Shown here: positions 1 to 64,000 of the stretch, piece by piece
How the letters are laid out: every line of letters starts with the position of its first letter
Numbering within the stretch: the stretch's first letter is position 1
Assembly (NCBI RefSeq): GCF_036067295.1
Contig: NZ_CP107954.1
Span: forward strand, 2,666,001-2,730,000
Direction of reading: 5' to 3'
From: Kribbella sp. NBC_00382
GTDB lineage: Bacteria > Actinomycetota > Actinomycetes > Propionibacteriales > Kribbellaceae
Length of the DNA: 64,000 nucleotides
Notes under the pieces: model-generated
Told to the model about the DNA's origin: nothing
Seen by the model: only the letters and a program-made list of their open reading frames with translations
Database searches by the model: none
Position numbers and translations under genes: made by a program

Positions 1-2148
1 GTCGTACTGGATCCATTCAATCGTCCCCCGCCGATCCCACCAGGTGAAGCGCGGTATGGACGTGTCTGCCGACGACGACGGAGTACGCCCGTCGTCAACA
101 GCCTCCAGCGAGTCCGCGTCATTCACATGCGAAGCAGTGACCCGAGTGCGATACCGCCACGCAGTACCTCCGCTAGCCACCGACGGGAACGAGGTGATGC
201 GCAACCGCGCCGCCCCCATCGGTACCAGCGTCACCTGCTCCACCGGCTGGGTCGACCGCGCCGGGCTGGCCTGGAGCAGACCGACCACGTCCTCGGAGTC
301 CGCCTCCCACTCGGGGATGCGGCGAGCCGACCCCTTCAAGAGCAGCGGCGTACCGGCGTGAGTGAAGGGATTAGCGCCGCGCGGAACAGTACGGCGTACA
401 AGGTCAAACCCACTACCGGCGACCAGGCCGTAGTTCCAGGGGGACTCCGGGTAGACGGCTAGCTCCGGCCACTCCGTTGTGCCGCCGATCGCCTCCGTGC
501 GCTCCTCGATAGCCAGCGAATACGTCAGTGGGCCGCGAGAGACCGACACAGCTCCATGGTTGTCCGGCCAGACGCGAGTAGTCGTCCGCATCGGCAGTAC
601 CAGCTTCACCCGGTCCCCTGAGCGCCAGGCGCGGTCCAGCTTGACCCAGCCGCCCTCAGCCCGCGCAGGCGTCCGAACCGAGTTGACTGTGACAGTGAAG
701 TCGCCTGCCCAGCCAGGAACCCTTAGATACAAGGGGAACCGAGCACTCCCGTCAACAGTGAAGGTGATCGTGTCCCCGAACGGGTACTCGGTGTCTGCGA
801 CGACGCTGACCGGAGTACCGGCTGCCCCGACCTTCGCTGTGACCTTGCTGGCGGCATACATAGAGGCGGCCAGCCCGTTGTCGGTAGTGGCCAGCCAGAG
901 CTCCTGTGCGTAGTACGGCCAGCCCATGCCGTAGTTGTGCGGGCAGCAGCGGTACTGATGCACCCCGTACTTGTAAGCCTGCATGGCAAAACCGTTCTGG
1001 AACTGCCCATGCTTCACCCGGTCGTCCAGCTGGATGCTGTTGGCGGAGGTGATGTAGTGCATGACCCGCTGCTGCTCGTCGTACGAGGCTGGGAGCAGGT
1101 TGAAGGCGAGCTCCTCGCAGCGGTCCGTCCAGTCGGTATCGCCGGTGAAGCGGGTCAGCATCTCGAACGTATGCATCAGCTCGACGATCCCGCACGTCTC
1201 GAAGCCCTGCCGCGGGTCGCCGAAACCAGGTCGCGAGTTCTCGTCCCCAGCGAACCCACCGCCGGGGAACTGCCCATACAGGCCCATGATCGTCGCGTAG
1301 TTCCGGTACGTCGCTGCGCTGTGGCTGGGATCGCCGCTCAGCAGCCCGTACTGCAGTGGCTCCCGGATGCCTTGCGCCAGGTTGACGTTGTGCCAGGTGG
1401 GGATGCCGTTGACGTAGTCGGCCGAGCCCGAGTGCATCTTGGCGACCAGGTCGAGCAACCACTCATCACCGGTGCGGTTGTAGAGCCAGTAGGCGCTGTC
1501 AATGTTGTCACCCCAGCGGAAGGCGCCCCAGGACCGGTTGAAGACCTCGGCCGGCTGGTTGTCCTGGAACTGCAGATAGCGCGTCATGAACGGGATGACC
1601 CGCTCGTCACCGCTGTACTCCTGCCAAGAGCGGAAAGCGGCCAGTAGCGGCATACCCGGCCAGAAGTCGGGCCCACCCTCCAGCGACGTCCGCAACCGCG
1701 TAGGGCCGAACCACCCGTCGCCAGCCTGGGTAGCGATGATCCCGTTGAGCCAGCGCTCGGCCCTGGTCAGTACGCCGGTATCGCCGGTGACATAGCCGAG
1801 ATCGCCGAACCCCCTGAGCCAGTAGGGCAGCTCCTCCCACGCACCCTGCGCCGGGTCGACCCAGCCGTTGCCCTCGTAGGGGAGGAAGTCGGAGATCTCG
1901 TCGTACCGCCCGCAAAGGCCCTTCACCTGCAAGTCGAGCTGCTGGGCCAGCCAGCCGCGGGGCTCGATCGCACCGGGTGGGAGCTTCTGGAACGGTACTG
2001 GTTGCAGGGGAGCGCGGTTGGGGACGTAGTGGCCGCCTCTGGAGGCACGCGGCCCAGTGGCGTGTGCGGCGGTTGGATTGACGGTCATGCCGACAGCCAG
2101 GGCGCCGGTGGCAAGCAGGAAGTCACGACGGTGGATCCCTTCGACCAT
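1..2148 (-). CDS. Tat-exported beta-L-arabinofuranosidase, GH127 (3' end beyond window)
   Basis: Predicted secreted glycosidase releasing beta-L-arabinofuranose from plant hydroxyproline-rich glycans (GH127, formerly DUF1680). The visible 716 residues start with a twin-arginine signal (HRRDFLLATGALAVG, residues 6-20) ending near AHA, then a helical barrel and a C-terminal beta-rich part. The zinc-thiol signature is complete: E317 and C319 in FETCGIVE and C401/C402 in RCCPHNYG, the same arrangement as Glu338/Cys340/Cys417/Cys418 of Bifidobacterium HypBA1. The ATG at 2148 has AAAGG 7 nt upstream. The gene is divergent from a LacI gene, its likely regulator. Family is firm; the exact linkage cut is inferred. 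Confidence 0.9.
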   Translation of the reverse strand, partial: MVEGIHRRDFLLATGALAVGMTVNPTAAHATGPRASRGGHYVPNRAPLQPVPFQKLPPGAIEPRGWLAQQLDLQVKGLCGRYDEISDFLPYEGNGWVDPAQGAWEELPYWLRGFGDLGYVTGDTGVLTRAERWLNGIIATQAGDGWFGPTRLRTSLEGGPDFWPGMPLLAAFRSWQEYSGDERVIPFMTRYLQFQDNQPAEVFNRSWGAFRWGDNIDSAYWLYNRTGDEWLLDLVAKMHSGSADYVNGIPTWHNVNLAQGIREPLQYGLLSGDPSHSAATYRNYATIMGLYGQFPGGGFAGDENSRPGFGDPRQGFETCGIVELMHTFEMLTRFTGDTDWTDRCEELAFNLLPASYDEQQRVMHYITSANSIQLDDRVKHGQFQNGFAMQAYKYGVHQYRCCPHNYGMGWPYYAQELWLATTDNGLAASMYAASKVTAKVGAAGTPVSVVADTEYPFGDTITFTVDGSARFPLYLRVPGWAGDFTVTVNSVRTPARAEGGWVKLDRAWRSGDRVKLVLPMRTTTRVWPDNHGAVSVSRGPLTYSLAIEERTEAIGGTTEWPELAVYPESPWNYGLVAGSGFDLVRRTVPRGANPFTHAGTPLLLKGSARRIPEWEADSEDVVGLLQASPARSTQPVEQVTLVPMGAARLRITSFPSVASGGTAWRYRTRVTASHVNDADSLEAVDDGRTPSSSADTSIPRFTWWDRRGTIEWIQYD

Positions 2149-2207
2149 GGTGAAGCCTTTCGCGTGATGGTTCGGGGCGGGTTGCATCACACTTACTTGC
2201 TGCACGG

Positions 2208-2233
2208 ACGGAAAAACGGCACACGTTTTCCGT
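2208..2233. promoter_or_regulatory. Inverted repeat, candidate LacI operator
   Basis: ACGGAAAA (2208-2215) and TTTTCCGT (2226-2233) form perfect 8-bp arms around a 10-bp spacer. The repeat lies midway in the divergent spacer between the GH127 gene and the LacI gene. A LacI dimer bound here could block both promoters. No second copy was seen in the spacer. Confidence 0.55.
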
Positions 2234-2284
2234 GATCGATACTAAGCTGTCGCCAGGCAGGATGGCAGGGCTCGGGAGGAAAAG

Positions 2285-3271
2285 ATGAGGCAGCAGGCGC
2301 GGATCGTGGACGTGGCCGCGCTCGCCGGGGTGTCCGCGGGGACGGCGTCGAAGGCGCTCAACAACACCGGCCAGCTGAGCCCGGCGACGCGGGAGCGGGT
2401 TCGGCGGGCGGCCGAGCAGCTCGGGTTCACGCCGGATACGCGCGGGCGGGCGCTGTCGTCGGGGCGGACGTACACGGTGGCCTTGTTGACCACGGACAGT
2501 TCGGGGCGGTTCAGCATCCCGATCATGCGTGGGGTCGAGGATGTGCTGAGCGCCGGTGAGCTGGCGACGATTCTGTGCGACACCCGCGACGATCCGCTGC
2601 GGGAGCAGCACTACTTGCGGTCGCTGATCGCGCGGCGGGTCGACGGGATCGTGGTGACCGGCCGGCGTACTGAGCCGCGCGGGCCTATCGACGTACCGCT
2701 GCCGGTTGTTTATGCGCTGGCTGCGTCCACTGATCCGGACGATGCCTCGGTGATCGTCGACGACGCAGGTGGCGCGGCCTCGGTCGTCACGCATCTGCTG
2801 GGGCTCGGGCGCTCGCGGATCGCTCACGTCACTGGTCCGGCCAACCATCGATCGGCCACCGAGCGAGCCCAGGCGGTGGCCACCGCTGCAGGCAACGCCT
2901 TTGTGGGTGAGCCACTCTTCGGTGAGTGGAGCGAGCGGTGGGGGCGCCAGTCGGTCGATCAACTGCTGCGCAGCTCGCACCCCGATGCGATCACCTGCGG
3001 CAGCGATCAGCTCGCCCGTGGCGTCTGCGACCGACTGCGCGAGCTGGGCAAGTCAGTACCGGTCGACGTGGCGGTCACCGGTTACGACAACTGGTCGGTG
3101 ATGGCCGAGGCGAGCCGGCCGCCGCTCACGACGGTCGATCTCCAGTTGGAGGAGGTTGGCCGTCGTACTGCGACATTGCTGCTCGACGCCATCGCCGGGG
3201 AGCCGCATCACGGCGTACTGGAACTCCCGACCCACCTGATTCCCCGCGAGTCGACGCTGGGAATGTCATAG
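2285..3271 (+). CDS. LacI-family transcriptional regulator
   Basis: 328-residue LacI/GalR regulator. The N-terminal HTH (RIVDVAALAGVSAGTASKAL, about residues 7-26) is followed by the hinge-helix region and a periplasmic-binding-protein-like sugar domain (VTGYDNWSVM near residue 264). The ATG at 2285 is preceded by GGGAGGAAAAG, a strong ribosome site, with TATACTAAGCT-like AT-rich sequence further up. It is divergent from the GH127 gene and probably represses it in the absence of an arabinose-type inducer. The effector is not readable from the sequence. Confidence 0.92.
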   Translation: MRQQARIVDVAALAGVSAGTASKALNNTGQLSPATRERVRRAAEQLGFTPDTRGRALSSGRTYTVALLTTDSSGRFSIPIMRGVEDVLSAGELATILCDTRDDPLREQHYLRSLIARRVDGIVVTGRRTEPRGPIDVPLPVVYALAASTDPDDASVIVDDAGGAASVVTHLLGLGRSRIAHVTGPANHRSATERAQAVATAAGNAFVGEPLFGEWSERWGRQSVDQLLRSSHPDAITCGSDQLARGVCDRLRELGKSVPVDVAVTGYDNWSVMAEASRPPLTTVDLQLEEVGRRTATLLLDAIAGEPHHGVLELPTHLIPRESTLGMS

Positions 3272-3358
3272 TCCCTCGACGATTGGGTACTGTCGTCACG
3301 TCCAGTTTCGTGAGGCTCTCTGGGACGTTCGCGCCCCTCACGAAAGGCTGTGGTGCTG

Positions 3359-3592
3359 ATGACGGATTTCGCGGTACGCCCGGCGGCGTACGACCTGAGA
3401 ATCATTCTCGCTCTCGCCCTACCCGCCCACGTCGTCGCCCTGATCGACGACACCTGGCAACCGGCCTGGCTGATCGGCCGCCTGCATCACGCCGACGGCT
3501 GGACGGCTCTGGTCCAGTACACGGCCCCCGACGGCCGCGAACTCACCTGCCGGATCCCCGTCGACAGGCTAGGTCCACGGGCCGACACCTGA
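3359..3592 (+). CDS. Small hypothetical protein, 77 aa
   Basis: Unrecognised 77-residue protein. It has a hydrophobic N-terminal third (IILALALPAHVVALI) and then a beta-rich stretch (WQPAWLIGRLHHADGWTALV). CGAAAGG lies 11 nt before the ATG at 3359; GTG at 3353 is an alternative start 5 nt after the same site. Its last 24 bases overlap the 3' end of the convergent PPOX gene, so the two mRNAs would be complementary there. Coding bias is like that of the neighbours. No function can be given. Confidence 0.6.
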   Translation: MTDFAVRPAAYDLRIILALALPAHVVALIDDTWQPAWLIGRLHHADGWTALVQYTAPDGRELTCRIPVDRLGPRADT

Positions 3593-3982
3593 GATCTTGT
3601 CGACGGTGATGTGCGTGATGTACCCGCCCGGCAGATCATCGCCAGGCAGAAAGTCGGCATCCGGTCCCTGGTAGACCTTCGCCAGGCCCCGCAGCAACTC
3701 GACCGCGCCTCCTTCGGTGATCCGTGCCGTCCCCTTGATCACCAGGTACTCCGTCAGGCCCATCTCGTTGTGCCGATCAGTCTCGATCGACAGCGCGACC
3801 CGCCCGTCACGCCGGATGTTCTGTACTTTGCGGTTGTTGGGCACGTGCGCGGCGACGATCTCGTCCCCGTCCACGCCGACCCACACCACCGAGACCTGCG
3901 GACTCCCATCCGGATTGATCGTCACCAGATGCGCGAGGGCATCCGATTCCAGCAACTCCCGCACACTCCCCGGAATCTCCAT
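3569..3982 (-). CDS. PPOX-class F420-dependent oxidoreductase
   Basis: 137-residue split-barrel flavin/F420-binding protein of the pyridoxamine-phosphate-oxidase superfamily, actinobacterial PPOX class. Family features are visible: LVTINPDGSPQVSVVW near residue 18, then the R53-K..NIRRDGRVALSI strand and a C-terminal ITVDKISGVGPW. Such proteins usually bind F420H2 and reduce unsaturated or quinone-like substrates; the substrate is unknown here. No ribosome site precedes the ATG at 3982; instead TAGGTT sits exactly 6 nt upstream (3989-3994), suggesting a leaderless message. Confidence 0.85.
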   Translation of the reverse strand: MEIPGSVRELLESDALAHLVTINPDGSPQVSVVWVGVDGDEIVAAHVPNNRKVQNIRRDGRVALSIETDRHNEMGLTEYLVIKGTARITEGGAVELLRGLAKVYQGPDADFLPGDDLPGGYITHITVDKISGVGPWT

Positions 3983-3999
3983 GCGCTCAACCTAAAGGC

Positions 4000-4033
4000 G
4001 AAGCGCCCCGGCCCATAAGGGTCGGGGCGCTTC
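4000..4033 (-). terminator. Hairpin terminator after pckG
   Basis: Fifteen-base arms (4000-4014 and 4019-4033) around the loop ATAA, with a single G-T pair in the + strand. It lies 80 nt beyond the pckG stop and just before the PPOX promoter, so it probably ends pckG transcription. There is no long T run. Confidence 0.6.
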
Positions 4034-4114
4034 TGCAGTCCGACGGCGCTGGCTTCCGGTCAGCTGGTCGGCGTACGGGGTATGTCAGGTACTGCTACAG
4101 CTACAGCTACAGCG

Positions 4115-5992
4115 TCAGCCGAGGCGGGCCTTCAGGTTGTCGAGCTCGAGCTTGAGGGTCGCCGGGACCTTGTCGCCGAGCTTGGTGAACCACTCCTCGA
4201 TCAGCGGAAGCTCGGCCTTCCACTCCTCGTCGTCGACGTTCAGCGCGACCTGCAGGGCCTCGAGGCTGAGGTCCAGGCCGGTGACGTCGAGCGCGTCCGC
4301 GGTCGGTACGAGACCGATCGGGGTCTCGACCGCGTCAGCCGTCCCGTCGAGGCGCTCGATGATCCACTTGAGCACCCGGCCGTTCTCGCTGAAGCCCGGC
4401 CAGACGAACTTGCCGGCCTCGTCCTTGCGGAACCAGTTCACGTAGAAGATCTTCGGCAGCTTGTCGGCGTCGTGCTCCTTGCCGACGGTCAGCCAGTGGT
4501 TCAGGTAGTCACCGGCGTTGTAGCCGAGGAACGGCAGCATCGCCATCGGGTCGCGCCGGACGACACCGACCTGGCCGACCGCCGCGGCGGTGGTCTCGGA
4601 CGACAGCGTCGCGCCCATGAAGACACCGTGGTCCCAGTCGCGGGACTGGGTCACCAGCGGCACCGTGGTCGCGCGGCGGCCGCCGAAGATGATGGCGGAG
4701 ATCGGTACGCCGTTGGGGTCCTCGTACTCGTCGGCGATGATCGGGCACTGCTTGATCGGAGTACAGAACCGGCTGTTCGGGTGGCTGCTGAGTTCGTCCG
4801 ACTCCGGCGTCCACTCGCGGCCCTTCCAGTCCGTGAGGTGGTTCGGCGGGGTCTGCGAGTAGCCCTCCCACCAGACGTCACCGTCATCGGTCAGCGCGAC
4901 GTTGGTGAAGAGCGAGTTGCCCTTCTCGATCGTGCGCATCGCGTTCGGGTTGGTCTTCCAGCCGGTACCGGGGGCGACGCCGAACAGCCCGAACTCGGGG
5001 TTCACGGCGTACAGGCGGCCGTCCTCGCCGAAACGCATCCAGGCGATGTCGTCGCCCAGCGTCTCGACCTCCCAGCCCTCCAGCGTCGGGTCGAGCATCG
5101 CCAGGTTGGTCTTGCCACACGCGCTCGGGAACGCCGCCGCGATGTAGTGGACCTTCTTCTCCGGCGAGATCAGCTTGAGGATCAGCATGTGCTCGGCCAG
5201 CCAGCCCTCGTCGCGGGCCATCGCGGAGGCGATGCGCAGCGAGTAGCACTTCTTGCCGAGCAGGGAGTTGCCGCCGTAACCGGAGCCGTACGACCAGATC
5301 GTCCGCTCCTCGGGGAACTGGACGATGTACTTCTCGTCGTTGCACGGCCAGGTGACATCCTTCTGGCCTGGTGCGAGCGGGGCACCGACGGAGTGCAGGC
5401 AGGGCACGTACTTCGCGTCGGTGCCCATCTTCGCCAGTACTTCGGAGCCGGTACGGGCCATGATCCGCATCGACGCGACGACGTACGCCGAGTCGGTGAT
5501 CTCGACGCCGAACATCGGCACCTCGGCCGTCAGCGGGCCCATGCAGAACGGCACGACGTACAGGGTCCGACCGCGCATGCTGCCGCGGTACAGCTCCGTC
5601 ATCAGCGCCTTCATCTCGGCCGGCGCCATCCAGTTGTTGGTCGGGCCGGCGTCGGCCTCGTCGACCGAACAGATGAACGTGCGCTGCTCGACCCGGGCGA
5701 CGTCGGAGGGGTCGGTGCGGGCCCAGAACGAGTTCGGCTTCTTCTCGTCGTTGAGCCGGACCAGCGTGCCGGCGGCGATCAGCTCGTCGGTGAGCTTGGT
5801 GTACTCCGCGTCCGAGCCGTCGACCCAGTGGATCCGGTCGGGCTGGGTGAGTTCGGCAACCTCGGCAACCCAGGCCAGCAGGCCCTGGTGCTCAGTCGGG
5901 GCGTTGCTCAGGTCGTAGGCCGGTGTCGTCGTCGGCGGGCTCTCGACTCTGAGGGCAGTCTCGGTATGGGCAGGGCTGGCGGTTGTCGTCAT
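4115..5992 (-). CDS. pckG: GTP-dependent phosphoenolpyruvate carboxykinase
   Basis: Cytosolic gluconeogenic enzyme converting oxaloacetate and GTP to phosphoenolpyruvate, CO2 and GDP. The 625 residues match the usual length of about 600-620. The nucleotide P-loop with the active-site cysteine ([13 protein letters not shown]), the metal-binding DDIAWMRF and the [10 protein letters not shown] segment are all intact. The frame is open further upstream, but [11 protein letters not shown] at 5992 is chosen because the upstream codons are arginine/proline-rich and unlike the family. GAGGG lies about 12 nt before it. The gene is monocistronic and bounded by a hairpin terminator. The upstream 325 bp hold two ATACCAGT repeats. 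Confidence 0.97.
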
Positions 5993-6317
5993 CGGCGGCT
6001 CATTCCCTCTCGCTCGCGATCGTCCCGGCGTGTACTCCCGGCCCTCGACGCTGAGGTTTGGGTACGACGTCGGCCGCCGGGGTCTCCGGCGGTTCGATTC
6101 AGCTGGCTGGCGGTGTGATCTGTCGCATACCAGTACGTCTAGTGGGCGTATACCAGTGTGCAAGTGGTACTAACGGTACGCGACCGGACCGGGTGTTGAG
6201 AACCGGCTGGACGTGAGGCCCGTCACAGATTTCCGCCGACAAGGGCTTTCCCAGCAAAAAATCCGGCCGCGGGGTGGTCACGCGGGGTGTTTGCGGGTCT
6301 TGGGTGGTCTTAGACGG
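5993..6317. other. Long pckG upstream region
   Basis: 325 bp without a supportable gene on either strand. On the + strand ATACCAGT occurs at 6127-6134 and 6150-6157, 23 bp apart, in the part where the pckG promoter should be. Nothing else was recognised. Confidence 0.5.
6127..6157. promoter_or_regulatory. Direct repeat ATACCAGT x2 upstream of pckG
   Basis: Two identical 8-mers (6127-6134 and 6150-6157) sit 23 bp apart, about two helical turns, on one face of the DNA upstream of pckG. They look like a regulator site for carbon control. The ACTGGT half resembles GntR-type (DasR-like) half sites, but the palindromic partner is absent, so the regulator is unassigned. Confidence 0.35.
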
Positions 6318-6974
6318 TTACTTCGGGGCGTGCAGGGGTCCGGGGGACGGCAGCGGCTCAGGGCTGACCAGCGGCGCAGGGGCCGGTACTGCCGGTCGCT
6401 GCTCCTTGGTCTCTGTGCCGATCTTGGTTCCGACGGAGTAGAGAGCGCAGAAAACTCCTAGCACCGCTAGTACTGCTAGTAGCCTCGGCCACCAGCGTTT
6501 GCTGCTGACTACTGCCTTCTGGCCGTTGGCCACTGCTGCGTTCTGGCTGCTGGCCACTGCGTCTTGGCTGCTCGGCTCCTGGTCAGTTGGGACTGGTAGT
6601 GCGCCGTACTGCGCCAACTGGCTGCGCACTGCGTCTACCGACTCCTGGTCGTTGCCTAGTAGGCCGTCGAGGGGATCCAGGAGTCGCTCTGCGCCTGACT
6701 GGCCGGGCACTAGTTGCGTTACGGCGTACGGGCGGTCTGCAGTGAGGTTTGCCGCCCATAGCGGCGTCTGCTGTTCGTGGGGCTCCAGTGCGGCCGTACG
6801 GCTCGCGCTGGTCAACCTGTCGCGGACCTGCGGATCTGCTGCGCCCCTGTCGCTGAGGACGAGCGCGACGATCTCCATGCCGGTGAAGGAACGCCCGCGC
6901 CAGATCTCGGCCAGTGGGTGCTCCAGTAGCCGCTGGTCGAGCTCATACCCGTGGAGTTCCGGTGTGGCGTTCAC
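6318..6974 (-). CDS. Hypothetical one-TM protein with proline-rich tail
   Basis: 218-residue unrecognised protein with a soluble N-terminal domain (about residues 1-135), a Q/S/A-rich linker, one TM segment (RLLAVLAVLGVFCALYSVG, about 166-185) and a short proline-rich tail. The start is GTG at 6974, which overlaps the stop of the upstream gene as GTGA, so the two are translationally coupled. A longer open frame reaches 7391 but overlaps the neighbour fully. The pair probably forms one membrane-associated unit of unknown role. Confidence 0.7.
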   Translation of the reverse strand: MNATPELHGYELDQRLLEHPLAEIWRGRSFTGMEIVALVLSDRGAADPQVRDRLTSASRTAALEPHEQQTPLWAANLTADRPYAVTQLVPGQSGAERLLDPLDGLLGNDQESVDAVRSQLAQYGALPVPTDQEPSSQDAVASSQNAAVANGQKAVVSSKRWWPRLLAVLAVLGVFCALYSVGTKIGTETKEQRPAVPAPAPLVSPEPLPSPGPLHAPK

Positions 6975-7546
6975 TTGCTCTCCCAGAGGGCCCGGTCGGC
7001 CAATACCTGAACTGCCCGCTGTGCGGCGACCAGGTCGATCGGGTACGCGGCGTAGTCCACCTGAACGGTCAGGTCGCCGCGGTACACGAGTACTGCGACG
7101 TGCGAGTCCCGTCCGTTGGTACCGGCGCGCTTGTCGAGCTTGGTCGGGTACGGCCGATCCTTGACCATCGGCCAGGGCTTGCGGTCGAAGGACTGCCTGG
7201 CCACTTCGGCCGGCACGAATGGTGAGCGGCCTGGGCCCGCTTGGCGGCCGGAGTACGGGGTGATCCTGATCGTGAGGGACGCTGCCGTCGGCTCTGGGAC
7301 GGCGCAGGTCAGCTCGGTGCTGCCTGTTTGGATCAGCCTCGCCGTGGTGGCCTTGGGCAACAATGTGGAGATGTCGCCGAGTCTGGCGCAAAGGTCCTCG
7401 GGGAGCAGGCGTGCGGACTGGAGGTCGTCCGGTTGCGCGGGTTTGCCGACGGCGATCCCGATGCCCAGTCCGGCGACTGCGGCGATGCCACAGGCGATCG
7501 CAGTACCCCGAACGAGCGGACCAGCCATGCTCGCGACGCTTGCCAC
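6971..7546 (-). CDS. Membrane-anchored hypothetical protein
   Basis: 191-residue protein with an N-terminal hydrophobic anchor (VRGTAIACGIAAVAGLGIGIAVG) and an extracytoplasmic domain with two cysteines (LCARLGD and LTCAVPE) that may form a disulfide. The overall look is like DUF3558-type proteins, a weak resemblance only. GTG at 7546 is preferred over ATG at 7528 because AAGGGGAA lies 7 nt before it. It is first in a two-gene operon with the coupled downstream TM protein. Confidence 0.68.
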   Translation of the reverse strand: MASVASMAGPLVRGTAIACGIAAVAGLGIGIAVGKPAQPDDLQSARLLPEDLCARLGDISTLLPKATTARLIQTGSTELTCAVPEPTAASLTIRITPYSGRQAGPGRSPFVPAEVARQSFDRKPWPMVKDRPYPTKLDKRAGTNGRDSHVAVLVYRGDLTVQVDYAAYPIDLVAAQRAVQVLADRALWESK

Positions 7547-7627
7547 GCAGAAATTCCCCTTCGCTTTACCCCGGACGTCGCCTTTGACGCTCCGGGGATG
7601 GTCCTGGTTCCTGCCTATGCTGCGGCG

Positions 7628-8083
7628 GTGACTTCCTTCCCGGACATCGTCGTCGGTACCGCTGGTGAAGTACTCGAGTTGCCGTTCGGCGTCTTCACCG
7701 TGCGCATCTCCGGCTCGCAGACCGGTGGCGCTCTGTCCGTCGTCGACTCCGTGCTCGCCGCCGGTGCGCTGGGAGCGGCGCCGCACGTCCATCACGCGCA
7801 TGAGGAGTATTTCCTGGTTGTCGCGGGTGAGGTCACCTTCGACACGGCGGACGGCGTACTGACTGTTGGAGCGGGTGGGTCGGTGTCGGTGCCGCGCGGG
7901 CAGGCGCACGGCTACCGGAACGCGACCTCTGAGGCGGCGCGGTTGACCACAGTGTTCACGCCGGCGGGCTACGAGAACTACTTCCGGGCGGTGGCTGCGG
8001 CTGCCGCGTCTGGGGTGGAGATCACGCCTTCGTTGCTGAATGAGCTGCGGGCTGAACAGCGGACGACACCTGCCGACTTCTGA
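7628..8083 (+). CDS. Cupin-domain protein
   Basis: 151-residue single-domain cupin. The metal-binding motif is visible as APHVHHAHEEYFLVVAGEV (histidines and glutamate) with the second motif at SVPRGQAHGYRN. The reaction is unknown; small cupins of this type include isomerases and dioxygenases. GTG at 7628 is chosen because TATGCT ends exactly 6 nt before it, the leaderless geometry used elsewhere in this window. ATG at 7598 is the alternative, but it would place that box inside the gene. Confidence 0.8.
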   Translation: MTSFPDIVVGTAGEVLELPFGVFTVRISGSQTGGALSVVDSVLAAGALGAAPHVHHAHEEYFLVVAGEVTFDTADGVLTVGAGGSVSVPRGQAHGYRNATSEAARLTTVFTPAGYENYFRAVAAAAASGVEITPSLLNELRAEQRTTPADF

Positions 8084-8118
8084 CCCCTCTGGCGTGCTTT
8101 GGGGAATACCATCCCGGC

Positions 8119-8673
8119 ATGGATCTAGGGGATTTGCTGGGTGGGCGTGACCTCGGTGATGTGAAAAAGGCCGTTGGGTTCGTACTGGACAACTCCGACG
8201 ACTTCGACAAACTGCTGAAGCTGGTCAAGGACCTGCCGGACGACGCGCTCGGTTTCATCGGCCGTCTCCCGGACCTGATGAAGACGATCGGTACCGGCCT
8301 GGCCGAAGCCGGCGAGCAGGCAGCCAAGGCCGCCGGCGCCCTGGTCGGCGACGACGGCGAGGGCGGCGCCCGCAAAGCGCTCACCGGCAGCGCGACGACG
8401 ATGAACTCGGCCAAGGACAAACTCCACGACGCAGCCGGCATGCTCGCCGGTCTGGCCGGCGAACTCGACAAGATCCCCGGCATCGGCGACGCGGCCGCCA
8501 AACGCCTCAACGACGGCAGCGGCAGCATCGGCGGCGTAGCCACCGAAATCGAAAGCCTGGCCGGCAACCTGACAGACCTCTCCGGCATCCTCGCCTCAGT
8601 AGGCGAAGCCCTGGCCGGCCTGGGCACCAAGCTGACAGAGTCCGGCGGCTCCGTAAAAACCCTCCTCAACTAG
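8119..8673 (+). CDS. Hypothetical helical protein, 184 aa
   Basis: Unrecognised, almost wholly alpha-helical protein rich in Gly/Ala/Asp/Leu with heptad-like repeats (for example FDKLLKLVKDLPDDALGFIG and GELDKIPGIGDAAAKRL). It has no signal peptide or TM segment. TACCAT (8107-8112) lies exactly 6 nt before the ATG with no ribosome site, so transcription is probably leaderless. It is the last gene before the tRNA-Arg that carries the island. Confidence 0.7.
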   Translation: MDLGDLLGGRDLGDVKKAVGFVLDNSDDFDKLLKLVKDLPDDALGFIGRLPDLMKTIGTGLAEAGEQAAKAAGALVGDDGEGGARKALTGSATTMNSAKDKLHDAAGMLAGLAGELDKIPGIGDAAAKRLNDGSGSIGGVATEIESLAGNLTDLSGILASVGEALAGLGTKLTESGGSVKTLLN

Positions 8674-8780
8674 CCCTCGTACGGCGTACCGACAGGCCTC
8701 CGTACGCCGTACTCACGCTCGCTGGGGAGCCGATTGGCACCCACCCCGGTCCCGCGTGTATCGTTACCCTTCGTTGTCCG

Positions 8781-8856
8781 GCGCTCGTAGCTCAACGGAT
8801 AGAGCATCTGACTACGGATCAGAAGGTTGGGGGTTCGAATCCCTCCGAGCGCGCCA
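8781..8856 (+). tRNA. tRNA-Arg(ACG)
   Basis: Complete cloverleaf: acceptor stem GCGCTCG/CGAGCGC, D-arm AGCTCAACGGATAGAGC, anticodon stem TCTGA/TCAGA with loop CTACGGA (anticodon ACG), T-arm with GGTTCGAATCC, discriminator G and encoded CCA at 8854-8856. The 3' part from 8812 doubles as the attachment site of the island that follows. Confidence 0.97.
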
Positions 8857-8859
8857 GCA
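8812..8859 (+). repeat. Left attachment repeat (attL), 48 bp
   Basis: Perfect 48-bp match to 14085-14132, covering the anticodon loop to the CCA end of tRNA-Arg and three bases beyond. The tRNA remains whole after integration, as expected for this target. Confidence 0.9.
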
Positions 8860-8895
8860 AAACCCCAGGTCACCAGGTGGATGACCTGGGGTTTT
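8859..8895 (+). terminator. Terminator of tRNA-Arg
   Basis: Perfect 14-bp stem (8859-8872 with 8882-8895) around a 9-base loop, ending in a TTTT run. It follows the CCA end by two bases. A diverged copy with an 11-bp stem follows the right attachment repeat. Confidence 0.85.
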
Positions 8896-9289
8896 GTCAT
8901 TCCCAGGACCGTGGTTCCCCCACGCGGCCCCACTACGCAGGCTCCTCCGTCGCCCGCTCCGCGGACCGCTCCCACCCACCCTGGGTACGCGTGCTGCGCC
9001 CGCTGATTTGAGAGCACCCTGGATCCGTCGCCTCGGCGTTGAGTGACTGACTCCCGACCCGCGTAGCCGCGCTGACGCGGCCCGCGAGTCCCGATGAGCA
9101 GATCCGACGCTCAGCTAGCGATTGCAACGCCAGGTGCTGGCCATGATCACCTGAGTCGAACCGAGTCGGACACGGAACTCAGCGAGTTCGCGCTCGCGCA
9201 ACTCCTGGCAACATCGGTGACAGGCAACAATGAGTAACCCCAGACTCGGCAGAGCAAGGTCACGCAACGACTGAAGGCAGGGGAAGATC
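8896..9289. other. Left margin of the island, no gene seen
   Basis: About 390 bp without a supportable gene. It contains a 45-bp sequence at 8941-8985 that recurs at 15878-15922, and a small perfect hairpin GCCGCG-CTGA-CGCGGC at 9066-9081. The open frames on the minus strand here have no start signal or family resemblance. Confidence 0.5.
8941..8985. repeat. 45-bp dispersed repeat, copy 1
   Basis: About 40 of 45 bases match 15878-15922. The conserved ends are GCTCCTCCGTCGC and GCTCCCACCCACCCTGGG. A shorter, looser relative in the opposite orientation lies near 46854-46896. It is non-coding in both clear positions. Confidence 0.5.
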
Positions 9290-9484
9290 ATGAAGCTGAC
9301 TCTCATCGCAGGCGACCCGGACTCTCAGCCCACCAACTCGCCCACCCTCTACAAGACCGACCGGGGAAGCTGGATCGTTCAGGGCTGGGTGGTCGACGAC
9401 CCCGACGCTCTGGCAACGCTCAAGCTCCCGAACGGTGAGACCGCCGTCGAGATCCCGGATCGCATGATCCAGTTCTTCAAGTAG
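9290..9484 (+). CDS. Small hypothetical protein, first gene of a DUF6879/HTH set
   Basis: 64-residue acidic protein (GSWIVQGWVVDDPDALATLKL) with no TM segment. Small proteins of this kind commonly precede DUF6879 and HTH-DUF5753 genes in actinomycete chromosomes and elements, and that is its setting here. GGGGAAG lies about 3-4 nt before the ATG. The stop is followed after 5 bases by the next gene, so it is the first gene of a three-gene operon. Function is unknown; a role in the regulatory set is inferred. Confidence 0.75.
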   Translation: MKLTLIAGDPDSQPTNSPTLYKTDRGSWIVQGWVVDDPDALATLKLPNGETAVEIPDRMIQFFK

Positions 9485-9489
9485 GACTC

Positions 9490-10008
9490 GTGGAAGAGAT
9501 CACCGACGACGAGTTCCAAGAGCTGCTGAAGACGTTCAGCCACAGCTCTATTCACCTTGAGACCCGCGACGCGTACGGCACCGAGGTCGAGCTGCCTCAC
9601 ATGGCGCAGTGGGCAGCAGGCGAACCGGACGACCTTGAGTGGCTTCAAGATTGGTGCGCCACGTTGCGCGGCCATATCGCCGCCGGACGGACAGTGCGAC
9701 GCGCACGGATCGTCTCTGAGCCTCTCAGTGACTATCAGCGGTGGACCCTCGCGATCGGTCATCCGATTGTCGAGGCCGGCGAAGACGTCCGTTTCGTGCC
9801 AAGGCGCGAGGTCTCCGAACTCTGTTTCCCTGGCAACGACTACTACCTGTTCGACGACGAACGAGTCGTTTTCCTGCACTACTCCGGTGCAGGACTGAAC
9901 AACGCACTGACCACCACGACGAACCCGGCAACCGTCGAGATGTGCCGCAAGGCATTCGACCAGGTGTGGCCGCTGACGATTCCCTACAGTGAGTACAAGC
10001 CCGAATAG
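9490..10008 (+). CDS. DUF6879 family protein
   Basis: 172-residue soluble protein of the actinobacterial DUF6879 family, recognised by the N-terminal ITDDEFQELLKTFSHSSIHLE region, the ARIVSEPLSDYQRW motif near residue 74 and the C-terminal DYYLFDDERVVFLHY strand pair. The start is GTG at 9490 with AGGA just upstream. It overlaps the following HTH gene by 20 bases and probably works with it. The family has no proven biochemical activity; its constant pairing with DUF5753 regulators suggests a regulatory or toxin-antitoxin-like unit. Confidence 0.85.
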   Translation: MEEITDDEFQELLKTFSHSSIHLETRDAYGTEVELPHMAQWAAGEPDDLEWLQDWCATLRGHIAAGRTVRRARIVSEPLSDYQRWTLAIGHPIVEAGEDVRFVPRREVSELCFPGNDYYLFDDERVVFLHYSGAGLNNALTTTTNPATVEMCRKAFDQVWPLTIPYSEYKPE

Positions 10009-10846
10009 CTCAGCCCGAAAGGTTCAGGAAGCCCTAGGGCTACGCCTTCGGAATCTGCGCAAAGATGCTGGCCTGACCGGTCGTGAGCTTGCCGCCGCGA
10101 CCGGTTGGCATTTCACGCGTATCAGCAAGTTGGAGCACGGCGTGCAGACTCCCACCGATGCCGACATTCGGGCTTGGTGCGCAGCCTGCGGAGCGGGGGA
10201 CCAGGAGGCCGACCTGGTCGCCCAGGCGCGGGCAATCGAGTCGATGTATGTCGAGTACCGACGACGCGGTTCCGCGGGCATGAAGCAACTCATGCTCGCG
10301 TTCCAGAAGACCTACGAGACCGCCGAGCAGTTCAGGATCTATGAGCACAACGTGATTCCAGGGCTGTTTCAGACGCCTGAGTACATCCGCGCGATGCTCA
10401 CCTTCTGGATGCGATTCCTCAACACCAGCAACGATATCGACGAAGCGGTAGCTGCCCGGATGCAGCGCCAGACCATCCTCTACGAAGGCCGGCGAAAGTT
10501 CACCGTGGTCCTGGAGGAGAACGCGCTCCGAACCTGGTTCGGCACAGCCGAGACCATGGCCGGCCAACTCGACCGGCTGCTGTCGCTGATGAATCTCCCG
10601 AACATCGCTCTCGGAATCGTGCCCGCCATGATCGAGCGCCAGGGCGTCGGCTCGGCGGGTTTCTGGATGTTCGATGACAAGCTCGTCACCCTCGAAACAC
10701 CCACCGCCAGCATCGAAATCACCCAGCCACAAGAGATCCGCCTTTACGACCGGATGTTCGACCTACTCCGCCAGTCCGCGGTTTACGGCCCGGACGCCCG
10801 CGCCCTGATCATCCGAACGCAATCCGAGATGAACACCAGCAACTAG
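9989..10846 (+). CDS. HTH (XRE) regulator with DUF5753 sensor domain
   Basis: 285 residues. An N-terminal XRE helix-turn-helix (LRLRNLRKDAGLTGRELAAA and TRISKLEHG, about residues 17-55) is joined to a C-terminal DUF5753 domain (residues 95-275, with IPGLFQTPEYIRAML and RQTILYEG). This architecture is typical of actinomycete regulators paired with small DUF397 or DUF6879 partners. GTG at 9989 lies inside the upstream gene, a 20-base overlap implying coupling. It probably regulates this operon or its host element. Confidence 0.9.
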   Translation: MSTSPNSSARKVQEALGLRLRNLRKDAGLTGRELAAATGWHFTRISKLEHGVQTPTDADIRAWCAACGAGDQEADLVAQARAIESMYVEYRRRGSAGMKQLMLAFQKTYETAEQFRIYEHNVIPGLFQTPEYIRAMLTFWMRFLNTSNDIDEAVAARMQRQTILYEGRRKFTVVLEENALRTWFGTAETMAGQLDRLLSLMNLPNIALGIVPAMIERQGVGSAGFWMFDDKLVTLETPTASIEITQPQEIRLYDRMFDLLRQSAVYGPDARALIIRTQSEMNTSN

Positions 10847-10893
10847 GCGCAACACCGTAGCCGCCTCGTTCGCCCGGTTCCTAGCGTTGCCGT

Positions 10894-11100
10894 ATGACAA
10901 CCACGGGGAACACGTCGTTCGGAGTCGAGTGGGGCGGCCACCCCGACGACGACCACACCACCGCGACCGGTTGGCCCACACTTCGGCCGGCCGAACGCTG
11001 CGACGGCGAAAACCCGATGACCGGTCGAGCCTGCATCAACGGCGACCACAAGGGCTACCACCGTGACAGCCTCGGTGCGGAGTGGCTCGACGACGACTAG
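10894..11100 (+). CDS. Small hydrophilic hypothetical protein, 68 aa
   Basis: 68-residue acidic protein with two cysteines (ERCDGENP and RACINGDHKGYH), possibly a small metal or disulfide site. TAGCGT (10882-10887) lies exactly 6 nt before the ATG and there is no ribosome site, so it should be leaderless and separately transcribed from the HTH operon. No family was recognised. It lies inside the island and may belong to the regulatory set. Confidence 0.6.
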   Translation: MTTTGNTSFGVEWGGHPDDDHTTATGWPTLRPAERCDGENPMTGRACINGDHKGYHRDSLGAEWLDDD

Positions 11101-11245
11101 CTACCGACCGGTCTGCAATTTGGTGGCCGAAACCCTGGACCTCTATTCAGCCGAACCGACCATCACCCCTCAACCGACCGGCCGCATGTGACCCCTGCAG
11201 CCACGCTGGCCCGTCACCAAATCGCTCAGATCGATGAACGGCGGC

Positions 11246-12385
11246 TCATTCGGTGTTGCCGGCCGCAGGATGGGCCGCGCCTGGGTTCGGGGCTACCTGC
11301 CCCCTGAGGAGTGCGCGACCAGCGGCGATGCTGGCATGAATCATGGGTGCCGTGATTGGGATGCTTCCTTCGCCGCGCCGCTGGACGATGCTGATGAAAG
11401 CGCCTTCGGTGTTGCCGTCCGCTGTGATTGCGCCATGAACCAGAAATGGCTTGAACTCTTCTGGCTGTGGGGGAACGTCGATGATGATTAGGGTGAGTCC
11501 CTGATCGGTTGGTACCAGATCGATCCGTAGGCCGTACGGCGGCGGATAGACGTGCAGGTCGAGAACTCCAAGGTAGCGGGCCGTTGTGTCGGCATAACGC
11601 GGTCTGACACCGTGAACCTGCCGGATGATCTCGCCCCCTGGGACCTTCTTCGCCTTGGCGCCAACAACGATGAGCCCACCGTCTTCCGCGTTGGCGAAGC
11701 GAGCGACAGCTTGAGCGAGGCTGATCTTTCCTTTGGTGGTCTTTAGGTCGTACTCCTCCCCTTTGGCATCTAGCCAATTGCCTTCAGGCTGGTCGATTAG
11801 CAGGTGCGCACCACCCCCGCGCACGAGATCAGCGATGGTGTTGCGCGAGACCTCAGCGTTGGCGAGCGCGTCGCAGAGCTGGAGCACGTCCTCGCCGAGG
11901 TGGTAGAGGTCAGCCGCCGTTCGGCCTCGTAGAGGTGTCGCGATCTCAAGGTCGATCGCGAGGAATTCGTGGTCAGACCACGAATAGTTGGTTTCGATGA
12001 CTCCCAGTTCCGATCGGGCGCGCTTGAGGAGCGGCGCGACCAGGCGCCGAACCTGCCCCAGTGCGGGCTTCTCATCACCATCATCTGGCCATGGAGCCGT
12101 GCAGGTGACGGTGACGACTAGTTGTTTGTCTCTAGCCAGGAAGCCGATCTGGCCGAGAGGGCTGTCCGAATCGAAGTGTCCCTCGGGGACATTCGAGACA
12201 CCTGCCCGGCCCCAGCCGGAGCCGTAGAAATCGCCCGCAGAGAGAAGAGCATTTTTAAGATCGGATGCAGAGACCAGAGTCAGCTCCTCTTGCATGAGTA
12301 CAAGCTCGCCATCGGGCCCACTTCGGCGCTCGTCACCCCGAACAACCCAATCTTCAGTGCGCCGCGAGAATGAGATTGATGGCAT
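11246..12385 (-). CDS. Schlafen/AlbA_2-domain protein
   Basis: 379 residues. The C-terminal half carries an AlbA_2 (Schlafen-type, divergent AAA_4) signature: WLDAKGEEYDLK near residue 208 followed by ISLAQAVARFANAEDGGLIVVGA, the usual E...DxK and FANxxGGxIVVG blocks. The N-terminal 190 residues are unrecognised. AlbA_2 proteins bind nucleic acid and occur as regulators or in phage-defence islands; the island setting makes defence plausible. TAGTCT lies exactly 6 nt before the ATG (12392-12397), suggesting leaderless transcription. Codon use is less GC-biased than outside the island. Confidence 0.78.
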   Translation of the reverse strand: MPSISFSRRTEDWVVRGDERRSGPDGELVLMQEELTLVSASDLKNALLSAGDFYGSGWGRAGVSNVPEGHFDSDSPLGQIGFLARDKQLVVTVTCTAPWPDDGDEKPALGQVRRLVAPLLKRARSELGVIETNYSWSDHEFLAIDLEIATPLRGRTAADLYHLGEDVLQLCDALANAEVSRNTIADLVRGGGAHLLIDQPEGNWLDAKGEEYDLKTTKGKISLAQAVARFANAEDGGLIVVGAKAKKVPGGEIIRQVHGVRPRYADTTARYLGVLDLHVYPPPYGLRIDLVPTDQGLTLIIIDVPPQPEEFKPFLVHGAITADGNTEGAFISIVQRRGEGSIPITAPMIHASIAAGRALLRGQVAPNPGAAHPAAGNTE

Positions 12386-12758
12386 CGGCTAAGACTATCG
12401 ATCGGGTCGGATGACCGCAGATCATATTGCCACTGCCTCCTATTGCCGGATTGACCTCTTATGGATCAAGGGCGCGCCGCCGGCCTGGGGCGAGCCCATG
12501 CGACCTGGCGGCCGAACCTCGCCCCATCCCGGCGGCGCAGCGGGCGAACCTGCATGCATGCCTCCGGCGGGGGCCTCACAACTCCGGGATGGGTTGTCTT
12601 CCCGCCTGCCGCTCAGCCCAGTCAGGACCTATCAGGAGCCTCAGAGCGGCCAAGATCGTTCGTCCAGCAGGGCGCTCCATCTTGGCCCCTCTGGCGTCTC
12701 CTGATCGCGCTACGCGTGGGCTGAACGGCAGACGGGAAGACACCTCTTGGACTGGGGA
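12386..12758. other. Structured non-coding stretch inside the island
   Basis: 373 bp with no supportable gene but dense dyad symmetry. GGGGCGAG (12487-12494) pairs with CTCGCCCC (12518-12525). CCCATCCCGG (12523-12532) pairs with CCGGGATGGG (12584-12593); these two stems share three bases and so exclude each other. The large palindrome at 12596-12741 follows. The region separates two genes read leftwards. Confidence 0.7.
12596..12741 (-). repeat. 146-nt imperfect palindrome / long hairpin
   Basis: Outer arms of 25 bases (12596-12620 with 12717-12741) match at 23 positions. Inside them pair ATCAGGAG (12631-12638 with its complement at 12697-12704), CAGAG, and GGCCAAGAT (12648-12656 with 12679-12687), closing a 22-base loop. 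Both outer mismatches are C-A on the + strand and G-U if the minus strand is the RNA, so a leftward transcript folds better. It begins 17 bases after the stop of the 12759-13262 gene and could be its 3' structure, a small RNA, or a MITE-like element. Confidence 0.8.
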
Positions 12759-13262
12759 CTACGTCACTCCGAGTTCCTTCTTCATCGCCAACCGAAGAGC
12801 AGCGATGTTCTTCTTCACTGGAAGATCAATGTTGCCCTGCCTTTCCAGGATCGCCGTTGCAAGATGATCAGCCAGCCTTGCAGAGGTTGACGTAGTGATC
12901 TGATCGACGTCCTCACCCGCCAGGAGCGCTACCTTCGATTGAGCGGCATGGAGGGCTACGACGGTCTGCGTGATCTCGCTGGCAGTCGGTCGACCGGGAT
13001 GCCCGATGTCAACAACTTGCGCTCTGCTCAGGACGGAGAGAGAGTCCAGTACGTGCTGGTGGAAGCTGGCATAGACGACACGTCGTTCGTCACGCAATGT
13101 CTGCTGGTTTGTGAGATGAGCTTGGTTACGCGTGTTGACAGTCTGGATTGCTCCAGTGATGAGACCGCCGAGAAGAGTCCCGGCCAGCGTGAACCAGGCG
13201 AGCGCGTACGGGGACAGGTTCGTTGCAGGATCCGAGGCTGCCGCTACTACAGCTATGACCAT
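12759..13262 (-). CDS. Hypothetical membrane protein with cytoplasmic helical domain
   Basis: 167 residues. The N-terminal part is hydrophobic (MVIAVVAAASDP and YALAWFTLAGTLLGGLITGAI), followed by a cytosolic helical domain (NQQTLRDERRVVYASFHQHVLDSL). ATG at 13262 is preferred to GTG at 13283 because TATGCT ends exactly 6 nt before it. It is divergent from a similarly built protein at 13325; both have an N-terminal TM part, a charged coiled region and a Tyr-x-x-Phe/Met segment. Function unknown; island setting suggests defence or element maintenance. Confidence 0.65.
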   Translation of the reverse strand: MVIAVVAAASDPATNLSPYALAWFTLAGTLLGGLITGAIQTVNTRNQAHLTNQQTLRDERRVVYASFHQHVLDSLSVLSRAQVVDIGHPGRPTASEITQTVVALHAAQSKVALLAGEDVDQITTSTSARLADHLATAILERQGNIDLPVKKNIAALRLAMKKELGVT

Positions 13263-13324
13263 AAACGGAGCATAGAAGGTCACTAGCGGGACAGGCAGGC
13301 TTTAGCACCCTCATACTGAGCCTC

Positions 13325-13918
13325 ATGAACTGGGCTCCGTTCGTCCTCGCATGCATCCCAGCAGCGACTGCCCTCTTGGCTGCGACAACCGCGGCTCGGT
13401 CAGCACGAAAAACAAAGTTGCTTGAGACGCAGGCTCAGCATGTGCGTGACCTTGAAAATCGGTTAGCCGAGAAGAAGTACGCGGTCTACCAGCCGATGAT
13501 CGATCTGCTCAGCAAGATGCTGGACCTAGATGCGGCGAGGGCTGCGGACCCGGATGAGCTGAAGTCGGCTTTTGGGAAGTTCGATGCTTGGATCGTGATC
13601 TATGGCTCTGACGCGGCGGTGAGGGCCTGGCACCACTTCCGTCAAGGTTCCTTCAACGACGCACCGTCGATCTTGCTGATTCGCTTCTACGCAGACTTTG
13701 TTATGGCTGCCCGGCGCGACATGGGTCACCTGGACACGACTGTGTCCGCGATGGAGCTCGTCGGAACGAGAATCAACGATATCTATGGAGAGAACAACGA
13801 GATGGCGACGGTCCTCACCCTCGATTGGGTAGATCTAGCCAAGCACGTGGACTGGACACCGCCGTGGATGGCTGACCGTTCCAAGACAGAAGTCGAGAGC
13901 GCCAGGTCGCCAGCATGA
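13325..13918 (+). CDS. Hypothetical one-TM protein with cytoplasmic helical domain
   Basis: 197 residues: N-terminal TM segment (FVLACIPAATALLAATTAA), a charged coiled stretch (TQAQHVRDLENRLAEKKYAVYQPMID, about residues 35-61 in parts) and a helical soluble domain. There is no recognised family. It is divergent from the 12759-13262 gene across a 62-bp spacer, and the two share overall layout, so they may act as a pair. CATACT precedes the ATG by 7 nt and no ribosome site is visible. Base composition is clearly less GC-rich than the chromosome around it. Confidence 0.65.
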   Translation: MNWAPFVLACIPAATALLAATTAARSARKTKLLETQAQHVRDLENRLAEKKYAVYQPMIDLLSKMLDLDAARAADPDELKSAFGKFDAWIVIYGSDAAVRAWHHFRQGSFNDAPSILLIRFYADFVMAARRDMGHLDTTVSAMELVGTRINDIYGENNEMATVLTLDWVDLAKHVDWTPPWMADRSKTEVESARSPA

Positions 13919-14084
13919 CCGGATTGGCATGAGGACCTCGATAGACACTATCGGTTCACTCGTAATCGGGGCCCGCTGCTGACCCCAGTCTGACCCCAAC
14001 GTGCCCTAACGATTGGCTCCTGTTGGCACCGATCGGATCGCCGACGCGGGGGCCGCGATGAGGCGCGGCGCAGTTTGCAGGGTC

Positions 14085-14132
14085 CTACGGATCAGAAGGT
14101 TGGGGGTTCGAATCCCTCCGAGCGCGCCAGCA
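14085..14132 (+). repeat. Right attachment repeat (attR), 48 bp
   Basis: Exact copy of 8812-8859. It is only the 3' half of a tRNA (no acceptor 5' strand, no D-arm), so it is an attachment remnant and not a second tRNA gene. Confidence 0.9.
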
Positions 14133-14135
14133 CGA

Positions 14136-14169
14136 GCCCAAGTCATTCAGGTGGATGACCTGGGCTTTT
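14136..14169 (+). terminator. Hairpin after attR, diverged copy of the tRNA terminator
   Basis: GCCCAAGTCAT (14136-14146) pairs with ATGACCTGGGC (14155-14165) with one mismatch, followed by TTTT. The sequence is about 80 percent like the hairpin behind the tRNA at 8859-8895, so homology between the two junctions extends past the perfect repeat. Confidence 0.6.
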
Positions 14170-14253
14170 GTGTTCCCAGTAGCGTTCAGCCGCCGTCTTG
14201 AGATCGTCGCTCGCATAGACGTAGGTCTTCATCGTCAAGGCGGCGTCGTAGTG
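14143..14253 (-). pseudogene. Tyrosine integrase, C-terminal fragment
   Basis: Reading leftwards, the frame HYDAALTMKTYVYASDDLKT and on to a TGA at 14145-14143 matches the extreme C-terminus of actinobacterial phage-type integrases (HYDASFTLKTYVHASD style), including the tyrosine nucleophile in KTYV. Upstream of the histidine no integrase sequence can be followed (the catalytic HxxR part and everything N-terminal are gone). Its end abuts the right attachment repeat from outside, where an integrase of a second, now deleted element would lie. Confidence 0.7.
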
Positions 14254-14489
14254 AACAGCCCACTTGCCGCGAACAGATCGTCGGCCGACCCGGCTCCTAC
14301 GCGGGTGCTGATAAGTAATCTGTCGCCAGCGGCAGATGACGGCGTACGCGCATGCGTGGGAGATCCGGGACGCCTACGTCTATCAACCGTTCGAGGGCTG
14401 GCGTGGGGGCGGGGCGGAGGTTCCGCATGTTCCTGCGCGGGTGACGTGTCACTGGCGGCGGACCTGCTGGAGGCGCCACAGGGAAGCGG

Positions 14490-14735
14490 GTCTCGGGAGC
14501 CTAGAGCAGTTGCGGCGGCCGGCGCGGACCGGGAATGGGCATTGGGAAGGCTCTGGAGCGGGTGGATGAAGTCGCCGCGTTCGGGCTGGGCAGGGTACGG
14601 CTGGACAGGGTTCCGCCGAACCGGCTGGCGGCACTGGCCCTGAGGGGCCTTGGGACAGAAGGCGGCAAACCTTGAGCGGATGCCGGAACGAAGCACACCG
14701 CGCTGCTGACGTCAGTCATACGGCACCGTTCGGCC
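14490..14735 (+). pseudogene. Tn3-family transposase fragment, frameshifted
   Basis: Pieces of a Tn3-type TnpA N-terminal region are readable in order: SLEQLRRPARTG (about 14496), GKALERVDEVAAFGLG then RLDRVPPNRLAALALRGLG (frame from 14535 to a TGA at 14675), QKAANLERMPE in the next frame, and TKHTALLTSVIRH in the third. Tn3 transposases show the same succession (LERLR..P, ALERVEE, LPPGRLAALARYGL, RTA.L). At least two frameshifts separate the pieces, so this is decayed. Confidence 0.65.
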
Positions 14736-14741
14736 CCTTGC

Positions 14742-14776
14742 GTCCCCCGGAGGCGCTAGGAGTGACTCCGGGGGAC
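14742..14776 (-). terminator. Terminator hairpin after the fulvocin-like gene
   Basis: GTCCCCCGGAG (14742-14752) and CTCCGGGGGAC (14766-14776) form a perfect 11-bp stem with a 13-base loop, 16 bases past the stop of the leftward gene ending at 14793. Confidence 0.75.
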
Positions 14777-14792
14777 GTGCTGGGTGGATGGT

Positions 14793-15773
14793 TCAGCTAC
14801 AGGTTCCGTCGCACGGTTCGACCCAGGCGGTGCCGCAGCCGCTCGGGCGGTATTCACAGTTTCCGGGGTAGCAGTGCAGGTCTCCGCACCAACCATCCGT
14901 GGTAGCGCAGGGGCAGGTGTCCACGGTGCCGGTTCTCGCCGTCTGGGTCCGTGCGGCAGGGGCGGGGCCGAGAGTCGCGATCGCGGCGTACGCCTCCGGC
15001 TTGCCGAATGCTTCGATCGCCGCGTCCCTCAGGGCGCGGAGTCTCGTCGTGTCGGCGGACCGCCCGGCCTGCGCCGGTTCCCAGATCTCGTGCCGGGCGA
15101 CGAGGGCACGGGCCTCGTCGAGGACCCTGTGCTGTTCGGGAGTAAGGCTGGGCCGGGCGGCGCGGAACTGATCGAGATGGGCCGTCCACAGCCGGCTGCG
15201 GACCTCGGGCGCGGAAGCGGTGAAGATCTCCCGACGGAAGGTCAGCGGATACTTCGCGAAGGTGTCGTAAGTATCGGGCAGGGCCGCCCGGTTTACCGCG
15301 ACCCAGTCACGGGCCGATTGCTTCTCGATGTCGGCGAAGGCAGGCATCGTGCCGGTCAGGGCCATGCCTGCTATGACGCCAACCCCACCCGACAGCCGCA
15401 GGAAGTGCGCCCGGCTTAGCTGCGCCGTACCGGTCGGGGCGCCCGGTAGTTCATCGGCCCGGCCGTCAGCGCGGCGGCGAAGCCTCCCCAGTGCCTGGAT
15501 GACCCGGGCGCTCGCGGCCAGCCCGAGTCGACGGGCGAGTGGAACCGCGATCGCACGCCCGGTCCATGCCCGGACCCGATCGCCGTCCACCCGCAGCAGG
15601 GTCGGTGCCCACACCGGGTCAGGGCCCAACGCCCGAACCCGGAGGGTTTGTACGTCGGCGTCCCCCAGCGGTCTGATCTCCAGACCCGGTCCGGATGCTT
15701 CCGCAACCGCTTCGGACACACTGGTGCACGTTCCGCACGATGCGTCGAACGCAAGAATCCACTGCTGAACCAT
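14793..15773 (-). CDS. Fulvocin C-related protein: thiol domain + TM + eight-Cys bacteriocin-like tail
   Basis: 326 residues in four parts. Residues 1-100: a thioredoxin-like domain with C13-GT-C16 (FDASCGTCTSV). Residues 119-147: a Tat-like or membrane segment (RAHFLRLSGG then VGVIAGMALTGTMPAFA). Residues 155-235: the conserved domain of fulvocin C-related proteins (WVAVNRAALPDTYDTF, YPLTFRREIF, RSRLWTAHL). Residues 285-326: a Cys-rich tail with eight cysteines (287, 289, 296, 301, 306, 313, 321, 325) and SGCGTAWV, close to the TPTGCGTGWV of Myxococcus fulvus fulvocin C as I recall it. ATG at 15773 has AAAGG at 6 nt. No transporter or maturase is adjacent. Activity as a bacteriocin is inference. 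Confidence 0.85.
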   Translation of the reverse strand: MVQQWILAFDASCGTCTSVSEAVAEASGPGLEIRPLGDADVQTLRVRALGPDPVWAPTLLRVDGDRVRAWTGRAIAVPLARRLGLAASARVIQALGRLRRRADGRADELPGAPTGTAQLSRAHFLRLSGGVGVIAGMALTGTMPAFADIEKQSARDWVAVNRAALPDTYDTFAKYPLTFRREIFTASAPEVRSRLWTAHLDQFRAARPSLTPEQHRVLDEARALVARHEIWEPAQAGRSADTTRLRALRDAAIEAFGKPEAYAAIATLGPAPAARTQTARTGTVDTCPCATTDGWCGDLHCYPGNCEYRPSGCGTAWVEPCDGTCS

Positions 15774-15799
15774 GGGCATCCTTTCTCGTCTCAGCCGAT

Positions 15800-15819
15800 C
15801 ACGCTGGAGAACCAGCGTG
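15800..15819 (-). promoter_or_regulatory. Perfect hairpin in the leader of the fulvocin-like gene
   Basis: CACGCTGG (15800-15807) and CCAGCGTG (15812-15819) enclose a 4-base loop, 27 bases upstream of the start codon. It lies between a TAGCGT box on the minus strand (about 15827-15832) and the ribosome site, so it would be the 5' end of the mRNA: a stabiliser, attenuator or operator. Confidence 0.5.
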
Positions 15820-15877
15820 GTCGGTCACGCTACAAGGGCTGGAGGTCACGCGTTGTGGTCGAGCGGCTGCTCCAAGT

Positions 15878-15922
15878 GCTCCTCCGTCGCTCGCTCAGCG
15901 TGCAGCTCCCACCCACCCTGGG
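15878..15922. repeat. 45-bp dispersed repeat, copy 2
   Basis: About 40 of 45 bases match 8941-8985 in the same orientation. Here it lies between the fulvocin-like gene and the DUF4304 gene. Confidence 0.5.
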
Positions 15923-15968
15923 CGGCCGAATAGCTCCGAGGGCTGCCCCGGTCGTGTCGACGAGTGCC

Positions 15969-16643
15969 TCAGGCTTGGTCGAGCAGATGGCGAAGGTTGC
16001 GCAGCTCGAGGTACTCGTTCTCGACGTAGTCGCGGTGCGGCCGTCGCACGTCGTCTCGTGCGAGGTAGTCGCGTACAGCCTGCTCGGCTGCCTGGATGTT
16101 GCCCGTGGCGAGCAGGAGGTCGGCTACGTCGAGTGCTGCTGCCGGCGTCATACCGAGTTCTTCTTCGTCGCCTGCCTGGAACTTGTCGAGGATGACCTGT
16201 CGGTTCGTGAACTGACCGAGCCAAGTCAGTCCCATGTCTCGCATGGCGTCTATCGCCTGCTCCTGGGATGGCTCGAAGTCGAGCGGCCACCACACGTCGT
16301 TCTGCTCTGGCATCAGTTCGCCAATGCGCTTTCTGAGCTGACAGTCGTAGTCGTTGATCCAAGACGAGCGGGGTGGCCCGTCGCGATCCATCTCGGGGAC
16401 GAACACGCCTAGGTTGATGGTGAAGAGTCCATGCATGTTGACCCTGATGCCCGCCAAGACGTCGGGTCGCCCCGATGGGTCGTAAGATCCCATCTGGAAG
16501 TTGACCAGGTGCACCAGCCCATCCTCGACGCGACGATTGAAGGTGTGGCGTCGCTTCTTGAAGCCCGCCGACTTCAGCAGCGGCGCGGCGACCGCAACGA
16601 TTTGCGCCATTGCCTCAGCAGTCGGTGTCGATGACATGCGCAT
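15969..16643 (-). CDS. DUF4304 domain protein
   Basis: 224-residue soluble protein. The N-terminal 150 residues fit DUF4304: LLKSAGFKKRRHTFNRRV near residue 22 and VHLVNFQMGSYD, then FTINLGVFVPEM. The last 60 residues add a helical part with a tetratricopeptide-like look (ALDVADLLLATGNIQAAEQAV). DUF4304 occurs in proteins near toxin-immunity loci, but no biochemical role is known. ATG at 16643 is taken; ATG at 16637 is equally possible. It is transcribed in the same direction as the fulvocin-like gene, 195 bp upstream of it. Confidence 0.8.
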   Translation of the reverse strand: MRMSSTPTAEAMAQIVAVAAPLLKSAGFKKRRHTFNRRVEDGLVHLVNFQMGSYDPSGRPDVLAGIRVNMHGLFTINLGVFVPEMDRDGPPRSSWINDYDCQLRKRIGELMPEQNDVWWPLDFEPSQEQAIDAMRDMGLTWLGQFTNRQVILDKFQAGDEEELGMTPAAALDVADLLLATGNIQAAEQAVRDYLARDDVRRPHRDYVENEYLELRNLRHLLDQA

Positions 16644-16784
16644 AGCGTTCCGTGACGCAGTTGCTGTGACAAGTCGCCCAAGATCTCCAGCAGCACCGCA
16701 GGATTAGGGATCAAGCTGGATGTCTGTGGTGGTTCGGGAAAGCCCTCGCTCTTGCTGTGTTGGGCCGTCGATAGCATCGGCGGC

Positions 16785-17516
16785 ATGGCGACTCGGCTTG
16801 TTCAGATCAATATGAAGGCTCGGGATGATTCCGCGCTGGGTGGGTTTTGGGCCGAGGCGGTGGGGTGGAGTGTCTCTAGTGAGGGGCCTGGGGTTACCAA
16901 TCTTGAGCCTGAGGGGTTTGTTTACCCCGATCCTGTTGCTGTCTGCGTCGACCTTGTTGTCTCGGCGGAAGCCAAGACGGTGAAGAACCGTGTGCATGTT
17001 GACCTCGCGACCAGATCCTCGGGCCATCAGGCGGAGGTGGTTGCGCGGCTTGAGGGGCTTGGGGCGACGCACGCCGACGTGGGGCAGTGGGACGTGCCGT
17101 GGGTGGTTATGGCTGATCCTGAGGGGAACGAGTTTTGTGTGTTGGACTCGCTCTATGAGGACACCGGGCCGATCGCGAAGGTGGTGGTCGACTGTGTTGA
17201 TCCGCGAGTTATGGCTCGGTTCTGGGGTGAGGCTATGGACTGGGTTGTGCACGAGGTGACCGACGACAAGGCGGTACTGCGGTCCGCTAAAGGCGTCGGG
17301 CCGTATCTGGAGTTCCGCCGGACGCCCGATGTGAAGACCGTGTGGAATCGGGTCCATCTCGACGTGCGCCCTTACCCAGGGGACGATCCGGAGGCTGAGG
17401 CGGCCAGGCTGCGGGGGCTCGGTGCCACCGTCATCGACCTTGGGCAGAGCGAGGTCCACTGGACGGTGCTCGCCGACCCGGAAGGTAATGAGTTCTGCCT
17501 CCTGTCGCCAAGCTGA
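16785..17516 (+). CDS. Two-domain VOC (glyoxalase-like) protein
   Basis: 243 residues with two vicinal-oxygen-chelate halves. Each half ends in the same motif (VVMADPEGNEFCVL at about residue 110 and TVLADPEGNEFCLL at the C-terminus) and carries KNRVHVDL or WNRVHLDV, the metal-side strand. These proteins are often annotated as glyoxalase or bleomycin-resistance-like; substrate unknown. TAGCAT (16772-16777) is 7 nt before the ATG, with no ribosome site, so it is probably leaderless. Confidence 0.88.
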   Translation: MATRLVQINMKARDDSALGGFWAEAVGWSVSSEGPGVTNLEPEGFVYPDPVAVCVDLVVSAEAKTVKNRVHVDLATRSSGHQAEVVARLEGLGATHADVGQWDVPWVVMADPEGNEFCVLDSLYEDTGPIAKVVVDCVDPRVMARFWGEAMDWVVHEVTDDKAVLRSAKGVGPYLEFRRTPDVKTVWNRVHLDVRPYPGDDPEAEAARLRGLGATVIDLGQSEVHWTVLADPEGNEFCLLSPS

Positions 17517-17537
17517 CGGCCTCCAATTGGCCTGAGG

Positions 17538-18356
17538 GTGGGGTTGGATGGGTGGGTGGATGGCCAGGTCAGTGTGGGTGGGCGGGTTCTTCGGTTTTGT
17601 TTGTATGGGCCGGTGGGTGGGGTGCCGGTGGTTGAGTTGTATGGGACTCCTAGTACTCGGTTGCGGCGGCCTGATCAGGTGGCGGCGATGGAGGAGAGTG
17701 GGGTTCGGGTGTTGATGGCGGATCGGCCTGGGTATGGCGGGTCTACTCGGCAGCCGGGGCGTACTGTCGCTGATTTTGTGCGGGATGTTGAGGTTCTCGC
17801 GGACAGTCAGGGATGGGAGCGGTTCGCGGTGGTGGGTGGGTCGGGTGGGGGGCCGCATGCGTTGGCTTGTGCGGCGCTTTTGGCGGAGCGGGTTACCCGG
17901 TGTGCTGTGCTCTCCGGGGTTCGGCCGCGGGTTGTGACGCTGCCGCCGGAGGAAGATTTTCGGGGACAGCTCAAGCAGCTTGGCTCCGACATCTTGGCGC
18001 AGGTTGAAGCAGGCGGGCCTGAGTATCCGGGAGCGCCACCCGGGCCGCCGGCTTGGGATGACCCGGATGCCCGGGCTCGGCTGATGACGACGTTCGCGGA
18101 CAGTCTCGATGGCTGGTACGACGATCAGGTCGCTCTCTCTCAGCCGTGGGGGTTCGCCCCGGAGAGCATCGGCGTCCCGGTCGGCATTTGGTACGGGACG
18201 AACGACGAGTTCGTTCCCGAGGACGATGCACGGTGGCTACTTGAGAACATTCCTGGCGCGCAGGGCCATCAGTACCCGGGCGGTCACCTTCCCGGTATCG
18301 CGACCCTGAAGGACATCCACCAGTGGGTCAGCTGTCAGGTGAGCCACGAGGCGTAG
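17538..18356 (+). CDS. Alpha/beta hydrolase
   Basis: 272 residues. The nucleophile elbow is GGSGGGPHA (serine near residue 100), with an oxyanion strand before it (VELYGTPSTR), an acid at GTNDEF near 221 and a late histidine (YPGGHLPG). The protein resembles the lipase/esterase-like hydrolase_6 group; substrate unknown. The start is uncertain: GTG at 17538 is given, and TTG at 17544 lies behind GAGGGTGGGG. The last 22 bases overlap the convergent mraY gene. Confidence 0.82.
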   Translation: MGLDGWVDGQVSVGGRVLRFCLYGPVGGVPVVELYGTPSTRLRRPDQVAAMEESGVRVLMADRPGYGGSTRQPGRTVADFVRDVEVLADSQGWERFAVVGGSGGGPHALACAALLAERVTRCAVLSGVRPRVVTLPPEEDFRGQLKQLGSDILAQVEAGGPEYPGAPPGPPAWDDPDARARLMTTFADSLDGWYDDQVALSQPWGFAPESIGVPVGIWYGTNDEFVPEDDARWLLENIPGAQGHQYPGGHLPGIATLKDIHQWVSCQVSHEA

Positions 18357-19420
18357 AAGATGCCTAGGCCGGTTGCTACGAAGATTCCGGCGATGATCCA
18401 GAAGCGGATCACTACGGTGACCTCGTCCCAGCCGAGGTGTTCGAAGTGGTGGTGGATGGGGGTGATTCGGAAGATGCGGCGGCCTGTGCCGGTGAGTCGC
18501 CTGGTGAGCTTGAAGGTGATCATCTGAAGGATCACCGACATGGTCTCGAGGACGAACAGTCCGGCGACGACCGTCATCAGGAGTTCGGTGCGGGACATGA
18601 TCGCCAGCCCGGCCAAGGCGCCGCCGATGGCTAGGGAGCCGACATCGCCCATGATGATTCGGGCGGGCTTGGCGTTCCACCAGAGGAAGCCGACACAGGC
18701 TGCAGCGATGGCGGCCGAGAAGACCGCGAGGTCGAGAGGGTCGCGTACCTGGTAGCACTGCGACTCCACCAGCGTGGGCCGCGAGGAGTCGCACAGCTGG
18801 TTGTTCTGCCAGACGTTGATGATCGTGTACGCGCCGAAGATCAGAGCCGAGGAGCCGGCGAGTAGGCCGTCGGCACCGTCCGTGAGGTTGGCGCCGTTGG
18901 AGGTCGCGGCGACGATGAACCAGATCACCAGCAGGACCACGATCAGCGGCAGCTTGATCCACCAGTCATGAGTGGTGGAGATGTACTGCGAGGCCGGCCT
19001 GACACCGCGGTCGTCGGCGAAGAACTGCGTGGCCAGGACCCCGAAGACGAGCGCGACCAGCGTCTGACCCGCCATCTTGGCTCGGCTGCTCAGACCTTGG
19101 TTGTTCTGCGTGTAGACCTTGATGAAGTCGTCGAGGAATCCCACCACCCCGCAGCCGAGGAACAGCAACATCAGCAGCCACGCGCTGGCACTCGGCCGAC
19201 CACCGGTCAGGATCGTTGCCACCAGGTACGCAGCAGCGGCACTCAGCAGGATCACCAGACCGCCCATGGTCGGCGTACCCCGCTTGACGTGATGCGTCGT
19301 CGGTCCGTCGTGCCGGATCGGCTGGCCGAAGCCGTGACGGACGAACCACCCGATGGCGATCCGGGTCCCCAGCAGCGAGCAGAACACCGCCAGCCCGCCA
19401 CTCAGGAGTATTGCCCGCAC
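18335..19420 (-). CDS. mraY: Phospho-N-acetylmuramoyl-pentapeptide-transferase (MraY), stand-alone
   Basis: 361-residue polytopic enzyme transferring phospho-MurNAc-pentapeptide from UDP to undecaprenyl phosphate, giving lipid I. All catalytic motifs are present: KRGTPTMGG, FLDDFIK with the Asp pair, NLTDGADGLL, MGDVGSL and ITPIHHHFE. About ten TM helices are visible. GTG at 19420 follows GAGAGGGG by 9 nt. No other wall gene (murE, murF, murD, ftsW) is nearby, so it is not the division-cluster copy unless that cluster is split. A paralogue with specialised expression is the simplest reading. Confidence 0.93.
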   Translation of the reverse strand: MRAILLSGGLAVFCSLLGTRIAIGWFVRHGFGQPIRHDGPTTHHVKRGTPTMGGLVILLSAAAAYLVATILTGGRPSASAWLLMLLFLGCGVVGFLDDFIKVYTQNNQGLSSRAKMAGQTLVALVFGVLATQFFADDRGVRPASQYISTTHDWWIKLPLIVVLLVIWFIVAATSNGANLTDGADGLLAGSSALIFGAYTIINVWQNNQLCDSSRPTLVESQCYQVRDPLDLAVFSAAIAAACVGFLWWNAKPARIIMGDVGSLAIGGALAGLAIMSRTELLMTVVAGLFVLETMSVILQMITFKLTRRLTGTGRRIFRITPIHHHFEHLGWDEVTVVIRFWIIAGIFVATGLGIFYASWLT

Positions 19421-19471
19421 AACATCAGCCCCTCTCGGCCATTTCGGGTGGTCGATCCCAGCGAGGCGTCG

Positions 19472-20425
19472 TCAGAAGGTGGCGATCGGGTTGACCGGGC
19501 TGCCCGAAGTACCGGCGAGGCGGAGTGGGGTGAGTGCCAGGTGGAAGTCCCATTGGCCTAGGTCGGCGGCTGTTGTTGCGCACGCCTCCAGGTCGAGGTT
19601 GTCGAGCAGCCAGAGGCCCATCGCGACGAGGCCCACGGCGTGGACGGGCATCAATACGTTGTCGTACCCCGAGGGCTGAACGTCCTGGGGTGTGTCGGCG
19701 CCGATCAGTGCGACGCCTCGTTCATGTAGCCACGGGAGGCAGGACGCGTGCCAGCCGGCCTGGGTGATGTCGCCGGACGGACCGGACTCGTGGCGGGCTC
19801 GGCCGTAGCCGGTACGTAGGAGGACCGCATCGCCGGAGCCCACCCGTACGCCCTGGCGACGCTCGGCCTCCTCGAGATCCTCGGGGAAGACACCCTCACC
19901 CGGCTCCAGCCACGGCACGTCGCGGACCTGCGCGATGTCCAGCAGGACCCCACGCGTGATGATCCCGTTCGCCGCGGCCGTGACAGCGGCCCACGCCGAT
20001 CCCGTCTCGGCGTCGACGAGCGAGTCCGGTCGCCCGTTGTACATCTTGCCGTCCCAGAAGAGGTGGCAGGGCGAGTCGAGGTGGGTGATCGTGTTGCCGT
20101 GGAAGAAGATGCCGAGTCGCTCGTTCGAGAACCCCCAGCGGCGGTCGGCGTGGAATGCGGCCGGCATGTGCTCGGCGCCCGGCATGTCGGCGGCGCACGG
20201 GCAGGCTGTCGTGGACCGTTCCATTTCCTCCGGTACTGCGACCTCCCACCCGCACGACACACTCCTGCCGTGGCGCACGGCCCGCGCCGCTGCCAGCCGC
20301 ACGTCGTCGGTGATGAGGTTCAGCGTGCCGAGCTCGTCGTCGTCGCCCCAACGTCCCCAGTTCGACAGCGTCTCGAAGTACCCGAGCACCTCGTCCTGTG
20401 TCGGCATCGCTCGCTCTACCGTCAT
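19472..20425 (-). CDS. Cyclase / kynurenine formamidase-like hydrolase
   Basis: 317 residues of the cyclase superfamily (PF04199), which includes bacterial kynurenine formamidase. The metal motif is present as HGNTITHLDSPCHLFW (HxxTHxDxPxH type) near residue 109, and the family DAVLLRTGYG strand follows. Members are metal-dependent amidohydrolases acting on cyclic or formylated substrates. ATG at 20425 is chosen over the longer frame because GGAGAGGA lies 5-6 nt upstream. It follows mraY's promoter region but shares no evident pathway with it. Confidence 0.85.
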   Translation of the reverse strand: MTVERAMPTQDEVLGYFETLSNWGRWGDDDELGTLNLITDDVRLAAARAVRHGRSVSCGWEVAVPEEMERSTTACPCAADMPGAEHMPAAFHADRRWGFSNERLGIFFHGNTITHLDSPCHLFWDGKMYNGRPDSLVDAETGSAWAAVTAAANGIITRGVLLDIAQVRDVPWLEPGEGVFPEDLEEAERRQGVRVGSGDAVLLRTGYGRARHESGPSGDITQAGWHASCLPWLHERGVALIGADTPQDVQPSGYDNVLMPVHAVGLVAMGLWLLDNLDLEACATTAADLGQWDFHLALTPLRLAGTSGSPVNPIATF

Positions 20426-20548
20426 CCCAGTCCTCTCCGTGAACTGGCATGACACCACATCAATAGGCCATCAGGTCGCATTCGACAACGCACAACCGGC
20501 CTCGAAAACCGTGTGCAGGCAGGAGGAAGAGGCCTTTACTCTCCGGGT

Positions 20549-21157
20549 ATGGACATTCGCGAGGAGCTTCCGGGTGATGGCCAGGTGGTGCGGGGCATCC
20601 ACCTGCAGGCGTTCGGTGACCATGGTCTCGTCGTCGCTGACATGGTTGACGCCCTGCGGGACACCACCACGGCCGCGGGTCGGCTCTCGCTGGTCGCTGA
20701 GCAGGATGTGCAGGTTGTCGGGCATGTGATGTTCACCAGCGGCTTGCTCGATGCCGATCGGCGGCTGGTTGAGGTGTACGTGCTCAGTCCGTTGGCGGTG
20801 ATGGCCGAGTTTCATCGGCGCGGTATCGGGGCGGCCTTGGTGCGGTACGGGCTGGGGATCCTCGCCGAGAAGGCGGTTCCGCTCGTCTGGCTGGAGGGCG
20901 ATCCGCGGTACTACATGCGTTTCGGCTTCATGCCTGGTGATGGCCGGGGCTTCCGGAAGCCGTCCCTGCGTATCCCTGACGACGCCTTCCAGGTCATCAC
21001 GCTCCCGGCGTACGAGCCATGGATGACTGGGACGCTCGTCTATCCGGATGCGTTCTGGCGGTATGACGCAGTCGGTCTGCGCAGCCCTGAGGCCGAGGCG
21101 AGGAATAGTCCAGCGGTGACGCAAGCCGCAGCCGACCCGAGGACCAGCGGGCGGTAG
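20549..21157 (+). CDS. GNAT N-acetyltransferase with antisense-overlapping tail
   Basis: 202-residue GNAT enzyme: acetyl-CoA pyrophosphate loop in FHRRGIGAALVRYGL (about residues 91-105), then YYMRFGFMPGDGRGF. Substrate unknown. TACTCT (20537-20542) is exactly 6 nt before the ATG and no ribosome site exists: leaderless. The catalytic fold should end near DAFWRYDAVGLR; the last 24 residues have no family look and are encoded opposite the final TM helix of the convergent MFS gene, a 118-bp overlap. The original stop was probably lost. Confidence 0.85.
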   Translation: MDIREELPGDGQVVRGIHLQAFGDHGLVVADMVDALRDTTTAAGRLSLVAEQDVQVVGHVMFTSGLLDADRRLVEVYVLSPLAVMAEFHRRGIGAALVRYGLGILAEKAVPLVWLEGDPRYYMRFGFMPGDGRGFRKPSLRIPDDAFQVITLPAYEPWMTGTLVYPDAFWRYDAVGLRSPEAEARNSPAVTQAAADPRTSGR

Positions 21158-22293
21158 CCGATGAGCGAAGCCAGGACGGCTGCGCCGAGTGGGGCTGTTG
21201 CGCGGCTGATGGTGGTGGGCGTGCCGAGGATGCCGGCGATGGTGGCGTAGCCCTGGTCGCCGTAGCGATCGAGCAGGATGGCCGGGGTGGCGATCGAGGC
21301 GACGCCGAAGCCGAGGCCGAACAGGACCAGGCTGACGGCGGCGCCGATGACGGTCCTGCCGATGAAGGGAAGCAAGGCGATGGCAACGCCTTGCAGGGTG
21401 ATGATGGCGGCGGCGACGAGTGTGATGGGTAGCCATCGCCTGGCCACCGTCGTGATGATGCGGCCGGTGACCGACAGGAGTCCGAGCAGGCCGGTGAGGG
21501 TCGCGGCGACGGTCGGGGAGTGGCCGAGCTGGGTCAGGTACGTGACCAGGTGGACTGCCATGACGGCGAGGGCTGCGCTGTGCAGGATGAAGGCGCAGGC
21601 GATCAGCCAGAACCCGGCGTCGCGCAGTACCCGGGCAGGCGACCTGGGTACGTGGTGGGCAGCGGGTACTACTGGGCGGGTGTGGCGGAGCCCCACAGCG
21701 TGCAGCGGCACGGTGATCGCGGCGACGACGACGGCCAGGACGATCAAGGCGTGGCGCCATCCGTAGGCGTGGATGAGTTGGCCGGTGAGCGGGATGAAGA
21801 TCGAGCTGGCGAAGCCAGCCACGAGGGTGATGCCCAGGAGAGCGCTGGCGCGCTTCGTAGGTGCGGTGACGGCAACGATGATGGCGAAGGCCGGTTGGTA
21901 GAGGACCATCGCCGAGGCGGCGCCGATCGCCACGAATACGGCGTACAGGTGAGCTGCAGTCTGTACCTGAGACCACGCCAGTACTGCGACGGTCGCCAGA
22001 AGCGAGCCGGTCGTCATGACGCCGTGGCCGCCGTGGGTGTCGAGCCAGCGGCCGACTGGGATTGCCATGGCCGCGCTGACGAGTACGGCGGTGGTGAGCG
22101 CTCCGGTGGCTGTGGTGGTGGAGATCCGGAGGTCATGGCTCATCGGGGCGAGGAGTGCGCTGAAGGCGTAGTACAGGACGCCGTATCCGATGGTGGTGGT
22201 GATGGCGAGGGCGGCGACGACACCGCGTTGCTGACCGTCGCGGCGATCGCCGATCACTGAGTCGGTGGCGATCGCCGCAGCGGTGCGGTTCAT
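21040..22293 (-). CDS. MFS transporter of the arsenic cluster
   Basis: 417 residues, twelve hydrophobic helices, major facilitator type, with the loop motif GRWLDTHGG after TM2 and a second-half GRIITTVARRW. Its ATG shares a base with the stop of the upstream flavoprotein gene (TGATG), so the two are translationally coupled and belong to the arsenic operon. A role in exporting an arsenic compound is inferred from this context alone; no Acr3 or ArsB is present in the window. The 3' end overlaps the GNAT gene by 118 bp. Confidence 0.88.
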   Translation of the reverse strand: MNRTAAAIATDSVIGDRRDGQQRGVVAALAITTTIGYGVLYYAFSALLAPMSHDLRISTTTATGALTTAVLVSAAMAIPVGRWLDTHGGHGVMTTGSLLATVAVLAWSQVQTAAHLYAVFVAIGAASAMVLYQPAFAIIVAVTAPTKRASALLGITLVAGFASSIFIPLTGQLIHAYGWRHALIVLAVVVAAITVPLHAVGLRHTRPVVPAAHHVPRSPARVLRDAGFWLIACAFILHSAALAVMAVHLVTYLTQLGHSPTVAATLTGLLGLLSVTGRIITTVARRWLPITLVAAAIITLQGVAIALLPFIGRTVIGAAVSLVLFGLGFGVASIATPAILLDRYGDQGYATIAGILGTPTTISRATAPLGAAVLASLIGYRPLVLGSAAACVTAGLFLASASGLRRPTASYRQNASG

Positions 22294-23759
22294 CAGTTGC
22301 AGCAGCTCGACTGGGTTGTTGTTGGTGCGTTGTCGATGACGGTCAGGAGGCCGCCGCTGATGCCCGTGGCCAGGCCACGGGCGGTCGGCGGCGCGGAGAT
22401 TTCGACGGGTTCTGGTGACGGGCCGCAGCAGCCGCCGGCGGTGTCTGCGCTGGTGTCGCCGTAGGCGAGGTTGGAGGAGCAGACGCCGGTTTCGGGGAGG
22501 TCTAGTTGGACGTCTCGGGCTTCTTGCCAGTCGCCGGCCAGGGCGGCGACGACCGAGCGGGCCTGTTCGTAGCCGGTGGCCAGGAGGAAGGTCGGGGCTC
22601 GCCCGTACGACTTGGCGCCGATGGCGTAGTAGCCGGGCTCGGGGTGGGTTAGCTCGTCTACACCGTGGGGCGGGACGGTGCCGCAGGAGTGCTGGTTGGG
22701 GTCGATGAGCGGGGCCAGGGCTCGGGTGGATCCCATGATCGAGTCCAGGTCCAGGCGCAGTTCGCTGACCATGTCGTGGTCGGGGCGGAAGCCGGTGGAG
22801 TTGACGACCGTGTCGGCGATGACGCGTTGCGTGCCGGCGGTTAGCTCGATCCGCCCGTCGGTCGTGTGGGAGGCGGCTTCGGTGCGGAAGTTGCTGACGA
22901 GTTCGACTCGTCCGGATTGGACGAGCTTCTTCAGGCGGCTGCCGAGGGCGCCGCGGGCGGGGAGTTCGTCAGCTTCGCCGCCTCCATAGGTACGGGCTTG
23001 ATCGGAACCGCGGACTACCCAGACGATCTCGGTGCCGGGTACTTGCTCGGCCAGTTCGCCGAGGTCGAGGAGCGTTGTGGAGGCCGAGTGGCCGGCGCCG
23101 ACTACCGCAGTACGGCGTCCTGCGAAGCGGTCACGGTCGCGGCCGAGTACGTCGGGCAGGGCGTGAACGATGCTGTCTGCAACTAATGCTTCGCCGCGGG
23201 CGGGGATGCCGGATCCGCCGAGTACGTTCGGGCGGCGCCAGGTGCCGGTCGCGTCGATCACGGCGGAGGCGAGGATCTCGGTACCGTCGGCCAGGCGGAT
23301 CAGGAACGGTGCAAGTTCTCGGCCCGCAGTACGGACGCGGTCGAAGCCGACTCGCGTCACCGCGGAGACCTCGGCGTTGTAGCGGATCCGGTCGGTCAGC
23401 TCGGGCGTCTTGGTCAGCGGTGCGAGGTAGGAGTCGATGAGGTCGCCGCCGGTGGGGAGTTTCCCGAGGTCGGGCTCGATCCAGCCGGACTGGGAGAGCA
23501 GGCGTCGGGCGGCGCTGTCGAGGTCGTAGCGCCAGGGGCTGAACAGCTTCACGTGCCGCCATTCCTCGATCGCGGCGGCGACGCCGGGGCCGGACTCCAG
23601 TACGAGGAAGTCCAGGCCGCGCTCGGCCAAGTGGGCGGCGGCGGCCAGGCCGACCGGTCCCGCACCGATGACCACAACCGGTCCCATCGATCCTGCCGGT
23701 GCCGCCGTTCCCGCGGATCCTGCCGGTGCCGCACCGGCGGCGGTGTTCTGCTCGCTCAC
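22293..23759 (-). CDS. FAD-dependent monooxygenase-like flavoprotein, ArsO type
   Basis: 488 residues. An N-terminal Rossmann motif (VVVIGAGPVGLAAAAHLAERG, split here after position 19 of the protein) binds FAD and a second one (TAVVGAGHSAST) binds NADPH; the layout is that of flavin-containing monooxygenases. The C-terminal 60 residues carry two vicinal cysteine pairs (GGCCGPSPEP and the terminal SSCCN), a natural As(III) ligand set. A flavin-binding monooxygenase named ArsO is known from the Streptomyces plasmid pHZ227 ars operon; identity with it is inferred from fold and context. GTG at 23759 has GAGGAG 7 nt upstream. Confidence 0.82.
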   Translation of the reverse strand: MSEQNTAAGAAPAGSAGTAAPAGSMGPVVVIGAGPVGLAAAAHLAERGLDFLVLESGPGVAAAIEEWRHVKLFSPWRYDLDSAARRLLSQSGWIEPDLGKLPTGGDLIDSYLAPLTKTPELTDRIRYNAEVSAVTRVGFDRVRTAGRELAPFLIRLADGTEILASAVIDATGTWRRPNVLGGSGIPARGEALVADSIVHALPDVLGRDRDRFAGRRTAVVGAGHSASTTLLDLGELAEQVPGTEIVWVVRGSDQARTYGGGEADELPARGALGSRLKKLVQSGRVELVSNFRTEAASHTTDGRIELTAGTQRVIADTVVNSTGFRPDHDMVSELRLDLDSIMGSTRALAPLIDPNQHSCGTVPPHGVDELTHPEPGYYAIGAKSYGRAPTFLLATGYEQARSVVAALAGDWQEARDVQLDLPETGVCSSNLAYGDTSADTAGGCCGPSPEPVEISAPPTARGLATGISGGLLTVIDNAPTTTQSSCCN

Positions 23760-23819
23760 GATCGAACTCCTCAGGTCTATCTCGACATTCATCTAATCAG
23801 TGGTGAGCCACAGCTTGCC

Positions 23820-23842
23820 TCTTGATTCGATAGGAGTCAAGA
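23820..23842. promoter_or_regulatory. Inverted repeat, candidate ArsR operator
   Basis: TCTTGA (23820-23825) and TCAAGA (23837-23842) are perfect 6-bp arms with an 11-bp spacer, just before the first arsR gene and inside the divergent spacer with the flavoprotein gene. ArsR sites are typically of this TTGA...TCAA form. Confidence 0.55.
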
Positions 23843-23849
23843 TAGACGC

Positions 23850-24194
23850 ATGTCGAAACAAAAGGACGTCGGATGCTGTACGCCGATCTCCGAAGCTGCC
23901 CTTGATTCCGCCGGAGCGACCGAGGGTGCGGCGGTCTTCAAGGCGCTGGCCGATCCGATCCGGCTCCGGCTGATGTCGATGATCGCGTCCGCCGACGGCG
24001 AGATCTGCGTCTGCGACCTGACCGGCCAGTTCGACGTGAGCGGTCCGACCATCTCCCACCACCTTCGGGTGCTCCGTGAGGCCGGGCTCGTGGATTGCGA
24101 ACGGCGCGGCACCTGGGTCTACTACTGGCCGATGCGCGAACGACTGCAATGGGTCTCCGCTCTGCTTGCTACGCCGGCCAAGGTTCACGCCTGA
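23850..24194 (+). CDS. arsR: ArsR-family arsenite-responsive repressor
   Basis: 114 residues, winged HTH (ALADPIRLRLMSMI, VSGPTISHHLRVLREAGLV). It carries the ligand motif EICVCDLTG, the CxC found at the DNA-recognition helix of classical As(III)-sensing ArsR, plus an N-terminal GCC (residues 9-10) that could supply a third thiol. It is divergent from the flavoprotein/MFS operon and first of the rightward ars genes, so one operator region can control both sides. Confidence 0.92.
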   Translation: MSKQKDVGCCTPISEAALDSAGATEGAAVFKALADPIRLRLMSMIASADGEICVCDLTGQFDVSGPTISHHLRVLREAGLVDCERRGTWVYYWPMRERLQWVSALLATPAKVHA

Positions 24195-24206
24195 GTCAGT
24201 TGACTC
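24193..24206. promoter_or_regulatory. Palindrome GAGTCA-GT-TGACTC
   Basis: Perfect 6-bp arms with a 2-bp centre, directly after the first arsR stop and 31 bp before the second ArsR start. It probably marks a separate promoter/operator for the fusion gene. Confidence 0.5.
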
Positions 24207-24225
24207 CGATGGATTAGCTCAGCAA

Positions 24226-24240
24226 TCATTGAGTCAATGA
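24226..24240. promoter_or_regulatory. Palindrome TCATTGA-G-TCAATGA over the start codon
   Basis: Perfect 15-bp dyad whose right arm includes the ATG at 24237. A repressor bound here would cover the transcription and translation start of the ArsR-ArsC fusion, which fits autoregulation. No ribosome site is visible. Confidence 0.55.
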
Positions 24241-24935
24241 ACACTGAGCGATCGACTCTGATCGAGCGAGCCCGAGTCCATGCCGCGCTCGGCGATCCGG
24301 CGCGCCTGGCGATCGTCGACACCCTGGTCGCCGGTGACGCCGCACCCGGCGAGCTGAGCGCAGTACTGGACCTGCCGACGAACCTCATCGCCCATCACTT
24401 GAAGGTGCTCGAGGAGGCCGGCCTCGTCGCCCGCTCCCGGTCCGAAGGCGACCGCCGCCGTACGTACGTCCGGCTGGTGACCGAGGTGCTCGAGTCGGTG
24501 ATGACGCCGACCCTGACGACGGCGCCACGCGTCGTATTCGTCTGTACGGCTAACTCCGCACGCTCGCAGTTGGCCGCGTCGATCTGGTCGCGGCGCAGCC
24601 ACATCCCTGCCCTATCGGCCGGTACTCAGCCAGCGGCCAAGCCGCATCCCCGAGCCGTAAGCGTCGCCCGCAAGCACGGCCTCGACCCGGCCGGTTGGCG
24701 CACGGCTCATGTACGTGACGTGGTCGAGCGGGACGACCTGGTCATTGCTGTCTGCGACATCGCCTACGAGTATCTTCCCGCCGAGTCCCGGCCGCGCCTG
24801 CACTGGGCCGTGCCCGATCCCGCGGCGGTCGACACCGACGCGGCGTTCGAGGCCGCCTATGCCGAGCTCGCCGACCGCATCGACCGGTTGGCGCCCGTTC
24901 TTACGCCCACCGAAGTACCCAGGAGTCGACCGTGA
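24237..24935 (+). CDS. ArsR-ArsC fusion (repressor + LMW-PTPase-type arsenate reductase)
   Basis: 232 residues. Residues 5-95 are an ArsR winged HTH (LGDPARLAIVDTLV, LPTNLIAHHLKVLEEAGLV). Residues 97-220 are a low-molecular-weight tyrosine phosphatase domain with the P-loop VCTANSARSQ (C-x5-R) and a late WAVPDPAAVD acid loop, the thioredoxin- or mycothiol-type arsenate reductase fold. The HTH part lacks the CxC of the neighbouring ArsR, so it may sense arsenic through the reductase domain or not at all. It is followed after 43 bp by the aquaporin gene. Confidence 0.9.
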   Translation: MNTERSTLIERARVHAALGDPARLAIVDTLVAGDAAPGELSAVLDLPTNLIAHHLKVLEEAGLVARSRSEGDRRRTYVRLVTEVLESVMTPTLTTAPRVVFVCTANSARSQLAASIWSRRSHIPALSAGTQPAAKPHPRAVSVARKHGLDPAGWRTAHVRDVVERDDLVIAVCDIAYEYLPAESRPRLHWAVPDPAAVDTDAAFEAAYAELADRIDRLAPVLTPTEVPRSRP

Positions 24936-24978
24936 GGCACCATCGAGAAGACCTGTCCGCTCCGGCCGTGGGTAGCCG

Positions 24979-25722
24979 GTGAGCGGCGCTGCGCCGTTGT
25001 GGCGGCGAGCGGTGGCCGAGGCAGTCGGTACTGGGCTACTGGTGACTGTCGTTGTCGGGTCCGGCATCGCGGCGTCGGCCTTGTCTCCGAGTGACGTCGG
25101 CTTGCAGTTGCTGGAGAACTCCTTTGCGACGGCACTCGGGCTCGCTGTGCTGATCCTGATGCTCGGGCCGGTGTCCGGTGCGCACCTCAACCCTGTTGTC
25201 TCGGCCGTCGACTGGTGGCTCGGGCGCCGTACCGGCAAGGGCCTGACTCCGCGCGAGCTCACCGCCTACGTCCCCGCGCAGGTCGTCGGGGCGGTCGCGG
25301 GAGCCGTACTGGCTAATTTGATGTACGCCAAGGCTGCGGTGTCTTGGGCGACGACAGATCGCAGTACCGGGCATCTGTGGCTTGGCGAGGTGGTTGCGAC
25401 TGCGGGACTCGTCGTACTGATCTTCGCTCTCGGCTGGTCGGGGCGAGCTGCCGTTGCGCCCGCCGCTGTCGGTGCGTACATCGGAGCGGCGTACTGGTTC
25501 ACTTCGTCGACCTCGTTCGCCAACCCGGCTGTGAGTATCGGGCGAGCGTTCAGTGACACCTTTGCCGGGATCGCGCCTGGATCCGTGCCGGGATTCATCG
25601 TCGCGCAACTCTTCGGGGCCGTGGTCGGCGTTGGTCTTCTTGCCGTGCTGTATCCCGATGCCGGCCAGGCCGCCGACACGATCGTCACCCCACACGCCGA
25701 CACCACCGGAGCCACCACGTGA
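24979..25722 (+). CDS. Aquaglyceroporin of the arsenic cluster (AqpS/ArsM-channel type)
   Basis: 247 residues, six TM helices, with both pore motifs: GAHLNPVVS (first NPA box as NPV) and SFANPAVSIGRA (second NPA box). In Sinorhizobium meliloti the ars operon channel AqpS lets As(III) made by ArsC leave the cell down its gradient; the same role is inferred from the gene order here. GTG at 24979 is the start; the stop overlaps the next gene as GTGA. A longer frame leftwards has no support. Confidence 0.9.
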   Translation: MSGAAPLWRRAVAEAVGTGLLVTVVVGSGIAASALSPSDVGLQLLENSFATALGLAVLILMLGPVSGAHLNPVVSAVDWWLGRRTGKGLTPRELTAYVPAQVVGAVAGAVLANLMYAKAAVSWATTDRSTGHLWLGEVVATAGLVVLIFALGWSGRAAVAPAAVGAYIGAAYWFTSSTSFANPAVSIGRAFSDTFAGIAPGSVPGFIVAQLFGAVVGVGLLAVLYPDAGQAADTIVTPHADTTGATT

Positions 25723-26120
25723 GTAAGCCTGTCGTCTTGTTCGTCTGCGTCCACAACGCCGGTCGGTCTCAGATGGCCGCTGGATGGCTTCGATCGCTTG
25801 CAGGGGATGCGGTTGAGGTTCGATCGGCCGGATCCGAGCCGCGCGATCAGATCAACCCGGTCGCCGTTGAGGCGATGCGCGAGGTCGGCATCGACATCAC
25901 CGGGGCGGTACCGCAACTGCTCGAAACCGAGACGGTCCGTGGAAGCGACGTCGTCATCACCATGGGCTGCGGCGACGCCTGCCCGATCTTTCCCGGCAAG
26001 CGGTATGAAGACTGGGAACTCACCGATCCGGCCGGTCAGCCGATCGAGGTCGTCCGCGAGGTTCGCGACGACATCCGCGGTCGGGTCGAGAAGCTCATCG
26101 GAGAACTCTCTAGAGCCTGA
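25719..26120 (+). CDS. arsC: Arsenate reductase, LMW-PTPase family
   Basis: 133 residues. The P-loop is VCVHNAGRSQMA (C-x5-R) at the N-terminus, followed by RSAGSEP, and the MGCGDACPIFPGKRYEDW segment with a Cys pair typical of thioredoxin/mycoredoxin-linked ArsC, then the DPAG acid loop. It reduces arsenate to arsenite in the cytoplasm. GTG at 25719 overlaps the aquaporin stop by four bases, so the pair is co-translated: reductase feeding channel. Confidence 0.94.
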   Translation: MSKPVVLFVCVHNAGRSQMAAGWLRSLAGDAVEVRSAGSEPRDQINPVAVEAMREVGIDITGAVPQLLETETVRGSDVVITMGCGDACPIFPGKRYEDWELTDPAGQPIEVVREVRDDIRGRVEKLIGELSRA

Positions 26121-26165
26121 CCTCGCCACCAGGACGCAGGGTGGATTCCGAGCGATGATGGCTGC

Positions 26166-26465
26166 ATGACCGCTGCAGACCAGACAGTCCCGCCGGGCGA
26201 ATCGGTGTGCTGGTGCTGTGGCGGCGAATTCGGAAGCCGTGACATCTTGCGGCTCGGTCAGCATCCGGAGGTGGGTGTCTGTCTCCAGTGCGCCCGCTTT
26301 CTGCAGCGGCGAGCTGTCGAACGCGAGGACGAGCTCCATCCGTCGCCGGGCGCGCGGGCCCGGGCGGTCGTACGTCGAGGGCGTGACTTGGTGATCAGCC
26401 ACGGGTGGCAGCAGCGGCCGATCATCGGGCAACTACTACGCCGAATCGACCGGTATCTGCCCTAG
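26166..26465 (+). CDS. Small CxxC...CxxC zinc-ribbon-like protein
   Basis: 99 residues with four cysteines in two knuckles (VCWCCGGEF at residues 14-22 and VCLQCARFL near 39), so a small zinc-binding fold is likely. The rest is basic and helical. GATGAT lies 6 nt before the ATG and there is no ribosome site. It lies between the ars operon and a decayed merR and may belong to either. Its stop overlaps the end of the merR remnant on the other strand. Confidence 0.7.
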   Translation: MTAADQTVPPGESVCWCCGGEFGSRDILRLGQHPEVGVCLQCARFLQRRAVEREDELHPSPGARARAVVRRGRDLVISHGWQQRPIIGQLLRRIDRYLP

Positions 26466-26697
26466 CGGATCTTTGGGTTGATGGCGTTGCGGAGTTGGTC
26501 CACGGTTGGTACCGAGTCGTTGGGCTGCCTTGATCACTCAGAGCACGGTGACGGTTTCTGGCGGATAGAGCCGGTGGCCGCCCGGGGGTGCGGTCGGGCT
26601 CGGACAGTAGGCCGCGGCGTTCGTAGTACCGGAGGGTTTGTTGGTTGACGCCGGCGGCTTCGGCGACCTGGCCGGTACGCAGCCATGAGCCGGTCAT
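26462..26697 (-). pseudogene. MerR-family regulator, frameshifted and with a stop
   Basis: The first 40 codons give a normal MerR HTH (LRTGQVAEAAGVNQQTLRYY, ERRGLL, DRTPG). An extra G then shifts the frame; the continuation GGHRLYPPETVTVL is one frame over, is cut by TGA (where CGA is expected), resumes as VIKAAQRLG and shifts again to TVDQLRNAINPKIR and a TAG at 26464-26462. Three independent lesions make a sequencing slip unlikely. Its start overlaps the upstream gene as ATGA, so the pair was once coupled. Confidence 0.85.
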
Positions 26698-27047
26698 GTC
26701 GGTAGTCCTGCCGCTTTGGCTGCTCTCGCGGCCAGTGCATCCAGTACGTCGACGTGGGCCGGCGGGACTGTCACCTGGAGCCGTACCGTCCGGGCGGAGT
26801 CCGGTGTGAAGGTGAAGCGGAAGAAGGAACAGCAGCTCGTCTCGCGGGCGGTCAGGTCGCGTGCTGTTGCTTCGGCGGCGGCGTCGAGGGTGAGTTCCAG
26901 TACGGTCGGCGCCCGACGCTCCAGCCCACGCAAGCCGTCGGCGAACAGCTTGTCGAACTCCGCGATGCGGAGGGGCTGCTCAGCGGTCGGGAGCGTGCAG
27001 GCCGCTGGAGCCCAGTCCCCACCGGCCCCGACATTCAGCGTCGTCAT
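26694..27047 (-). CDS. Small Cys-Cys protein formerly paired with merR
   Basis: 117 residues, unrecognised function. The conserved-looking core is ACTLPTAEQPLRIAEFD at the N-terminus and ETSCCSFFRFTF near residue 70, with a vicinal Cys pair, and a C-terminal VPPAHVDVLDALAARA helix. Proteins of this look stand beside MerR regulators in other actinomycetes (from memory), suggesting a thiol- or metal-related role. TACCGT (27054-27059) is exactly 6 nt before the ATG, so it is leaderless. Its MerR partner is broken. Confidence 0.75.
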   Translation of the reverse strand: MTTLNVGAGGDWAPAACTLPTAEQPLRIAEFDKLFADGLRGLERRAPTVLELTLDAAAEATARDLTARETSCCSFFRFTFTPDSARTVRLQVTVPPAHVDVLDALAARAAKAAGLPT

Positions 27048-27089
27048 GTTTCGACGGTAAACCTGTACCTGGGTACTGAATGCAAGTCT

Positions 27090-27414
27090 TCAGGCGGGCC
27101 AGTCGTTGGCGGGGAGGAGGTCGTGGAGGGGGAGTGTTCGGTTCGGGCCCAGAACTACGTCGGTGTCCAGGTTCGAGGGGTCGATCTGGCGGATGAATTC
27201 TCGGCAGCGGCCGCACGGTGGTACGGCGTGGATGCCGTCGTCGCCTCGCCAGACGGCGACGATCTTTGCGATCTTGTACTCGCGGGCGGTCACCATGGCT
27301 GCGATGGCAGCGTGCTCGGCGCAGAAGCCTGTGCCAGGGTTCGGTGGCGCACTTCTTCGTGAACCGGGACTGGTACAGCTTCGACCTCGGCGAGTTCGAG
27401 TAGGTTCGGCGCAT
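27090..27414 (-). pseudogene. Cytidine-deaminase-like protein, frameshifted
   Basis: The catalytic half reads [34 protein letters not shown] and [14 protein letters not shown], i.e. the C-A-E and P-C-x-x-C zinc site of cytidine/blasticidin-S deaminases. The only N-terminal continuation ([25 protein letters not shown]) is in another frame, one extra base apart near 27325. The 68-codon part from ATG 27296 lacks the CAE motif. N-terminal sequence is also shorter than normal. Inactive as read. Confidence 0.7.
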
Positions 27415-27814
27415 GGGTATCGATGTCTGGGAGTTTTACGAGCAGTACGCGGAAGAGGACAGGTCTTCGCTGAACGAGCGCGATCGCCAGGTACTCGCGA
27501 TCTGTGATTTCCGTCAGGAGGTCAACTCGGGCGGATTCGACTCCTATTTCCGGTACTGGGGTGGAGACACGGCGTTGACCGCGGTAGCCGGGCTGCCGCG
27601 GCTGCTCGGATCCGGATGGGCCGACCTTCTGGGCGAGGCTGTGGCGCTGTTCGGCGTCCCCTATTCGCTGGACGCCGACGACCGGGCCGAGAAGATCGAC
27701 GACAACTCCCTCGACGCGACGTTCAGTGACCTCGACAAGCGTTTCTACAAACTGGAAGCCACCGCCGGCGCCGACGCAAAACTCACCGAAGCCATCGGCG
27801 CAAACCGAGGCTGA
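27413..27814 (+). CDS. DUF4375 (DMP19-like) protein
   Basis: 133-residue acidic soluble protein. The motif [20 protein letters not shown] near residue 37 is the signature of DUF4375, a helical family found among immunity-type proteins and DNA-mimic-like proteins. TAGGTT (27401-27406) lies exactly 6 nt before the ATG, giving a leaderless message. It is divergent from the deaminase pseudogene, whose first codon overlaps it. Confidence 0.8.
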
Positions 27815-27821
27815 GGCACTA

Positions 27822-28358
27822 CTACCAGTCCGAGCCGACGCCGTGGCAGGTGACTCCATGGCGTCGGCACGCGTCAGCCAATTGCTGGTCGGCGATTTCC
27901 AGGTCGGTGCGGTTGAGGAGCATGAGCTCGGCGAAATGACGGAAGCCGCTTGGCTTTGGGTCAGTTCGCGAATCGACCAGGAGGTAGGGGAACGGGCCGC
28001 CGGTCTTCGGGCCCATGGACCACATGACGTGGCGCGGCCCGCGCTCGAACAAGACGTGCCGGAGGTCTGACCATGGCACCGAGTCCCTGACCTTGCCTCG
28101 GTACATCCAGACAAGTGCGTCGTCGCGGTCGAGCAGGCGGCTGGTGGAGCAGGTTCGGGCCCACCACGTCGCGCGGAAGGCGCCGGCCAGTACGAACGCC
28201 AGGCCGACGAGAATCAAGCCTCGATCTGCGAGGCTGACGCCGCCTCCGAGGAACACGAGTCCGGCTGACCCCGGCAACACAGCACCCTTCCAAGCGCCGT
28301 ACGGAGTTGCCGCAACAAGCACCGCTCCGGTTCCGTCGCTTGTCCCGTTGTCACCCAC
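27822..28358 (-). CDS. Hypothetical membrane protein with soluble C-terminal domain
   Basis: 178 residues: two N-terminal TM helices (GSAGLVFLGGGVSLADRG and LILVGLAFVLAGAFRA) followed by a beta-rich cytoplasmic domain (VWMYRGKVRDSVPWSDLRHV) with a pleckstrin-like look, ending in a small helix. It starts with GTG at 28358. No enzyme motif. It is convergent with the DUF4375 gene, 7 bp apart. Confidence 0.7.
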   Translation of the reverse strand: MGDNGTSDGTGAVLVAATPYGAWKGAVLPGSAGLVFLGGGVSLADRGLILVGLAFVLAGAFRATWWARTCSTSRLLDRDDALVWMYRGKVRDSVPWSDLRHVLFERGPRHVMWSMGPKTGGPFPYLLVDSRTDPKPSGFRHFAELMLLNRTDLEIADQQLADACRRHGVTCHGVGSDW

Positions 28359-28388
28359 GAGAGCAAGCGTTCACTATGCTCGCCCGTC

Positions 28389-29045
28389 ATGCGTGACTGG
28401 GATCAGTTCCTCGAGCAAACGCCTTGGTTCCTTCAGCCCGGGGATGAGGCGGTGGTTGGTGCAGAGCAGCCGTGGAGTCGAGCAGCGGTCGAGGGACTGC
28501 CTCAACTCACAGGCCTGCTGAGCTCGGCGACCGTCACGGCGGTTTCGATCTCCGGTACGGCGTACGAACTGCTCGCGTGGGGACCGCCAGGCGATCGGCG
28601 CGGCTGGCTCGGGTACCCACCTTTGGACGCAGACGTCGACGTGCACCCCACCCACAGGAGTTTCTGGCACGTCTCCGGCGGACTAGTCGAGCGCTTCGGA
28701 GAACCCGCCACCTGGTGGATGAATCAAGACGAGATCCTCACCCCGACCGTCGCGCAGACATCCGTCGCGGACGTCCTCGCCGACTACTCATGGCTCTGGG
28801 AAGACGACGGCCTGACACTCCCCATCCAGCCCAACGAGTACTACGCAGTCGCGGTCGAGGCCAATGGGAACCTCACCCTCGCTCACCGGCGTACCGGCGA
28901 ACTACTGCTCTTCGCCCCGGACCACGCATTCACCGGAGCTACACCTCTGACTGGCTGTCCGCCCTACTCCCTGCTCACCTTCGACCAGCTGCCCGATCTG
29001 GCCGCCTGGATCGAAGACTGCGCAGCTGGCTGGCGATATGCCTGA
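28389..29045 (+). CDS. Hypothetical soluble protein, 218 aa
   Basis: 218 residues rich in Trp, Asp and Glu, with VSISGTAYELLAWG, YSWLWEDDGLTLPI and EYYAVAVEANGNLTLAHRRTG segments. The alternating beta strands and acidic nature recall SUKH (SMI1/KNR4) immunity folds, but no decisive motif is present. TATGCT lies 8 nt before the ATG and there is no ribosome site. No function assigned. Confidence 0.65.
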   Translation: MRDWDQFLEQTPWFLQPGDEAVVGAEQPWSRAAVEGLPQLTGLLSSATVTAVSISGTAYELLAWGPPGDRRGWLGYPPLDADVDVHPTHRSFWHVSGGLVERFGEPATWWMNQDEILTPTVAQTSVADVLADYSWLWEDDGLTLPIQPNEYYAVAVEANGNLTLAHRRTGELLLFAPDHAFTGATPLTGCPPYSLLTFDQLPDLAAWIEDCAAGWRYA

Positions 29046-29069
29046 AAAACAAGGAACCTGAGGCCCTGC

Positions 29070-29609
29070 TCACTCGCCGACGAGGCCGTCGATCGATTCC
29101 CGGATGAGGTCGGCGTGGCCGTTGTGGCGGGCGTATTCCTCGATCATGTGAACCAGGATCCAGCGGGCACTGACGGTACGGCCGTCCGGCAGGCTGCGCC
29201 GCGCCGGCTGATCCAAGACGGCCTCCGCGACAGTCGCGGCGAGTAGATCGCGGGAGCGCGATACCGCGTCCTGCCAGAGGGCGTGGAGTTCTTCAGGAGA
29301 GTCCTGGGCGGCTGTGGTCCACTCCCAGTCCGGGTCCGCATCCCAGTACTCGTCTCGCCAGATCGGCTGTCGGTCGTTCCCACACATGCGATGAGAGAAC
29401 CAGTGGTCCTCGTAGTACGCCAGGTGCTTGAGCATCCCACCCAACGTCATCGTCGACACGCCCACAGTCTTCTGCAGACCAGCCGCGTCCAGCCCGGAGC
29501 ACTTCCACGCAAACGTCGCCCGCTGATACTCCAAAAACCCCACCAGAGTCTCAACCTCACTACCTGCAAGGGGAGGCTCCGGGCGCCTTTCCTCATCCAC
29601 AACAGTCAT
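29070..29609 (-). CDS. DinB/DUF664 family protein
   Basis: 179 residues, four-helix bundle of the DinB superfamily, DUF664 branch common in actinomycetes. The three metal histidines can be followed: LKHLAYYEDHW (residues 60-70) and the late HMIEEYARHNGHAD motif near 154. Many relatives are mycothiol-dependent transferases; the substrate here is unknown. TAAACT is 7 nt before the ATG with no ribosome site. Confidence 0.85.
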   Translation of the reverse strand: MTVVDEERRPEPPLAGSEVETLVGFLEYQRATFAWKCSGLDAAGLQKTVGVSTMTLGGMLKHLAYYEDHWFSHRMCGNDRQPIWRDEYWDADPDWEWTTAAQDSPEELHALWQDAVSRSRDLLAATVAEAVLDQPARRSLPDGRTVSARWILVHMIEEYARHNGHADLIRESIDGLVGE

Positions 29610-29668
29610 GGACAGGAGTTTATGGTCGCTGACTCCAAGCCAGCTGGACTAAATTCCGCGGCGGTAGG

Positions 29669-30268
29669 TCAGGTGTCGAGGGGGTTGGTGGTCATTCGGG
29701 TGGCGAGGTTGGAGGCTACTGCTCGGGCGGGGGTGCTGGTGGGTTTGCGGGTGGCTTGGGATTGGAAGCAGGTCAGGAACTCGTCGACCAGGTCCAGGCG
29801 GGGGTACTGGGCCAGGACTTCGGCGCGGAAGGCCGGGGTGAAGTCGTCGGCATTCTTGCCGGCGATGTCCAGGCCGGCTGCTCGGGAGATGAGGTGGCCT
29901 TCGGGGTCGGTGGTTGCGTCGACCTCGGGCCACATGTGGCGGACGATGACTTCGGCCAGGCGGTCGCGGCGGGCGGGGGGCCAGCCGGCGCCGGCGGCGA
30001 AGACTCGGGCGATGTGGCCGCCGGCCTCTTCGAAGGAGAGGGTGTGGTTGTCGAACTCCGGTACCAGGCTGATGTCGTGGAACATGGCGGCCACGAACAG
30101 CAGCTCCGCGTCGTACTCGATGTCATGCTCACCGGCGTACGCCGCCGCCCACACCCATACCCGCAGCGAGTGGCTCTGCAGGGCCGGCGACTGGTACGCC
30201 GAGGCGAGCTCGAGGGCCGCCGTCGAGGCAGTCGTAGCGGGAACAGCGAGGTCATTCAAAACGATCAT
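29669..30268 (-). CDS. HD-domain phosphohydrolase
   Basis: 199-residue HD protein: SLRVWVWAA with the first His, then LLFVAAMFHDIS (the HD pair, about residues 80-91), and a later FEEAGGHIARVF. These are metal-dependent phosphohydrolases, often on nucleotides; cyanamide-hydratase-like members share this layout. TACCGT (30275-30280) is exactly 6 nt before the ATG, so it is leaderless. It is divergent from the MDR oxidoreductase. Confidence 0.85.
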   Translation of the reverse strand: MIVLNDLAVPATTASTAALELASAYQSPALQSHSLRVWVWAAAYAGEHDIEYDAELLFVAAMFHDISLVPEFDNHTLSFEEAGGHIARVFAAGAGWPPARRDRLAEVIVRHMWPEVDATTDPEGHLISRAAGLDIAGKNADDFTPAFRAEVLAQYPRLDLVDEFLTCFQSQATRKPTSTPARAVASNLATRMTTNPLDT

Positions 30269-30447
30269 GCTTCGACGGTACGGCGGAAAAGGCCTGCGTC
30301 ACTGGTCCATTTCGAGAACACGATCATGGGCCATTCACCAAAGAAGCGGCCCACGATCTCGACCAGGAAGTGGCCCACGGACTGTGGGCTGAGAGTGAGT
30401 ACGGTCGAAAGTAGAACCAGTACCAACGACAAACTGCGAGGACGATC
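30269..30447. other. Divergent regulatory spacer
   Basis: 179 bp between the HD gene and the MDR gene. It contains the TACCGT box of the HD gene, the inverted repeat at 30373-30389, and a GGCCCACG word repeated at 30351 and 30372 (25 bp or less apart). Confidence 0.4.
30373..30389. promoter_or_regulatory. Inverted repeat GCCCAC-N5-GTGGGC
   Basis: Perfect 6-bp arms with a 5-bp spacer, about 58 bp upstream of the MDR start. One arm also matches a GGCCCACG word 20 bp further up. Candidate operator; no regulator gene is adjacent. Confidence 0.45.
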
Positions 30448-31356
30448 ATGCGTGCCATCACTGTCCGGGATCGCGAGGCCGGCATCGGCTCACTGGCCCT
30501 GACCGAGCTGCCCTACCCCCACGCCGCCGAGAACGACGTCATCGTGCAGGTCCACGCCGCCGGCTTCACCCGCGGAGAGCTGGACTGGCCGGGTACCTGG
30601 ACCGACCGCACCGGCCGTGACCGCACCCCGACCGTCCCCGGCCATGAGCTGTCCGGCGTGGTCGTCGAGCTCGGCTACGGCACCACCGGTCTCACCGTTG
30701 GGCAGCGCGTCTTCGGCCTGGCCGACTGGCTCCGCGACGGTTCGCTGGCGGAGTACACGGCCGTCGAAGCCCGCAACCTGGCTCCGCTCCCCTCCGACAT
30801 CGACCACGTCGACGCGGCCGCGCTGGTGATCTCCGGCCTGACGGCTTGGCAGGCCCTGTTCGACCACGCCCAGCTGAAGCCTGGCCAGACCGTACTCATC
30901 GACGGCGTCGGCGGTGCCGTCGGGGCAATCGCCGTCCAGCTGGCTCACGAGGCAGGCGCCCAGGTCATCGGTACCGGCCGAGCGGCCGACGAGGATCGGG
31001 CCAAGGAGTTGGGCGTCCACAAGTTCGTCACCGTCGAAGAGCTGAAGGGCGCCGGCGAGGTCGATGTCGTACTGGACGTGATCGGCGGCGAGATCCGCGA
31101 CAGCGCCACAGCGCTGGTACGACCCGGTGGCACCCTCGTCACCATCGCCGACCCGCCAGCCGTCCACCCCACCAACGGTCGCGCCATCTTCTTCGTCGTC
31201 GAGCCGAACCGCGACCAGCTGATCCAGTTGGCCGCCCGGCTCCGCGACGGCAGCCTGAAGCCGCTCGTCAACAACATCCGCACCCTCGCCGAAGCCCCCG
31301 AAGCCTTCGCTCCCACCCTCCGCGGCCGGACGATCATCAAGGTCACCGAGGACTGA
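30448..31356 (+). CDS. NADP-dependent MDR oxidoreductase (quinone-reductase-like)
   Basis: 302 residues, zinc-free medium-chain dehydrogenase fold: GroES-like N-terminus (VPGHELSGVVVELG) and a Rossmann domain (VLIDGVGGAVGAIAVQLAHEAGA, here read in two pieces, near residue 150). No zinc cysteines are present, pointing to the quinone oxidoreductase group. GCGAGGA lies 7 nt before the ATG. Substrate unknown; likely stress-related quinone or enone reduction. Confidence 0.88.
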   Translation: MRAITVRDREAGIGSLALTELPYPHAAENDVIVQVHAAGFTRGELDWPGTWTDRTGRDRTPTVPGHELSGVVVELGYGTTGLTVGQRVFGLADWLRDGSLAEYTAVEARNLAPLPSDIDHVDAAALVISGLTAWQALFDHAQLKPGQTVLIDGVGGAVGAIAVQLAHEAGAQVIGTGRAADEDRAKELGVHKFVTVEELKGAGEVDVVLDVIGGEIRDSATALVRPGGTLVTIADPPAVHPTNGRAIFFVVEPNRDQLIQLAARLRDGSLKPLVNNIRTLAEAPEAFAPTLRGRTIIKVTED

Positions 31357-31410
31357 AACCCGTCGGCTGAGACACTTGCCGGACGGCCGGCGAGTAGTGG
31401 AGGCGATCGG

Positions 31411-31917
31411 ATGACCCGTGCGGTGCTTGCCCTGGGCTCCAATTTGGGCGACCAGGAAGCCAACCTGCGCAAGGCGTTGGACGGGCTCGACGGCTATCTG
31501 GTCAAGGTCTCCGGGAGCTACTGGACGCCGCCATGGGGAGATCCGGATCAGCCGGAGTACTTGAACGCCGTCGCCTTGGTTGACGGTGATGTGTCCGCCG
31601 ACGGCTGGCTCGAACTGGCCCACGAACTCGAGCAATCCGGCGGGCGCGTTCGGGACCCGGTACGCCGGTACGCCCCACGCACCCTGGATGTCGACGTCAT
31701 CGCGGTGTGGGACGGCGACGAGCAACTAACCCAGGACGACCCGGTACTGACCCTGCCGCACCCCCGTGCGCACCTGCGAGCATTCGTCCTGGTCCCACTC
31801 GCCGAGATCGCACCAGACATCGACCTCGCCGGCCACGGCCCCATCAGCCAGCTGCTGACCACGGACGAGGTCGCCGCCGACGTACCAACAGTCCGCCCCG
31901 GCCCACCACTCCGCTAA
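31411..31917 (+). CDS. folK: 2-amino-4-hydroxy-6-hydroxymethyldihydropteridine diphosphokinase
   Basis: 168 residues, HPPK of folate synthesis, transferring pyrophosphate from ATP to 6-hydroxymethyl-7,8-dihydropterin. Motifs are LALGSNLGDQEANL, the pterin loop SYWTPPWGDPDQPEYLNAV, RRYAPRTLDVDVI with the two catalytic Asp, and LPHPRAHLRAFVLVPLAEI. GGAGGCGATCGG precedes the ATG. It stands alone, without folP or folB, so it may be a second copy or a split pathway. Confidence 0.93.
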   Translation: MTRAVLALGSNLGDQEANLRKALDGLDGYLVKVSGSYWTPPWGDPDQPEYLNAVALVDGDVSADGWLELAHELEQSGGRVRDPVRRYAPRTLDVDVIAVWDGDEQLTQDDPVLTLPHPRAHLRAFVLVPLAEIAPDIDLAGHGPISQLLTTDEVAADVPTVRPGPPLR

Positions 31918-31943
31918 CCGCCCGCACCGGCCGCCCGCACCGG
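31918..31943 (+). repeat. 13-bp tandem duplication
   Basis: CCGCCCGCACCGG occurs twice in direct succession between the folK stop and the convergent map stop. It is GC-rich spacer with no clear role. Confidence 0.5.
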
Positions 31944-31959
31944 CCGCGCGGAGCCGCCG

Positions 31960-32730
31960 TCAGCTCCGCAGCGTGAGGACTTCGGCGCCGTCGGCGGTGA
32001 TGGCGATCGTGTGCTCGCTGTGCGCCGTCCGGCAGCCGGTCGCGCTTCGCAGAGTCCAGCCGTCCTCATCGGTGACAAGCTCGGCCGTGTCCTCCATCAC
32101 CCAAGGCTCCAGCGCAAGCAGCAGTCCGGGCCGCAGCTTGTAGCCGCGACCAGCCCGCCCAGTGTTCGAGATGTGCGGATCCTGGTGCATCGTCGACCCG
32201 ATCCCATGACCGCCGAACTCCGTGTTGATCTGGTACCCGGCCGCGCTCAGCACCGTACCGATCGCATGCGAAATATCGCCGATCCGAGCGCCCGGACCGG
32301 CGACAGCGATCCCCGCGGCCAGCGCGCGTTCGGTCGCGTCGATCAGCGCGACGCTCTCCGCCGGCTTCGATTCGCCGACGATGAAGCTGACGGCCGAGTC
32401 CGCCGCCACCCCGCCCAGCAGGACGGCGAGGTCGAGGCTCAGCAGATCGCCGTCGGCCAGGGTGTAGTCGTGGGGCAGCCCATGGAGTACGCCGTCGTTG
32501 ACGGAGGTACAGATGTAGTGGCCGAACGGCCCGCGCCCGAAGGACGGCTCGTAGTCGACGTAGCAGGACTGTGCCCCGGCCTCGTCGATCATGGCCTTGG
32601 CCCACCGGTCGATGTCCAGGAGGTTCGTGCCGACCGTGCTCCGGCCCTTCAGCGTCTGCAGGATGTGGGCGACCAGCGCGCCGGTGTCCTTCGCTCGGGT
32701 CAGTTCGGTGGGGCTGAGGATCTCGATCAT
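31960..32730 (-). CDS. map: Methionine aminopeptidase, type I
   Basis: 256 residues. The five metal ligands are present: D in LLSLDLAVLLGG, D in GVAADSAVSF, H in FGGHGIGSTMH, E in LALEPWVM and E in AHSEHTIAI. It removes the initiator methionine from nascent proteins. It is away from the ribosomal-protein cluster and therefore probably an additional map. GGAGAAGGGCACC lies before the ATG. It is divergent from an XRE regulator across a 66-bp spacer holding three ACTAT repeats. Confidence 0.95.
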   Translation of the reverse strand: MIEILSPTELTRAKDTGALVAHILQTLKGRSTVGTNLLDIDRWAKAMIDEAGAQSCYVDYEPSFGRGPFGHYICTSVNDGVLHGLPHDYTLADGDLLSLDLAVLLGGVAADSAVSFIVGESKPAESVALIDATERALAAGIAVAGPGARIGDISHAIGTVLSAAGYQINTEFGGHGIGSTMHQDPHISNTGRAGRGYKLRPGLLLALEPWVMEDTAELVTDEDGWTLRSATGCRTAHSEHTIAITADGAEVLTLRS

Positions 32731-32757
32731 GTGGTGCCCTTCTCCTGCAAACCAATA

Positions 32758-32793
32758 ACTATACCGGCCATACTATCCCGGTACTATAATCGG
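32758..32793. promoter_or_regulatory. Three ACTAT direct repeats over the map/XRE promoters
   Basis: ACTATACCGG (32758-32767), ACTATCCCGG (32772-32781) and ACTATAATCGG (32783-32793). The third contains the consensus -10 TATAAT (32785-32790) of the XRE gene, six bases before its ATG; the first, on the minus strand, holds a TATAGT that can serve map. Repressor binding to these repeats would close both promoters. Confidence 0.6.
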
Positions 32794-32796
32794 CAC

Positions 32797-33090
32797 ATGG
32801 TCAGACTGCCGAACACTCCAGCAGAGGTCGAGCGCGGTCAGCGCCTCGGCGCCCTGTTGCGCCGGGCCAGGGGACAGCGTTCCATGCTCGAGACCGCGCT
32901 CGACGCCGGCGTCTCACCCGAGACCCTCCGCAAGATCGAGACCGGCCGGGTCGCCACCCCCGCCTTCCCGACCATCGCGGCGATCGCCGACGTCCTCGGC
33001 CTCTCCCTCGACGCGGTCTGGTCCGAGATCAACCCACCCGAGCCGGAGTCCGAACCAACCGGCCCCACCCGCGAACGGCTCGCCTCGTAG
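32797..33090 (+). CDS. XRE-family regulator, 97 aa
   Basis: 97 residues with a single helix-turn-helix (LGALLRRARGQRSMLETAL, VSPETLRKIETGR) and an acidic proline-rich tail. Transcription should start at the ATG itself: TATAAT ends 6 nt upstream and there is no ribosome site. It probably binds the three ACTAT repeats and controls itself and the divergent map gene. Its stop codon TAG is the start of the TAGATT box of the next gene. Confidence 0.88.
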   Translation: MVRLPNTPAEVERGQRLGALLRRARGQRSMLETALDAGVSPETLRKIETGRVATPAFPTIAAIADVLGLSLDAVWSEINPPEPESEPTGPTRERLAS

Positions 33091-33099
33091 ATTCTCCGG

Positions 33100-33648
33100 A
33101 TGACGACTGGGGACGCGACGACGCGGTTGGTGGTTCTCCGGGGGAACTCGGGGTCTGGCAAGAGCACGACGGCGAAGGCGCTGCGGCGGCGGGTCGGGAC
33201 CGGGGTGGCCTGGGTCGAGCAGGACTATCTGCGGCGAACGCTGTTGCGTGAGCACTGCCGGGCCGGAGCTCCGAACATCGGGTTGATCGACCTGACCGCG
33301 CGCTATGCGCTCGACAGTGGGTATCACGTGGTGTTGGAGGGCGGGCTTTACGAACCGCAGTACGGCGAGATGGTGCGGCGGCTCGTCGCGGATCATGCGG
33401 GCGTCACTGGCGTGTACTACTTCCAGCTCCCCTTCGACGAGACGGCTCGGCGGCATCTGAGCAAGCCGTTGGCGAGTGAGGTCATGGTGGAGAAGCTGCG
33501 CGAGTGGTACCAGCCGGCGGACCTTCTCGGCGTACCGGGCGAACAAACCATTGGCGCGGCCAGCACGGTGGAGGAGACAGTGGACCGGATCGTCGCCGAC
33601 CTCGACTGGCGCAGCGGTGGTGAAGTCGTCAGCCCGGTCGAAGACTAG
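33100..33648 (+). CDS. P-loop kinase
   Basis: 182 residues. The Walker A motif is VVLRGNSGSGKSTTAKAL near residue 11, with a later DQ/LVLEGGLY Walker-B-like strand (HVVLEGGLYEPQYGE). This is the small AAA-type kinase group that includes chloramphenicol phosphotransferase- and zeta-like proteins; substrate unknown. TAGATT (33088-33093) lies exactly 6 nt before the ATG, overlapping the stop of the XRE gene, so it is probably a leaderless internal promoter. Confidence 0.85.
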   Translation: MTTGDATTRLVVLRGNSGSGKSTTAKALRRRVGTGVAWVEQDYLRRTLLREHCRAGAPNIGLIDLTARYALDSGYHVVLEGGLYEPQYGEMVRRLVADHAGVTGVYYFQLPFDETARRHLSKPLASEVMVEKLREWYQPADLLGVPGEQTIGAASTVEETVDRIVADLDWRSGGEVVSPVED

Positions 33649-33658
33649 GAGCCCAGCC

Positions 33659-34138
33659 GTGGTGATGCTCGAGTTGGCAGTGCGGGACCTGGCCGACGCA
33701 GATCTAGCGGACTGCAGCTTCGCCGGTTCTCCGCTGCATCTCGAGCAGGTCGCCAAGGAACTCGAGCGCGCTCGGCGCGGAGAGGTCGACTACCTCGCCG
33801 TCTGCGCGAAGGCGGACCTGCCGATCGCGATTGGTGGAGTCGACTATGTACCCCACCCCGGCGCGGGCTCGCTGTGGCAGCTCGCCGTCCACCCTGCGTT
33901 GCAGTCCTGCGGGATCGGCACCCTTCTCGTCGCCGCTGCCGAGCAGCGGATCCGGGACCGAGGCCTCGACCGAGCCGAGCTCAGCGTCGAGGTGACCAAT
34001 CCGCGGGCCCGTGCGCTGTACGAGCGCCTCGGCTATGTCGCGTACGACGAGCAACTCGAGTCATGGGATCAGCAAGGCCCGGACGGTTCGATCACCCGGT
34101 ACGAAACGCTGTGCACCCAAATGCGAAAGCAACTTTAA
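33659..34138 (+). CDS. GNAT N-acetyltransferase
   Basis: 159 residues. GNAT core: LWQLAVHPALQSCGIGTLLVAAAEQR with the QxxGxG/A acetyl-CoA loop (here QSCGIGT), then ELSVEVTNPRARALYERLGY. Substrate unknown. GTG at 33659 has AGGAG 7 nt upstream; GTG 33662 and ATG 33665 follow at once. Only 10 bp separate it from the kinase gene, so the two are probably co-transcribed. Confidence 0.87.
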   Translation: MVMLELAVRDLADADLADCSFAGSPLHLEQVAKELERARRGEVDYLAVCAKADLPIAIGGVDYVPHPGAGSLWQLAVHPALQSCGIGTLLVAAAEQRIRDRGLDRAELSVEVTNPRARALYERLGYVAYDEQLESWDQQGPDGSITRYETLCTQMRKQL

Positions 34139-34177
34139 GCGCGGGGCCCGTGCGTACCGGAGAAGGCCCAGACCAGC

Positions 34178-35017
34178 TCACTGCAGGAAGCCCTTCAAAA
34201 CATCGGTGAACGCAGCGGGATCGTCCAGCCAGGGGAAGTGAGCCGCCGCCGGATGCTCGATGAAGGTCGCGGCGGCAAAGAGCGCAGCGAAGTCAGCGAC
34301 CGTCGCAGGCGGCGCACCGAGATCCAGTGACCCCGCCGTCAACAGCACGGGCGCGGGGAAGGTCGCGAGGGCTGCCCGAGTGGAGTGCGGCGTGTAGGCC
34401 CCCTCGGAGCCGTATACCCCCGCCGCCTGATCGTTGCGCTGGGCATCCTCAGCGGCCTGATGCGCCTGCGCAGCCGCATCCCAACGCCCGTAGGAAAACG
34501 GCGTCAGCGCCGCCCAGTTCTCCGGCGCGTGATCGCCCGCCGCGATCGCCTCCAACGCCCCGTACGCCGCTGCGAACCACGGCTCCCCGTCCCGCAGCCG
34601 AGCCTGCGAAAGCCGCGTCTCACTGCTGATCCTGAGTCCAACCGCGTACACACTGGGCGCGATCAGAACGAGCTTGCTGACCCGCGACGGATAGCGAGTC
34701 GCGTACAGAACGGCCAAGTTGGCCCCCGCCGAGTGCCCCAGCAGATCGAGCTGCTCCAGCCCAAGCTGCTCACGCAACGCCTCGACGTCCTCCACCTGCC
34801 GATCACACCGGTACGACGCCGAATCCACCGGTACTTCGGAAGCCCCCGTCCCCCGAAGATCCAGCTTCACCAACTCCCGGTACTCCCCAAGCCCACCCAG
34901 CTCACCGAGGTACTCCGACGCCTGCATAGGCCCACCAGGCAAGCACACAACCGGCGCCCCACCCCCGACCACGTGGTAGGCCAACTTGGTCCCGTCAGGC
35001 GCAGCAAAAGTAGGCAT
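34178..35017 (-). CDS. Alpha/beta hydrolase (proline iminopeptidase-like)
   Basis: 279 residues. The HGGP-type oxyanion segment is CLPGGPMQASEYLG (residues 25-38), the nucleophile elbow LLGHSAGANLAVLYA (Ser 96), the acid AGSLDLGAPP and the base EHPAAAHFPW. Fold and spacing match prolyl-aminopeptidase/haloperoxidase-like hydrolases; substrate unknown. A longer open frame exists to 35707 but overlaps the aac(3)-like gene and lacks family sequence, so ATG 35017, after GGGGGG, is taken. Confidence 0.85.
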   Translation of the reverse strand: MPTFAAPDGTKLAYHVVGGGAPVVCLPGGPMQASEYLGELGGLGEYRELVKLDLRGTGASEVPVDSASYRCDRQVEDVEALREQLGLEQLDLLGHSAGANLAVLYATRYPSRVSKLVLIAPSVYAVGLRISSETRLSQARLRDGEPWFAAAYGALEAIAAGDHAPENWAALTPFSYGRWDAAAQAHQAAEDAQRNDQAAGVYGSEGAYTPHSTRAALATFPAPVLLTAGSLDLGAPPATVADFAALFAAATFIEHPAAAHFPWLDDPAAFTDVLKGFLQ

Positions 35018-35072
35018 CCCCCCGACCCTGTCAGCACCCCCTCCAGCGAGCAACCGGATTACCTCGATGACC

Positions 35073-35891
35073 TCAGAACCGCTCCACGAGGTACCCAACC
35101 ACAGCGTCGACGGCCGGCCGAGCGGCAAACAGATGCACCTCAGCACGCCCAACCGTCGAACGAGCCCCCGCACCTGCCCGCAACGCCTGCGTAGCCAAAT
35201 GCCCAACCGGATTCTCCTCGGAGTACGGCAGAACACCGTAGAACGTATCGATCGTGTTGTACTCACGCCAACCCGCTCGTGTCGGCATCCGATAAGTGCG
35301 CCAACGTTTGCCGGCCACGTCAGCGACGGCTTCAGCGTGATGGCAAAGCGTGAGCTTCTCCAGCGGCGCTCCGAGCAACAGCACCTGGCCGTTGGCAGCC
35401 ACGAGCTGCCCGAGCGGCCCAGCCTTGCCCCACGGATCCTCTTCATCCGTTGCGGCGAGCAGGTCGGGCGCCTGGGGTCCGATGGCGGCGAAGCTGACCT
35501 CAGGGTGCGTACTACGAAGCGCCCCCGGCCACGTCCTGAGTCTCTCCGCGAAGCGCCCGAAGTCTCGGCGCGCTGATGACGTCTCCGGGTCGAACGCCGG
35601 CATCTCGCCGTACGCCGTCTGCCAGCGCTCCGGCCAAAGATCAACGTGATAAGGGCTGTCATCCCAACCACAGAAGGCCAACAGCGTTCCATCGGTACCG
35701 ACCGCATCGCGTAGTGCGTGGACGACGGTGTCGATTCCGCCGACCACCCAGCCGAAGGCCGACAACCGGACGTGCACCATCAACGTCCCGCCTTCGACCA
35801 CGCCGGCTTCACGCAAGCCCTGTGCGATCGCGCTCCGCGTGATCGGCGAGAAATTTGCATCTTGCAACAACTTTGCGGTGGGGAAGGACAT
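35073..35891 (-). CDS. Aminoglycoside N(3)-acetyltransferase family protein
   Basis: 272 residues of the antibiotic N-acetyltransferase (AAC(3)/YokD) family: [16 protein letters not shown] near residue 38, [16 protein letters not shown] with the conserved HP, then [22 protein letters not shown] with the catalytic His region. Members acetylate the 3-amino group of deoxystreptamine antibiotics using acetyl-CoA. Full length is kept, so it may confer aminoglycoside tolerance, but chromosomal homologues often have other substrates. Confidence 0.87.
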
Positions 35892-35997
35892 GTTGGGTAT
35901 CTCATCACCTATCCGCGAGGTGGGTGGTGACGAACTGGGGATGTCAACGTTCTGCGGCGTCAGCCGGAAGCGTCATCCAGTGAAAGAGGGCTTTGCC

Positions 35998-36666
35998 ATG
36001 TCCAGGAATCTCGTTCGCGTCGGGCTCGCCGCCTCCGCGCTGTCTCTGATCTTCGTCGCCACCGCTTGTGGCAGCGGCGACGACAAGGCGAGCAGCACCC
36101 CGTCGACCAGCAGCTCGGCGTCGGCCTCGACGTCAGATACCCCGTCAGCGATGCCGTCCGTCGACAACGCCGCCGGTCTCGTCGGCCCGGGCTGTGCCGA
36201 CTACGCCAAGGCGAACCCGACCGGCGCCGGTTCCGTCGACGGTATGGCCGCCGCCCCGGTCGCGACCGCTGCTTCGGGCAACCCGCTGCTCAAGACGCTC
36301 GTCGCGTCGGTGTCGGGCAAGCTCAACCCGAAGGTCGACCTGGTCTCCACCCTCAACGGCGGCGAGTTCACCGTCTTCGCACCCGTCGACTCCGCCTTCG
36401 CGAAGATCCCGGCTGCCACGATCAACACGCTGAAGACCAACTCCGCGCTGCTGACCAAGATCCTGACCTACCACGTGGTCGCCGGTCAGCTCGACCCCGC
36501 CGCGGTCGTCGGCAAGCAGACCACCGTCGAGAAGGGCGCCCTGACCGTCACCGGCTCGGGCAACAACCTGATGGTCAACAATGCCAAGGTCATCTGCGGC
36601 GGCGTCAAGACCGCCAACGCGACTGTGTACCTGATCGACACCGTCCTGATGCCCCCGGCCAGCTGA
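35998..36666 (+). CDS. Fasciclin-domain lipoprotein (MPT70-like)
   Basis: 222 residues. A lipoprotein signal with lipobox VATAC (Cys 22) is followed by a Ser/Thr-rich linker (about 27-55) and one fasciclin domain (residues 95-222, with [15 protein letters not shown] and [17 protein letters not shown]). Mycobacterial MPT70/MPT83 have the same layout. It should be surface-anchored and adhesive. GAAAGAGGG lies before the ATG at 35998. Monocistronic or followed by the 56-codon ORF. Confidence 0.92.
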
Positions 36667-36669
36667 CCC

Positions 36670-36840
36670 ATGCACGTCCTGCCGAACGAGGACCATTCGG
36701 CGCTCAAGAACCACCTGACCTACGAATGCCGCCACCCGCCCCAGCAGGACTGCCAGACCTGCGCGCTCACCCCACCGCCCGCACTCAAGGTCCGAGTGCT
36801 GGCAGCGATCGGCCAGGTCCGGCAACTCCAGGCGTCCTAG
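36670..36840 (+). CDS. Small cysteine protein, 56 aa
   Basis: A 56-codon ORF starting 3 bases after the fasciclin stop. It contains three cysteines ([17 protein letters not shown], residues 18-33) suggestive of a small metal site and a helical end ([15 protein letters not shown]). Codon bias is like that of real genes here, but no ribosome site or homologue is evident. It could be co-translated with the fasciclin gene. Moderate to low confidence. Confidence 0.4.
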
Positions 36841-37042
36841 CCACCGGCAACCAATACCCGCAGCGTTGAAGCGGAGCACCGAGGCGACGAATCCAAGGAA
36901 GCCCCGGCGCTCCGCGTATTTCCCACGATGCCCCCATCCACCCCACAACGCAAAACGCCCGCCGGGTGAGTCGCCACCTATCTGCTGTCCGGGGTGGAAC
37001 ATCTCAGGGGGTGACCGGGTTGGTGGGAGAGTGGGGGTAGGT

Positions 37043-38071
37043 ATGGGTGACGAGACGGGAGCAAAGGTGAGTATTCGGGTCGGGTACAAGGCGTCTGCCG
37101 AGCAGTTCGGGCCGCGGGACCTGGTGGAGTACGCGGTGCGGGCGGAGGAGCTCGGGCTCGACAGCGTGACGGTGTCGGACCACTTCCTGCCCTGGCGGCA
37201 CGAAGGCGGCCACGCTCCGTTCGCGCTCTCCTGGATGGCGGCTGTCGGCGAGCGGACCAATCGGGTGCTGATCGGGACCTCGGTACTCACGCCGACCTTC
37301 CGGTACAACCCGGCCGTGATCGCGCAGGCGTTCGCCACGATGGGCCTGCTCTACCCGGGCCGGATCATGCTCGGCGTCGGTACCGGCGAGGCTCTGAATG
37401 AGATCGCTGTCTCAGGTCGTGAATGGCCGGAGTTCAAGGAGCGGTTCGCGCGGCTGCGGGAGGCGGTCGAGCTGATCCGCAACCTGTGGACGCAGGATGA
37501 GGGCGTCAGCTCCGACGGACCGTTCTACAAGCTCGTCGACGCCTCGATCTACGACCGCCCGGAGACCCCGGTCAAGGTGTACGTCGCGGCCGGCGGCCCC
37601 GTCGTCGCCCGCTACGCCGGTCGTACCGCCGACGGTTTCATCGCCACCTCGGGCAAGGGCATGGACCTCTACACCGAGAAGCTCATCCCGGCCGTCAAGG
37701 AGGGCGCGGAGAAGGGCGAGCGGTCCTTTGACGACGTGGACCGGATGCTCGAGGTGAAGATCTCGTACGACCGCGACCCCGCGCTCGCGCTGGAGAACAC
37801 CCGGTTCTGGGCGCCGCTGTCGCTGACCCCGGAGCAGAAGCACAGCGTCCAGAGCGCGACCGAGATGGAGCGCCTCGCCGACGAGCTGCCGATCGAGCAG
37901 GTCGCCCAGCGCTGGATCGTTGCCTCCGACCCCGAAGAGGTCGTCCGGCAACTGCAGCCGTACCTCGACGCCGGCTTCAACCACCTGGTGATGCACGGCC
38001 CCGGCCACGACCAGGAGCGGTTCCTCACCCAGTTCACGTCGGACGTCCTGCCGCTGCTGCGCAAGCTCTAG
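37043..38071 (+). CDS. fgd: F420-dependent glucose-6-phosphate dehydrogenase
   Basis: 342 residues, luciferase-like F420 enzyme oxidising glucose-6-phosphate to 6-phosphogluconolactone and supplying F420H2. The sequence follows mycobacterial Fgd1 closely (from memory): [65 protein letters not shown] and [20 protein letters not shown] at 37043 adds about 10 residues to the mycobacterial N-terminus; GTG at VSIRVGYK is an alternative. It would reduce the F420 used by enzymes such as the PPOX protein at 3569. Confidence 0.95.
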
Positions 38072-38077
38072 CAAACG

Positions 38078-38902
38078 ATGGAACGCTGGGCGGATACGCC
38101 GTACCGGGTCGGGATCTCCGGCTGGCGCTATCCGCCCTGGCGCAAAGTCTTCTACCCCGAGGGTCTGCCGCAACGCGCCGAGCTGGAGTACGCCTCCCGC
38201 CGCCTGAACTCGATCGAGCTGAACGGCTCCTTCTACTCGCTGCAGCGGCCCACGTCGTACCAGCGCTGGTACGACGAAACGCCGCCCGGGTTCGTCTTCT
38301 CGGTCAAGGGTCCGCGCTTCGTCACGCATCTGAAGAAGCTGGCCGACGTGGAGGCGCCGCTGGCCAACTTCTTTGCCTCCGGCATCCTCGCGTTGGGTGA
38401 GAAGCTCGGTCCGGTGCTGTGGCAACTACCGCCGACGCTCGGCTACGAACGTGACCGGCTGGCAGCGTTCTTCGAGTTGTTGCCCAGGTCAACGAGCGAT
38501 GCTTTGAAGGTTGCCAAAGGCCACGATGACCGGATGGAAGGACGGAGCCTGCTGACCAGCTCGGTCGATCAGCCGCTCCGGCACGCCTTGGAGATCCGGC
38601 ATCCGTCGTACGAGAACGAAGAGTTCCTTGAGCTCCTGCGCGAGCACGACATCGCCGTGGTCTGTGCGGACAGCGCAGGCAAGTGGCCGATGCTGGATTC
38701 CACCACCGCTGACTTCGGGTACGTCCGGTTGCATGGCGCCGAGGAGCTCTATGTGAGTGGCTATGACGATAAAGCGCTCGACGCCTGGGCCGCGAAGATC
38801 CAAGCTTGGCAGCGAGACGTCTACGTCTACTTCGACAACGACGTGAAGGTGCGGGCGCCGTTCGATGCCGAGGCGCTGGCCGGACGATTGGGGATCGGTT
38901 GA
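38078..38902 (+). CDS. DUF72 family protein
   Basis: 274 residues, TIM-barrel DUF72 (YecE-like): YRVGISGWRYPPWRKVFYPEGLP at the N-terminus in two pieces, RRLNSIELNGSFYSLQRP, then FVFSVKGPRFVTHLKKL and LWQLPPTLGYERDRL. The family has no settled function. It starts 6 bp after the fgd stop without its own obvious promoter, so it is co-transcribed with fgd. Its stop overlaps the next start as TTGA. Confidence 0.92.
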   Translation: MERWADTPYRVGISGWRYPPWRKVFYPEGLPQRAELEYASRRLNSIELNGSFYSLQRPTSYQRWYDETPPGFVFSVKGPRFVTHLKKLADVEAPLANFFASGILALGEKLGPVLWQLPPTLGYERDRLAAFFELLPRSTSDALKVAKGHDDRMEGRSLLTSSVDQPLRHALEIRHPSYENEEFLELLREHDIAVVCADSAGKWPMLDSTTADFGYVRLHGAEELYVSGYDDKALDAWAAKIQAWQRDVYVYFDNDVKVRAPFDAEALAGRLGIG

Positions 38903-39462
38903 CGGTCGAGATAGTGCGTGACGACGATCCGCGCTGCGTGGAGCTGGAGGCGGCGGGGTACCGGATCGTCGGCGAGTCCTGGGCGGCTCGCCTGCGCGAT
39001 CCCGATCCTGCGGCGCTCAAGCAGGCCGTACTCCGAGCCGCCGGCCTGACCGTCCGTGAGTTGGACCGCTCATCCGCTGCGGCCTGGCATGAGCTCGAGA
39101 CCGCGAACGAGAAGGACTACCCGTACACGCCTGCCACCCGCCGCGTGGTCCAGCCGGTCGACGAGCTGGCTGAGCTGTGGACGACCGGGCGGGTCTTCGG
39201 GGCCTTCGACGGCGAGCGGCTGGTCGGGGCGACGTACATCAGCCTCCAGGGCGAGACCGGATTCACCTCCGTGCTCGACGGGTACCGCGGACGAGGGGTC
39301 GGGCAGGCCGTGAAGGCGGCGTCGATTCTCGCGCTGTACGCGGACGGAGTACGGGTGTTCGGTACTGGCGGTGCGGCGCTCAATGACGCCAGCCTCGGCG
39401 CCAATCTTGCTCTTGGTTATGTCATCGAGGAGCGCTGGCGGAGTTACGCGCCACGCGACTAG
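38899..39462 (+). CDS. GNAT-fold acetyltransferase
   Basis: 187 residues. TTG at 38899 overlaps the DUF72 stop (TTGA) with GGGGAT upstream; GTG at 38914 is an alternative. The C-terminal half is a GNAT domain (FTSVLDGYRGRGVGQAVKAASI with the R-x-x-G-x-G/A loop, ALNDASLGANLALGYVIEERW). The substrate is unknown. It is third in the fgd operon. The stop shares two bases with that of the convergent membrane-protein gene. Confidence 0.8.
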   Translation: MTVEIVRDDDPRCVELEAAGYRIVGESWAARLRDPDPAALKQAVLRAAGLTVRELDRSSAAAWHELETANEKDYPYTPATRRVVQPVDELAELWTTGRVFGAFDGERLVGATYISLQGETGFTSVLDGYRGRGVGQAVKAASILALYADGVRVFGTGGAALNDASLGANLALGYVIEERWRSYAPRD

Positions 39463-39836
39463 GTGGGGACGCCCTTGGGCCACCACGGCGGGACGTTCGC
39501 CGGGCAGATACCGGGCAACGTCGCCGGCGTACCGGCCCAGGAGAACAGTGCGAGGTCGGCGATAGCGATGGCAATCAAGGCGGCGAGCAACGGCATCGTC
39601 CACCTGCCACCCTTGCCGCGCCGCATAAAACGGAACACCAGGTTGAACAGCCCGATGTTGACCACAAGCGACACCGGCACCCCGACGAAGAACAGCGTCG
39701 GCCCATTACCAACCGGCCCGGTCAAATCAACATGGCAGACGTCCCAGGCCCGCCGGGTCATCACCAGCAACCCGAACGCAGCCGCCCCGCCGATCATCAC
39801 CGACAGAAACGTCTCACTCTTACTGCTCTTCGCCAC
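39459..39836 (-). CDS. Hypothetical membrane protein, 125 aa
   Basis: 125 residues with three TM segments (FLSVMIGGAAAFGLLVM, TLFFVGVPVSLVVNIGLFNLVF and PLLAALIAIAIADLALF) and a short Pro/Trp-rich C-terminus (CPANVPPWWPKGVPT). GTG at 39836 is chosen because TAGGGT lies 7 nt upstream; the frame is open further but without signal. Unknown function. Ends overlap the GNAT gene tail to tail. Confidence 0.65.
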   Translation of the reverse strand: MAKSSKSETFLSVMIGGAAAFGLLVMTRRAWDVCHVDLTGPVGNGPTLFFVGVPVSLVVNIGLFNLVFRFMRRGKGGRWTMPLLAALIAIAIADLALFSWAGTPATLPGICPANVPPWWPKGVPT

Positions 39837-39913
39837 AACCGTCACCCTAAGCCGTCCCCAGGCACACGTCTCCAGAAGAGCCAGACCGGGGTGTCGCGGC
39901 ATACTCTCCCGTC

Positions 39914-40300
39914 ATGGCGACCCGTATGCCGCAGTCTTACGCGCGAGGCGAGCTCGTCATCGTGCTCGACGCGGCTGACCTCGAGCGATCGGCGGACTTC
40001 TGGAGTCAGGTGCTCGGGTACCGGCGAGCAGGCTCGTCAGGGAAGTACCTGAGCCTGATCCCGGCCGATGGGGTCGGCTGTGAGCTGCTCGTGCAGCGGG
40101 TCGACGACGTCAAGCGCGAGAAGAACCGCCTGCACCTCGATCTGCGCACCGCCGATCTCGAGGCGGAGGTTGCCCGGGTGGTTGCGCTCGGGGCAACTGT
40201 CTTGAGTGCGGAGCCGATCGTCGAGGACGGGTGGCGGTGGCAGGTGCTCGCCGATCCCGACGGGAACGAGTTCTGTGTGTTGCAGCTGCCTACGTCGTGA
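39914..40300 (+). CDS. VOC (glyoxalase-like) protein
   Basis: 128 residues, one VOC domain: LVIVLDAADLERSADFWSQVLGY at the N-terminus in two parts, KNRLHLDLRTADLE and a terminal VLADPDGNEFCVLQLP. It resembles each half of the 243-residue protein at 16785. TACTCT (39902-39907) is exactly 6 nt before the ATG, with no ribosome site: leaderless. It overlaps the convergent GNAT gene by 11 bases. Confidence 0.87.
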   Translation: MATRMPQSYARGELVIVLDAADLERSADFWSQVLGYRRAGSSGKYLSLIPADGVGCELLVQRVDDVKREKNRLHLDLRTADLEAEVARVVALGATVLSAEPIVEDGWRWQVLADPDGNEFCVLQLPTS

Positions 40301-40829
40301 TGGTTACTGGGCGGTTGGGGGGTTTTAGGGGGTCGGCGGCTAGGCGGGCGTGGCGTTCTACGTCGAAGCGGGTGCCGTCGTAGGCGAGGCGTTGGCGTTC
40401 CAGGCCTTCGAGGAGGAAGCCTGCGCTGGCGGCTACTCCGCAGGAAGCCGGGTTGTTGGTGCGGTGGCCCAGTTCGAGGCGGAAGAGGCCGGCGTCGTGG
40501 TGGGCCCAGTCGACGAGGGCTCGGAGGGAGTCCCGGGCGATGCCTTGGCCGCGGACCTCGGCGATGGTCCAGTACCACGTCCAGCCGACCTGGTGCCGGT
40601 CGATGTTGGTCACTGCCACGCAGCCGACGGGGTGGTCGTCGGCATCCGCAACGGCGTACACGTGCCCGTTGTCGAGGTCCGCCACCCGGCCGATCCAGTC
40701 GACCGCGCTCGCGGTGTCGCGGATGCCGCCCTGGTTGGCCATGTCCGGCTCTCGATGGGCGTCGGTCAACCGCAACGCATCAGCTACCCGCCACCGCCGC
40801 AGATCCAGCTTCGACACGTCATAGCCCAT
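40290..40829 (-). CDS. GNAT N-acetyltransferase, RimJ-like
   Basis: 179 residues. RimJ/RimL-type GNAT: WTWYWTIAEVRGQGIARDSLRALVDW with the acetyl-CoA loop, LFRLELGHRTNNPASCGVAASAGF, LEGLERQRLAYDGTRFDVERHAR. The group acetylates protein N-termini or small molecules. TAGCCT (40836-40841 on +, read on minus) is exactly 6 nt before the ATG, so leaderless. Confidence 0.87.
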   Translation of the reverse strand: MGYDVSKLDLRRWRVADALRLTDAHREPDMANQGGIRDTASAVDWIGRVADLDNGHVYAVADADDHPVGCVAVTNIDRHQVGWTWYWTIAEVRGQGIARDSLRALVDWAHHDAGLFRLELGHRTNNPASCGVAASAGFLLEGLERQRLAYDGTRFDVERHARLAADPLKPPNRPVTITT

Positions 40830-40891
40830 CTTTCGAGGCTACCGCCGCCTTCGACCCCGCAAACGCCCGTACGGCGCGTACTCACAACCCT

Positions 40892-41251
40892 CTAACCGGT
40901 CGCGGCCAGCGCGATCCCCGCCGCGTCGACCAGCGCGACGATGCCCAGTACGACGTACTCCGCCCGCGGCTTCTTGCCGTCGTCGACGTCGTAGGTGGTG
41001 TCCGGGTCGAAGATGAACGTCACTCCGGAGCTCACCGCGAAGGCCAGGAACAGACAACAGCTCGCCCCGACCATCAACCCGATCGGCGCCGCAACCCGCG
41101 TCCCCGTCGCAGTCGTCGCGATCACGAGCGCGAACACCCAGCTGCCCGCACAGACGAGCAGGAACCGGGCACGTACTCGCGCGACCACCGCGGCGACGAC
41201 GGCTGACACCGGCCATACGGCGTATAGGGCGATCAGGAGGCCGGTGCGCAT
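40892..41251 (-). CDS. Hypothetical membrane protein, 119 aa
   Basis: 119 residues with four predicted TM helices (LLIALYAVWPVSAVVAAVVA, FLLVCAGSWVFALVIATTA, GLMVGASCCLFLAFAVSSG and a final VVLGIVALVDAAGIALAATG) and a short polar loop DPDTTYDVDDGKKPR. ATG at 41251 is chosen because TAAGGT lies 7 nt upstream; the frame is open to 41446 without support. Function unknown. Confidence 0.68.
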   Translation of the reverse strand: MRTGLLIALYAVWPVSAVVAAVVARVRARFLLVCAGSWVFALVIATTATGTRVAAPIGLMVGASCCLFLAFAVSSGVTFIFDPDTTYDVDDGKKPRAEYVVLGIVALVDAAGIALAATG

Positions 41252-41302
41252 GAGGCTCACCTTAGGGCGATGAGCCGGATGGTCATGCCTAGGGTTAGGC
41301 GC

Positions 41303-42070
41303 ATGGGTTTTCTTGATTTCAGGGATCAGGTCGTGCTCGTCACCGGCGCCAGCAGCGGGATCGGGGCCGCCGCCGCGGTCGGATTCGCTGAGGCTGGGGC
41401 GACCGTCGCGTTGCACTACCACCACAACGAGGAAGGCGCTAAGCACACCGCTAACGCAGTGAACACCGCAGGCGGTACTGCGTCAGTGCACCAGGCTGAC
41501 CTCGCTGTCCCCGACTCGGCCGCCGCGCTGGTCGACGAGGTACTGGCGAAGCATGGGCGGATCGACGTACTGGTCAACAACGCCGGTGACCTGGTCAAGC
41601 GTGCGCCGGTGGTCGACGTACCGGACGACGAGTTCCACCGGATCATGGACGTCAACCTGACCTCGGTCTTCGCGATGAGCCGCCGGATCATCCCCGTACT
41701 CCGCGCGCAGGGCGGCGGCGCGATCGTCAACGTCACCTCCATCGCCGGCCGGCACGGCGGAGGCGGCGGCTCGGTCGTCTACGCGACCAGCAAGGGGGCC
41801 GTCAGCACCTTCACCCGCGGCCTCGCCAAGGAACTCGCCCCCGAAGGCATCCGCGTCAACGCGATCTCCCCTGGCGTCATCCGTACGCCGTTCCACGACC
41901 GCCACACCGGCGACGAGCAGATGAAAGCCATGCTCACCACCATCCCGATGGGCCGCACCGGGACCCCGCACGAATGCGTCGGCACCATCCTCTACCTGGC
42001 CTCCGACCGGATGTCCGGCTACGTCACCGGCCAGATCATCGAGGTCAACGGCGGCCAACTGATGCCCTAG
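41303..42070 (+). CDS. Short-chain dehydrogenase/reductase
   Basis: 255 residues, classical SDR: cofactor loop VLVTGASSGIGAAAAVGF, NNAG at NNAGDLVKRAP, catalytic Ser in NVTSIAGRHG, Y-x-x-x-K in VVYATSKGAVS, and the C-terminal GYVTGQIIEVNGGQL. Best fit is the 3-oxoacyl-ACP or glucose dehydrogenase-like group; the substrate cannot be told. TAGGGT is 7 nt before the ATG at 41303. Confidence 0.92.
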   Translation: MGFLDFRDQVVLVTGASSGIGAAAAVGFAEAGATVALHYHHNEEGAKHTANAVNTAGGTASVHQADLAVPDSAAALVDEVLAKHGRIDVLVNNAGDLVKRAPVVDVPDDEFHRIMDVNLTSVFAMSRRIIPVLRAQGGGAIVNVTSIAGRHGGGGGSVVYATSKGAVSTFTRGLAKELAPEGIRVNAISPGVIRTPFHDRHTGDEQMKAMLTTIPMGRTGTPHECVGTILYLASDRMSGYVTGQIIEVNGGQLMP

Positions 42071-42106
42071 CGACGGAGCCAGCTCGGGGTGTTCCGGCGG
42101 CCGTGG

Positions 42107-43048
42107 TCAGCGGATCGAGTGACGGCGGACTACCTCTCGGTCCGTCCGGTCAGGGCGGAAGAGGGTGTTGTGGTCGAAGGTGACGCCGGTTGAGCGATAG
42201 CCGAGCTCGTCCAGAGCTGTGTGCAGGCGGCGTCTGAGTTCAGGGTTCTTGTCCTCGACCAGTACTGCGCGGGGCAGGAACCGTACGAGCGTCCTAGTCG
42301 CGCCGGCAAGCGCAGCGGCCTCGGAACCCTCGATATCCAGCTTGACCACGTCCACCCGGTCCAGCGACTGCTCGCGCGCCCAGTCGTCCAGGCGGATCAC
42401 CGGTACGTCCTGGACGACCTCGCCATCCGCCTGCAACGACCGGACACCGGAGTCAGCCGGGTCGTACCGGGAGTCGGCATGCAACGACGCCTTGTACTTC
42501 CGTTCGCCGAGCGCCACGGGTACCAGCGTGATGAGATCGGCCAGCCCGTTGAGCTCAGCCGCCGCGCGGAGCTTGTCCAGCGAGTCGGCGGCCGGCTCGA
42601 AGGCGATCACCCTGCCGCCACCCAGCTCACGCAGTTGCTTGGCCGCGCTGAGACTGTGCAGCCCGATGTTCGCGCCGATGTCGAGTACTACGTCGCCCGG
42701 CTTCAGCTCGGCTCGCAGGAATCGCGTCACGGCCGGTTCGTAGCGGCCGGCGTAGTACAGGACTGCCTGCAGGTTGTCGCGCAGGTCGAGTCGCCAGTGC
42801 AGGCCTTGTCGGCGTACTGCGATGTCGGTCGCGGCCCACTCCGGGGAGATCTTCACCAGCCGGGGATTCCGGTCCGCGACGCGCGGCGAGATCCGGTTCG
42901 CGATCCGGGTGACCCCGGCCTCGGTCAGCCCCTCGGCGGAGCCCATCAGGCGCGCGAGCCGCCGGGCCGAGGAGATCCCGAGCGACCGCCCGGCCGCGTG
43001 GGGAACCTCCCACACCGCCCGGCGGACGACTCCATCGCGATACTCCAT
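42107..43048 (-). CDS. FkbM-family SAM methyltransferase
   Basis: 313 residues. The FkbM domain covers about 110-290: LKPGDVVLDIGANIGLHSLSA is the SAM-binding motif I, followed by VIAFEPAADSLDKL and VVKLDIEGSEAAALAGA. FkbM enzymes O-methylate sugars or polyketides. The N-terminal 100 residues are unrecognised. GAGGG abuts the ATG. No biosynthetic cluster surrounds it, so the acceptor is unknown. Confidence 0.88.
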   Translation of the reverse strand: MEYRDGVVRRAVWEVPHAAGRSLGISSARRLARLMGSAEGLTEAGVTRIANRISPRVADRNPRLVKISPEWAATDIAVRRQGLHWRLDLRDNLQAVLYYAGRYEPAVTRFLRAELKPGDVVLDIGANIGLHSLSAAKQLRELGGGRVIAFEPAADSLDKLRAAAELNGLADLITLVPVALGERKYKASLHADSRYDPADSGVRSLQADGEVVQDVPVIRLDDWAREQSLDRVDVVKLDIEGSEAAALAGATRTLVRFLPRAVLVEDKNPELRRRLHTALDELGYRSTGVTFDHNTLFRPDRTDREVVRRHSIR

Positions 43049-43117
43049 CCCTCATCGTTACCCGTTTGCGGGCAGAATCACGCGCTCAGACCGTAAGAAT
43101 CAGTACAAGATCGCCCG

Positions 43118-43912
43118 TCAGCGGGACAATCGGCGGAATCGTGCTGCTGACAGCGGCAAGAAGATCGCTGTCAGTAACACCGGGCCGATGATCGCCGCTT
43201 CCAGCGCATGATCTCCGATCCAGGAAGCCGCGGACGGATCAGCGTTGCCGAACAGCGACCGGGCAGCGGTCGCCGTCGCCGACAGCGGGTTCCACTGGGC
43301 GATCGTGCCGAGCCAGTTGGGCATCGTCGAGGTCGCGACGAAGGCGCTGGACAGGAACCCGATCGGCCAGACCACGATCTGGACGGCGACGATGCTCTGC
43401 GCGTTCTTCACCGTGAGCCCGATGAAGATCCCGATCCAGAGCAGCGCGAACCGCAGCAGGAGCAGCAGCCCGAACGCCGCCAGTGCCTCGAGTACGCTCC
43501 CATGCCACCGCCAGCCGAGCGCGAGCCCGGCGCCGCTCAGCACGATCAACGTGACGGCCGAGTCGAGCAGATCCGTGATGCACCGGCCGAGGACGACCGC
43601 GGCCGAACTCATCGGCAGGGAGCGGAACCGATCGGTGACCCCCTTCGCCACGTCGGTCGTGACCGCGGTCATCGTTGCCTCCAGCCCGAACAACATCGCC
43701 AGGGCGAAGATGCCCGGCACCAGCAACTCGTAGTACGAGTCTCCGGACGGCATCTCGATCGCGCCGCCGAGCAGGGCGCCGAACATCAGCATCATCAGCA
43801 CCGGGAAGAGCCAGCCGAAGATCACCGGCCCCGGCTGCATCCGCCAATGCAGCAAGGCGCGGCGCGCGATCGTCCAGCCGTCCGCCAGGGCCCAGCCCAG
43901 TCGCGCCGTCAT
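43118..43912 (-). CDS. ABC-2 type permease (DrrB-like)
   Basis: 264 residues, six TM helices, ABC-2 membrane family: VIFGWLFPVLMMLMFGALLGG, YYELLVPGIFALAMLFG, TDVAKGVTDRFRSLPMS, and a late NAQSIVAVQIVVWPIGFLSSAF. It pairs with the ATPase gene, whose stop it overlaps by four bases, to form a DrrAB-like efflux pump at the cytoplasmic membrane. Confidence 0.9.
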   Translation of the reverse strand: MTARLGWALADGWTIARRALLHWRMQPGPVIFGWLFPVLMMLMFGALLGGAIEMPSGDSYYELLVPGIFALAMLFGLEATMTAVTTDVAKGVTDRFRSLPMSSAAVVLGRCITDLLDSAVTLIVLSGAGLALGWRWHGSVLEALAAFGLLLLLRFALLWIGIFIGLTVKNAQSIVAVQIVVWPIGFLSSAFVATSTMPNWLGTIAQWNPLSATATAARSLFGNADPSAASWIGDHALEAAIIGPVLLTAIFLPLSAARFRRLSR

Positions 43913-44862
43913 GCCGGCACCCCCGTCCCGGTCAGGTGTAGGAAGACCTCGTCGAGCGTCGGTCTGCGCAAGGTGATGTCCGCTGGTTCGATGCTTGCCT
44001 CCTGCAACAAAGTGGCCACTTCGATGAGCGCCCTCGTGCGATCCTTGACCGGGATGCTGACCTTCAGGTCATCCACCTGTACCTCGCCGTCGGCCAGCCG
44101 CTCGACCAGTTGCAGGATGTGCGGTACCTCATCCGTTGCCGTGAGCACCAAGTCGAGCCAGTCCGCGCCCAGCTGGGCTTTCAGCGCATCTGGGGTGCCT
44201 TCAGCAACGACTTTCCCTGCCTTGAGCATCGAGATTCGGTCCGCCAGTTGATCCGCCTCGTCCAGGTACTGCGTGGTCAGCAGCACCGTCGTTCCTTGCC
44301 TGACCAGCTCCCTGACCGCGGCCCACACCTCGGCGCGGCCGGCCGGATCGAGCCCGGTGGTCGGCTCGTCGACGAACAGCACCTTCGGCGCGACGATGAG
44401 GCTCGCGGCCAGGTCGAGTCGCCGGCGCATGCCACCGGAGTACTTCGAAGCCGGCAATGTCGCCGACTCTTTGAGGCCGAATCGCTCGAGTAGTTCATTG
44501 GCCCGGCTTGTTGCTTTGGTGTGGCCGAGATGGTTGAGCCGGCCGAACATCACCAGGTTCTGCTTCCCGGTGAGGACTTCGTCGACAGCGGCGTACTGGC
44601 CGACCAGCCCGATCGTGCGCCTGACGTCGGCGCCTTGCCGGCTCACGTCGTACCCGGCGATCCGCGCCTCGCCGGAATCCATCCTCAGCAGGGTCGCCAG
44701 GATCCGTACCGCTGTGGTCTTGCCGGCCCCGTTCGGCCCGAGCAGACCGGTCACCGTGCCGGCGCTCACCTCCAGGTCGAAACCGTTCAGCCCCGCCCCC
44801 TCCGTGCCGCCCGCGTAGTTCTTCCGTACGTCGAACGCCTCGATCATGCGCTCAGTCGTCAC
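43909..44862 (-). CDS. Daunorubicin-resistance-type ABC ATPase (DrrA-like)
   Basis: 317 residues: Walker A LLGPNGAGKTTAVRIL, signature YSGGMRRRLDLAASL, Walker B KVLFVDEPTTGLDP, H-loop replaced by Q in LLTTQYLDEADQ as in DrrA proteins, and the C-terminal regulatory tail RRPTLDEVFLHLTG. GTG at 44862 follows AGAGG by 7 nt. It powers efflux with the adjacent ABC-2 permease. A divergent TetR gene and a palindromic operator indicate drug-induced expression. Confidence 0.93.
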   Translation of the reverse strand: MTTERMIEAFDVRKNYAGGTEGAGLNGFDLEVSAGTVTGLLGPNGAGKTTAVRILATLLRMDSGEARIAGYDVSRQGADVRRTIGLVGQYAAVDEVLTGKQNLVMFGRLNHLGHTKATSRANELLERFGLKESATLPASKYSGGMRRRLDLAASLIVAPKVLFVDEPTTGLDPAGRAEVWAAVRELVRQGTTVLLTTQYLDEADQLADRISMLKAGKVVAEGTPDALKAQLGADWLDLVLTATDEVPHILQLVERLADGEVQVDDLKVSIPVKDRTRALIEVATLLQEASIEPADITLRRPTLDEVFLHLTGTGVPA

Positions 44863-44887
44863 GTGCCACCTCTCGTCCGGTTGCGAA

Positions 44888-44914
44888 CCGTAGACTGTAC
44901 CGTACAGCGTACGG
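44888..44914. promoter_or_regulatory. 27-bp palindrome, TetR operator
   Basis: Two 13-base arms (44888-44900 and 44902-44914) around a central C match at 11 positions; the core CTGTAC-C-GTACAG is perfect. It lies between the divergent ABC and TetR genes, 26 bp from the ABC start, where a TetR dimer would close both promoters. Confidence 0.75.
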
Positions 44915-44973
44915 CTCAGGTACGATCGGGTCAACGACGACCGGCTGGAGTTTGTTCCCGTGACTGGAGCTCT

Positions 44974-45744
44974 ATGAGTGGAAAGAGGGTTTCGCCCCCT
45001 GATCCCGCGCGCAGTCTGGCGCTGCTCTGGGGCAGTCACACCAAGCCGGGCAGATCCGGGCTGACCGTGCGCGCGATCATCGACGCCGCGATTGACCTGG
45101 CCGACTCTGGCGGGCTCGAGGCGCTGTCGATGCGGCTGGTCGCCGAGCGGCTGAAGGTTGGCACGATGTCGCTCTACACGCACGTACCGGGCAAGAGCGA
45201 GCTGACCGACCTGATGTTCGACACCGTCTACGCCGACCTGTACGCCGACGTCGATGAGCCGGGCAGGCAGCCGGGCGGGTGGCGAGGGGCGCTCGAATTC
45301 ATCGCCCGCCGCAACTGGGGCGTGCTGACTAGTCATCCATGGCTACACGATGTGCCGGCCGGTCGGATGGCGCTCGGGCCGAACATCACCCTCAAGTACG
45401 AAGCCGAACTCCGCCCCCTGGACGGCCTCGGCCTGACCGACGTCGAGATGGACTCGACGCTCTCCCTCGTCCTCACCCATGTACTGGGCACGGCGCGCGC
45501 CGGTGCCGAGCAGATCCGCACCCAACAAGAATCCGGCCTCTCCGACCAGGAATGGTGGCTCAACACCGCTCCCGTCCTAGAGCGCTACATGGCCTCCCTG
45601 GCTGACCGCTTCCCGGTTGCAGGCCGGGTAGGCACCTCAGCAGGCGAGCAATACCAAGCCACCGTCGACCCAGCCCACGCCCTAACCTTCGGCCTCACCA
45701 GAATCCTCGACGGCACAGCCCTCCTGATCGCCGAGCGCGAGTAG
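44974..45744 (+). CDS. TetR-family repressor of the DrrAB pump
   Basis: 256 residues, TetR with the C-terminal ligand domain of the TetR_C_1 type: HTH region LTVRAIIDAAIDLADSGGLEALSMRLVAERLKVGTMSLYTHV (in pieces, about 29-70), then a helical pocket rich in aromatic and Leu residues. GGAG lies close before the ATG at 44974. Divergent from the pump genes across the 27-bp palindrome. Expected to release DNA on binding a drug. Confidence 0.92.
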   Translation: MSGKRVSPPDPARSLALLWGSHTKPGRSGLTVRAIIDAAIDLADSGGLEALSMRLVAERLKVGTMSLYTHVPGKSELTDLMFDTVYADLYADVDEPGRQPGGWRGALEFIARRNWGVLTSHPWLHDVPAGRMALGPNITLKYEAELRPLDGLGLTDVEMDSTLSLVLTHVLGTARAGAEQIRTQQESGLSDQEWWLNTAPVLERYMASLADRFPVAGRVGTSAGEQYQATVDPAHALTFGLTRILDGTALLIAERE

Positions 45745-45944
45745 ATCCCCCAAGCAGCCTCCGGCGCCGCGCTCGCCTGCTCTGTCCGGCGTCCTCGGGT
45801 TCGGAGTGGTTGCCTAAGGCACCTTGTGCTTCGTCTGAGTGTTTTCACGGCCTCGAATTGCTCAGGTCGTGCACAAAGTCGCCCGTGGGTACTACGACCA
45901 AGGTCCGATGGCTGTTGCCCGTGGTGGCGGGTGAGCATCGGGGT

Positions 45945-46658
45945 ATGGAAAACAACGAGCAGAACGAAGGCATGGGGCAGCAGCCGATTGTGGCGCGGCG
46001 GAAGTCGCGGCGGTACTTCGCCTGGGCGGGCAGCGGTGCGATCGCCGTTGTTGCGGTGACGGGTGTGGTGGCCGGCGGGACGCTTGCTTGGTCCGCGGTG
46101 ACGACCGGTGATGACAAGGGTGGCGACCACCGCACTCCCAGCACGCAGACCACGCAGCTCGGCGATGACAAGGGTGGGCTCCGTACGCCGTCCAGCCACG
46201 CGACCGCTGAGCCGGGAGATGACAAGGGCGGCCTACGCACTCCAAGCGCCAGCAAGACGACCGAGCGCGGCGATGACAAGGGCGGTCTCCGTATGCCGAC
46301 CGCGCGCAGGACAGCCGAAGCCGGCGACGACAAGGGTGGCCTGCGTCGTCACGCCGAGCCAGGTGACGACAAGGGCGGCCTGCGCCGTCACGCCGAGCCG
46401 GGTGACGACAAGGGTGGTCTACGCCGGCACGTGGAGGCGGGTGACGACAAGGGTGGTCTGCGCCAGCACGCCGAGTCCGGTGACGACAACGGCCACCACA
46501 GCTCCGGCTCGGGCAGCTCGGGCTCGGGCAAGTCCGGCTCGGGCAAGTCGGGAGCTGGCCACTCCGGCTCAGGCCCGTCCGGGTCGGGTTCCGGTCACTC
46601 GGGATCGGGCAGTTCGGGTTCCGGCAAGTCCGCGGACGATGGGGCCGGCCACCACTAG
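45945..46658 (+). CDS. Membrane-anchored GDDKGG-repeat protein
   Basis: 237 residues. A short basic cytoplasmic head (PIVARRKSRRYFAW), one TM helix (AGSGAIAVVAVTGVVAGGTLAW, about residues 27-48) and an extracellular part made wholly of repeats: eight GDDKGG units spaced 13-19 residues (first GDDKGGDHRTP, then GDDKGGLRTP, ..GLRMP, ..GLRRH x3, ..GLRQH and a degenerate GDDNGHH), then a 40-residue Ser-Gly-Lys/His tail. It is intrinsically disordered and may bind cations or nucleic acid or cell-wall polymer. No family recognised. Confidence 0.8.
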   Translation: MENNEQNEGMGQQPIVARRKSRRYFAWAGSGAIAVVAVTGVVAGGTLAWSAVTTGDDKGGDHRTPSTQTTQLGDDKGGLRTPSSHATAEPGDDKGGLRTPSASKTTERGDDKGGLRMPTARRTAEAGDDKGGLRRHAEPGDDKGGLRRHAEPGDDKGGLRRHVEAGDDKGGLRQHAESGDDNGHHSSGSGSSGSGKSGSGKSGAGHSGSGPSGSGSGHSGSGSSGSGKSADDGAGHH

Positions 46659-46678
46659 TCGGGCCGGCATGTACAGAC

Positions 46679-46762
46679 GGACAGGAAGTAGTCCGCCACG
46701 GAGGCTCGACGCCAGCCGTGTCGCGCTCAGCCGGTAGGGCTGAGCAGGACTACTTCCTGTCC
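46679..46762. repeat. Three-way-junction-like inverted repeat element
   Basis: Perfect 16-bp outer stem (46679-46694 with 46747-46762, starting GGACAGGAAGTAGTCC) encloses two hairpins: CACGG/CCGTG with inner GGC/GCC (46697-46720) and GCTCAGCC/GGCTGAGC with a 5-base loop (46725-46745). Only 1-4 unpaired bases join the stems. It may be a bidirectional terminator, a small structured RNA or a mobile-repeat relic. Confidence 0.7.
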
Positions 46763-46785
46763 TTATGCACGTAAGCGGCCATGCC

Positions 46786-46870
46786 CCACCCAACGCACAG
46801 CCGGCGGACGCTCAAGCACCGACACCGCGACGACCGGTCCCGCAAAACCACCGGTTGGGTGGGAGCGTCC
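46786..46870. repeat. Pseudoknot-capable repeat pair
   Basis: CCACCCAAC (46786-46794) can pair with GTTGGGTGG (46854-46862), and GGACGCTC (46806-46813) with GAGCGTCC (46863-46870), both perfectly. The order a-b-a'-b' with a' and b' adjacent is that of an H-type pseudoknot with stacked stems. A hairpin of ACCGGT words lies in the loop as an alternative. Confidence 0.55.
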
Positions 46871-46915
46871 GAACGTGCCTGCGACGTAGGAGCAGGCGGC
46901 GGAGGCCGCGTGGAG

Positions 46916-47512
46916 TTAGCTGTTGAGTAGGTCTTCGAAGGGCGTGGGGTTGGCGTACGGGTCTACCGCGACCCGGCGTTCGTTGCCCATGGCATCGACT
47001 AGCTCGGTAGCTGCTCGTTCGATTCGGGCGTGGAGTTTGGTGGCTCCGGTGCCCCAGTCGGAGGAGGCCGCGTAGACGCCGGTCGGCATCACGATCGCCT
47101 TCAGATACGAGAAGAGCGGTCGCAGCGCGAAGTCCAGCACCAGCGAGTGCCGTTCAGTACCACCGGTCGCCGCGATCAGCACCGGCTTCCCAGTCAGCGC
47201 CTGATCGTCCAGCACATCGAAGAACATCTTGAAGAGCCCGTTGTACGAAGCGCTGAAGGTAGGCGTCACCGCGATCAACCCGTCCGCAGCAACCACCGTC
47301 TCCAGCACCTTCCCAAGCGAGGCGGACGGGAAGCCGGTCAGCAGGTTGTTGGTCAGGTCATGCGCCAGCTCGCGGAGTTCGATCACCTCGATCTTGTACT
47401 CCGTACCGCGACCGTCCAGCTGATCCCGCACCGCCGCCGACAACCGATCGGCGAGCAGCCGGGTCGACGAAGGTGTCGTCAACCCAGCCGTCACCACAGC
47501 AATGGAAGTCAT
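46916..47512 (-). CDS. NADPH-dependent FMN reductase (CE1759 type)
   Basis: 198 residues, flavodoxin-like FMN reductase: VTAGLTTPSSTRLLADRL phosphate loop, LIAVTPTFSASYNGLFKMFFDVL and ATGGTERHSLVLDFALRPLF, the signature of the CE1759/DUF NADPH:FMN reductase family. It overlaps the upstream LLM oxidoreductase by four bases (ATGA), and should supply it with reduced flavin. Cytoplasmic. Confidence 0.92.
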   Translation of the reverse strand: MTSIAVVTAGLTTPSSTRLLADRLSAAVRDQLDGRGTEYKIEVIELRELAHDLTNNLLTGFPSASLGKVLETVVAADGLIAVTPTFSASYNGLFKMFFDVLDDQALTGKPVLIAATGGTERHSLVLDFALRPLFSYLKAIVMPTGVYAASSDWGTGATKLHARIERAATELVDAMGNERRVAVDPYANPTPFEDLLNS

Positions 47513-48639
47513 CGCGTTCCCTCCAGCCCGACAGCCGCCGGGCTGACCGATTCCAGCGCAGCCGCCCGCTCAGCAGCCGCCTTCAGCGACTCGTGAGTCG
47601 GCGCCTCCGGCACATGCGCCGGCCGTAGCGAGTCGAACTCCTTGCGCAGAACAGGAACAACCTCAGACCCCAGGATGTCCATCTGCTCCAGCACCGTCTT
47701 CAAAGGAAGACCAGCATGGTCAGCGATGAACAGCTGCCGCTGATAGTCGCCGAACTTCTCCCGGAACGTCATCGTCCGGTCGATGATCTCCTGCGGACTA
47801 CCAACCGCGAGCGGAGTCTGCTCCATGGTCTCCTCCATCGACGGCCCGCCACCATAGATCGGCGAGTGGTCGAAGTACGGCCGGTACTCCGAACGCGCAT
47901 CCTGCGAGTTCTTGCGCATGAAGACCTGCCCGCCCAGCCCGACGATGGCCTGGTCAGCGGAGCCGTGGCCGTAGTGCTCGAAGCGCGAGCGGTAGTGCTG
48001 AATCAGCCGCGCGGTGTGGTCCGCCGGCCAGAAGATGTTGTTGTGGAAGAACCCGTCGCCGTAGTACGCGGCCTGCTCGGCGATCTCCGGGCTGCGGATC
48101 GAGCCGTGCCAGACGAACGGCGGTACGCCGTCGAGCGGCCGCGGCGTCGAGGTGAAGCCCTCGAGCGGAGTACGGAACTTGCCTTCCCAGCTGACCACGT
48201 CCTCGCGCCACAACCGGCGCAGCAGGGCGTAGTTCTCGATCGCGAGGTGGATGCCGTTGCGGATGTCCTGCCCGAACCACGGGTAGACCGGGCCGGTGTT
48301 GCCGCGGCCCATCATCAGGTCGACCCGGCCCTCGGCCAGGTGCTGCAGCATCGCGTAGTCCTCGGCGATCTTCACCGGGTCGTTCGTGGTGATCAGGGTC
48401 GTCGAGGTCGACAGCAGGATCTTCGACGTCTTGGCGGCGATGAAACCGAGCAGGGTGGTCGGTGACGACGGCACGAACGGCGGGTTGTGGTGCTCGCCGG
48501 CCGCGAACACGTCCAGACCGACTTCCTCGGCCTTCAAGGCGACCGTCACCATCTGCTGGATCCGCTCGCCCTCGGTCAGCGTCTTCCCGCTCACCGGGTC
48601 CTTCGTCACGTCTCCGACGGTGAACACACCGAACTGCAT
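47509..48639 (-). CDS. LLM-class flavin-dependent oxidoreductase (CE1758 type)
   Basis: 376 residues, bacterial-luciferase-like monooxygenase: MQFGVFTVGDV, ALKAEEVGLDVFAAGEHH, TTLITTNDPVKIAEDYAML, LMMGRGNTGPVYPWFGQD. It is paired with its own FMN reductase as in Corynebacterium CE1758-CE1759. The organic substrate is unknown. ATG at 48639 (third codon of the open frame) is taken because GAGGAG lies 5 nt upstream. A TAGTT...AACTA inverted repeat precedes it. Confidence 0.92.
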   Translation of the reverse strand: MQFGVFTVGDVTKDPVSGKTLTEGERIQQMVTVALKAEEVGLDVFAAGEHHNPPFVPSSPTTLLGFIAAKTSKILLSTSTTLITTNDPVKIAEDYAMLQHLAEGRVDLMMGRGNTGPVYPWFGQDIRNGIHLAIENYALLRRLWREDVVSWEGKFRTPLEGFTSTPRPLDGVPPFVWHGSIRSPEIAEQAAYYGDGFFHNNIFWPADHTARLIQHYRSRFEHYGHGSADQAIVGLGGQVFMRKNSQDARSEYRPYFDHSPIYGGGPSMEETMEQTPLAVGSPQEIIDRTMTFREKFGDYQRQLFIADHAGLPLKTVLEQMDILGSEVVPVLRKEFDSLRPAHVPEAPTHESLKAAAERAAALESVSPAAVGLEGTR

Positions 48640-48659
48640 CTGCACTCCTCGGTCTCAGG

Positions 48660-48679
48660 GTAGTTCACAATTTAACTAC
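48660..48679. promoter_or_regulatory. Inverted repeat GTAGTT-N8-AACTAC
   Basis: Perfect 6-bp arms with 8-bp AT-rich spacer, 20 bp upstream of the LLM oxidoreductase start. MarR- and HxlR-type redox regulators use such sites. No such regulator lies beside it. Confidence 0.55.
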
Positions 48680-48718
48680 CTTGCCACCCAGAACGCCAAC
48701 TGGCGGCCAGTCATTCCA

Positions 48719-51064
48719 TCATCGATGACCGTCCGGCAGCGGCCGATCGAAGTCCAGCCCATAGAAGATCCCCGCCGCGCCGTCCAGCCGTACGGTCACC
48801 TTCCCGGCAGACCGGGTCACCGTCGACTCCTGCCCGATGCAGTCGACCTGCTTCACCGTGGCGGTCCGGGCGCAGACGGTCAGATTGGTCTTGGTCGCCC
48901 AGGTATCGACCCACACCTCAGGCTCCGGGAACCGCCAGTCATCACGCGGCCCCGCCGTGTTGAGGATGTACCCATCGGTCCTGTTCCACAGCACAGCGGC
49001 CTGCCCGCGCGGTGTATTGAACAGCAGTCCCTTCGAAGCCCCGGGCAGCTGCAGCCACCGTACGAAGCTCGCGCCGTCCAGCATCCGCGAAGCCGTCGCG
49101 TAGGCCAGCAGCGACGGCTTGGCGCTCGTGTCCCGGTTCATCAGCCCGTAGTGGTACTCGCCGTTCTCCTCGTTCGCCAGCTGCTCGTTCCCGAGCACGC
49201 TGTCGTGGAACTGGTACCAGTTGACGCACCGAACCCCTTCCGCCTTGGCCAGCACGAGCGTCAGCAGCACGTTCTCGGCCGCATGCCGGTACGAGTCGTG
49301 CCACCAGGCATTCGGCTGGGTGCACGCATAGGCCTCGGTCATCCAGATCTCCTTCGGCCCGTACTGCGCGATCAGCGCCTTGAGTTGCCGCAGTCCGCCG
49401 AGGAAATTCCAGTACGAGCCGGCAGCACCCGGATCCCAGTCCTCACCGGGGCCGGGCGGGATGTAGTCCGGCGCGAAGTTGCCCCGACCCGGATGGAATG
49501 CGACCCCGTCGATCAGATCCCAGCCGCCGGCCGCGTAGAACTCCTTGAGCCAGGGCTTGTCCATCCCGGCGATGCCGTTGGTCAGCAGCTTCAGCGTCGA
49601 GCCCCGCGCCTGCACCTGCTCGTAGACCGGCCGCAGTGCCTTCGCGACGTAGTCCGCCGCGGTCCCTCCCGGCGTGTTCCATGGGCGATTCAGTTCGTTG
49701 CCGACCTCGAAGTACTGAGCGCCGGAGTTGATGGCTGTCTCGGTGCTCGCCGTGGCCCAGGCCAGCGCCGCGTCGTCGGTCATCGTCGCCAACGGCAACG
49801 GCGGCTGCAGTTCGATGTTGTGCGCCATCCCGCGCTGGTCGAAGTCCGCAGGCGGGAGGCCCGGACCGCCGTCGTACGCGATCCGCACCCATTTGATCCC
49901 GACCTTCTGCCACAGATCCAGTACTGCGCTCGCCGACGGCACCTTGAGCCACGGGTAGTTGGCGATCCCGAACATGCTCGAATCGTCCGCCTGGTAGGCG
50001 AAATCGGGCAGCACGGTCAGATTGGTCCGCGCAAACGCCGAATCGTCGCCCGCCTGCACGCTGACCTCGGTAACGATCGACCCGTACGCCGGTGAGCTCA
50101 AACTGAACGCATGGTCGACCGTCCCCCGGCCGGGAACCGTGACCGTCGCCGTGCTGGACGCGAGGACCGTGCCGTTGAAGTCGCGGGCCCACCAGGTGAG
50201 CAAGGCCGACCGGCTCTGCGCCGTCGCGTTGGCGACCTGGACCTTGACCGGCATCTGCACACCCGGACCGCTCCACAGGCTGAACGGCTGATCGGTCCAC
50301 AGCTCGATCGCGAGCTCGCGACCCTGCCCGGCCGCGGCCGCAGCATTCGGCCGGAGGTCGCTGAAGATGAAGTCGGCCCGCGTGACCGCGCTGTCGGCGC
50401 CCGTCGCGGTCCCGGGCGCGTGCACCCAGGTCGTGTTGGTCCACGCCTTCTTCGACTTCTCGAGGATCAGCAGTCCGTGCGTGCCGGTCCAGGTCGACGC
50501 GTAGCCGACGCCCACCGCGGACTCGAACGGGATACCGCCGTCGGGTGCCCGGTTCCACTGGTTGATCGGCAGCCAGACGTCCGCGCCGATCCCGCCGATG
50601 ATCGCCCGGCTGAACATGAACCCGTCGAGCGTCAGCGTCGTCGACCCCGCGACGGTCCACTCGTAGTGAACGCTCTTGGTCGACACCGTCACCAGGCCGG
50701 TGACGGTGATCGATCCGGCGGCGGCCGGCATCACGTAGACCATCTTGAGCGCTTGGGTGCCGTCGGCCAGGGACACGATGCTCGGCGTACCGCCAGTTGA
50801 GACCTGGGTCCCGGCGACCGTGTCCTTGAGCTGGAACTTCGAGCCCTGCATGCGGATCGTGCCGCTCGCGTCCCGGACCGTGATCATCCCGCCCGGCGAT
50901 CCGGTGACCGTGATGCCCTCGGCGGTGAGAGCGGGATCGCCGGTGGTGCCGGCGTGGACCTCGCTGGGCTTCAGCCAGGTCAGTACGCCGGCGGCGAATC
51001 CCGCGGCCAGGACCTGGCGGCGGGACGGGGAGAACTGCGACTCGGATCTCGGTGCTTCCCTCAC
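48719..51064 (-). CDS. Tat-exported glycoside hydrolase, clan GH-A-like
   Basis: 781 residues. A Tat signal (SRRQVLAAGFAAG, about residues 14-26) precedes a beta-rich N-terminal region (about 40-370) and a TIM-barrel-like catalytic part. The acid/base candidate is E in YFEVGNELNRPWN and the nucleophile E in EIWMTEAYACT, the NE...E spacing of clan GH-A (GH39-like). A C-terminal beta-domain follows. The CAZy family cannot be named. It faces the LacI-controlled uptake operon across two 18-bp operators, so it is the extracellular enzyme of that locus. GTG at 51064 has GAGGA 8 nt upstream. Confidence 0.8.
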   Translation of the reverse strand: MREAPRSESQFSPSRRQVLAAGFAAGVLTWLKPSEVHAGTTGDPALTAEGITVTGSPGGMITVRDASGTIRMQGSKFQLKDTVAGTQVSTGGTPSIVSLADGTQALKMVYVMPAAAGSITVTGLVTVSTKSVHYEWTVAGSTTLTLDGFMFSRAIIGGIGADVWLPINQWNRAPDGGIPFESAVGVGYASTWTGTHGLLILEKSKKAWTNTTWVHAPGTATGADSAVTRADFIFSDLRPNAAAAAGQGRELAIELWTDQPFSLWSGPGVQMPVKVQVANATAQSRSALLTWWARDFNGTVLASSTATVTVPGRGTVDHAFSLSSPAYGSIVTEVSVQAGDDSAFARTNLTVLPDFAYQADDSSMFGIANYPWLKVPSASAVLDLWQKVGIKWVRIAYDGGPGLPPADFDQRGMAHNIELQPPLPLATMTDDAALAWATASTETAINSGAQYFEVGNELNRPWNTPGGTAADYVAKALRPVYEQVQARGSTLKLLTNGIAGMDKPWLKEFYAAGGWDLIDGVAFHPGRGNFAPDYIPPGPGEDWDPGAAGSYWNFLGGLRQLKALIAQYGPKEIWMTEAYACTQPNAWWHDSYRHAAENVLLTLVLAKAEGVRCVNWYQFHDSVLGNEQLANEENGEYHYGLMNRDTSAKPSLLAYATASRMLDGASFVRWLQLPGASKGLLFNTPRGQAAVLWNRTDGYILNTAGPRDDWRFPEPEVWVDTWATKTNLTVCARTATVKQVDCIGQESTVTRSAGKVTVRLDGAAGIFYGLDFDRPLPDGHR

Positions 51065-51095
51065 GGTGACCGTCCTCACGGATTGACAGCGGTGA

Positions 51096-51113
51096 TGATA
51101 ATTCGGATTATCA
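51096..51113. promoter_or_regulatory. LacI operator O1, TGATAATTCGGATTATCA
   Basis: 18-bp dyad, symmetrical except for the two bases beside the central CG, 32 bp upstream of the glycoside hydrolase start. A CG centre is the LacI-family hallmark. Confidence 0.8.
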
Positions 51114-51194
51114 ACAACGATCACCAACCTTCAACGGACGACCGCCGACTGTCAAGAGGCCGTTGCGGATCTCGGGAACCCCGTGTTAGCGTCC

Positions 51195-51212
51195 TGATAA
51201 TTCGCATCATCA
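51195..51212. promoter_or_regulatory. LacI operator O2, TGATAATTCGCATCATCA
   Basis: Same 18-mer as O1 with two substitutions, 99 bp away centre to centre (about nine helical turns) and 20 bp before the LacI start. The phase allows looping between the two divergent promoters. Confidence 0.75.
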
Positions 51213-51231
51213 AACGGAAACAGGTGCGTGC

Positions 51232-52275
51232 ATGGAGAAGCCACCCAAGGTCACGCAGCGGGAGATCGCCCGGATCGCGGGCGTCAGTCAGGCCACCGTG
51301 TCGATGGTCCTGAACGACCGGGAGTACTCGAACGTCCGGATCCCCGCCGCCACCCGCGAGCGGGTCCGGCGCGCGATCGAGCAGACGACGTACGTCCCCG
51401 ATCCCGCGGCCCGCCGCCTCGCCGGCCTGGACAACAAGATCCTCGGCGTCTTCACCTACGAGGCCGCCCTGTCCCGCGAGAGCCTCGACTTCTACGGCCC
51501 GCTGCTGCACGGCATCGAGCAGGAGGCCGAGCGGCTCGGCTGCGACCTGCTCTTCTTCACCTCCTCGCCGGTCGAGGACGGCACCCGCAAGCTGTTCCAC
51601 AAGCAGACCCGGCTGCGGCTCACCGACGGCTGCATCCTGCTCGGCCAGCAGATGGACAGCGCGGAGCTGACCAGGCTGGTCGAGGAGGGCTTCCCCTTCG
51701 TCGCCGTCGGCCGCCGCGACGAGCCGAATGTCCCGTACGTCGGAATCGACTACCTCAGCCTGACCGGCGACATCGTCGAGCAAGCAGTTGCCCTCGGCCA
51801 CCGCCGGATCACCTACGCGCACTACGGCCGCAGTACTCCGGCAGCCGCCGACCGGCTGGCCGGACTGGCCCTCGCCGCTGAGACGCTGCAGGTCGAGACG
51901 ACGTTGCTGAGTACCGCCGACGTCGATCTGTCCGAGGTCGCCGCGGCGATCGCGAGCACCGGCGACACCGTGGTCATCACCGAGGACGTGTTCATGGCCG
52001 AGGCGCTCGCGGTCGAGCTGGCCGAGCACGGCAAGGCTATCCCGGAGGACCTGTCGCTCGCGGTCCTCGGTGATGTCGAAGGTCACTCGCTGGGCGGACG
52101 GTCCCTGACCGGTTTCCAGCTGCCGCGCGAACAGCTCGCCGCCGAGGCGCTCGCCTTGCTGCAGGAGCTGATCGTGCGCGACGAGAAGGCCCGCGCCAAG
52201 CTCGAGCTGCGGACCATGATCGAGGGCTCGGTCGTGGCCGGGGCGACGCTGGCCCAGTTGAAGGAATCACGGTGA
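51232..52275 (+). CDS. LacI-family regulator of the carbohydrate locus
   Basis: 347 residues. HTH TQREIARIAGVSQATVSMVL (residues 8-27), hinge region AARRLAGL, then a sugar-binding-protein-like domain (LLFFTSSPVEDG, TEDVFMAEALAVELAEHG). AGGTG lies before the ATG. It is first in the rightward operon, coupled to the FAD oxidoreductase by GTGA, so it represses its own operon and the divergent hydrolase through the two 18-bp operators. Confidence 0.94.
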   Translation: MEKPPKVTQREIARIAGVSQATVSMVLNDREYSNVRIPAATRERVRRAIEQTTYVPDPAARRLAGLDNKILGVFTYEAALSRESLDFYGPLLHGIEQEAERLGCDLLFFTSSPVEDGTRKLFHKQTRLRLTDGCILLGQQMDSAELTRLVEEGFPFVAVGRRDEPNVPYVGIDYLSLTGDIVEQAVALGHRRITYAHYGRSTPAAADRLAGLALAAETLQVETTLLSTADVDLSEVAAAIASTGDTVVITEDVFMAEALAVELAEHGKAIPEDLSLAVLGDVEGHSLGGRSLTGFQLPREQLAAEALALLQELIVRDEKARAKLELRTMIEGSVVAGATLAQLKESR

Positions 52276-53855
52276 TTCGCACCGATGTCGCCGTGATCGG
52301 CGGTGGTGTCGGCGGGGTGGCCGGCGCCCTGGCCGCGCTGCGCCGTGGGTTGCGGGTGGTCCTGACCGACCTCAACCCGTGGCTCGGTGGCCAGCTGACC
52401 TCGCAGGCCGTCCCACCGGATGAGCACATCTGGGTCGAGCAGTTCGGCGTCACAGCGTCGTACCGGGAACTGCGTGAAGGGATCAGGCAGTACTACCGGG
52501 ATCACTACCCGTTGACCGACAGCGCCCGCAAGGATCCGCGGCTCAATCCGGGGCTCGGCCGGGTGAGCCGGCTGTGTCACGAGCCGCGGGTGGCCGTTGC
52601 GGTGATCGAGCAACTGCTCGCGCCGTACCGGTCGAGTGGTCGGCTCGTGGTCCTGCAGCCGTACGAGCCGATCGCCGTGGACGCCGACGGTGATGTCGTC
52701 CGCAGTGTGACGCTGCAGGGCGAGGGCCGGGAGGTTGTCGTCGAGGCGGGGTTCGTGCTCGACGCGACCGAGACCGGCGACCTGTTGCCGCTGGCCGGCA
52801 CGGAGTACCGGGTGGGCGCGGAGGCGCGGGCCGAGACGGGTGAGCCAAGTGCGCCGGAGGAGGCGGATCCGCAGAACGTCCAGGCGATCTCGTGGTGCTT
52901 CGCCTTCGATCACGTCGAGGGTGACCACACCATCGAGATGCCGGCCAACTACGAGAAGTGGCGGCTGTTCGAGCCGGATTTCTGGGGTGCGCCGCTGCTC
53001 TCGTTCGTCGCGCCCAACCCGCGGACCCTCGTCCCCGAGGAGCGCACGCTTCGGGTGAATCCGGCCGAAGACCACCAGGCCGACCCCCGGATCGATCCCG
53101 GTGACATGGACCTGTGGCAGTTCCGGCGGATCACCGCCCGGAAGAACTTCGTACCAGGCACGTACGAGAGCGACATCGTGCTGGCCAACTGGCCGATGCT
53201 CGACTACCTGGGCGGATCCATCATCGACACTCCTGATGCCGCCTCGCACCTGGCGGCGGCCAAGGAGCTGTCGTTGTCCTACTTCTACTGGCTGCAGACC
53301 GAGGCGCCTCGCCCCGACGGCGGCCGCGGATGGCCCGGACTGCGCCTGCGCGGCGACATCACCGGTACGCCGGACGGCTTCGCGCAAGCGCCCTACATCC
53401 GGGAGTCCCGGCGGATCGTCGCCTGCCGGACCATCGTCGAGCAGGACCTGTCCGTTGCTGTGCGGGGTGATGCCCGGCCGGTCCGGTTCGAGGACTCGGT
53501 CGGCATCGGGATGTACCGGATCGACCTGCATCCGTCGACCGGCGGCGACAACTACATCGACGTCGAGTCGGTACCGTTCGAGCTCCCGCTCGGGGCGCTG
53601 GTCCCGGTGCGGACCGAGAACCTGTTGCCGGCGGCAAAGAACATCGGCACCACCCATATCTCCAACGGGGCCTACCGGCTCCATCCGGTCGAGTGGAACA
53701 TCGGTGAGGCCTCAGGGGAGCTCGCCGCGTTCTGTCTCGAGGAATCGGTCCGGCCGCAGGACGTGCTCGCGGACCCCGATGCCGTCCGGCGCTTCCAGAC
53801 CCGCCTCGTCGAGGCCGGCGTCGAACTCAATTGGCCCGAGGTACTCGGGTACTAG
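52272..53855 (+). CDS. FAD-dependent oxidoreductase (FAD_oxidored family)
   Basis: 527 residues, PF12831-type flavoprotein: N-terminal dinucleotide motif VAVIGGGVGGVAGALAALRRG, LTDLNPWLGGQLTSQAVPPDEH with the GGQ flavin contact, FVLDATETGDLLPLAG in mid-protein and a C-terminal NIGTTHISNGAYRLHPVEWNIGE. Such proteins sit in several polysaccharide-use loci, but no reaction is established; oxidation or reduction of an imported uronate or deoxysugar is a guess. GTG at 52272 overlaps the LacI stop. Confidence 0.88.
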   Translation: MIRTDVAVIGGGVGGVAGALAALRRGLRVVLTDLNPWLGGQLTSQAVPPDEHIWVEQFGVTASYRELREGIRQYYRDHYPLTDSARKDPRLNPGLGRVSRLCHEPRVAVAVIEQLLAPYRSSGRLVVLQPYEPIAVDADGDVVRSVTLQGEGREVVVEAGFVLDATETGDLLPLAGTEYRVGAEARAETGEPSAPEEADPQNVQAISWCFAFDHVEGDHTIEMPANYEKWRLFEPDFWGAPLLSFVAPNPRTLVPEERTLRVNPAEDHQADPRIDPGDMDLWQFRRITARKNFVPGTYESDIVLANWPMLDYLGGSIIDTPDAASHLAAAKELSLSYFYWLQTEAPRPDGGRGWPGLRLRGDITGTPDGFAQAPYIRESRRIVACRTIVEQDLSVAVRGDARPVRFEDSVGIGMYRIDLHPSTGGDNYIDVESVPFELPLGALVPVRTENLLPAAKNIGTTHISNGAYRLHPVEWNIGEASGELAAFCLEESVRPQDVLADPDAVRRFQTRLVEAGVELNWPEVLGY

Positions 53856-53873
53856 CGCTTAGGGAAACCGCTT

Positions 53874-55139
53874 ATGAAAATCACCAGGAGAGTGTTCGGA
53901 ACAGCCGCGGTGGGGAGCATGGTGCTCGCGCTGGTGGCGTGTGGTGGTGGCTCGTCGCCGGCGGCGGAATCGGCCGGCGGTGTCGACCTGCGGATGACGG
54001 TCTGGACCTCCAACAAGGACCAGCTGGCGTTGTTCGACTCGATCGCGGCCGCCTACCGGGCCGAGCATCCCGACGTTCGCCGGATCACCTTCGACAGCCT
54101 GCCGTTCGCCGACTACAACAGCACGCTGACGACGCAGCTCGCCGGTGGCAACAGCCCTGACCTCGCCTGGATGGGCGACATCTCGCACGACCTGATCGCG
54201 GCGAAGGCGCTGGCGCCGTTGACCGAGAAGCTCAAGGGCACGGCCGGTTGGGAGTACGGCGATCTGGTGGACAGCGTGACCGCCGAGTTCAGTCGCGACG
54301 GCGAGCTCTACGCGTACCCGTTCTCCAACTCGCCCTTCGCCCTCTACGTCAACAACGATCTGCTGGCCAAGGCCGGTCAGACGGTCGGCAAGGGCGATCT
54401 CAGCTGGCAGCAGGTCAGCAAGATCGGTGGTGCGGTCAACGCCAAGACCGGCAAGGCCGGCTTCGTCATCCGGGACTTCGACTACTCGGGCTGGAACATG
54501 CTGGGGACCGTCTGGCCGGGCTGGGGTGCGTCCGCGTGGAACGAGGACGGTACGCAGTGCGGGATGAACAGCGACCAGATGGTCTCGGCGTTCCAGTTCC
54601 TGCACGACGCGATCTACGTCGACAAGTCGATGCCAGGCCCGGGGGTGAAGGCTGACTTCTTCGCGGGCGACGCGGCGTTCACGGTTGCCCAGGTGTCGCG
54701 GGCCACGTTGCTCGACGGGGCGTTCAAGTACTCGGTCTACCCGCTGCCGACCGGGCCGTCCGGGAAGTACTCGGTGATCGGGCAGGCGGGCGTCGGCGTC
54801 CTGAAATCCAGCAAACACGTGCCGCAGGCAACGGATTTCCTTGCCTACCTGACGAATCCGGCCAACGCGGCCAAGCTCGCCCAGTACTTCCCACCGCCGC
54901 GCAAGTCGCTGCTGACCGGCCCGAAGCTGGCCGCGGTGAACAAGAAGCTGTCCGCCGCGCAGTTGCAGGCGGCCGTGATCGACCAGCTGAACGGCGCAGT
55001 GACGCTGCCCAACCACACCAAGCCGGCCGAGATCTCGCAGAAGGGAAAGGCTGCGCTGGATGCGATCTGGGCGAAGGACGCGGACATCAAGTCCGTGCTC
55101 GGCAAGACCTGTGACGCATTGCAGCCGCTGCTGAAATGA
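53874..55139 (+). CDS. ABC sugar transporter, solute-binding lipoprotein
   Basis: 421 residues. Signal with lipobox LVAC (Cys 23), then the family-1 extracellular solute-binding fold: LRMTVWTSNKDQLALFDSI, LTTQLAGGNSPDLAWMGD, LYAYPFSNSPFALYVNNDLL. It captures an oligosaccharide outside the membrane and delivers it to the two permeases that follow. AGGGAAA lies 7 nt before the ATG. The stop overlaps the next start as ATGA. Confidence 0.94.
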   Translation: MKITRRVFGTAAVGSMVLALVACGGGSSPAAESAGGVDLRMTVWTSNKDQLALFDSIAAAYRAEHPDVRRITFDSLPFADYNSTLTTQLAGGNSPDLAWMGDISHDLIAAKALAPLTEKLKGTAGWEYGDLVDSVTAEFSRDGELYAYPFSNSPFALYVNNDLLAKAGQTVGKGDLSWQQVSKIGGAVNAKTGKAGFVIRDFDYSGWNMLGTVWPGWGASAWNEDGTQCGMNSDQMVSAFQFLHDAIYVDKSMPGPGVKADFFAGDAAFTVAQVSRATLLDGAFKYSVYPLPTGPSGKYSVIGQAGVGVLKSSKHVPQATDFLAYLTNPANAAKLAQYFPPPRKSLLTGPKLAAVNKKLSAAQLQAAVIDQLNGAVTLPNHTKPAEISQKGKAALDAIWAKDADIKSVLGKTCDALQPLLK

Positions 55140-56044
55140 GTGTCGTTTCGAGGGGGAGTGCTTACTGGACCGGTCGGCGACGAGACAGTTTGGCGGGGTA
55201 TCTGTTCGTCGCGCCGCAGATGCTCGGGGTACTGCTGTTCGTCCTGCTGCCGGTCGGACTGGCGATCTACTACAGCTTCAACACCTGGAACGTCTTCACC
55301 GGCGAGATGACCTTCAACGGTGGATCGAACTACTCGGACCTGGTGAACGATCCGCAGTTGCCCAAGGTCTTGCTGGCCACACTGATCTTCTCCGGTGGCG
55401 TTGTCGTCCTGAATCTCTCGGTCGGGCTGCTCCTGGCGGTTCTGCTCAACCGGCGACTCCCGGGCGTCACCGCCTTCCGGGCGATCTTCTTCTCGCCGGT
55501 GGTCGTTTCGGTGGTCGCGTGGACGCTGGTCTGGGGGTTCTTGCTGCAGGACAACGGGGGAATCAACGGATTGTTGTCCGTGGTCGGGATCGACGGACCG
55601 AACTGGCTTCAGCAGGGGCCGACGGCGATGGTCAGCGTCATCTTCGCGCAGGTCGTGCGCAGCGTCGGGGTCAACGTCGTACTCTTCCTGGCCGCTCTGC
55701 AAGGAGTTCCGCGGGAACTCTACGAGGCGGCCCGGGTGGACGGGGCCAACAGCCGAAAGGTCTTCTTCGGCATCACGCTGCCGATGATCTCGCCGACCTT
55801 GTTGCTGACCGGGGTCATCACGGTGGTCGGGGCGCTGCAGGCTTTCGCGCAGATCGCCGTACTGACGCAAGGCGGACCAGGGGTTTCGACGACCGTCCTT
55901 GTGTACTACGTGTTCCAGCAGGCCTTCGAGTTCAACAACATCGGGTACGGGTCGACCTTGGCCTTGATGCTGCTGTCCTTCGTGCTGGTGCTGACGATTC
56001 TGCAATGGCAGCTGCGTCGGAAATGGGTCTTCCATGAAGAGTGA
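55136..56044 (+). CDS. ABC sugar permease 1 (MalF type)
   Basis: 302 residues, six TM helices, binding-protein-dependent permease. LFVAPQMLGVLLFVLLPVGLAIYYSFNTW marks TM1 (in pieces), and the EAA loop is ELYEAARVDGANSRKVFFGITLPM near residue 200. Forms the membrane channel with the next gene. No ATPase gene is in the operon; in actinomycetes a shared MsiK-type ATPase usually serves such systems. Confidence 0.94.
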   Translation: MSVVSRGSAYWTGRRRDSLAGYLFVAPQMLGVLLFVLLPVGLAIYYSFNTWNVFTGEMTFNGGSNYSDLVNDPQLPKVLLATLIFSGGVVVLNLSVGLLLAVLLNRRLPGVTAFRAIFFSPVVVSVVAWTLVWGFLLQDNGGINGLLSVVGIDGPNWLQQGPTAMVSVIFAQVVRSVGVNVVLFLAALQGVPRELYEAARVDGANSRKVFFGITLPMISPTLLLTGVITVVGALQAFAQIAVLTQGGPGVSTTVLVYYVFQQAFEFNNIGYGSTLALMLLSFVLVLTILQWQLRRKWVFHEE

Positions 56045-56873
56045 TGTTTTGGTGCGCCGGGGTGTTTGGTACTTGGCGCTGGCTGTTCTGTGCCTGCCGT
56101 TCGTGGTGCCGACGGTGTGGATGGTGGCGTCCTCGTTCAAGCCGTTGCGGGAGATCTTCGCGTCGCCGCCGACCTTGCTGGCCAAGAATCCGGTGGTCGG
56201 TGCGTACTCGGAAGCCTTTGCCTTCCAGCCTTTCGGGCGGCAGTACTTCAACAGCGTCTATATCGCGGTCGTCGTCACAGTGATCGTGTTGCTGGTGTCG
56301 AGTCTGGCCGGTTACGCCTTCGCACGGATTCGCTTTCCTGGTCGCAATGTCCTGTTCGTCATCGTGCTGACCGGATTGCTGGTGCCGAGCGAGACGACGA
56401 TCGTGCCGTTGTTCCAGATGTTCAAGCGGGCCGGGATGATCAACACGCACTGGCCGTTGATCCTGGTCACCTCGTTCGCGGCGCCGTGTGTGCTGGCGAC
56501 GTTCATCATGCGCCAGTTCTTCATCGCGCTGCCGCTGGAGCTGGAGGAGGCGGCCCGGCTGGACGGGCTCGGTCGGGTCGCGATCTGGTGGCGGATCGGC
56601 GTACCGCTGTCGAAGCCGGCCGCGTCGGCGGTCGCGATCCTCACCTTCATGTCGTCCTGGAACCTGTACCTCGAGCCAACCGTGTACCTCACCACACCCA
56701 AGCTCTTCACCCTGCCGCAGGCGCTCACCCGGTTCACCGACGCGTACGGCGGCAACATGTGGAACGTCCAGCTGGCCGGCGCCTCCCTGACCGTCGTACC
56801 GGTGCTGCTCGTCTTCGTACTGGCCCAGCGGCAGTTCGTCGAAGGGATCGCGCACTCGGGGCTCAAGGGATAG
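56034..56873 (+). CDS. ABC sugar permease 2 (MalG type)
   Basis: 279 residues, six TM helices. The EAA loop is LELEEAARLDGLGRVAIWWRIGVPL. The start overlaps the first permease by 11 bases. Partner of the MalF-type permease in one importer. Confidence 0.94.
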   Translation: MKSDVLVRRGVWYLALAVLCLPFVVPTVWMVASSFKPLREIFASPPTLLAKNPVVGAYSEAFAFQPFGRQYFNSVYIAVVVTVIVLLVSSLAGYAFARIRFPGRNVLFVIVLTGLLVPSETTIVPLFQMFKRAGMINTHWPLILVTSFAAPCVLATFIMRQFFIALPLELEEAARLDGLGRVAIWWRIGVPLSKPAASAVAILTFMSSWNLYLEPTVYLTTPKLFTLPQALTRFTDAYGGNMWNVQLAGASLTVVPVLLVFVLAQRQFVEGIAHSGLKG

Positions 56874-56979
56874 GGCCTCTGCCGTTCGGATAAGGCTTTC
56901 CGAGCTCTTGTCAGATTGGTCCCGCCCAGTGAAACTAGGTCCCGCCATGCGAAACCTCACCGCCCCGAGGAGCGCCATC

Positions 56980-58656
56980 ATGCGACAGGACCGTCCTCAG
57001 CTCTCCCGCCGTTTGTTGCTAGGTGGTGCTGCCGCGCTGCCTGCAGCTGCCGCACTGCCCGCGGCCGCAGTTCCGTCGAGTGGAACTGCGGCCCGCAGTC
57101 CGAAGGATGTCTCGGCTGAGCTGCTCGATCAGTGGGCGGACGCGCCTGGCACGCATCCGCTCATCCCGGACATCTCGCACGCCGGGTACGGCGGCGGCGA
57201 ACGCCCACGTCGGCCGCGGGTCGTCGCCCGCGTCACCGACTTCGGCGCTCGGGCGGACCTTGCGGTTGACTCCGCTGCCGCCTTCACCGCAGCCGTCCGG
57301 TACGCCGGTGAGCACGGCGGCGGCACTGTCGTCGTACCGCGAGGGACGTACCGGCTCGACTCGCCGCTGTGGATCCAGTGGTCGAACGTGGTCCTCAAGG
57401 GCTCCGGCCCCGACGACACGATCCTGCACTTCACCCGGCCGCTCGAGGAGTCGTACCGGCCGAACCTACAGCCGAGCCTGCAGAGCCGGTGGTCGTGGAC
57501 CGGCGGGCAGATCTGGGTGATCGCGCCGGAGCGGAAGGCCAAGTCCGAGGCTGAGGACTTCGCTGCTTCGGAAGGGTGGTTGCTCGGCGACCCGTTGGCT
57601 TCAGTTGGGTCGGCGTCGCGAGGGCAGCGGACGCTGGTCGTGTCGGACACGAGTCGGCTCGCGGCGGGCGATCTCGTCGTACTGGAGACGGACAATCCCG
57701 CGGATGCCGGCGTACTGCGGCATGTGGCTGGGGACGTTTCCGGGGTCAGCGCTTATGACTGGCCGGTGAAGGCGCCGCAGCTGACGACTGGGTCTGGTGG
57801 GCAGTACATCCAGTACGCGACGCTGCAGTGGCCGGTACGGATCGAGGCTGTGCTGGGGAACCGCTTGGTGAGGTTGGCCCAGCCGCTGCGTTACGACCTG
57901 CGTGCGAGCTGGCCGTCGCGGCTGCGGGAGATCGGTCCGACGCTGCATGACGTCGGGGTGGAGTCGCTGACGATCCGCAACGAGCTGCGGCCGATGACGA
58001 TCCACAATCGGCATCCTGGGTCGAACGGCCTTTGTTTCCAGGCGGTTCACGACTGCTGGGCGGATGACGTACGGGTCGAGAACTGTGATCTCGGGTTCGG
58101 TTTCACCACCACGAAGGCGGTCACGCTCACCGATGTGGCGGTCGGTGGCCGGTCGGCTCACCACAGCTTTGCTTGCCGGATGCAATCACATGACAACCTG
58201 GTCGACGGCTTCGAGATCGAGAAGTTCTCGGTGCCGCTGCCGGACGGCTCACTGCATCACGGTCTCAACCTGGAAGGGTTGTCGGCCGGCAACGTCTGGC
58301 GTCGCGGCACGATGGCCGAAGGCACCTTCGACACTCATCGAGCGATGCCGTTCGAGAACGCGCGGACGGACATCACGCTGACCAACAACGGCCGGGTGGG
58401 TGGCTCGGCGGCTTCGGGTCCGCTGTTCGGTGCGCGGATCGCGCACTGGAACGTCCGCATCACCAGCGGCGTCCCTTATGCGATCGACCTCGCCGACGTG
58501 GCTCCGCGCAGCATCACGGTCGGCCTCCAGGGGTTGGCCACTGCGGGCAGTGGCCTTCCCCGAGACTTCCCTGGGGACCTGGAGAACGGCACCTTCCAAC
58601 TGGCGTCGCGCCCCTCGGTCGCCGACCTGTACGCCGCCCAGCGGGCTCGGAGTTAG
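56980..58656 (+). CDS. Tat-exported right-handed beta-helix protein (pectate-lyase-like)
   Basis: 558 residues. Tat signal LSRRLLLGGAAALPAAAALP (residues 8-27). A parallel beta-helix is indicated by VTDFGARADLAVDSAAAFTAAVRYA at the start of the fold (the pectate lyase 3 entry motif), and by repeating rungs such as NVVLKGSGPDDTILHF, VESLTIRNE, DDVRVENCDLGFGF and DNLVDGFEIEKF. Likely a secreted polysaccharide lyase or hydrolase for the locus. ATG 56980 has GAGGAG at 8 nt; the longer frame from 56908 lacks a ribosome site. Last gene of the operon. Confidence 0.85.
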   Translation: MRQDRPQLSRRLLLGGAAALPAAAALPAAAVPSSGTAARSPKDVSAELLDQWADAPGTHPLIPDISHAGYGGGERPRRPRVVARVTDFGARADLAVDSAAAFTAAVRYAGEHGGGTVVVPRGTYRLDSPLWIQWSNVVLKGSGPDDTILHFTRPLEESYRPNLQPSLQSRWSWTGGQIWVIAPERKAKSEAEDFAASEGWLLGDPLASVGSASRGQRTLVVSDTSRLAAGDLVVLETDNPADAGVLRHVAGDVSGVSAYDWPVKAPQLTTGSGGQYIQYATLQWPVRIEAVLGNRLVRLAQPLRYDLRASWPSRLREIGPTLHDVGVESLTIRNELRPMTIHNRHPGSNGLCFQAVHDCWADDVRVENCDLGFGFTTTKAVTLTDVAVGGRSAHHSFACRMQSHDNLVDGFEIEKFSVPLPDGSLHHGLNLEGLSAGNVWRRGTMAEGTFDTHRAMPFENARTDITLTNNGRVGGSAASGPLFGARIAHWNVRITSGVPYAIDLADVAPRSITVGLQGLATAGSGLPRDFPGDLENGTFQLASRPSVADLYAAQRARS

Positions 58657-58681
58657 AACTGCCCGCAGCTAAGGCTCGGAG

Positions 58682-59038
58682 CTAGTTCTTGGTGCTGTAG
58701 CTCTGCGAAGCCAGTAGCGAATCGTCGCCGGTCAGGGCGGCGGCGATTCGCCGGTGCTTGATGGCCTCGTCGCCACGGCTGAGGCGTTCGAGGGTACGGG
58801 CCATCAGCAGATGGGCGTACGCCTCGGTCGGCTCCCGCTCGAGGATCACCAGCAGGTGCTCCTCGGCGGGCTTCAGCGAAGCGGAGTGGTAGTAGGCACG
58901 CGCCAGCAAGAGCCGCGTACCGACGTCTTCCGGGGTCTCCTCGACGACCGGGAGCAGTGCACGGATCGCGCCGCGATAGTCCCGCTCGTCGAAGTACTGC
59001 TGGCCAAGGCCATAACTCAACGCGCGCATGTCCTCCAT
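58682..59038 (-). CDS. Small TPR protein
   Basis: 118 residues with about two and a half tetratricopeptide repeats: YGLGQQYFDERDYRGAIRAL, TRLLLARAYYHSASLKPAEEHL and AYAHLLMARTLERLSRGDEAI. A protein-interaction adaptor, cytoplasmic. GAGGAG lies just before the ATG at 59038. Upstream lies the large inverted repeat at 59098-59191. Confidence 0.87.
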   Translation of the reverse strand: MEDMRALSYGLGQQYFDERDYRGAIRALLPVVEETPEDVGTRLLLARAYYHSASLKPAEEHLLVILEREPTEAYAHLLMARTLERLSRGDEAIKHRRIAAALTGDDSLLASQSYSTKN

Positions 59039-59097
59039 GCGCTCCTCAACACCGTCCGCCGCCAGCCGTATTCCGAGGGCCGGCGAGGGACGGTGTC

Positions 59098-59191
59098 CCG
59101 CTCGACAGGAGGTAGTCGGGTGGACGGCCGCGCGCCACGCTCAGGTGAGCGACGACTGCGTGCCGTACGGGCACTACCTCCCGTCGAGCGG
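59098..59191. repeat. 19-bp inverted repeat with 56-base loop
   Basis: CCGCTCGACAGGAGGTAGT (59098-59116) is complementary to 59173-59191 with one mismatch; the stem can gain three more pairs (GTG/CAC) past a 2-base bulge. It fills the spacer between the aldo/keto reductase (ending 59198) and the TPR gene. Too widely spaced for a simple terminator; it may be a cruciform, a 3' processing structure or a repeat relic. Confidence 0.7.
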
Positions 59192-59197
59192 CACAAG

Positions 59198-60073
59198 TCA
59201 GGACGCGTCGAGGGTCGCGACCTGCTCCGGGGTGAGGGTGAGCTCGACGGCGGAGTAGGAGTCGCGGATGGTCTCCGGCCGGCTGGAGCCGGGGATCGGG
59301 ATGACGACCGGGGACTTCGCGAGCATCCAGGCGAGGGTGAGCTTCTGCGGGCTGACGTCAAGGTCCGCCGCCAGTTGGTGGAACGCGGGGTGCTTGTCGC
59401 CGAGCTCGGAGGCGTTGGAGATGCCGCCGAGCGGGGACCAGGGCAGGAAGGCGATGCCGAGTTCGTCGCACAGGTCGAGCTCGGGTTCGCTGGAGCGGAA
59501 GGCCGGCGAGAACTGGTTCTGCACCGAAACGAGCCGGCCGCCGAGGATCTCGTTGGCCTGCCGGATCTGCGCCGGGTTGGCGTTGGAGATGCCGGCCATC
59601 CGGATCTTGCCCCCGTCGAGCAGGTCGCGGATCGCGCCGATGGACTCCTCGTACGGCGTCTTCGGGTCCGGCCGGTGGAACTGGTACAGGCCGATCGCGT
59701 CGACACCGAGTCGCTTGAGCGAGTCCTCGGCCGCCTGCTTCAGGTGCTCGGGCGAACCGTCTTGCGTCCATGCGCCGTCGCCGGGGCGAAGGTGTCCGCC
59801 CTTGGTCGCGACGAGTACGCCGGAGGTGTCACCGCCGTACGAGTTGAGCGCCTTCGCGATCAGCGTCTCGTTGTGGCCGATGTCGGAGGAGTCCAGGTGG
59901 TAGGCGTCGGCGGTGTCGATCAGCGTGATGCCCGCGTCGAGCGCGGCGTGGATGGTCGCGATCGACCGGCTCTCGTCGGGCCGGCCTTCGATCGACATCG
60001 GCATGCCGCCGAGTCCGATCGCGCTGACCTGGACGTCGCCGATCTTGCGGGTGGTGGGGGTCTCAGAAGCCAT
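59198..60073 (-). CDS. Aldo/keto reductase
   Basis: 291 residues, (beta/alpha)8 NADPH reductase: GLGGMPMSIEGRP, the catalytic DTADAYHLDSS (Asp, Tyr), the Lys in VLVATKGGHLRPG, the His in GLYQFHRPDPKTPYEES, and the cofactor end IPIPGSSRPETI. Related to the pyridoxal/aryl-alcohol dehydrogenase branch; substrate unknown. ATG 60073 is preferred to the frame start at 60097 because TAATGG stands 7 nt upstream. Confidence 0.92.
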   Translation of the reverse strand: MASETPTTRKIGDVQVSAIGLGGMPMSIEGRPDESRSIATIHAALDAGITLIDTADAYHLDSSDIGHNETLIAKALNSYGGDTSGVLVATKGGHLRPGDGAWTQDGSPEHLKQAAEDSLKRLGVDAIGLYQFHRPDPKTPYEESIGAIRDLLDGGKIRMAGISNANPAQIRQANEILGGRLVSVQNQFSPAFRSSEPELDLCDELGIAFLPWSPLGGISNASELGDKHPAFHQLAADLDVSPQKLTLAWMLAKSPVVIPIPGSSRPETIRDSYSAVELTLTPEQVATLDAS

Positions 60074-60152
60074 ACCCCCACCATTACCCGCCGCCAATCA
60101 GTATTCCAACAGTAAAAACCACTGAGAGTCAGCAGTAGGATTGCTGAATGCC

Positions 60153-61736
60153 TCAGACTTGGTGGACGTGCGGGTTGTGGTCCTCGACGACGTAGCTGGC
60201 CCGGGTGCTGATCGGGGCGTCCGGGGTGCTGACGTAGGGGAGGACGCGGAAGTCGGAGCGCCAGCGGTGCTGGTCGGCGGTGACACGGACGTAGCCCCGC
60301 TGGGAGTTGAAGAACTTGAGGTGCGGGTTGGCGGCGAGGAACTGGTCGCCTTGCGGGGTGGTGTCGGCGCCGTCGCCGCCGCTGGTGATCGACGTACCGA
60401 CGAACTCGGTGCCGACCGTACGCGAGTTGGGATCGGCGAAGTCGCGCTTGAGCTCGAGGGCGTAGTTCTGATGCCGGTCGCCGGTGATCACGACCAGGTT
60501 CCGTACTCCGCTGTCCTGCGCGGCCGCGAGTACCTTGTTGCGCTCGGCAACATATCCGTCCCAAGGATCCAGCCAGACATGGGTGTCCGGGCCGGGATCC
60601 ATGTCGGTCTGGCCCATCGGGGTCTGGTTGCCGATCACCTGCCAGCGGGCGTTGGACTGGCGGAATCCGTCGAGCAGCCACTTGCGCTGCTTGCCGCCGA
60701 GCATCGTGTTGTCCGGATCGAACCGGTCGTCGCAAGTTGCTGAGTCGCCGTCGCCGCACGGCTGGTCGGTGCGGTACTGGCGGGTGTCGAGGATGGTGAA
60801 GTCGGCGAGCCGGCCGTACGGGAGGCGGCGGTGGTACCGGATGTCCGGACCCTTGGGCATCTGCTGGTGACGCAGCGGCAGGTTCTCGTACATCGCCTGG
60901 AACGCCTGCGCGCGGCGCTGCCGGAAGATCACCGGGTCCTGATCCGGCTCGGTGTCGGCCTGCGAGAGGTCGCCCGCCCAGTTGTTCTCCACCTCGTGGT
61001 CGTCGAACGTGTGGATCCACGGATGCGCCGCGTGCGCGGCCTGCAGCGGCGCCTCGGTCTTGTAGAGCGAGTACTGCAGCCGGTACCGGGCCAGGTCGAA
61101 CGTCTCGGTGTGGAAGCGGGGATCCGTCACCACGCCACGCTTGTTGGTCTTCACGCCGGACTCGTAGAGGTAGTCGCCCAGGTGCACGACCAGGTCGAGA
61201 TCCTCGTCCGCCATGTGCTGGTACGCCGTGAAGTACCCGTCCTGCCACGCGTTGCACGAGGCGAACGCGAACCGGACCTCACGCGGCGAGCTGAGCGGAT
61301 GCGGGGTCGTCCGGGTCCGCCCGACCGTCGAGATCTCCCCGCCGGTACGGAACCGGTAGTAGTACTCGTGATCCGGCAGCAGCCCGTTGACCTCCGGGTG
61401 GACCGAGTGGCCGAGCTCGGGAGTCGCGACCACGCTGGACCGGCGTACGAGGTGCCGGAAGCGCTCGTCGCGGGCGACCTCGTACTCCACGCGGACCGGC
61501 TTGGCCGGCATGCCGCCCTTGCCGTCGACGGCGAACGGGTCGAGCGCGAGCCGGGTCCAGAGCACGACACTGCTGTACTGCGGGTCGCCGGACGCCACGC
61601 CAAGGGTGAAGGGGTTGCCTGCGCCGGCCGGGGCGGCGTACGTGGTTGAGGCGTCCCAGGCGCCAGTACCGAGCAGCACCGCGCCGGCGGCACCCGCGCC
61701 TCCGAGTCCGATGAAGCGACGACGTGAAACAGCCAT
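60153..61736 (-). CDS. phoD: Alkaline phosphatase D, Tat-exported
   Basis: 527 residues. Tat signal SRRRFIGLGGAGAAGAVLLG at residues 4-23. An N-terminal fibronectin-like PhoD_N domain precedes the metallophosphatase domain: ASCNAWQDGYFTAYQHM, LVVHLGDYLYESG, FDDHEVENNW, and the late VITGDRHQNYALEL. Calcium/iron-dependent phosphodiesterase and monoesterase for phosphate supply outside the cell. ATG at 61736 has GGAGGA at 7 nt. Candidate Pho-box-like words lie upstream. Confidence 0.94.
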   Translation of the reverse strand: MAVSRRRFIGLGGAGAAGAVLLGTGAWDASTTYAAPAGAGNPFTLGVASGDPQYSSVVLWTRLALDPFAVDGKGGMPAKPVRVEYEVARDERFRHLVRRSSVVATPELGHSVHPEVNGLLPDHEYYYRFRTGGEISTVGRTRTTPHPLSSPREVRFAFASCNAWQDGYFTAYQHMADEDLDLVVHLGDYLYESGVKTNKRGVVTDPRFHTETFDLARYRLQYSLYKTEAPLQAAHAAHPWIHTFDDHEVENNWAGDLSQADTEPDQDPVIFRQRRAQAFQAMYENLPLRHQQMPKGPDIRYHRRLPYGRLADFTILDTRQYRTDQPCGDGDSATCDDRFDPDNTMLGGKQRKWLLDGFRQSNARWQVIGNQTPMGQTDMDPGPDTHVWLDPWDGYVAERNKVLAAAQDSGVRNLVVITGDRHQNYALELKRDFADPNSRTVGTEFVGTSITSGGDGADTTPQGDQFLAANPHLKFFNSQRGYVRVTADQHRWRSDFRVLPYVSTPDAPISTRASYVVEDHNPHVHQV

Positions 61737-61807
61737 GAGCATTCCTCCGGTGAGCGATCGGTGGAGCCCCAGCCTTCAGTCGCCAGATGGCCCAGCGGCT
61801 ACGCCTA

Positions 61808-61845
61808 GGTAAACGGTTGCCGCTGATTACCTGATCGCGGTGAAC
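61808..61845 (-). promoter_or_regulatory. Weak Pho-box-like words upstream of phoD
   Basis: On the minus strand GTTCACC (61845-61839) and GTTTACC (61814-61808) lie 31 bases apart, resembling repeat units of actinomycete PHO boxes (11-bp period would be 33). The match is partial and the assignment tentative. Confidence 0.3.
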
Positions 61846-61860
61846 GGATAACGCGGCAGG

Positions 61861-62352
61861 ATGGGCGGCATGCAGACTGATGAGCGGATTCGCCGCGCCC
61901 AGCCTTCCGACGTACCGGCGATCGTCGAGCTGGTCTACGCCTTGGCGGAGTACGAGAAGGCTCCGGACGAGTGCCACCTGACCGCTGCACAACTGTCGAC
62001 GGCGCTCTTCGGCCCGGCTCCCGCCGCCTTCTGCCACGTCGCCCTGGCCGACGGCGAGGTGGTCGGCTGCGCCATCTGGTTCCTCAGCTTCTCCACCTGG
62101 CGAGGCGTCCACGGCATCTACCTGGAAGACCTCTTCGTCAGCCCCCTCCACCGCGGCTCAGGCCTTGGCAAGGCTCTCCTGACGGCCCTCGCCCAGGAAT
62201 GCGTCACCAACAACTACGAACGCCTCGAATGGTCAGTCCTCAACTGGAACACCCCCGCCATCGACTTCTACAAGTCCGTCGGCGCTACACCGCAGGATGA
62301 GTGGACGGTTTACCGCCTGACGGACCAGGCGCTGACTAACCTCGGTGGATGA
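61861..62352 (+). CDS. GNAT N-acetyltransferase (diamine type)
   Basis: 163 residues. Resembles spermidine/diamine acetyltransferases: IVELVYALAEYEKAPDECHLT at the N-terminus in two pieces, WRGVHGIYLEDLFVSPLHRGSGLGKALL with the acetyl-CoA loop, and CTNN-like NNYERLEWSVLNWNTPAIDFYKSVGA. TAACGC lies 6 nt before ATG 61861; ATG 61870 is an alternative. The stop overlaps the next start as ATGA. Confidence 0.9.
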   Translation: MGGMQTDERIRRAQPSDVPAIVELVYALAEYEKAPDECHLTAAQLSTALFGPAPAAFCHVALADGEVVGCAIWFLSFSTWRGVHGIYLEDLFVSPLHRGSGLGKALLTALAQECVTNNYERLEWSVLNWNTPAIDFYKSVGATPQDEWTVYRLTDQALTNLGG

Positions 62353-62939
62353 GCGCTGACGACTACCTCTGGTTCGAGCCGGATTGCCGAATCAGTGAGG
62401 CCTATTGCCTGACCCTCATCCAAGGACTCGATGCCTCGGAGGCACTCGCCCGGATCGACGCGGAAGTGGTCGGGCGAGCCACTGGATTGAAGGCGTTCGT
62501 CGACACGGTCCCGGATGAACACGGCGGCGAGCGGCTCTACATCGGCGCGACCACGGTGGGCGACTGGACTCTTCTGGTCGAGGAGAACGGCTACCTCGGC
62601 GTCACCCAGAAGGTGATCGAACCGCTGTCCGCCGGCACCCAGGTGGTCTCGCACTTCAAGAACGTCAACGCCGTCGACTACTTCTACTGGATGGTGGACG
62701 GCGACCTGCGCCTGCAGTTCGAGCCGCTGTTCCCCGACACCCGCGACGGAAGCGACCCCGATGGTCAACTCGACGCGATGGAGCGTGCCGGATTCGACCT
62801 CACCGACAGCGACGACGTCAACAACCTCCACACGGCGGCCGCCTTCGCCCTCGCCGAGCACCTCACCGGCGTACGGTTGACCAACGAGATGCTGGAGTCA
62901 GCTGAGTACTTGTGCGGACTAGCTCCCCTCAAGAGCTGA
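62349..62939 (+). CDS. DUF6461 family protein
   Basis: 196 residues, soluble, acidic, with the DUF6461 pattern: YLWFEPDCRISEAYCLTLIQG at the N-terminus (in two pieces), DWTLLVEENGYLGV and a later VDYFYWMVDGDLRLQFEPL. Function unknown; family frequent in actinomycetes. It overlaps the GNAT stop (ATGA), and in addition TAACCT (62337-62342) stands exactly 6 nt before the ATG, so both coupling and a leaderless promoter are possible. Confidence 0.82.
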   Translation: MSADDYLWFEPDCRISEAYCLTLIQGLDASEALARIDAEVVGRATGLKAFVDTVPDEHGGERLYIGATTVGDWTLLVEENGYLGVTQKVIEPLSAGTQVVSHFKNVNAVDYFYWMVDGDLRLQFEPLFPDTRDGSDPDGQLDAMERAGFDLTDSDDVNNLHTAAAFALAEHLTGVRLTNEMLESAEYLCGLAPLKS

Positions 62940-63746
62940 CAGAAAGAGTCTGGCGTTGCGCTCGTTAACGCCGTCGGCACCTGTCCACCAGGAGACGGGG
63001 TAGGTGCTTTCAACGTAGGCGCGCGACGGTTGCTCGCGGTCGCAGTAGTCGACCCAGTTGTCGGCATAGCCACGGTGGCCGGCCGTTTCGAGGACTCCGC
63101 AGACGCCAAGGATGTCCAGTAGGTTGCGGCGCTGGGACTTGTTGCTTTTCGGCAGCTTGAGCTGGGCCTCAGCCTTCACGGCAGTCACTTCGGCGGGTGT
63201 GGCTCGCAAAGTTCGCAGGAGGGTTCGGCCGAGGTCCAGGTCGGCGGCCACAGGGGTGAGCCGAGGGGCCCGGAGGAACTGCTCCAGATCGAAGGCGATG
63301 TAGTCGAGGTGGTCGCGGCGTACTCCACCCCACTTGAATCGTTCGAAGTTCATGACGTTCGGGTCGGTGGAACTGGTTGGGTAGAGGCCGCAGACCGCGC
63401 AGAACCGCTCGCGCTCGTGCTCCTGGAATGTGTGGGCCGGCAGGTGACGGGCGACCGCCAGCGATCCCAGGGCTGAGCGCAGGTCGAGGCGGTGGGAGCT
63501 GAGGCTGGCGACGAATGCCTGGCCTGCGTCGGCGATCGGCACGGACTTGGCCAAGTCCCGTACTTCGCCGACCAGTTCGTCGTGGGACCGCTTTGGGATG
63601 GTCGGAAACATCACGCCGGCCGCGATCGCGGCAGCCAACTCGGCAGGTGGTGGCGGGACGCTGGGCAACCGCCAGCCTTGCGCAGACCAGTAAGTACCAG
63701 TGAGGGCTTTCAGCGCTGCCGGCGATGGGTCGTACTGCTGCTGCAT
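62919..63746 (-). CDS. Hypothetical protein with CxxC motif, 275 aa
   Basis: 275 residues, unrecognised. The middle carries RFCAVCGLYPTSSTDPNVMNFERFKWGGVRRD (in pieces, about residue 115-145) with a CxxC, then a helical C-terminal half including LLDILGVCGVLET and a Trp-rich end. No signal or TM segment. CAGAAT stands 6 nt before the ATG. It overlaps the DUF6461 gene tail to tail by 21 bases. Confidence 0.7.
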   Translation of the reverse strand: MQQQYDPSPAALKALTGTYWSAQGWRLPSVPPPPAELAAAIAAGVMFPTIPKRSHDELVGEVRDLAKSVPIADAGQAFVASLSSHRLDLRSALGSLAVARHLPAHTFQEHERERFCAVCGLYPTSSTDPNVMNFERFKWGGVRRDHLDYIAFDLEQFLRAPRLTPVAADLDLGRTLLRTLRATPAEVTAVKAEAQLKLPKSNKSQRRNLLDILGVCGVLETAGHRGYADNWVDYCDREQPSRAYVESTYPVSWWTGADGVNERNARLFLSALEGS

Positions 63747-63805
63747 GGCGACATTCTGCTGTAGGGGGAGAAGAGCGGTACACCAAACTGAGCGAGAATG
63801 GGCAG

Positions 63806-64000
63806 GTGGAACTGAAACCCCTGCTGATCACCCGCATCTCCAGCGCACTCGTCTGGCCGGTTCTGGCCGGTGTACTGGTCGTCGCCCTGTATGGCGACGT
63901 GCATCTGAGCGTGGTCATCGGCGTCGGCCTGGTGAGCCTGGCGGCCGCCGTCTACATCGGACTGTTCGGGTGGCGTCTCGGCGTGGTGACCGACGACGAG
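63806..64000 (+). CDS. Membrane protein, N-terminal part (cut by window end)
   Basis: First 65 codons of a gene running off the right edge. Two TM helices (ALVWPVLAGVLVVALYG and SVVIGVGLVSLAAAVYIGLFG) precede a charged turn (VTDDE), the layout of small PH-domain-like membrane proteins. GTG at 63806 has GAGAAT 6 nt upstream and no ribosome site. Assignment tentative because most of the protein is outside. Confidence 0.55.
   Translation, partial: MELKPLLITRISSALVWPVLAGVLVVALYGDVHLSVVIGVGLVSLAAAVYIGLFGWRLGVVTDDE

Follow-up and report, generated by a model that had tools for sequence, protein, structure and literature searches.

A fulvocin C-related protein of Kribbella with a CxxC head and an internal Tat-like segment: a candidate modular precursor of a disulfide-rich peptide

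One gene of Kribbella sp. NBC_00382 raises the question of why a thioredoxin-like CxxC domain should be fused to a small eight-cysteine peptide. The gene was found in the window (the whole stretch of 64,000 nucleotides of contig NZ_CP107954.1 that was analysed), where open reading frame and translation place it on the minus strand, running from 15773 to 14793 and encoding 326 aa, and it is present in one copy in the genome. The ATG at 15773, the second of two, was taken as the start codon and gives the 326 aa, an in-frame ATG at 15779 also being possible; the stop codon lies at 14793-14795, and a sequence GAGAAAGG at 15787-15780 was noticed by eye 6 nt ahead of the ATG at 15773. The gene and its parts are as follows.

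14793..15773, minus strand: complete precursor gene, 326 aa (open reading frame and translation; K. sindirgiensis protein 92% identical)
15483..15773, minus strand: thioredoxin-like head, residues 1-97 (AlphaFold2, Foldseek, PDB profile matches, one cluster of 42)
15726..15737, minus strand: CxxC, C13-G-T-C16 (translation; CxxC in 45/45 heads covering the region)
15333..15422, minus strand: internal Tat-like export segment, residues 118-147, with SRAHFLR, hydrophobic run and AFA (motif count against shuffles)
14964..15329, minus strand: middle domain predicted to be helical, residues 149-270, without cysteines (the NF033852 match starts inside it; all-helical in AlphaFold2)
14796..15236, minus strand: match to NF033852 (fulvocin_rel), residues 180-326 (profile search)
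14796..14921, minus strand: fulvocin C-like tail with eight cysteines, residues 285-326, presumably the mature peptide or its core (alignment, HMM, BLAST)

The fulvocin C-like tail

The window protein gave a single NCBIfam match at E up to 1, which was to NF033852 ("bacteriocin fulvocin C-related protein"). Residues 180-326 aligned with the whole model (profile positions 1-150 of 150, E 2.8e-36), and the score of 125.6 bits passed the curated cut-off of 35. The Pfam search of the protein returned a chance match only (E 0.11), and residues 1-97 matched no NCBIfam or Pfam model. The tail of 42 residues (285-326) was found to contain eight cysteines and to end with GCGTAWVEPCDGTCS, and CGTC occupies residues 13-16, both just as the first-pass annotation had described them.

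The same annotation had related the tail to fulvocin C of Myxococcus fulvus and proposed an alignment of the two as a check. The 45-residue fulvocin C sequence used in all comparisons is a provisional one. With this provisional sequence, the window tail showed 45% identity over 40 aa (BLAST, E 8.8e-5), and the tail of L027 from Streptomyces goshikiensis showed 51% over 45 aa (BLAST, E 1e-7); 14 of 18 tails matched it by BLAST at E up to 10, and 11 of 18 at E up to 0.01. An HMM of the 18 intact tails scored the provisional fulvocin C at 37.2 bits, a value reached by 0 of 5000 shuffles with the cysteines held fixed (mean 6.4, maximum 20.8). The provisional fulvocin C itself matched NF033852 at profile positions 108-148 with an E of 1.1e-6 and 29.5 bits, which is below the cut-off of 35. 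The eight-cysteine tail could be aligned over its length, and the stretches CST and GCGT-W, as the provisional letters give them, are shared with the family profile. The likeness exceeds the cysteines, and the proposed relation held: the tail is related to fulvocin C beyond its cysteines, the letters of fulvocin C being provisional.

A further question had been whether the cysteine tail is conserved or more variable than the rest of the protein. In a set of 17 intact, non-redundant proteins that includes the window's, seven of the eight cysteine columns were kept in 17/17 and the remaining one in 16/17. The mean pairwise identity in this set was 0.50 for the head, 0.43 for the signal segment, 0.36 for the middle domain and 0.38 for the tail, and it fell to 0.23 in the tail when the cysteine columns were removed. 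Judged from these alignments, the scaffold of the tail is constant and the residues between the cysteines are variable. Between the window protein and that of K. sindirgiensis, dN/dS was 0.31 overall and 0.17 in the tail, few changes underlying both values. In the AlphaFold2 model of the full protein, pLDDT was below 50 at residues 100-150 and 272-326 (linker and tail), and the middle domain was all-helical, its block having a pLDDT of mostly 65-91 with a dip to 43.

Distribution and architecture of the family

The nearest relatives in the genome collection were found in Kribbella sindirgiensis (92% identity), Actinoallomurus (48%), Sinosporangium (39%) and two Streptomyces (34 and 37%). Ten Streptomyces plasmids also carry a homologue; in seven of them it is annotated under the family name, and the other three are unannotated. 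NF033852 matched in 4/38 genomes of the genus, 7/293 of the order (two spurious), 13/394 of the class and 2/198 of the phylum (one spurious), and in 22/200 genomes of one actinobacterial family (19 above the cut-off), these genome sets overlapping and the window genome being counted wherever it is a member. Phages gave no match and viral contigs none. Weak matches at L006, L007 and L025 were read and rejected as chance. The family is patchily spread, as is expected of accessory functions.

It had been remarked that a bacteriocin carrying its own oxidoreductase would be unusual; the fusion to a CxxC thioredoxin-like domain turned out not to be peculiar to this genome. The loci fetched contained 35 distinct middle-domain open reading frames, of which 25 had at least eight cysteines after the domain, the number of these cysteines being even in 24 of the 25. 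When L013 and L111, which are cut by a sequence end, were left out, the head was present in the same frame in 22 of the 23 uncut middle-domain frames with a Cys-rich tail, a count that starts from the middle domain and not from the head. The order of head, Tat-like segment, middle domain and Cys-rich tail therefore appears to be family-wide, the fulvocin part having already been named by NCBI.

The one exception was L004 (genome G023, of the genus Kribbella), which has a signal-like segment, the middle domain and an eight-cysteine tail. None of the frames of the 17 kb read contained a head, so that L004 either does without one or is a damaged copy. The other ten middle-domain frames have four cysteines or fewer. 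Three of them, L021, L022 and L023 of one genus, have kept the CxxC head with four tail cysteines and lost the export motif, so that loss of tail cysteines and loss of the motif coincide; this may point to ongoing decay or to another function. The remaining seven are headless, namely the partial L119 and six lone middle domains in six genomes, with neither head, signal-like segment nor Cys-rich tail (L010 at 2467, L024, L114, L115, L117 and L118). In Sinosporangium album a lone middle domain directly follows the full-length gene.

The CxxC head and its other cargo

AlphaFold2 (six sequences) predicted a thioredoxin-like fold for residues 1-106 with a pLDDT of 84.8 and a pTM of 0.79. The best Foldseek matches of the head were PDI/thioredoxin domains at E 3.4e-3 to 2e-2, none being below 0.001, and the fifth of them was the "bacterocin transport accessory protein" 1zma of S. 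pneumoniae (E 7.9e-3); the model of the full protein also matched thioredoxin/PDI domains (best E 9.5e-3). VIA-align of the head gave Z of at most 5.8 with many thioredoxin-superfamily rows among the best 50, and 1zma was not among these 50, which excludes nothing. A profile of 17 heads searched against the PDB found thioredoxins in 11 of 13 rows, all weakly (best E 0.057). From these models and matches a thioredoxin-like fold is evident, though no closer kinship is. DCC1-like thiol-disulfide oxidoreductases (PF04134) also have a thioredoxin-like domain with a DxxCxxC pattern; the window protein gave no match to PF04134 at E up to 1, and nine other head proteins gave two weak matches of 17.6 and 19.4 bits, below the cut-off of 27.8.

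The CxxC was found in 45 of 45 head proteins that cover the region (in 44 within the first 30 aa, in L062 at 31-34), a count that is favoured by the search itself, as the profile that retrieved the heads was itself made from CxxC heads; the 46th, L013, is cut by its contig and stands outside the count. The dipeptide between the cysteines is of 20 types in 44 proteins. A proline was invariant in 17/17 aligned heads at what is taken, from its position, to be the cis-Pro site.

Searches with the head profile gave matches in 18/394 genomes of the class, of which 16 remained, in 13/198 of the phylum, of which 11 remained, and in 15/39 genomes of one family including Rubrobacter radiotolerans (L026, identical to L054). 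Among the 16 remaining class genomes, G639 (L046) has a lone head with no in-frame cargo. Weak head matches at L048, L049, L063 and L064 were judged by eye to be DCC-like or ordinary thioredoxin-like proteins and not precursors. There were 46 distinct head proteins; once L013, L038, L046, L058 and L059 had been set aside as incomplete, the remaining 41 comprised 18 intact fulvocin-type proteins (including that of the window), 3 degenerate fulvocin-type proteins and 20 others. Six further head proteins and new fulvocin-type ones, obtained from later family searches, were read and kept outside these counts.

The 20 others, which come from Rubrobacter relatives, other actinobacteria and a Thermomicrobium plasmid, have a similar Tat-like segment and C-termini unlike fulvocin; their last 100 residues contain 7 to 18 cysteines in 17 of the 20, two in L067 and L068 and none in L062. 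BLAST clustering at E <1e-4 of proteins longer than 250 aa, the cut L013 included, placed the heads in one cluster of 42 and the regions after residue 145 in eight (22, 9, 4, 2, 2, 1, 1 and 1), the clusters being single-linkage ones between which distant kinship is possible. Four head genes lie within 20 kb in genome G657, and two of these paralogues, L056 and L069, show an identity of 97% in the head as against 22% beyond the signal. L069 further shares an identical 80 bp upstream with L067/L068 of another genus, along with 73% identity in the head and 14% after the signal. Cargo exchange behind a fixed front end should look like this, and on such sequence patterns the CxxC head with its signal-like segment appears to be a portable module carrying other, mostly Cys-rich cargo.

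Ten of the non-fulvocin tails gave nothing meaningful against NCBIfam, and 12 whole non-fulvocin proteins gave Tat-signal models, one thioredoxin-like match (E 0.077) and otherwise chance matches only. Two non-fulvocin head proteins are publicly annotated as "hypothetical protein".

Some tails drew notice in their own right. The non-fulvocin tails seemed "halocin C8-like", an impression from pattern only. L062 has the same CxxC head and signal-like segment followed by a Peptidase_M23 end (E 7.7e-10), and L106 is alike by eye, so that the front end is not confined to small Cys-rich peptides. The cargo of L067 and L068, with its two cysteines in the last 100 residues, contains a hydrophobic stretch (FGCASAIGVALVSNAIGIAKILKIRAAI...), which we take to be reminiscent of sporulation-delaying-protein toxins, and two small membrane proteins follow L067.

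The signal of the window protein reads S120-R-A-H-F-L-R126, followed by a hydrophobic segment and AFA at 145-147; having one arginine only, it does not conform to the twin-arginine form (S/T)RRxFLK. A loose Tat-like motif ([SGTDN]RxxFL[KR] or near) was present in 17/18 intact fulvocin-type proteins, 18/20 other head proteins and 0/3 degenerate ones, the expectation from shuffles being 0.7 for the fulvocin-type set and 0.5 for the others. The strict form, with the second Arg/Lys, was present in 12/18 intact fulvocin-type proteins and 6/20 others; the second Arg/Lys is missing in the window protein, 5 other fulvocin-type proteins and 14/20 of the others. One protein, L057, passed the NCBIfam Tat model (17.6 against a cut-off of 16.7). 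Going by its letters, the window signal may function like a Tat or a Sec signal. A hydrophobic stretch and [AVST]xA followed the motif in 18/18 fulvocin-type proteins, in all other types and also in the 3 degenerate ones, by a loose test without shuffled control in which, for L067 and L068, the tested region fell on a later hydrophobic stretch.

The genes next to the head genes were also compared. A small multi-TM frame (60-260 aa, at least 2 predicted TM segments, same strand, start within 400 bp downstream) follows 13/20 non-fulvocin genes vs 17/177 background genes (Fisher p 7e-8), the background being called genes of the same loci, which may include some head genes. Such a neighbour is as expected of a bacteriocin with a candidate immunity gene. 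Six of eight of these small membrane proteins had no match in Pfam and two had weak ones below the cut-off; at L086 an ABC-2 permease was recognised with an ATPase-like gene beside it. Subtilase-like (S8) genes lie at a distance of two genes from the head gene in L026/L088 and in L089, whereas the one in L031 is three genes upstream; they are put forward only as candidate processing proteases, because halocins are said to be matured by proteolysis (PMC12893001). Six annotated plasmid stretches named no modifying enzyme.

After the fulvocin-type genes, a small membrane frame was seen in 1/18 cases vs 14/271 in the background, which is no excess, and after the degenerate ones in 0/3. No conserved neighbours of fulvocin-type genes beyond those of close relatives were found in 25 loci with a crude gene caller; L029 and L081 of these are the same stretch, and since the precursor went uncalled in L011, L029, L072 and L081, gene maps around it were obtained for 21. 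This lack of conserved neighbours, together with a tail about as conserved as the middle domain, would suit a membrane-bound redox or signalling protein whose Cys-rich tail is a permanent extracytoplasmic domain that is never released, the likeness to fulvocin being one of ancestry only. We regard such a protein as improbable, since the [AVST]xA after the hydrophobic run in all 18 fulvocin-type proteins (by the loose, uncontrolled test), the patchy distribution with 4/38 genus genomes, and the reported isolation of fulvocin C as a free peptide (cited in PMC8708641) all argue against it.

Proposed role of the head, known systems and surroundings of the gene

With moderate confidence we take the window protein to be a precursor of modular build that would give rise to a secreted antibacterial peptide of fulvocin C type, rich in disulfides, and whose head would handle the thiols of its own cargo before export. 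The order of parts would be a thioredoxin-like CxxC domain, an internal Tat-like segment ending in AxA, a cysteine-free helical domain and the eight-cysteine peptide. The head would stay cytoplasmic during export and would keep or form the correct cysteine pairing of the cargo in cis, a role like the one proposed in trans for separate proteins such as PedC. Export by Tat or Sec and a signal peptidase cut at AFA-D would then leave the head behind, and the tail would be freed by a protease. The helical middle domain would be a prodomain and possibly serve self-protection in cis, which is suggested because the fulvocin-type genes are without a neighbouring candidate immunity gene, and by analogy with HalI.

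The first-pass annotation had supposed that the thiol domain helps to fold the bacteriocin or is released from it. This survives in part: that the head serves a disulfide-rich secreted peptide is made more likely by its occurrence, together with the signal-like segment, ahead of several unrelated, mostly Cys-rich C-termini. Against the proposed precursor stand the headless L004, the CxxC kept in L021-L023 with four tail cysteines and no export motif, the Cys-poor cargo of L062, L067 and L068, the M23-type ends of L062 and L106, the varied CxxC dipeptide, the weak fold matches, the second Arg/Lys lacking from so many of the Tat-like motifs, and an AxA test that the degenerate proteins pass as well.

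Several of these points would equally suit an inert leader, that is, a head acting as a thioredoxin-like platform for recognition or targeting, with the disulfides formed outside the cell by general oxidases. Some RiPP precursors have enzyme-derived leaders, and the head is as portable as a leader, occurs on cargo with few or no cysteines (L062, L067 and L068), varies in its CxxC dipeptide and is absent from L004, where the tail is intact. An inert fold would need neither the two cysteines, which are kept in all 45 proteins across unrelated cargo (the bias of the CxxC profile applying here), nor the proline invariant in 17/17 heads, and we consider an inert leader rather unlikely. We give very little weight to a head that merely holds the tail reduced and inactive inside the producer instead of oxidising it: the position of the head before the signal-like segment would put it on the cytoplasmic side, in a reducing compartment, but a candidate immunity gene beside 13 of the 20 heads of other cargo types speaks against such holding.

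Returning to a head that acts on the thiols of its cargo, we tentatively propose, at somewhat below even confidence, an undescribed precursor class. In it a catalytically active thioredoxin-like leader and an internal Tat-like signal would form a universal front end. Behind it, recombination would exchange disulfide-rich bacteriocins that are unrelated to each other, fulvocin-like ones as well as several unnamed families, and a small membrane immunity protein would go with most of the non-fulvocin types; the cargo would be folded in the cytoplasm and the foldase discarded at signal cleavage. If this is true, searching for the CxxC head and reading past the signal would be a route to disulfide-rich bacteriocins that have no family model; apart from fulvocin, the head search brought up seven C-terminal clusters, and most of their members (13/20) have a candidate immunity gene. 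Nature would also offer here a precursor that includes its own foldase and sheds it on export, a design usable for the production of disulfide-rich peptides, and the maturation of fulvocin C-like peptides would become directly testable in soil actinobacteria.

The known systems share some of these parts. NF033852 covers residues 180-326 only, so that the CxxC head lies outside the model. The NHLP/Nif11 families of RiPP leaders also join a conserved enzyme-derived leader to exchangeable and often Cys-rich C-termini; their precursors accompany modifying enzymes and Gly-Gly cleavage, and they differ from the window protein, whose leader keeps the CxxC and is followed by a Tat-like segment. Halocin C8 has many cysteines, and its precursor ProC8 has an N-terminal signal and is not known to have a thioredoxin-like head, whereas the window protein has an internal signal and a head. 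One Tat-exported precursor (ProC8/HalI) gives rise to an immunity part and a C-terminal peptide, according to PMC11509114 and PMC12893001, and HalI protects against halocin C8 in cis (PMC11509114). The accessory thioredoxins of PedC/Bta type (pediocin PA-1 and others) likewise pair a thioredoxin-like protein with a disulfide-bonded bacteriocin, but PedC is encoded separately, in an operon that also contains an ABC transporter, whereas in the window protein the head is part of the precursor itself and lies before an internal signal-like segment. In PMC4919988, PedC is described as raising the potency of pediocin, disulfide formation being the authors' speculation. In the literature searched, no description was found of a conserved CxxC head or of its occurrence on unrelated cargo. 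What is already known is the NCBI name for the fulvocin part; what appears to be new is the conserved CxxC head common to unrelated cargo, and the chance of a new precursor class is fair.

Some features around the gene in the window may be recorded as well. About 190 bp upstream of the precursor gene and on the same strand, 15969-16643 (minus) encodes a DUF4304 protein (E 1.3e-17) with a weak TPR match. A long cysteine-free frame at 16704-17858 (minus) is antisense to a frame at 16752-17516 (plus) that is glyoxalase-like by eye, and is probably no gene. A link between MraY and the precursor was dropped, as MraY was absent from the other loci fetched by then and only this genome's two copies were seen. 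The second complete MraY gene lies at 18335-19420 (minus; 301.8 bits); the nearby list of open reading frames shows no further obvious cell-wall genes, and the other strong copy of the genome, 55% identical to it, lies at C1:5800628.
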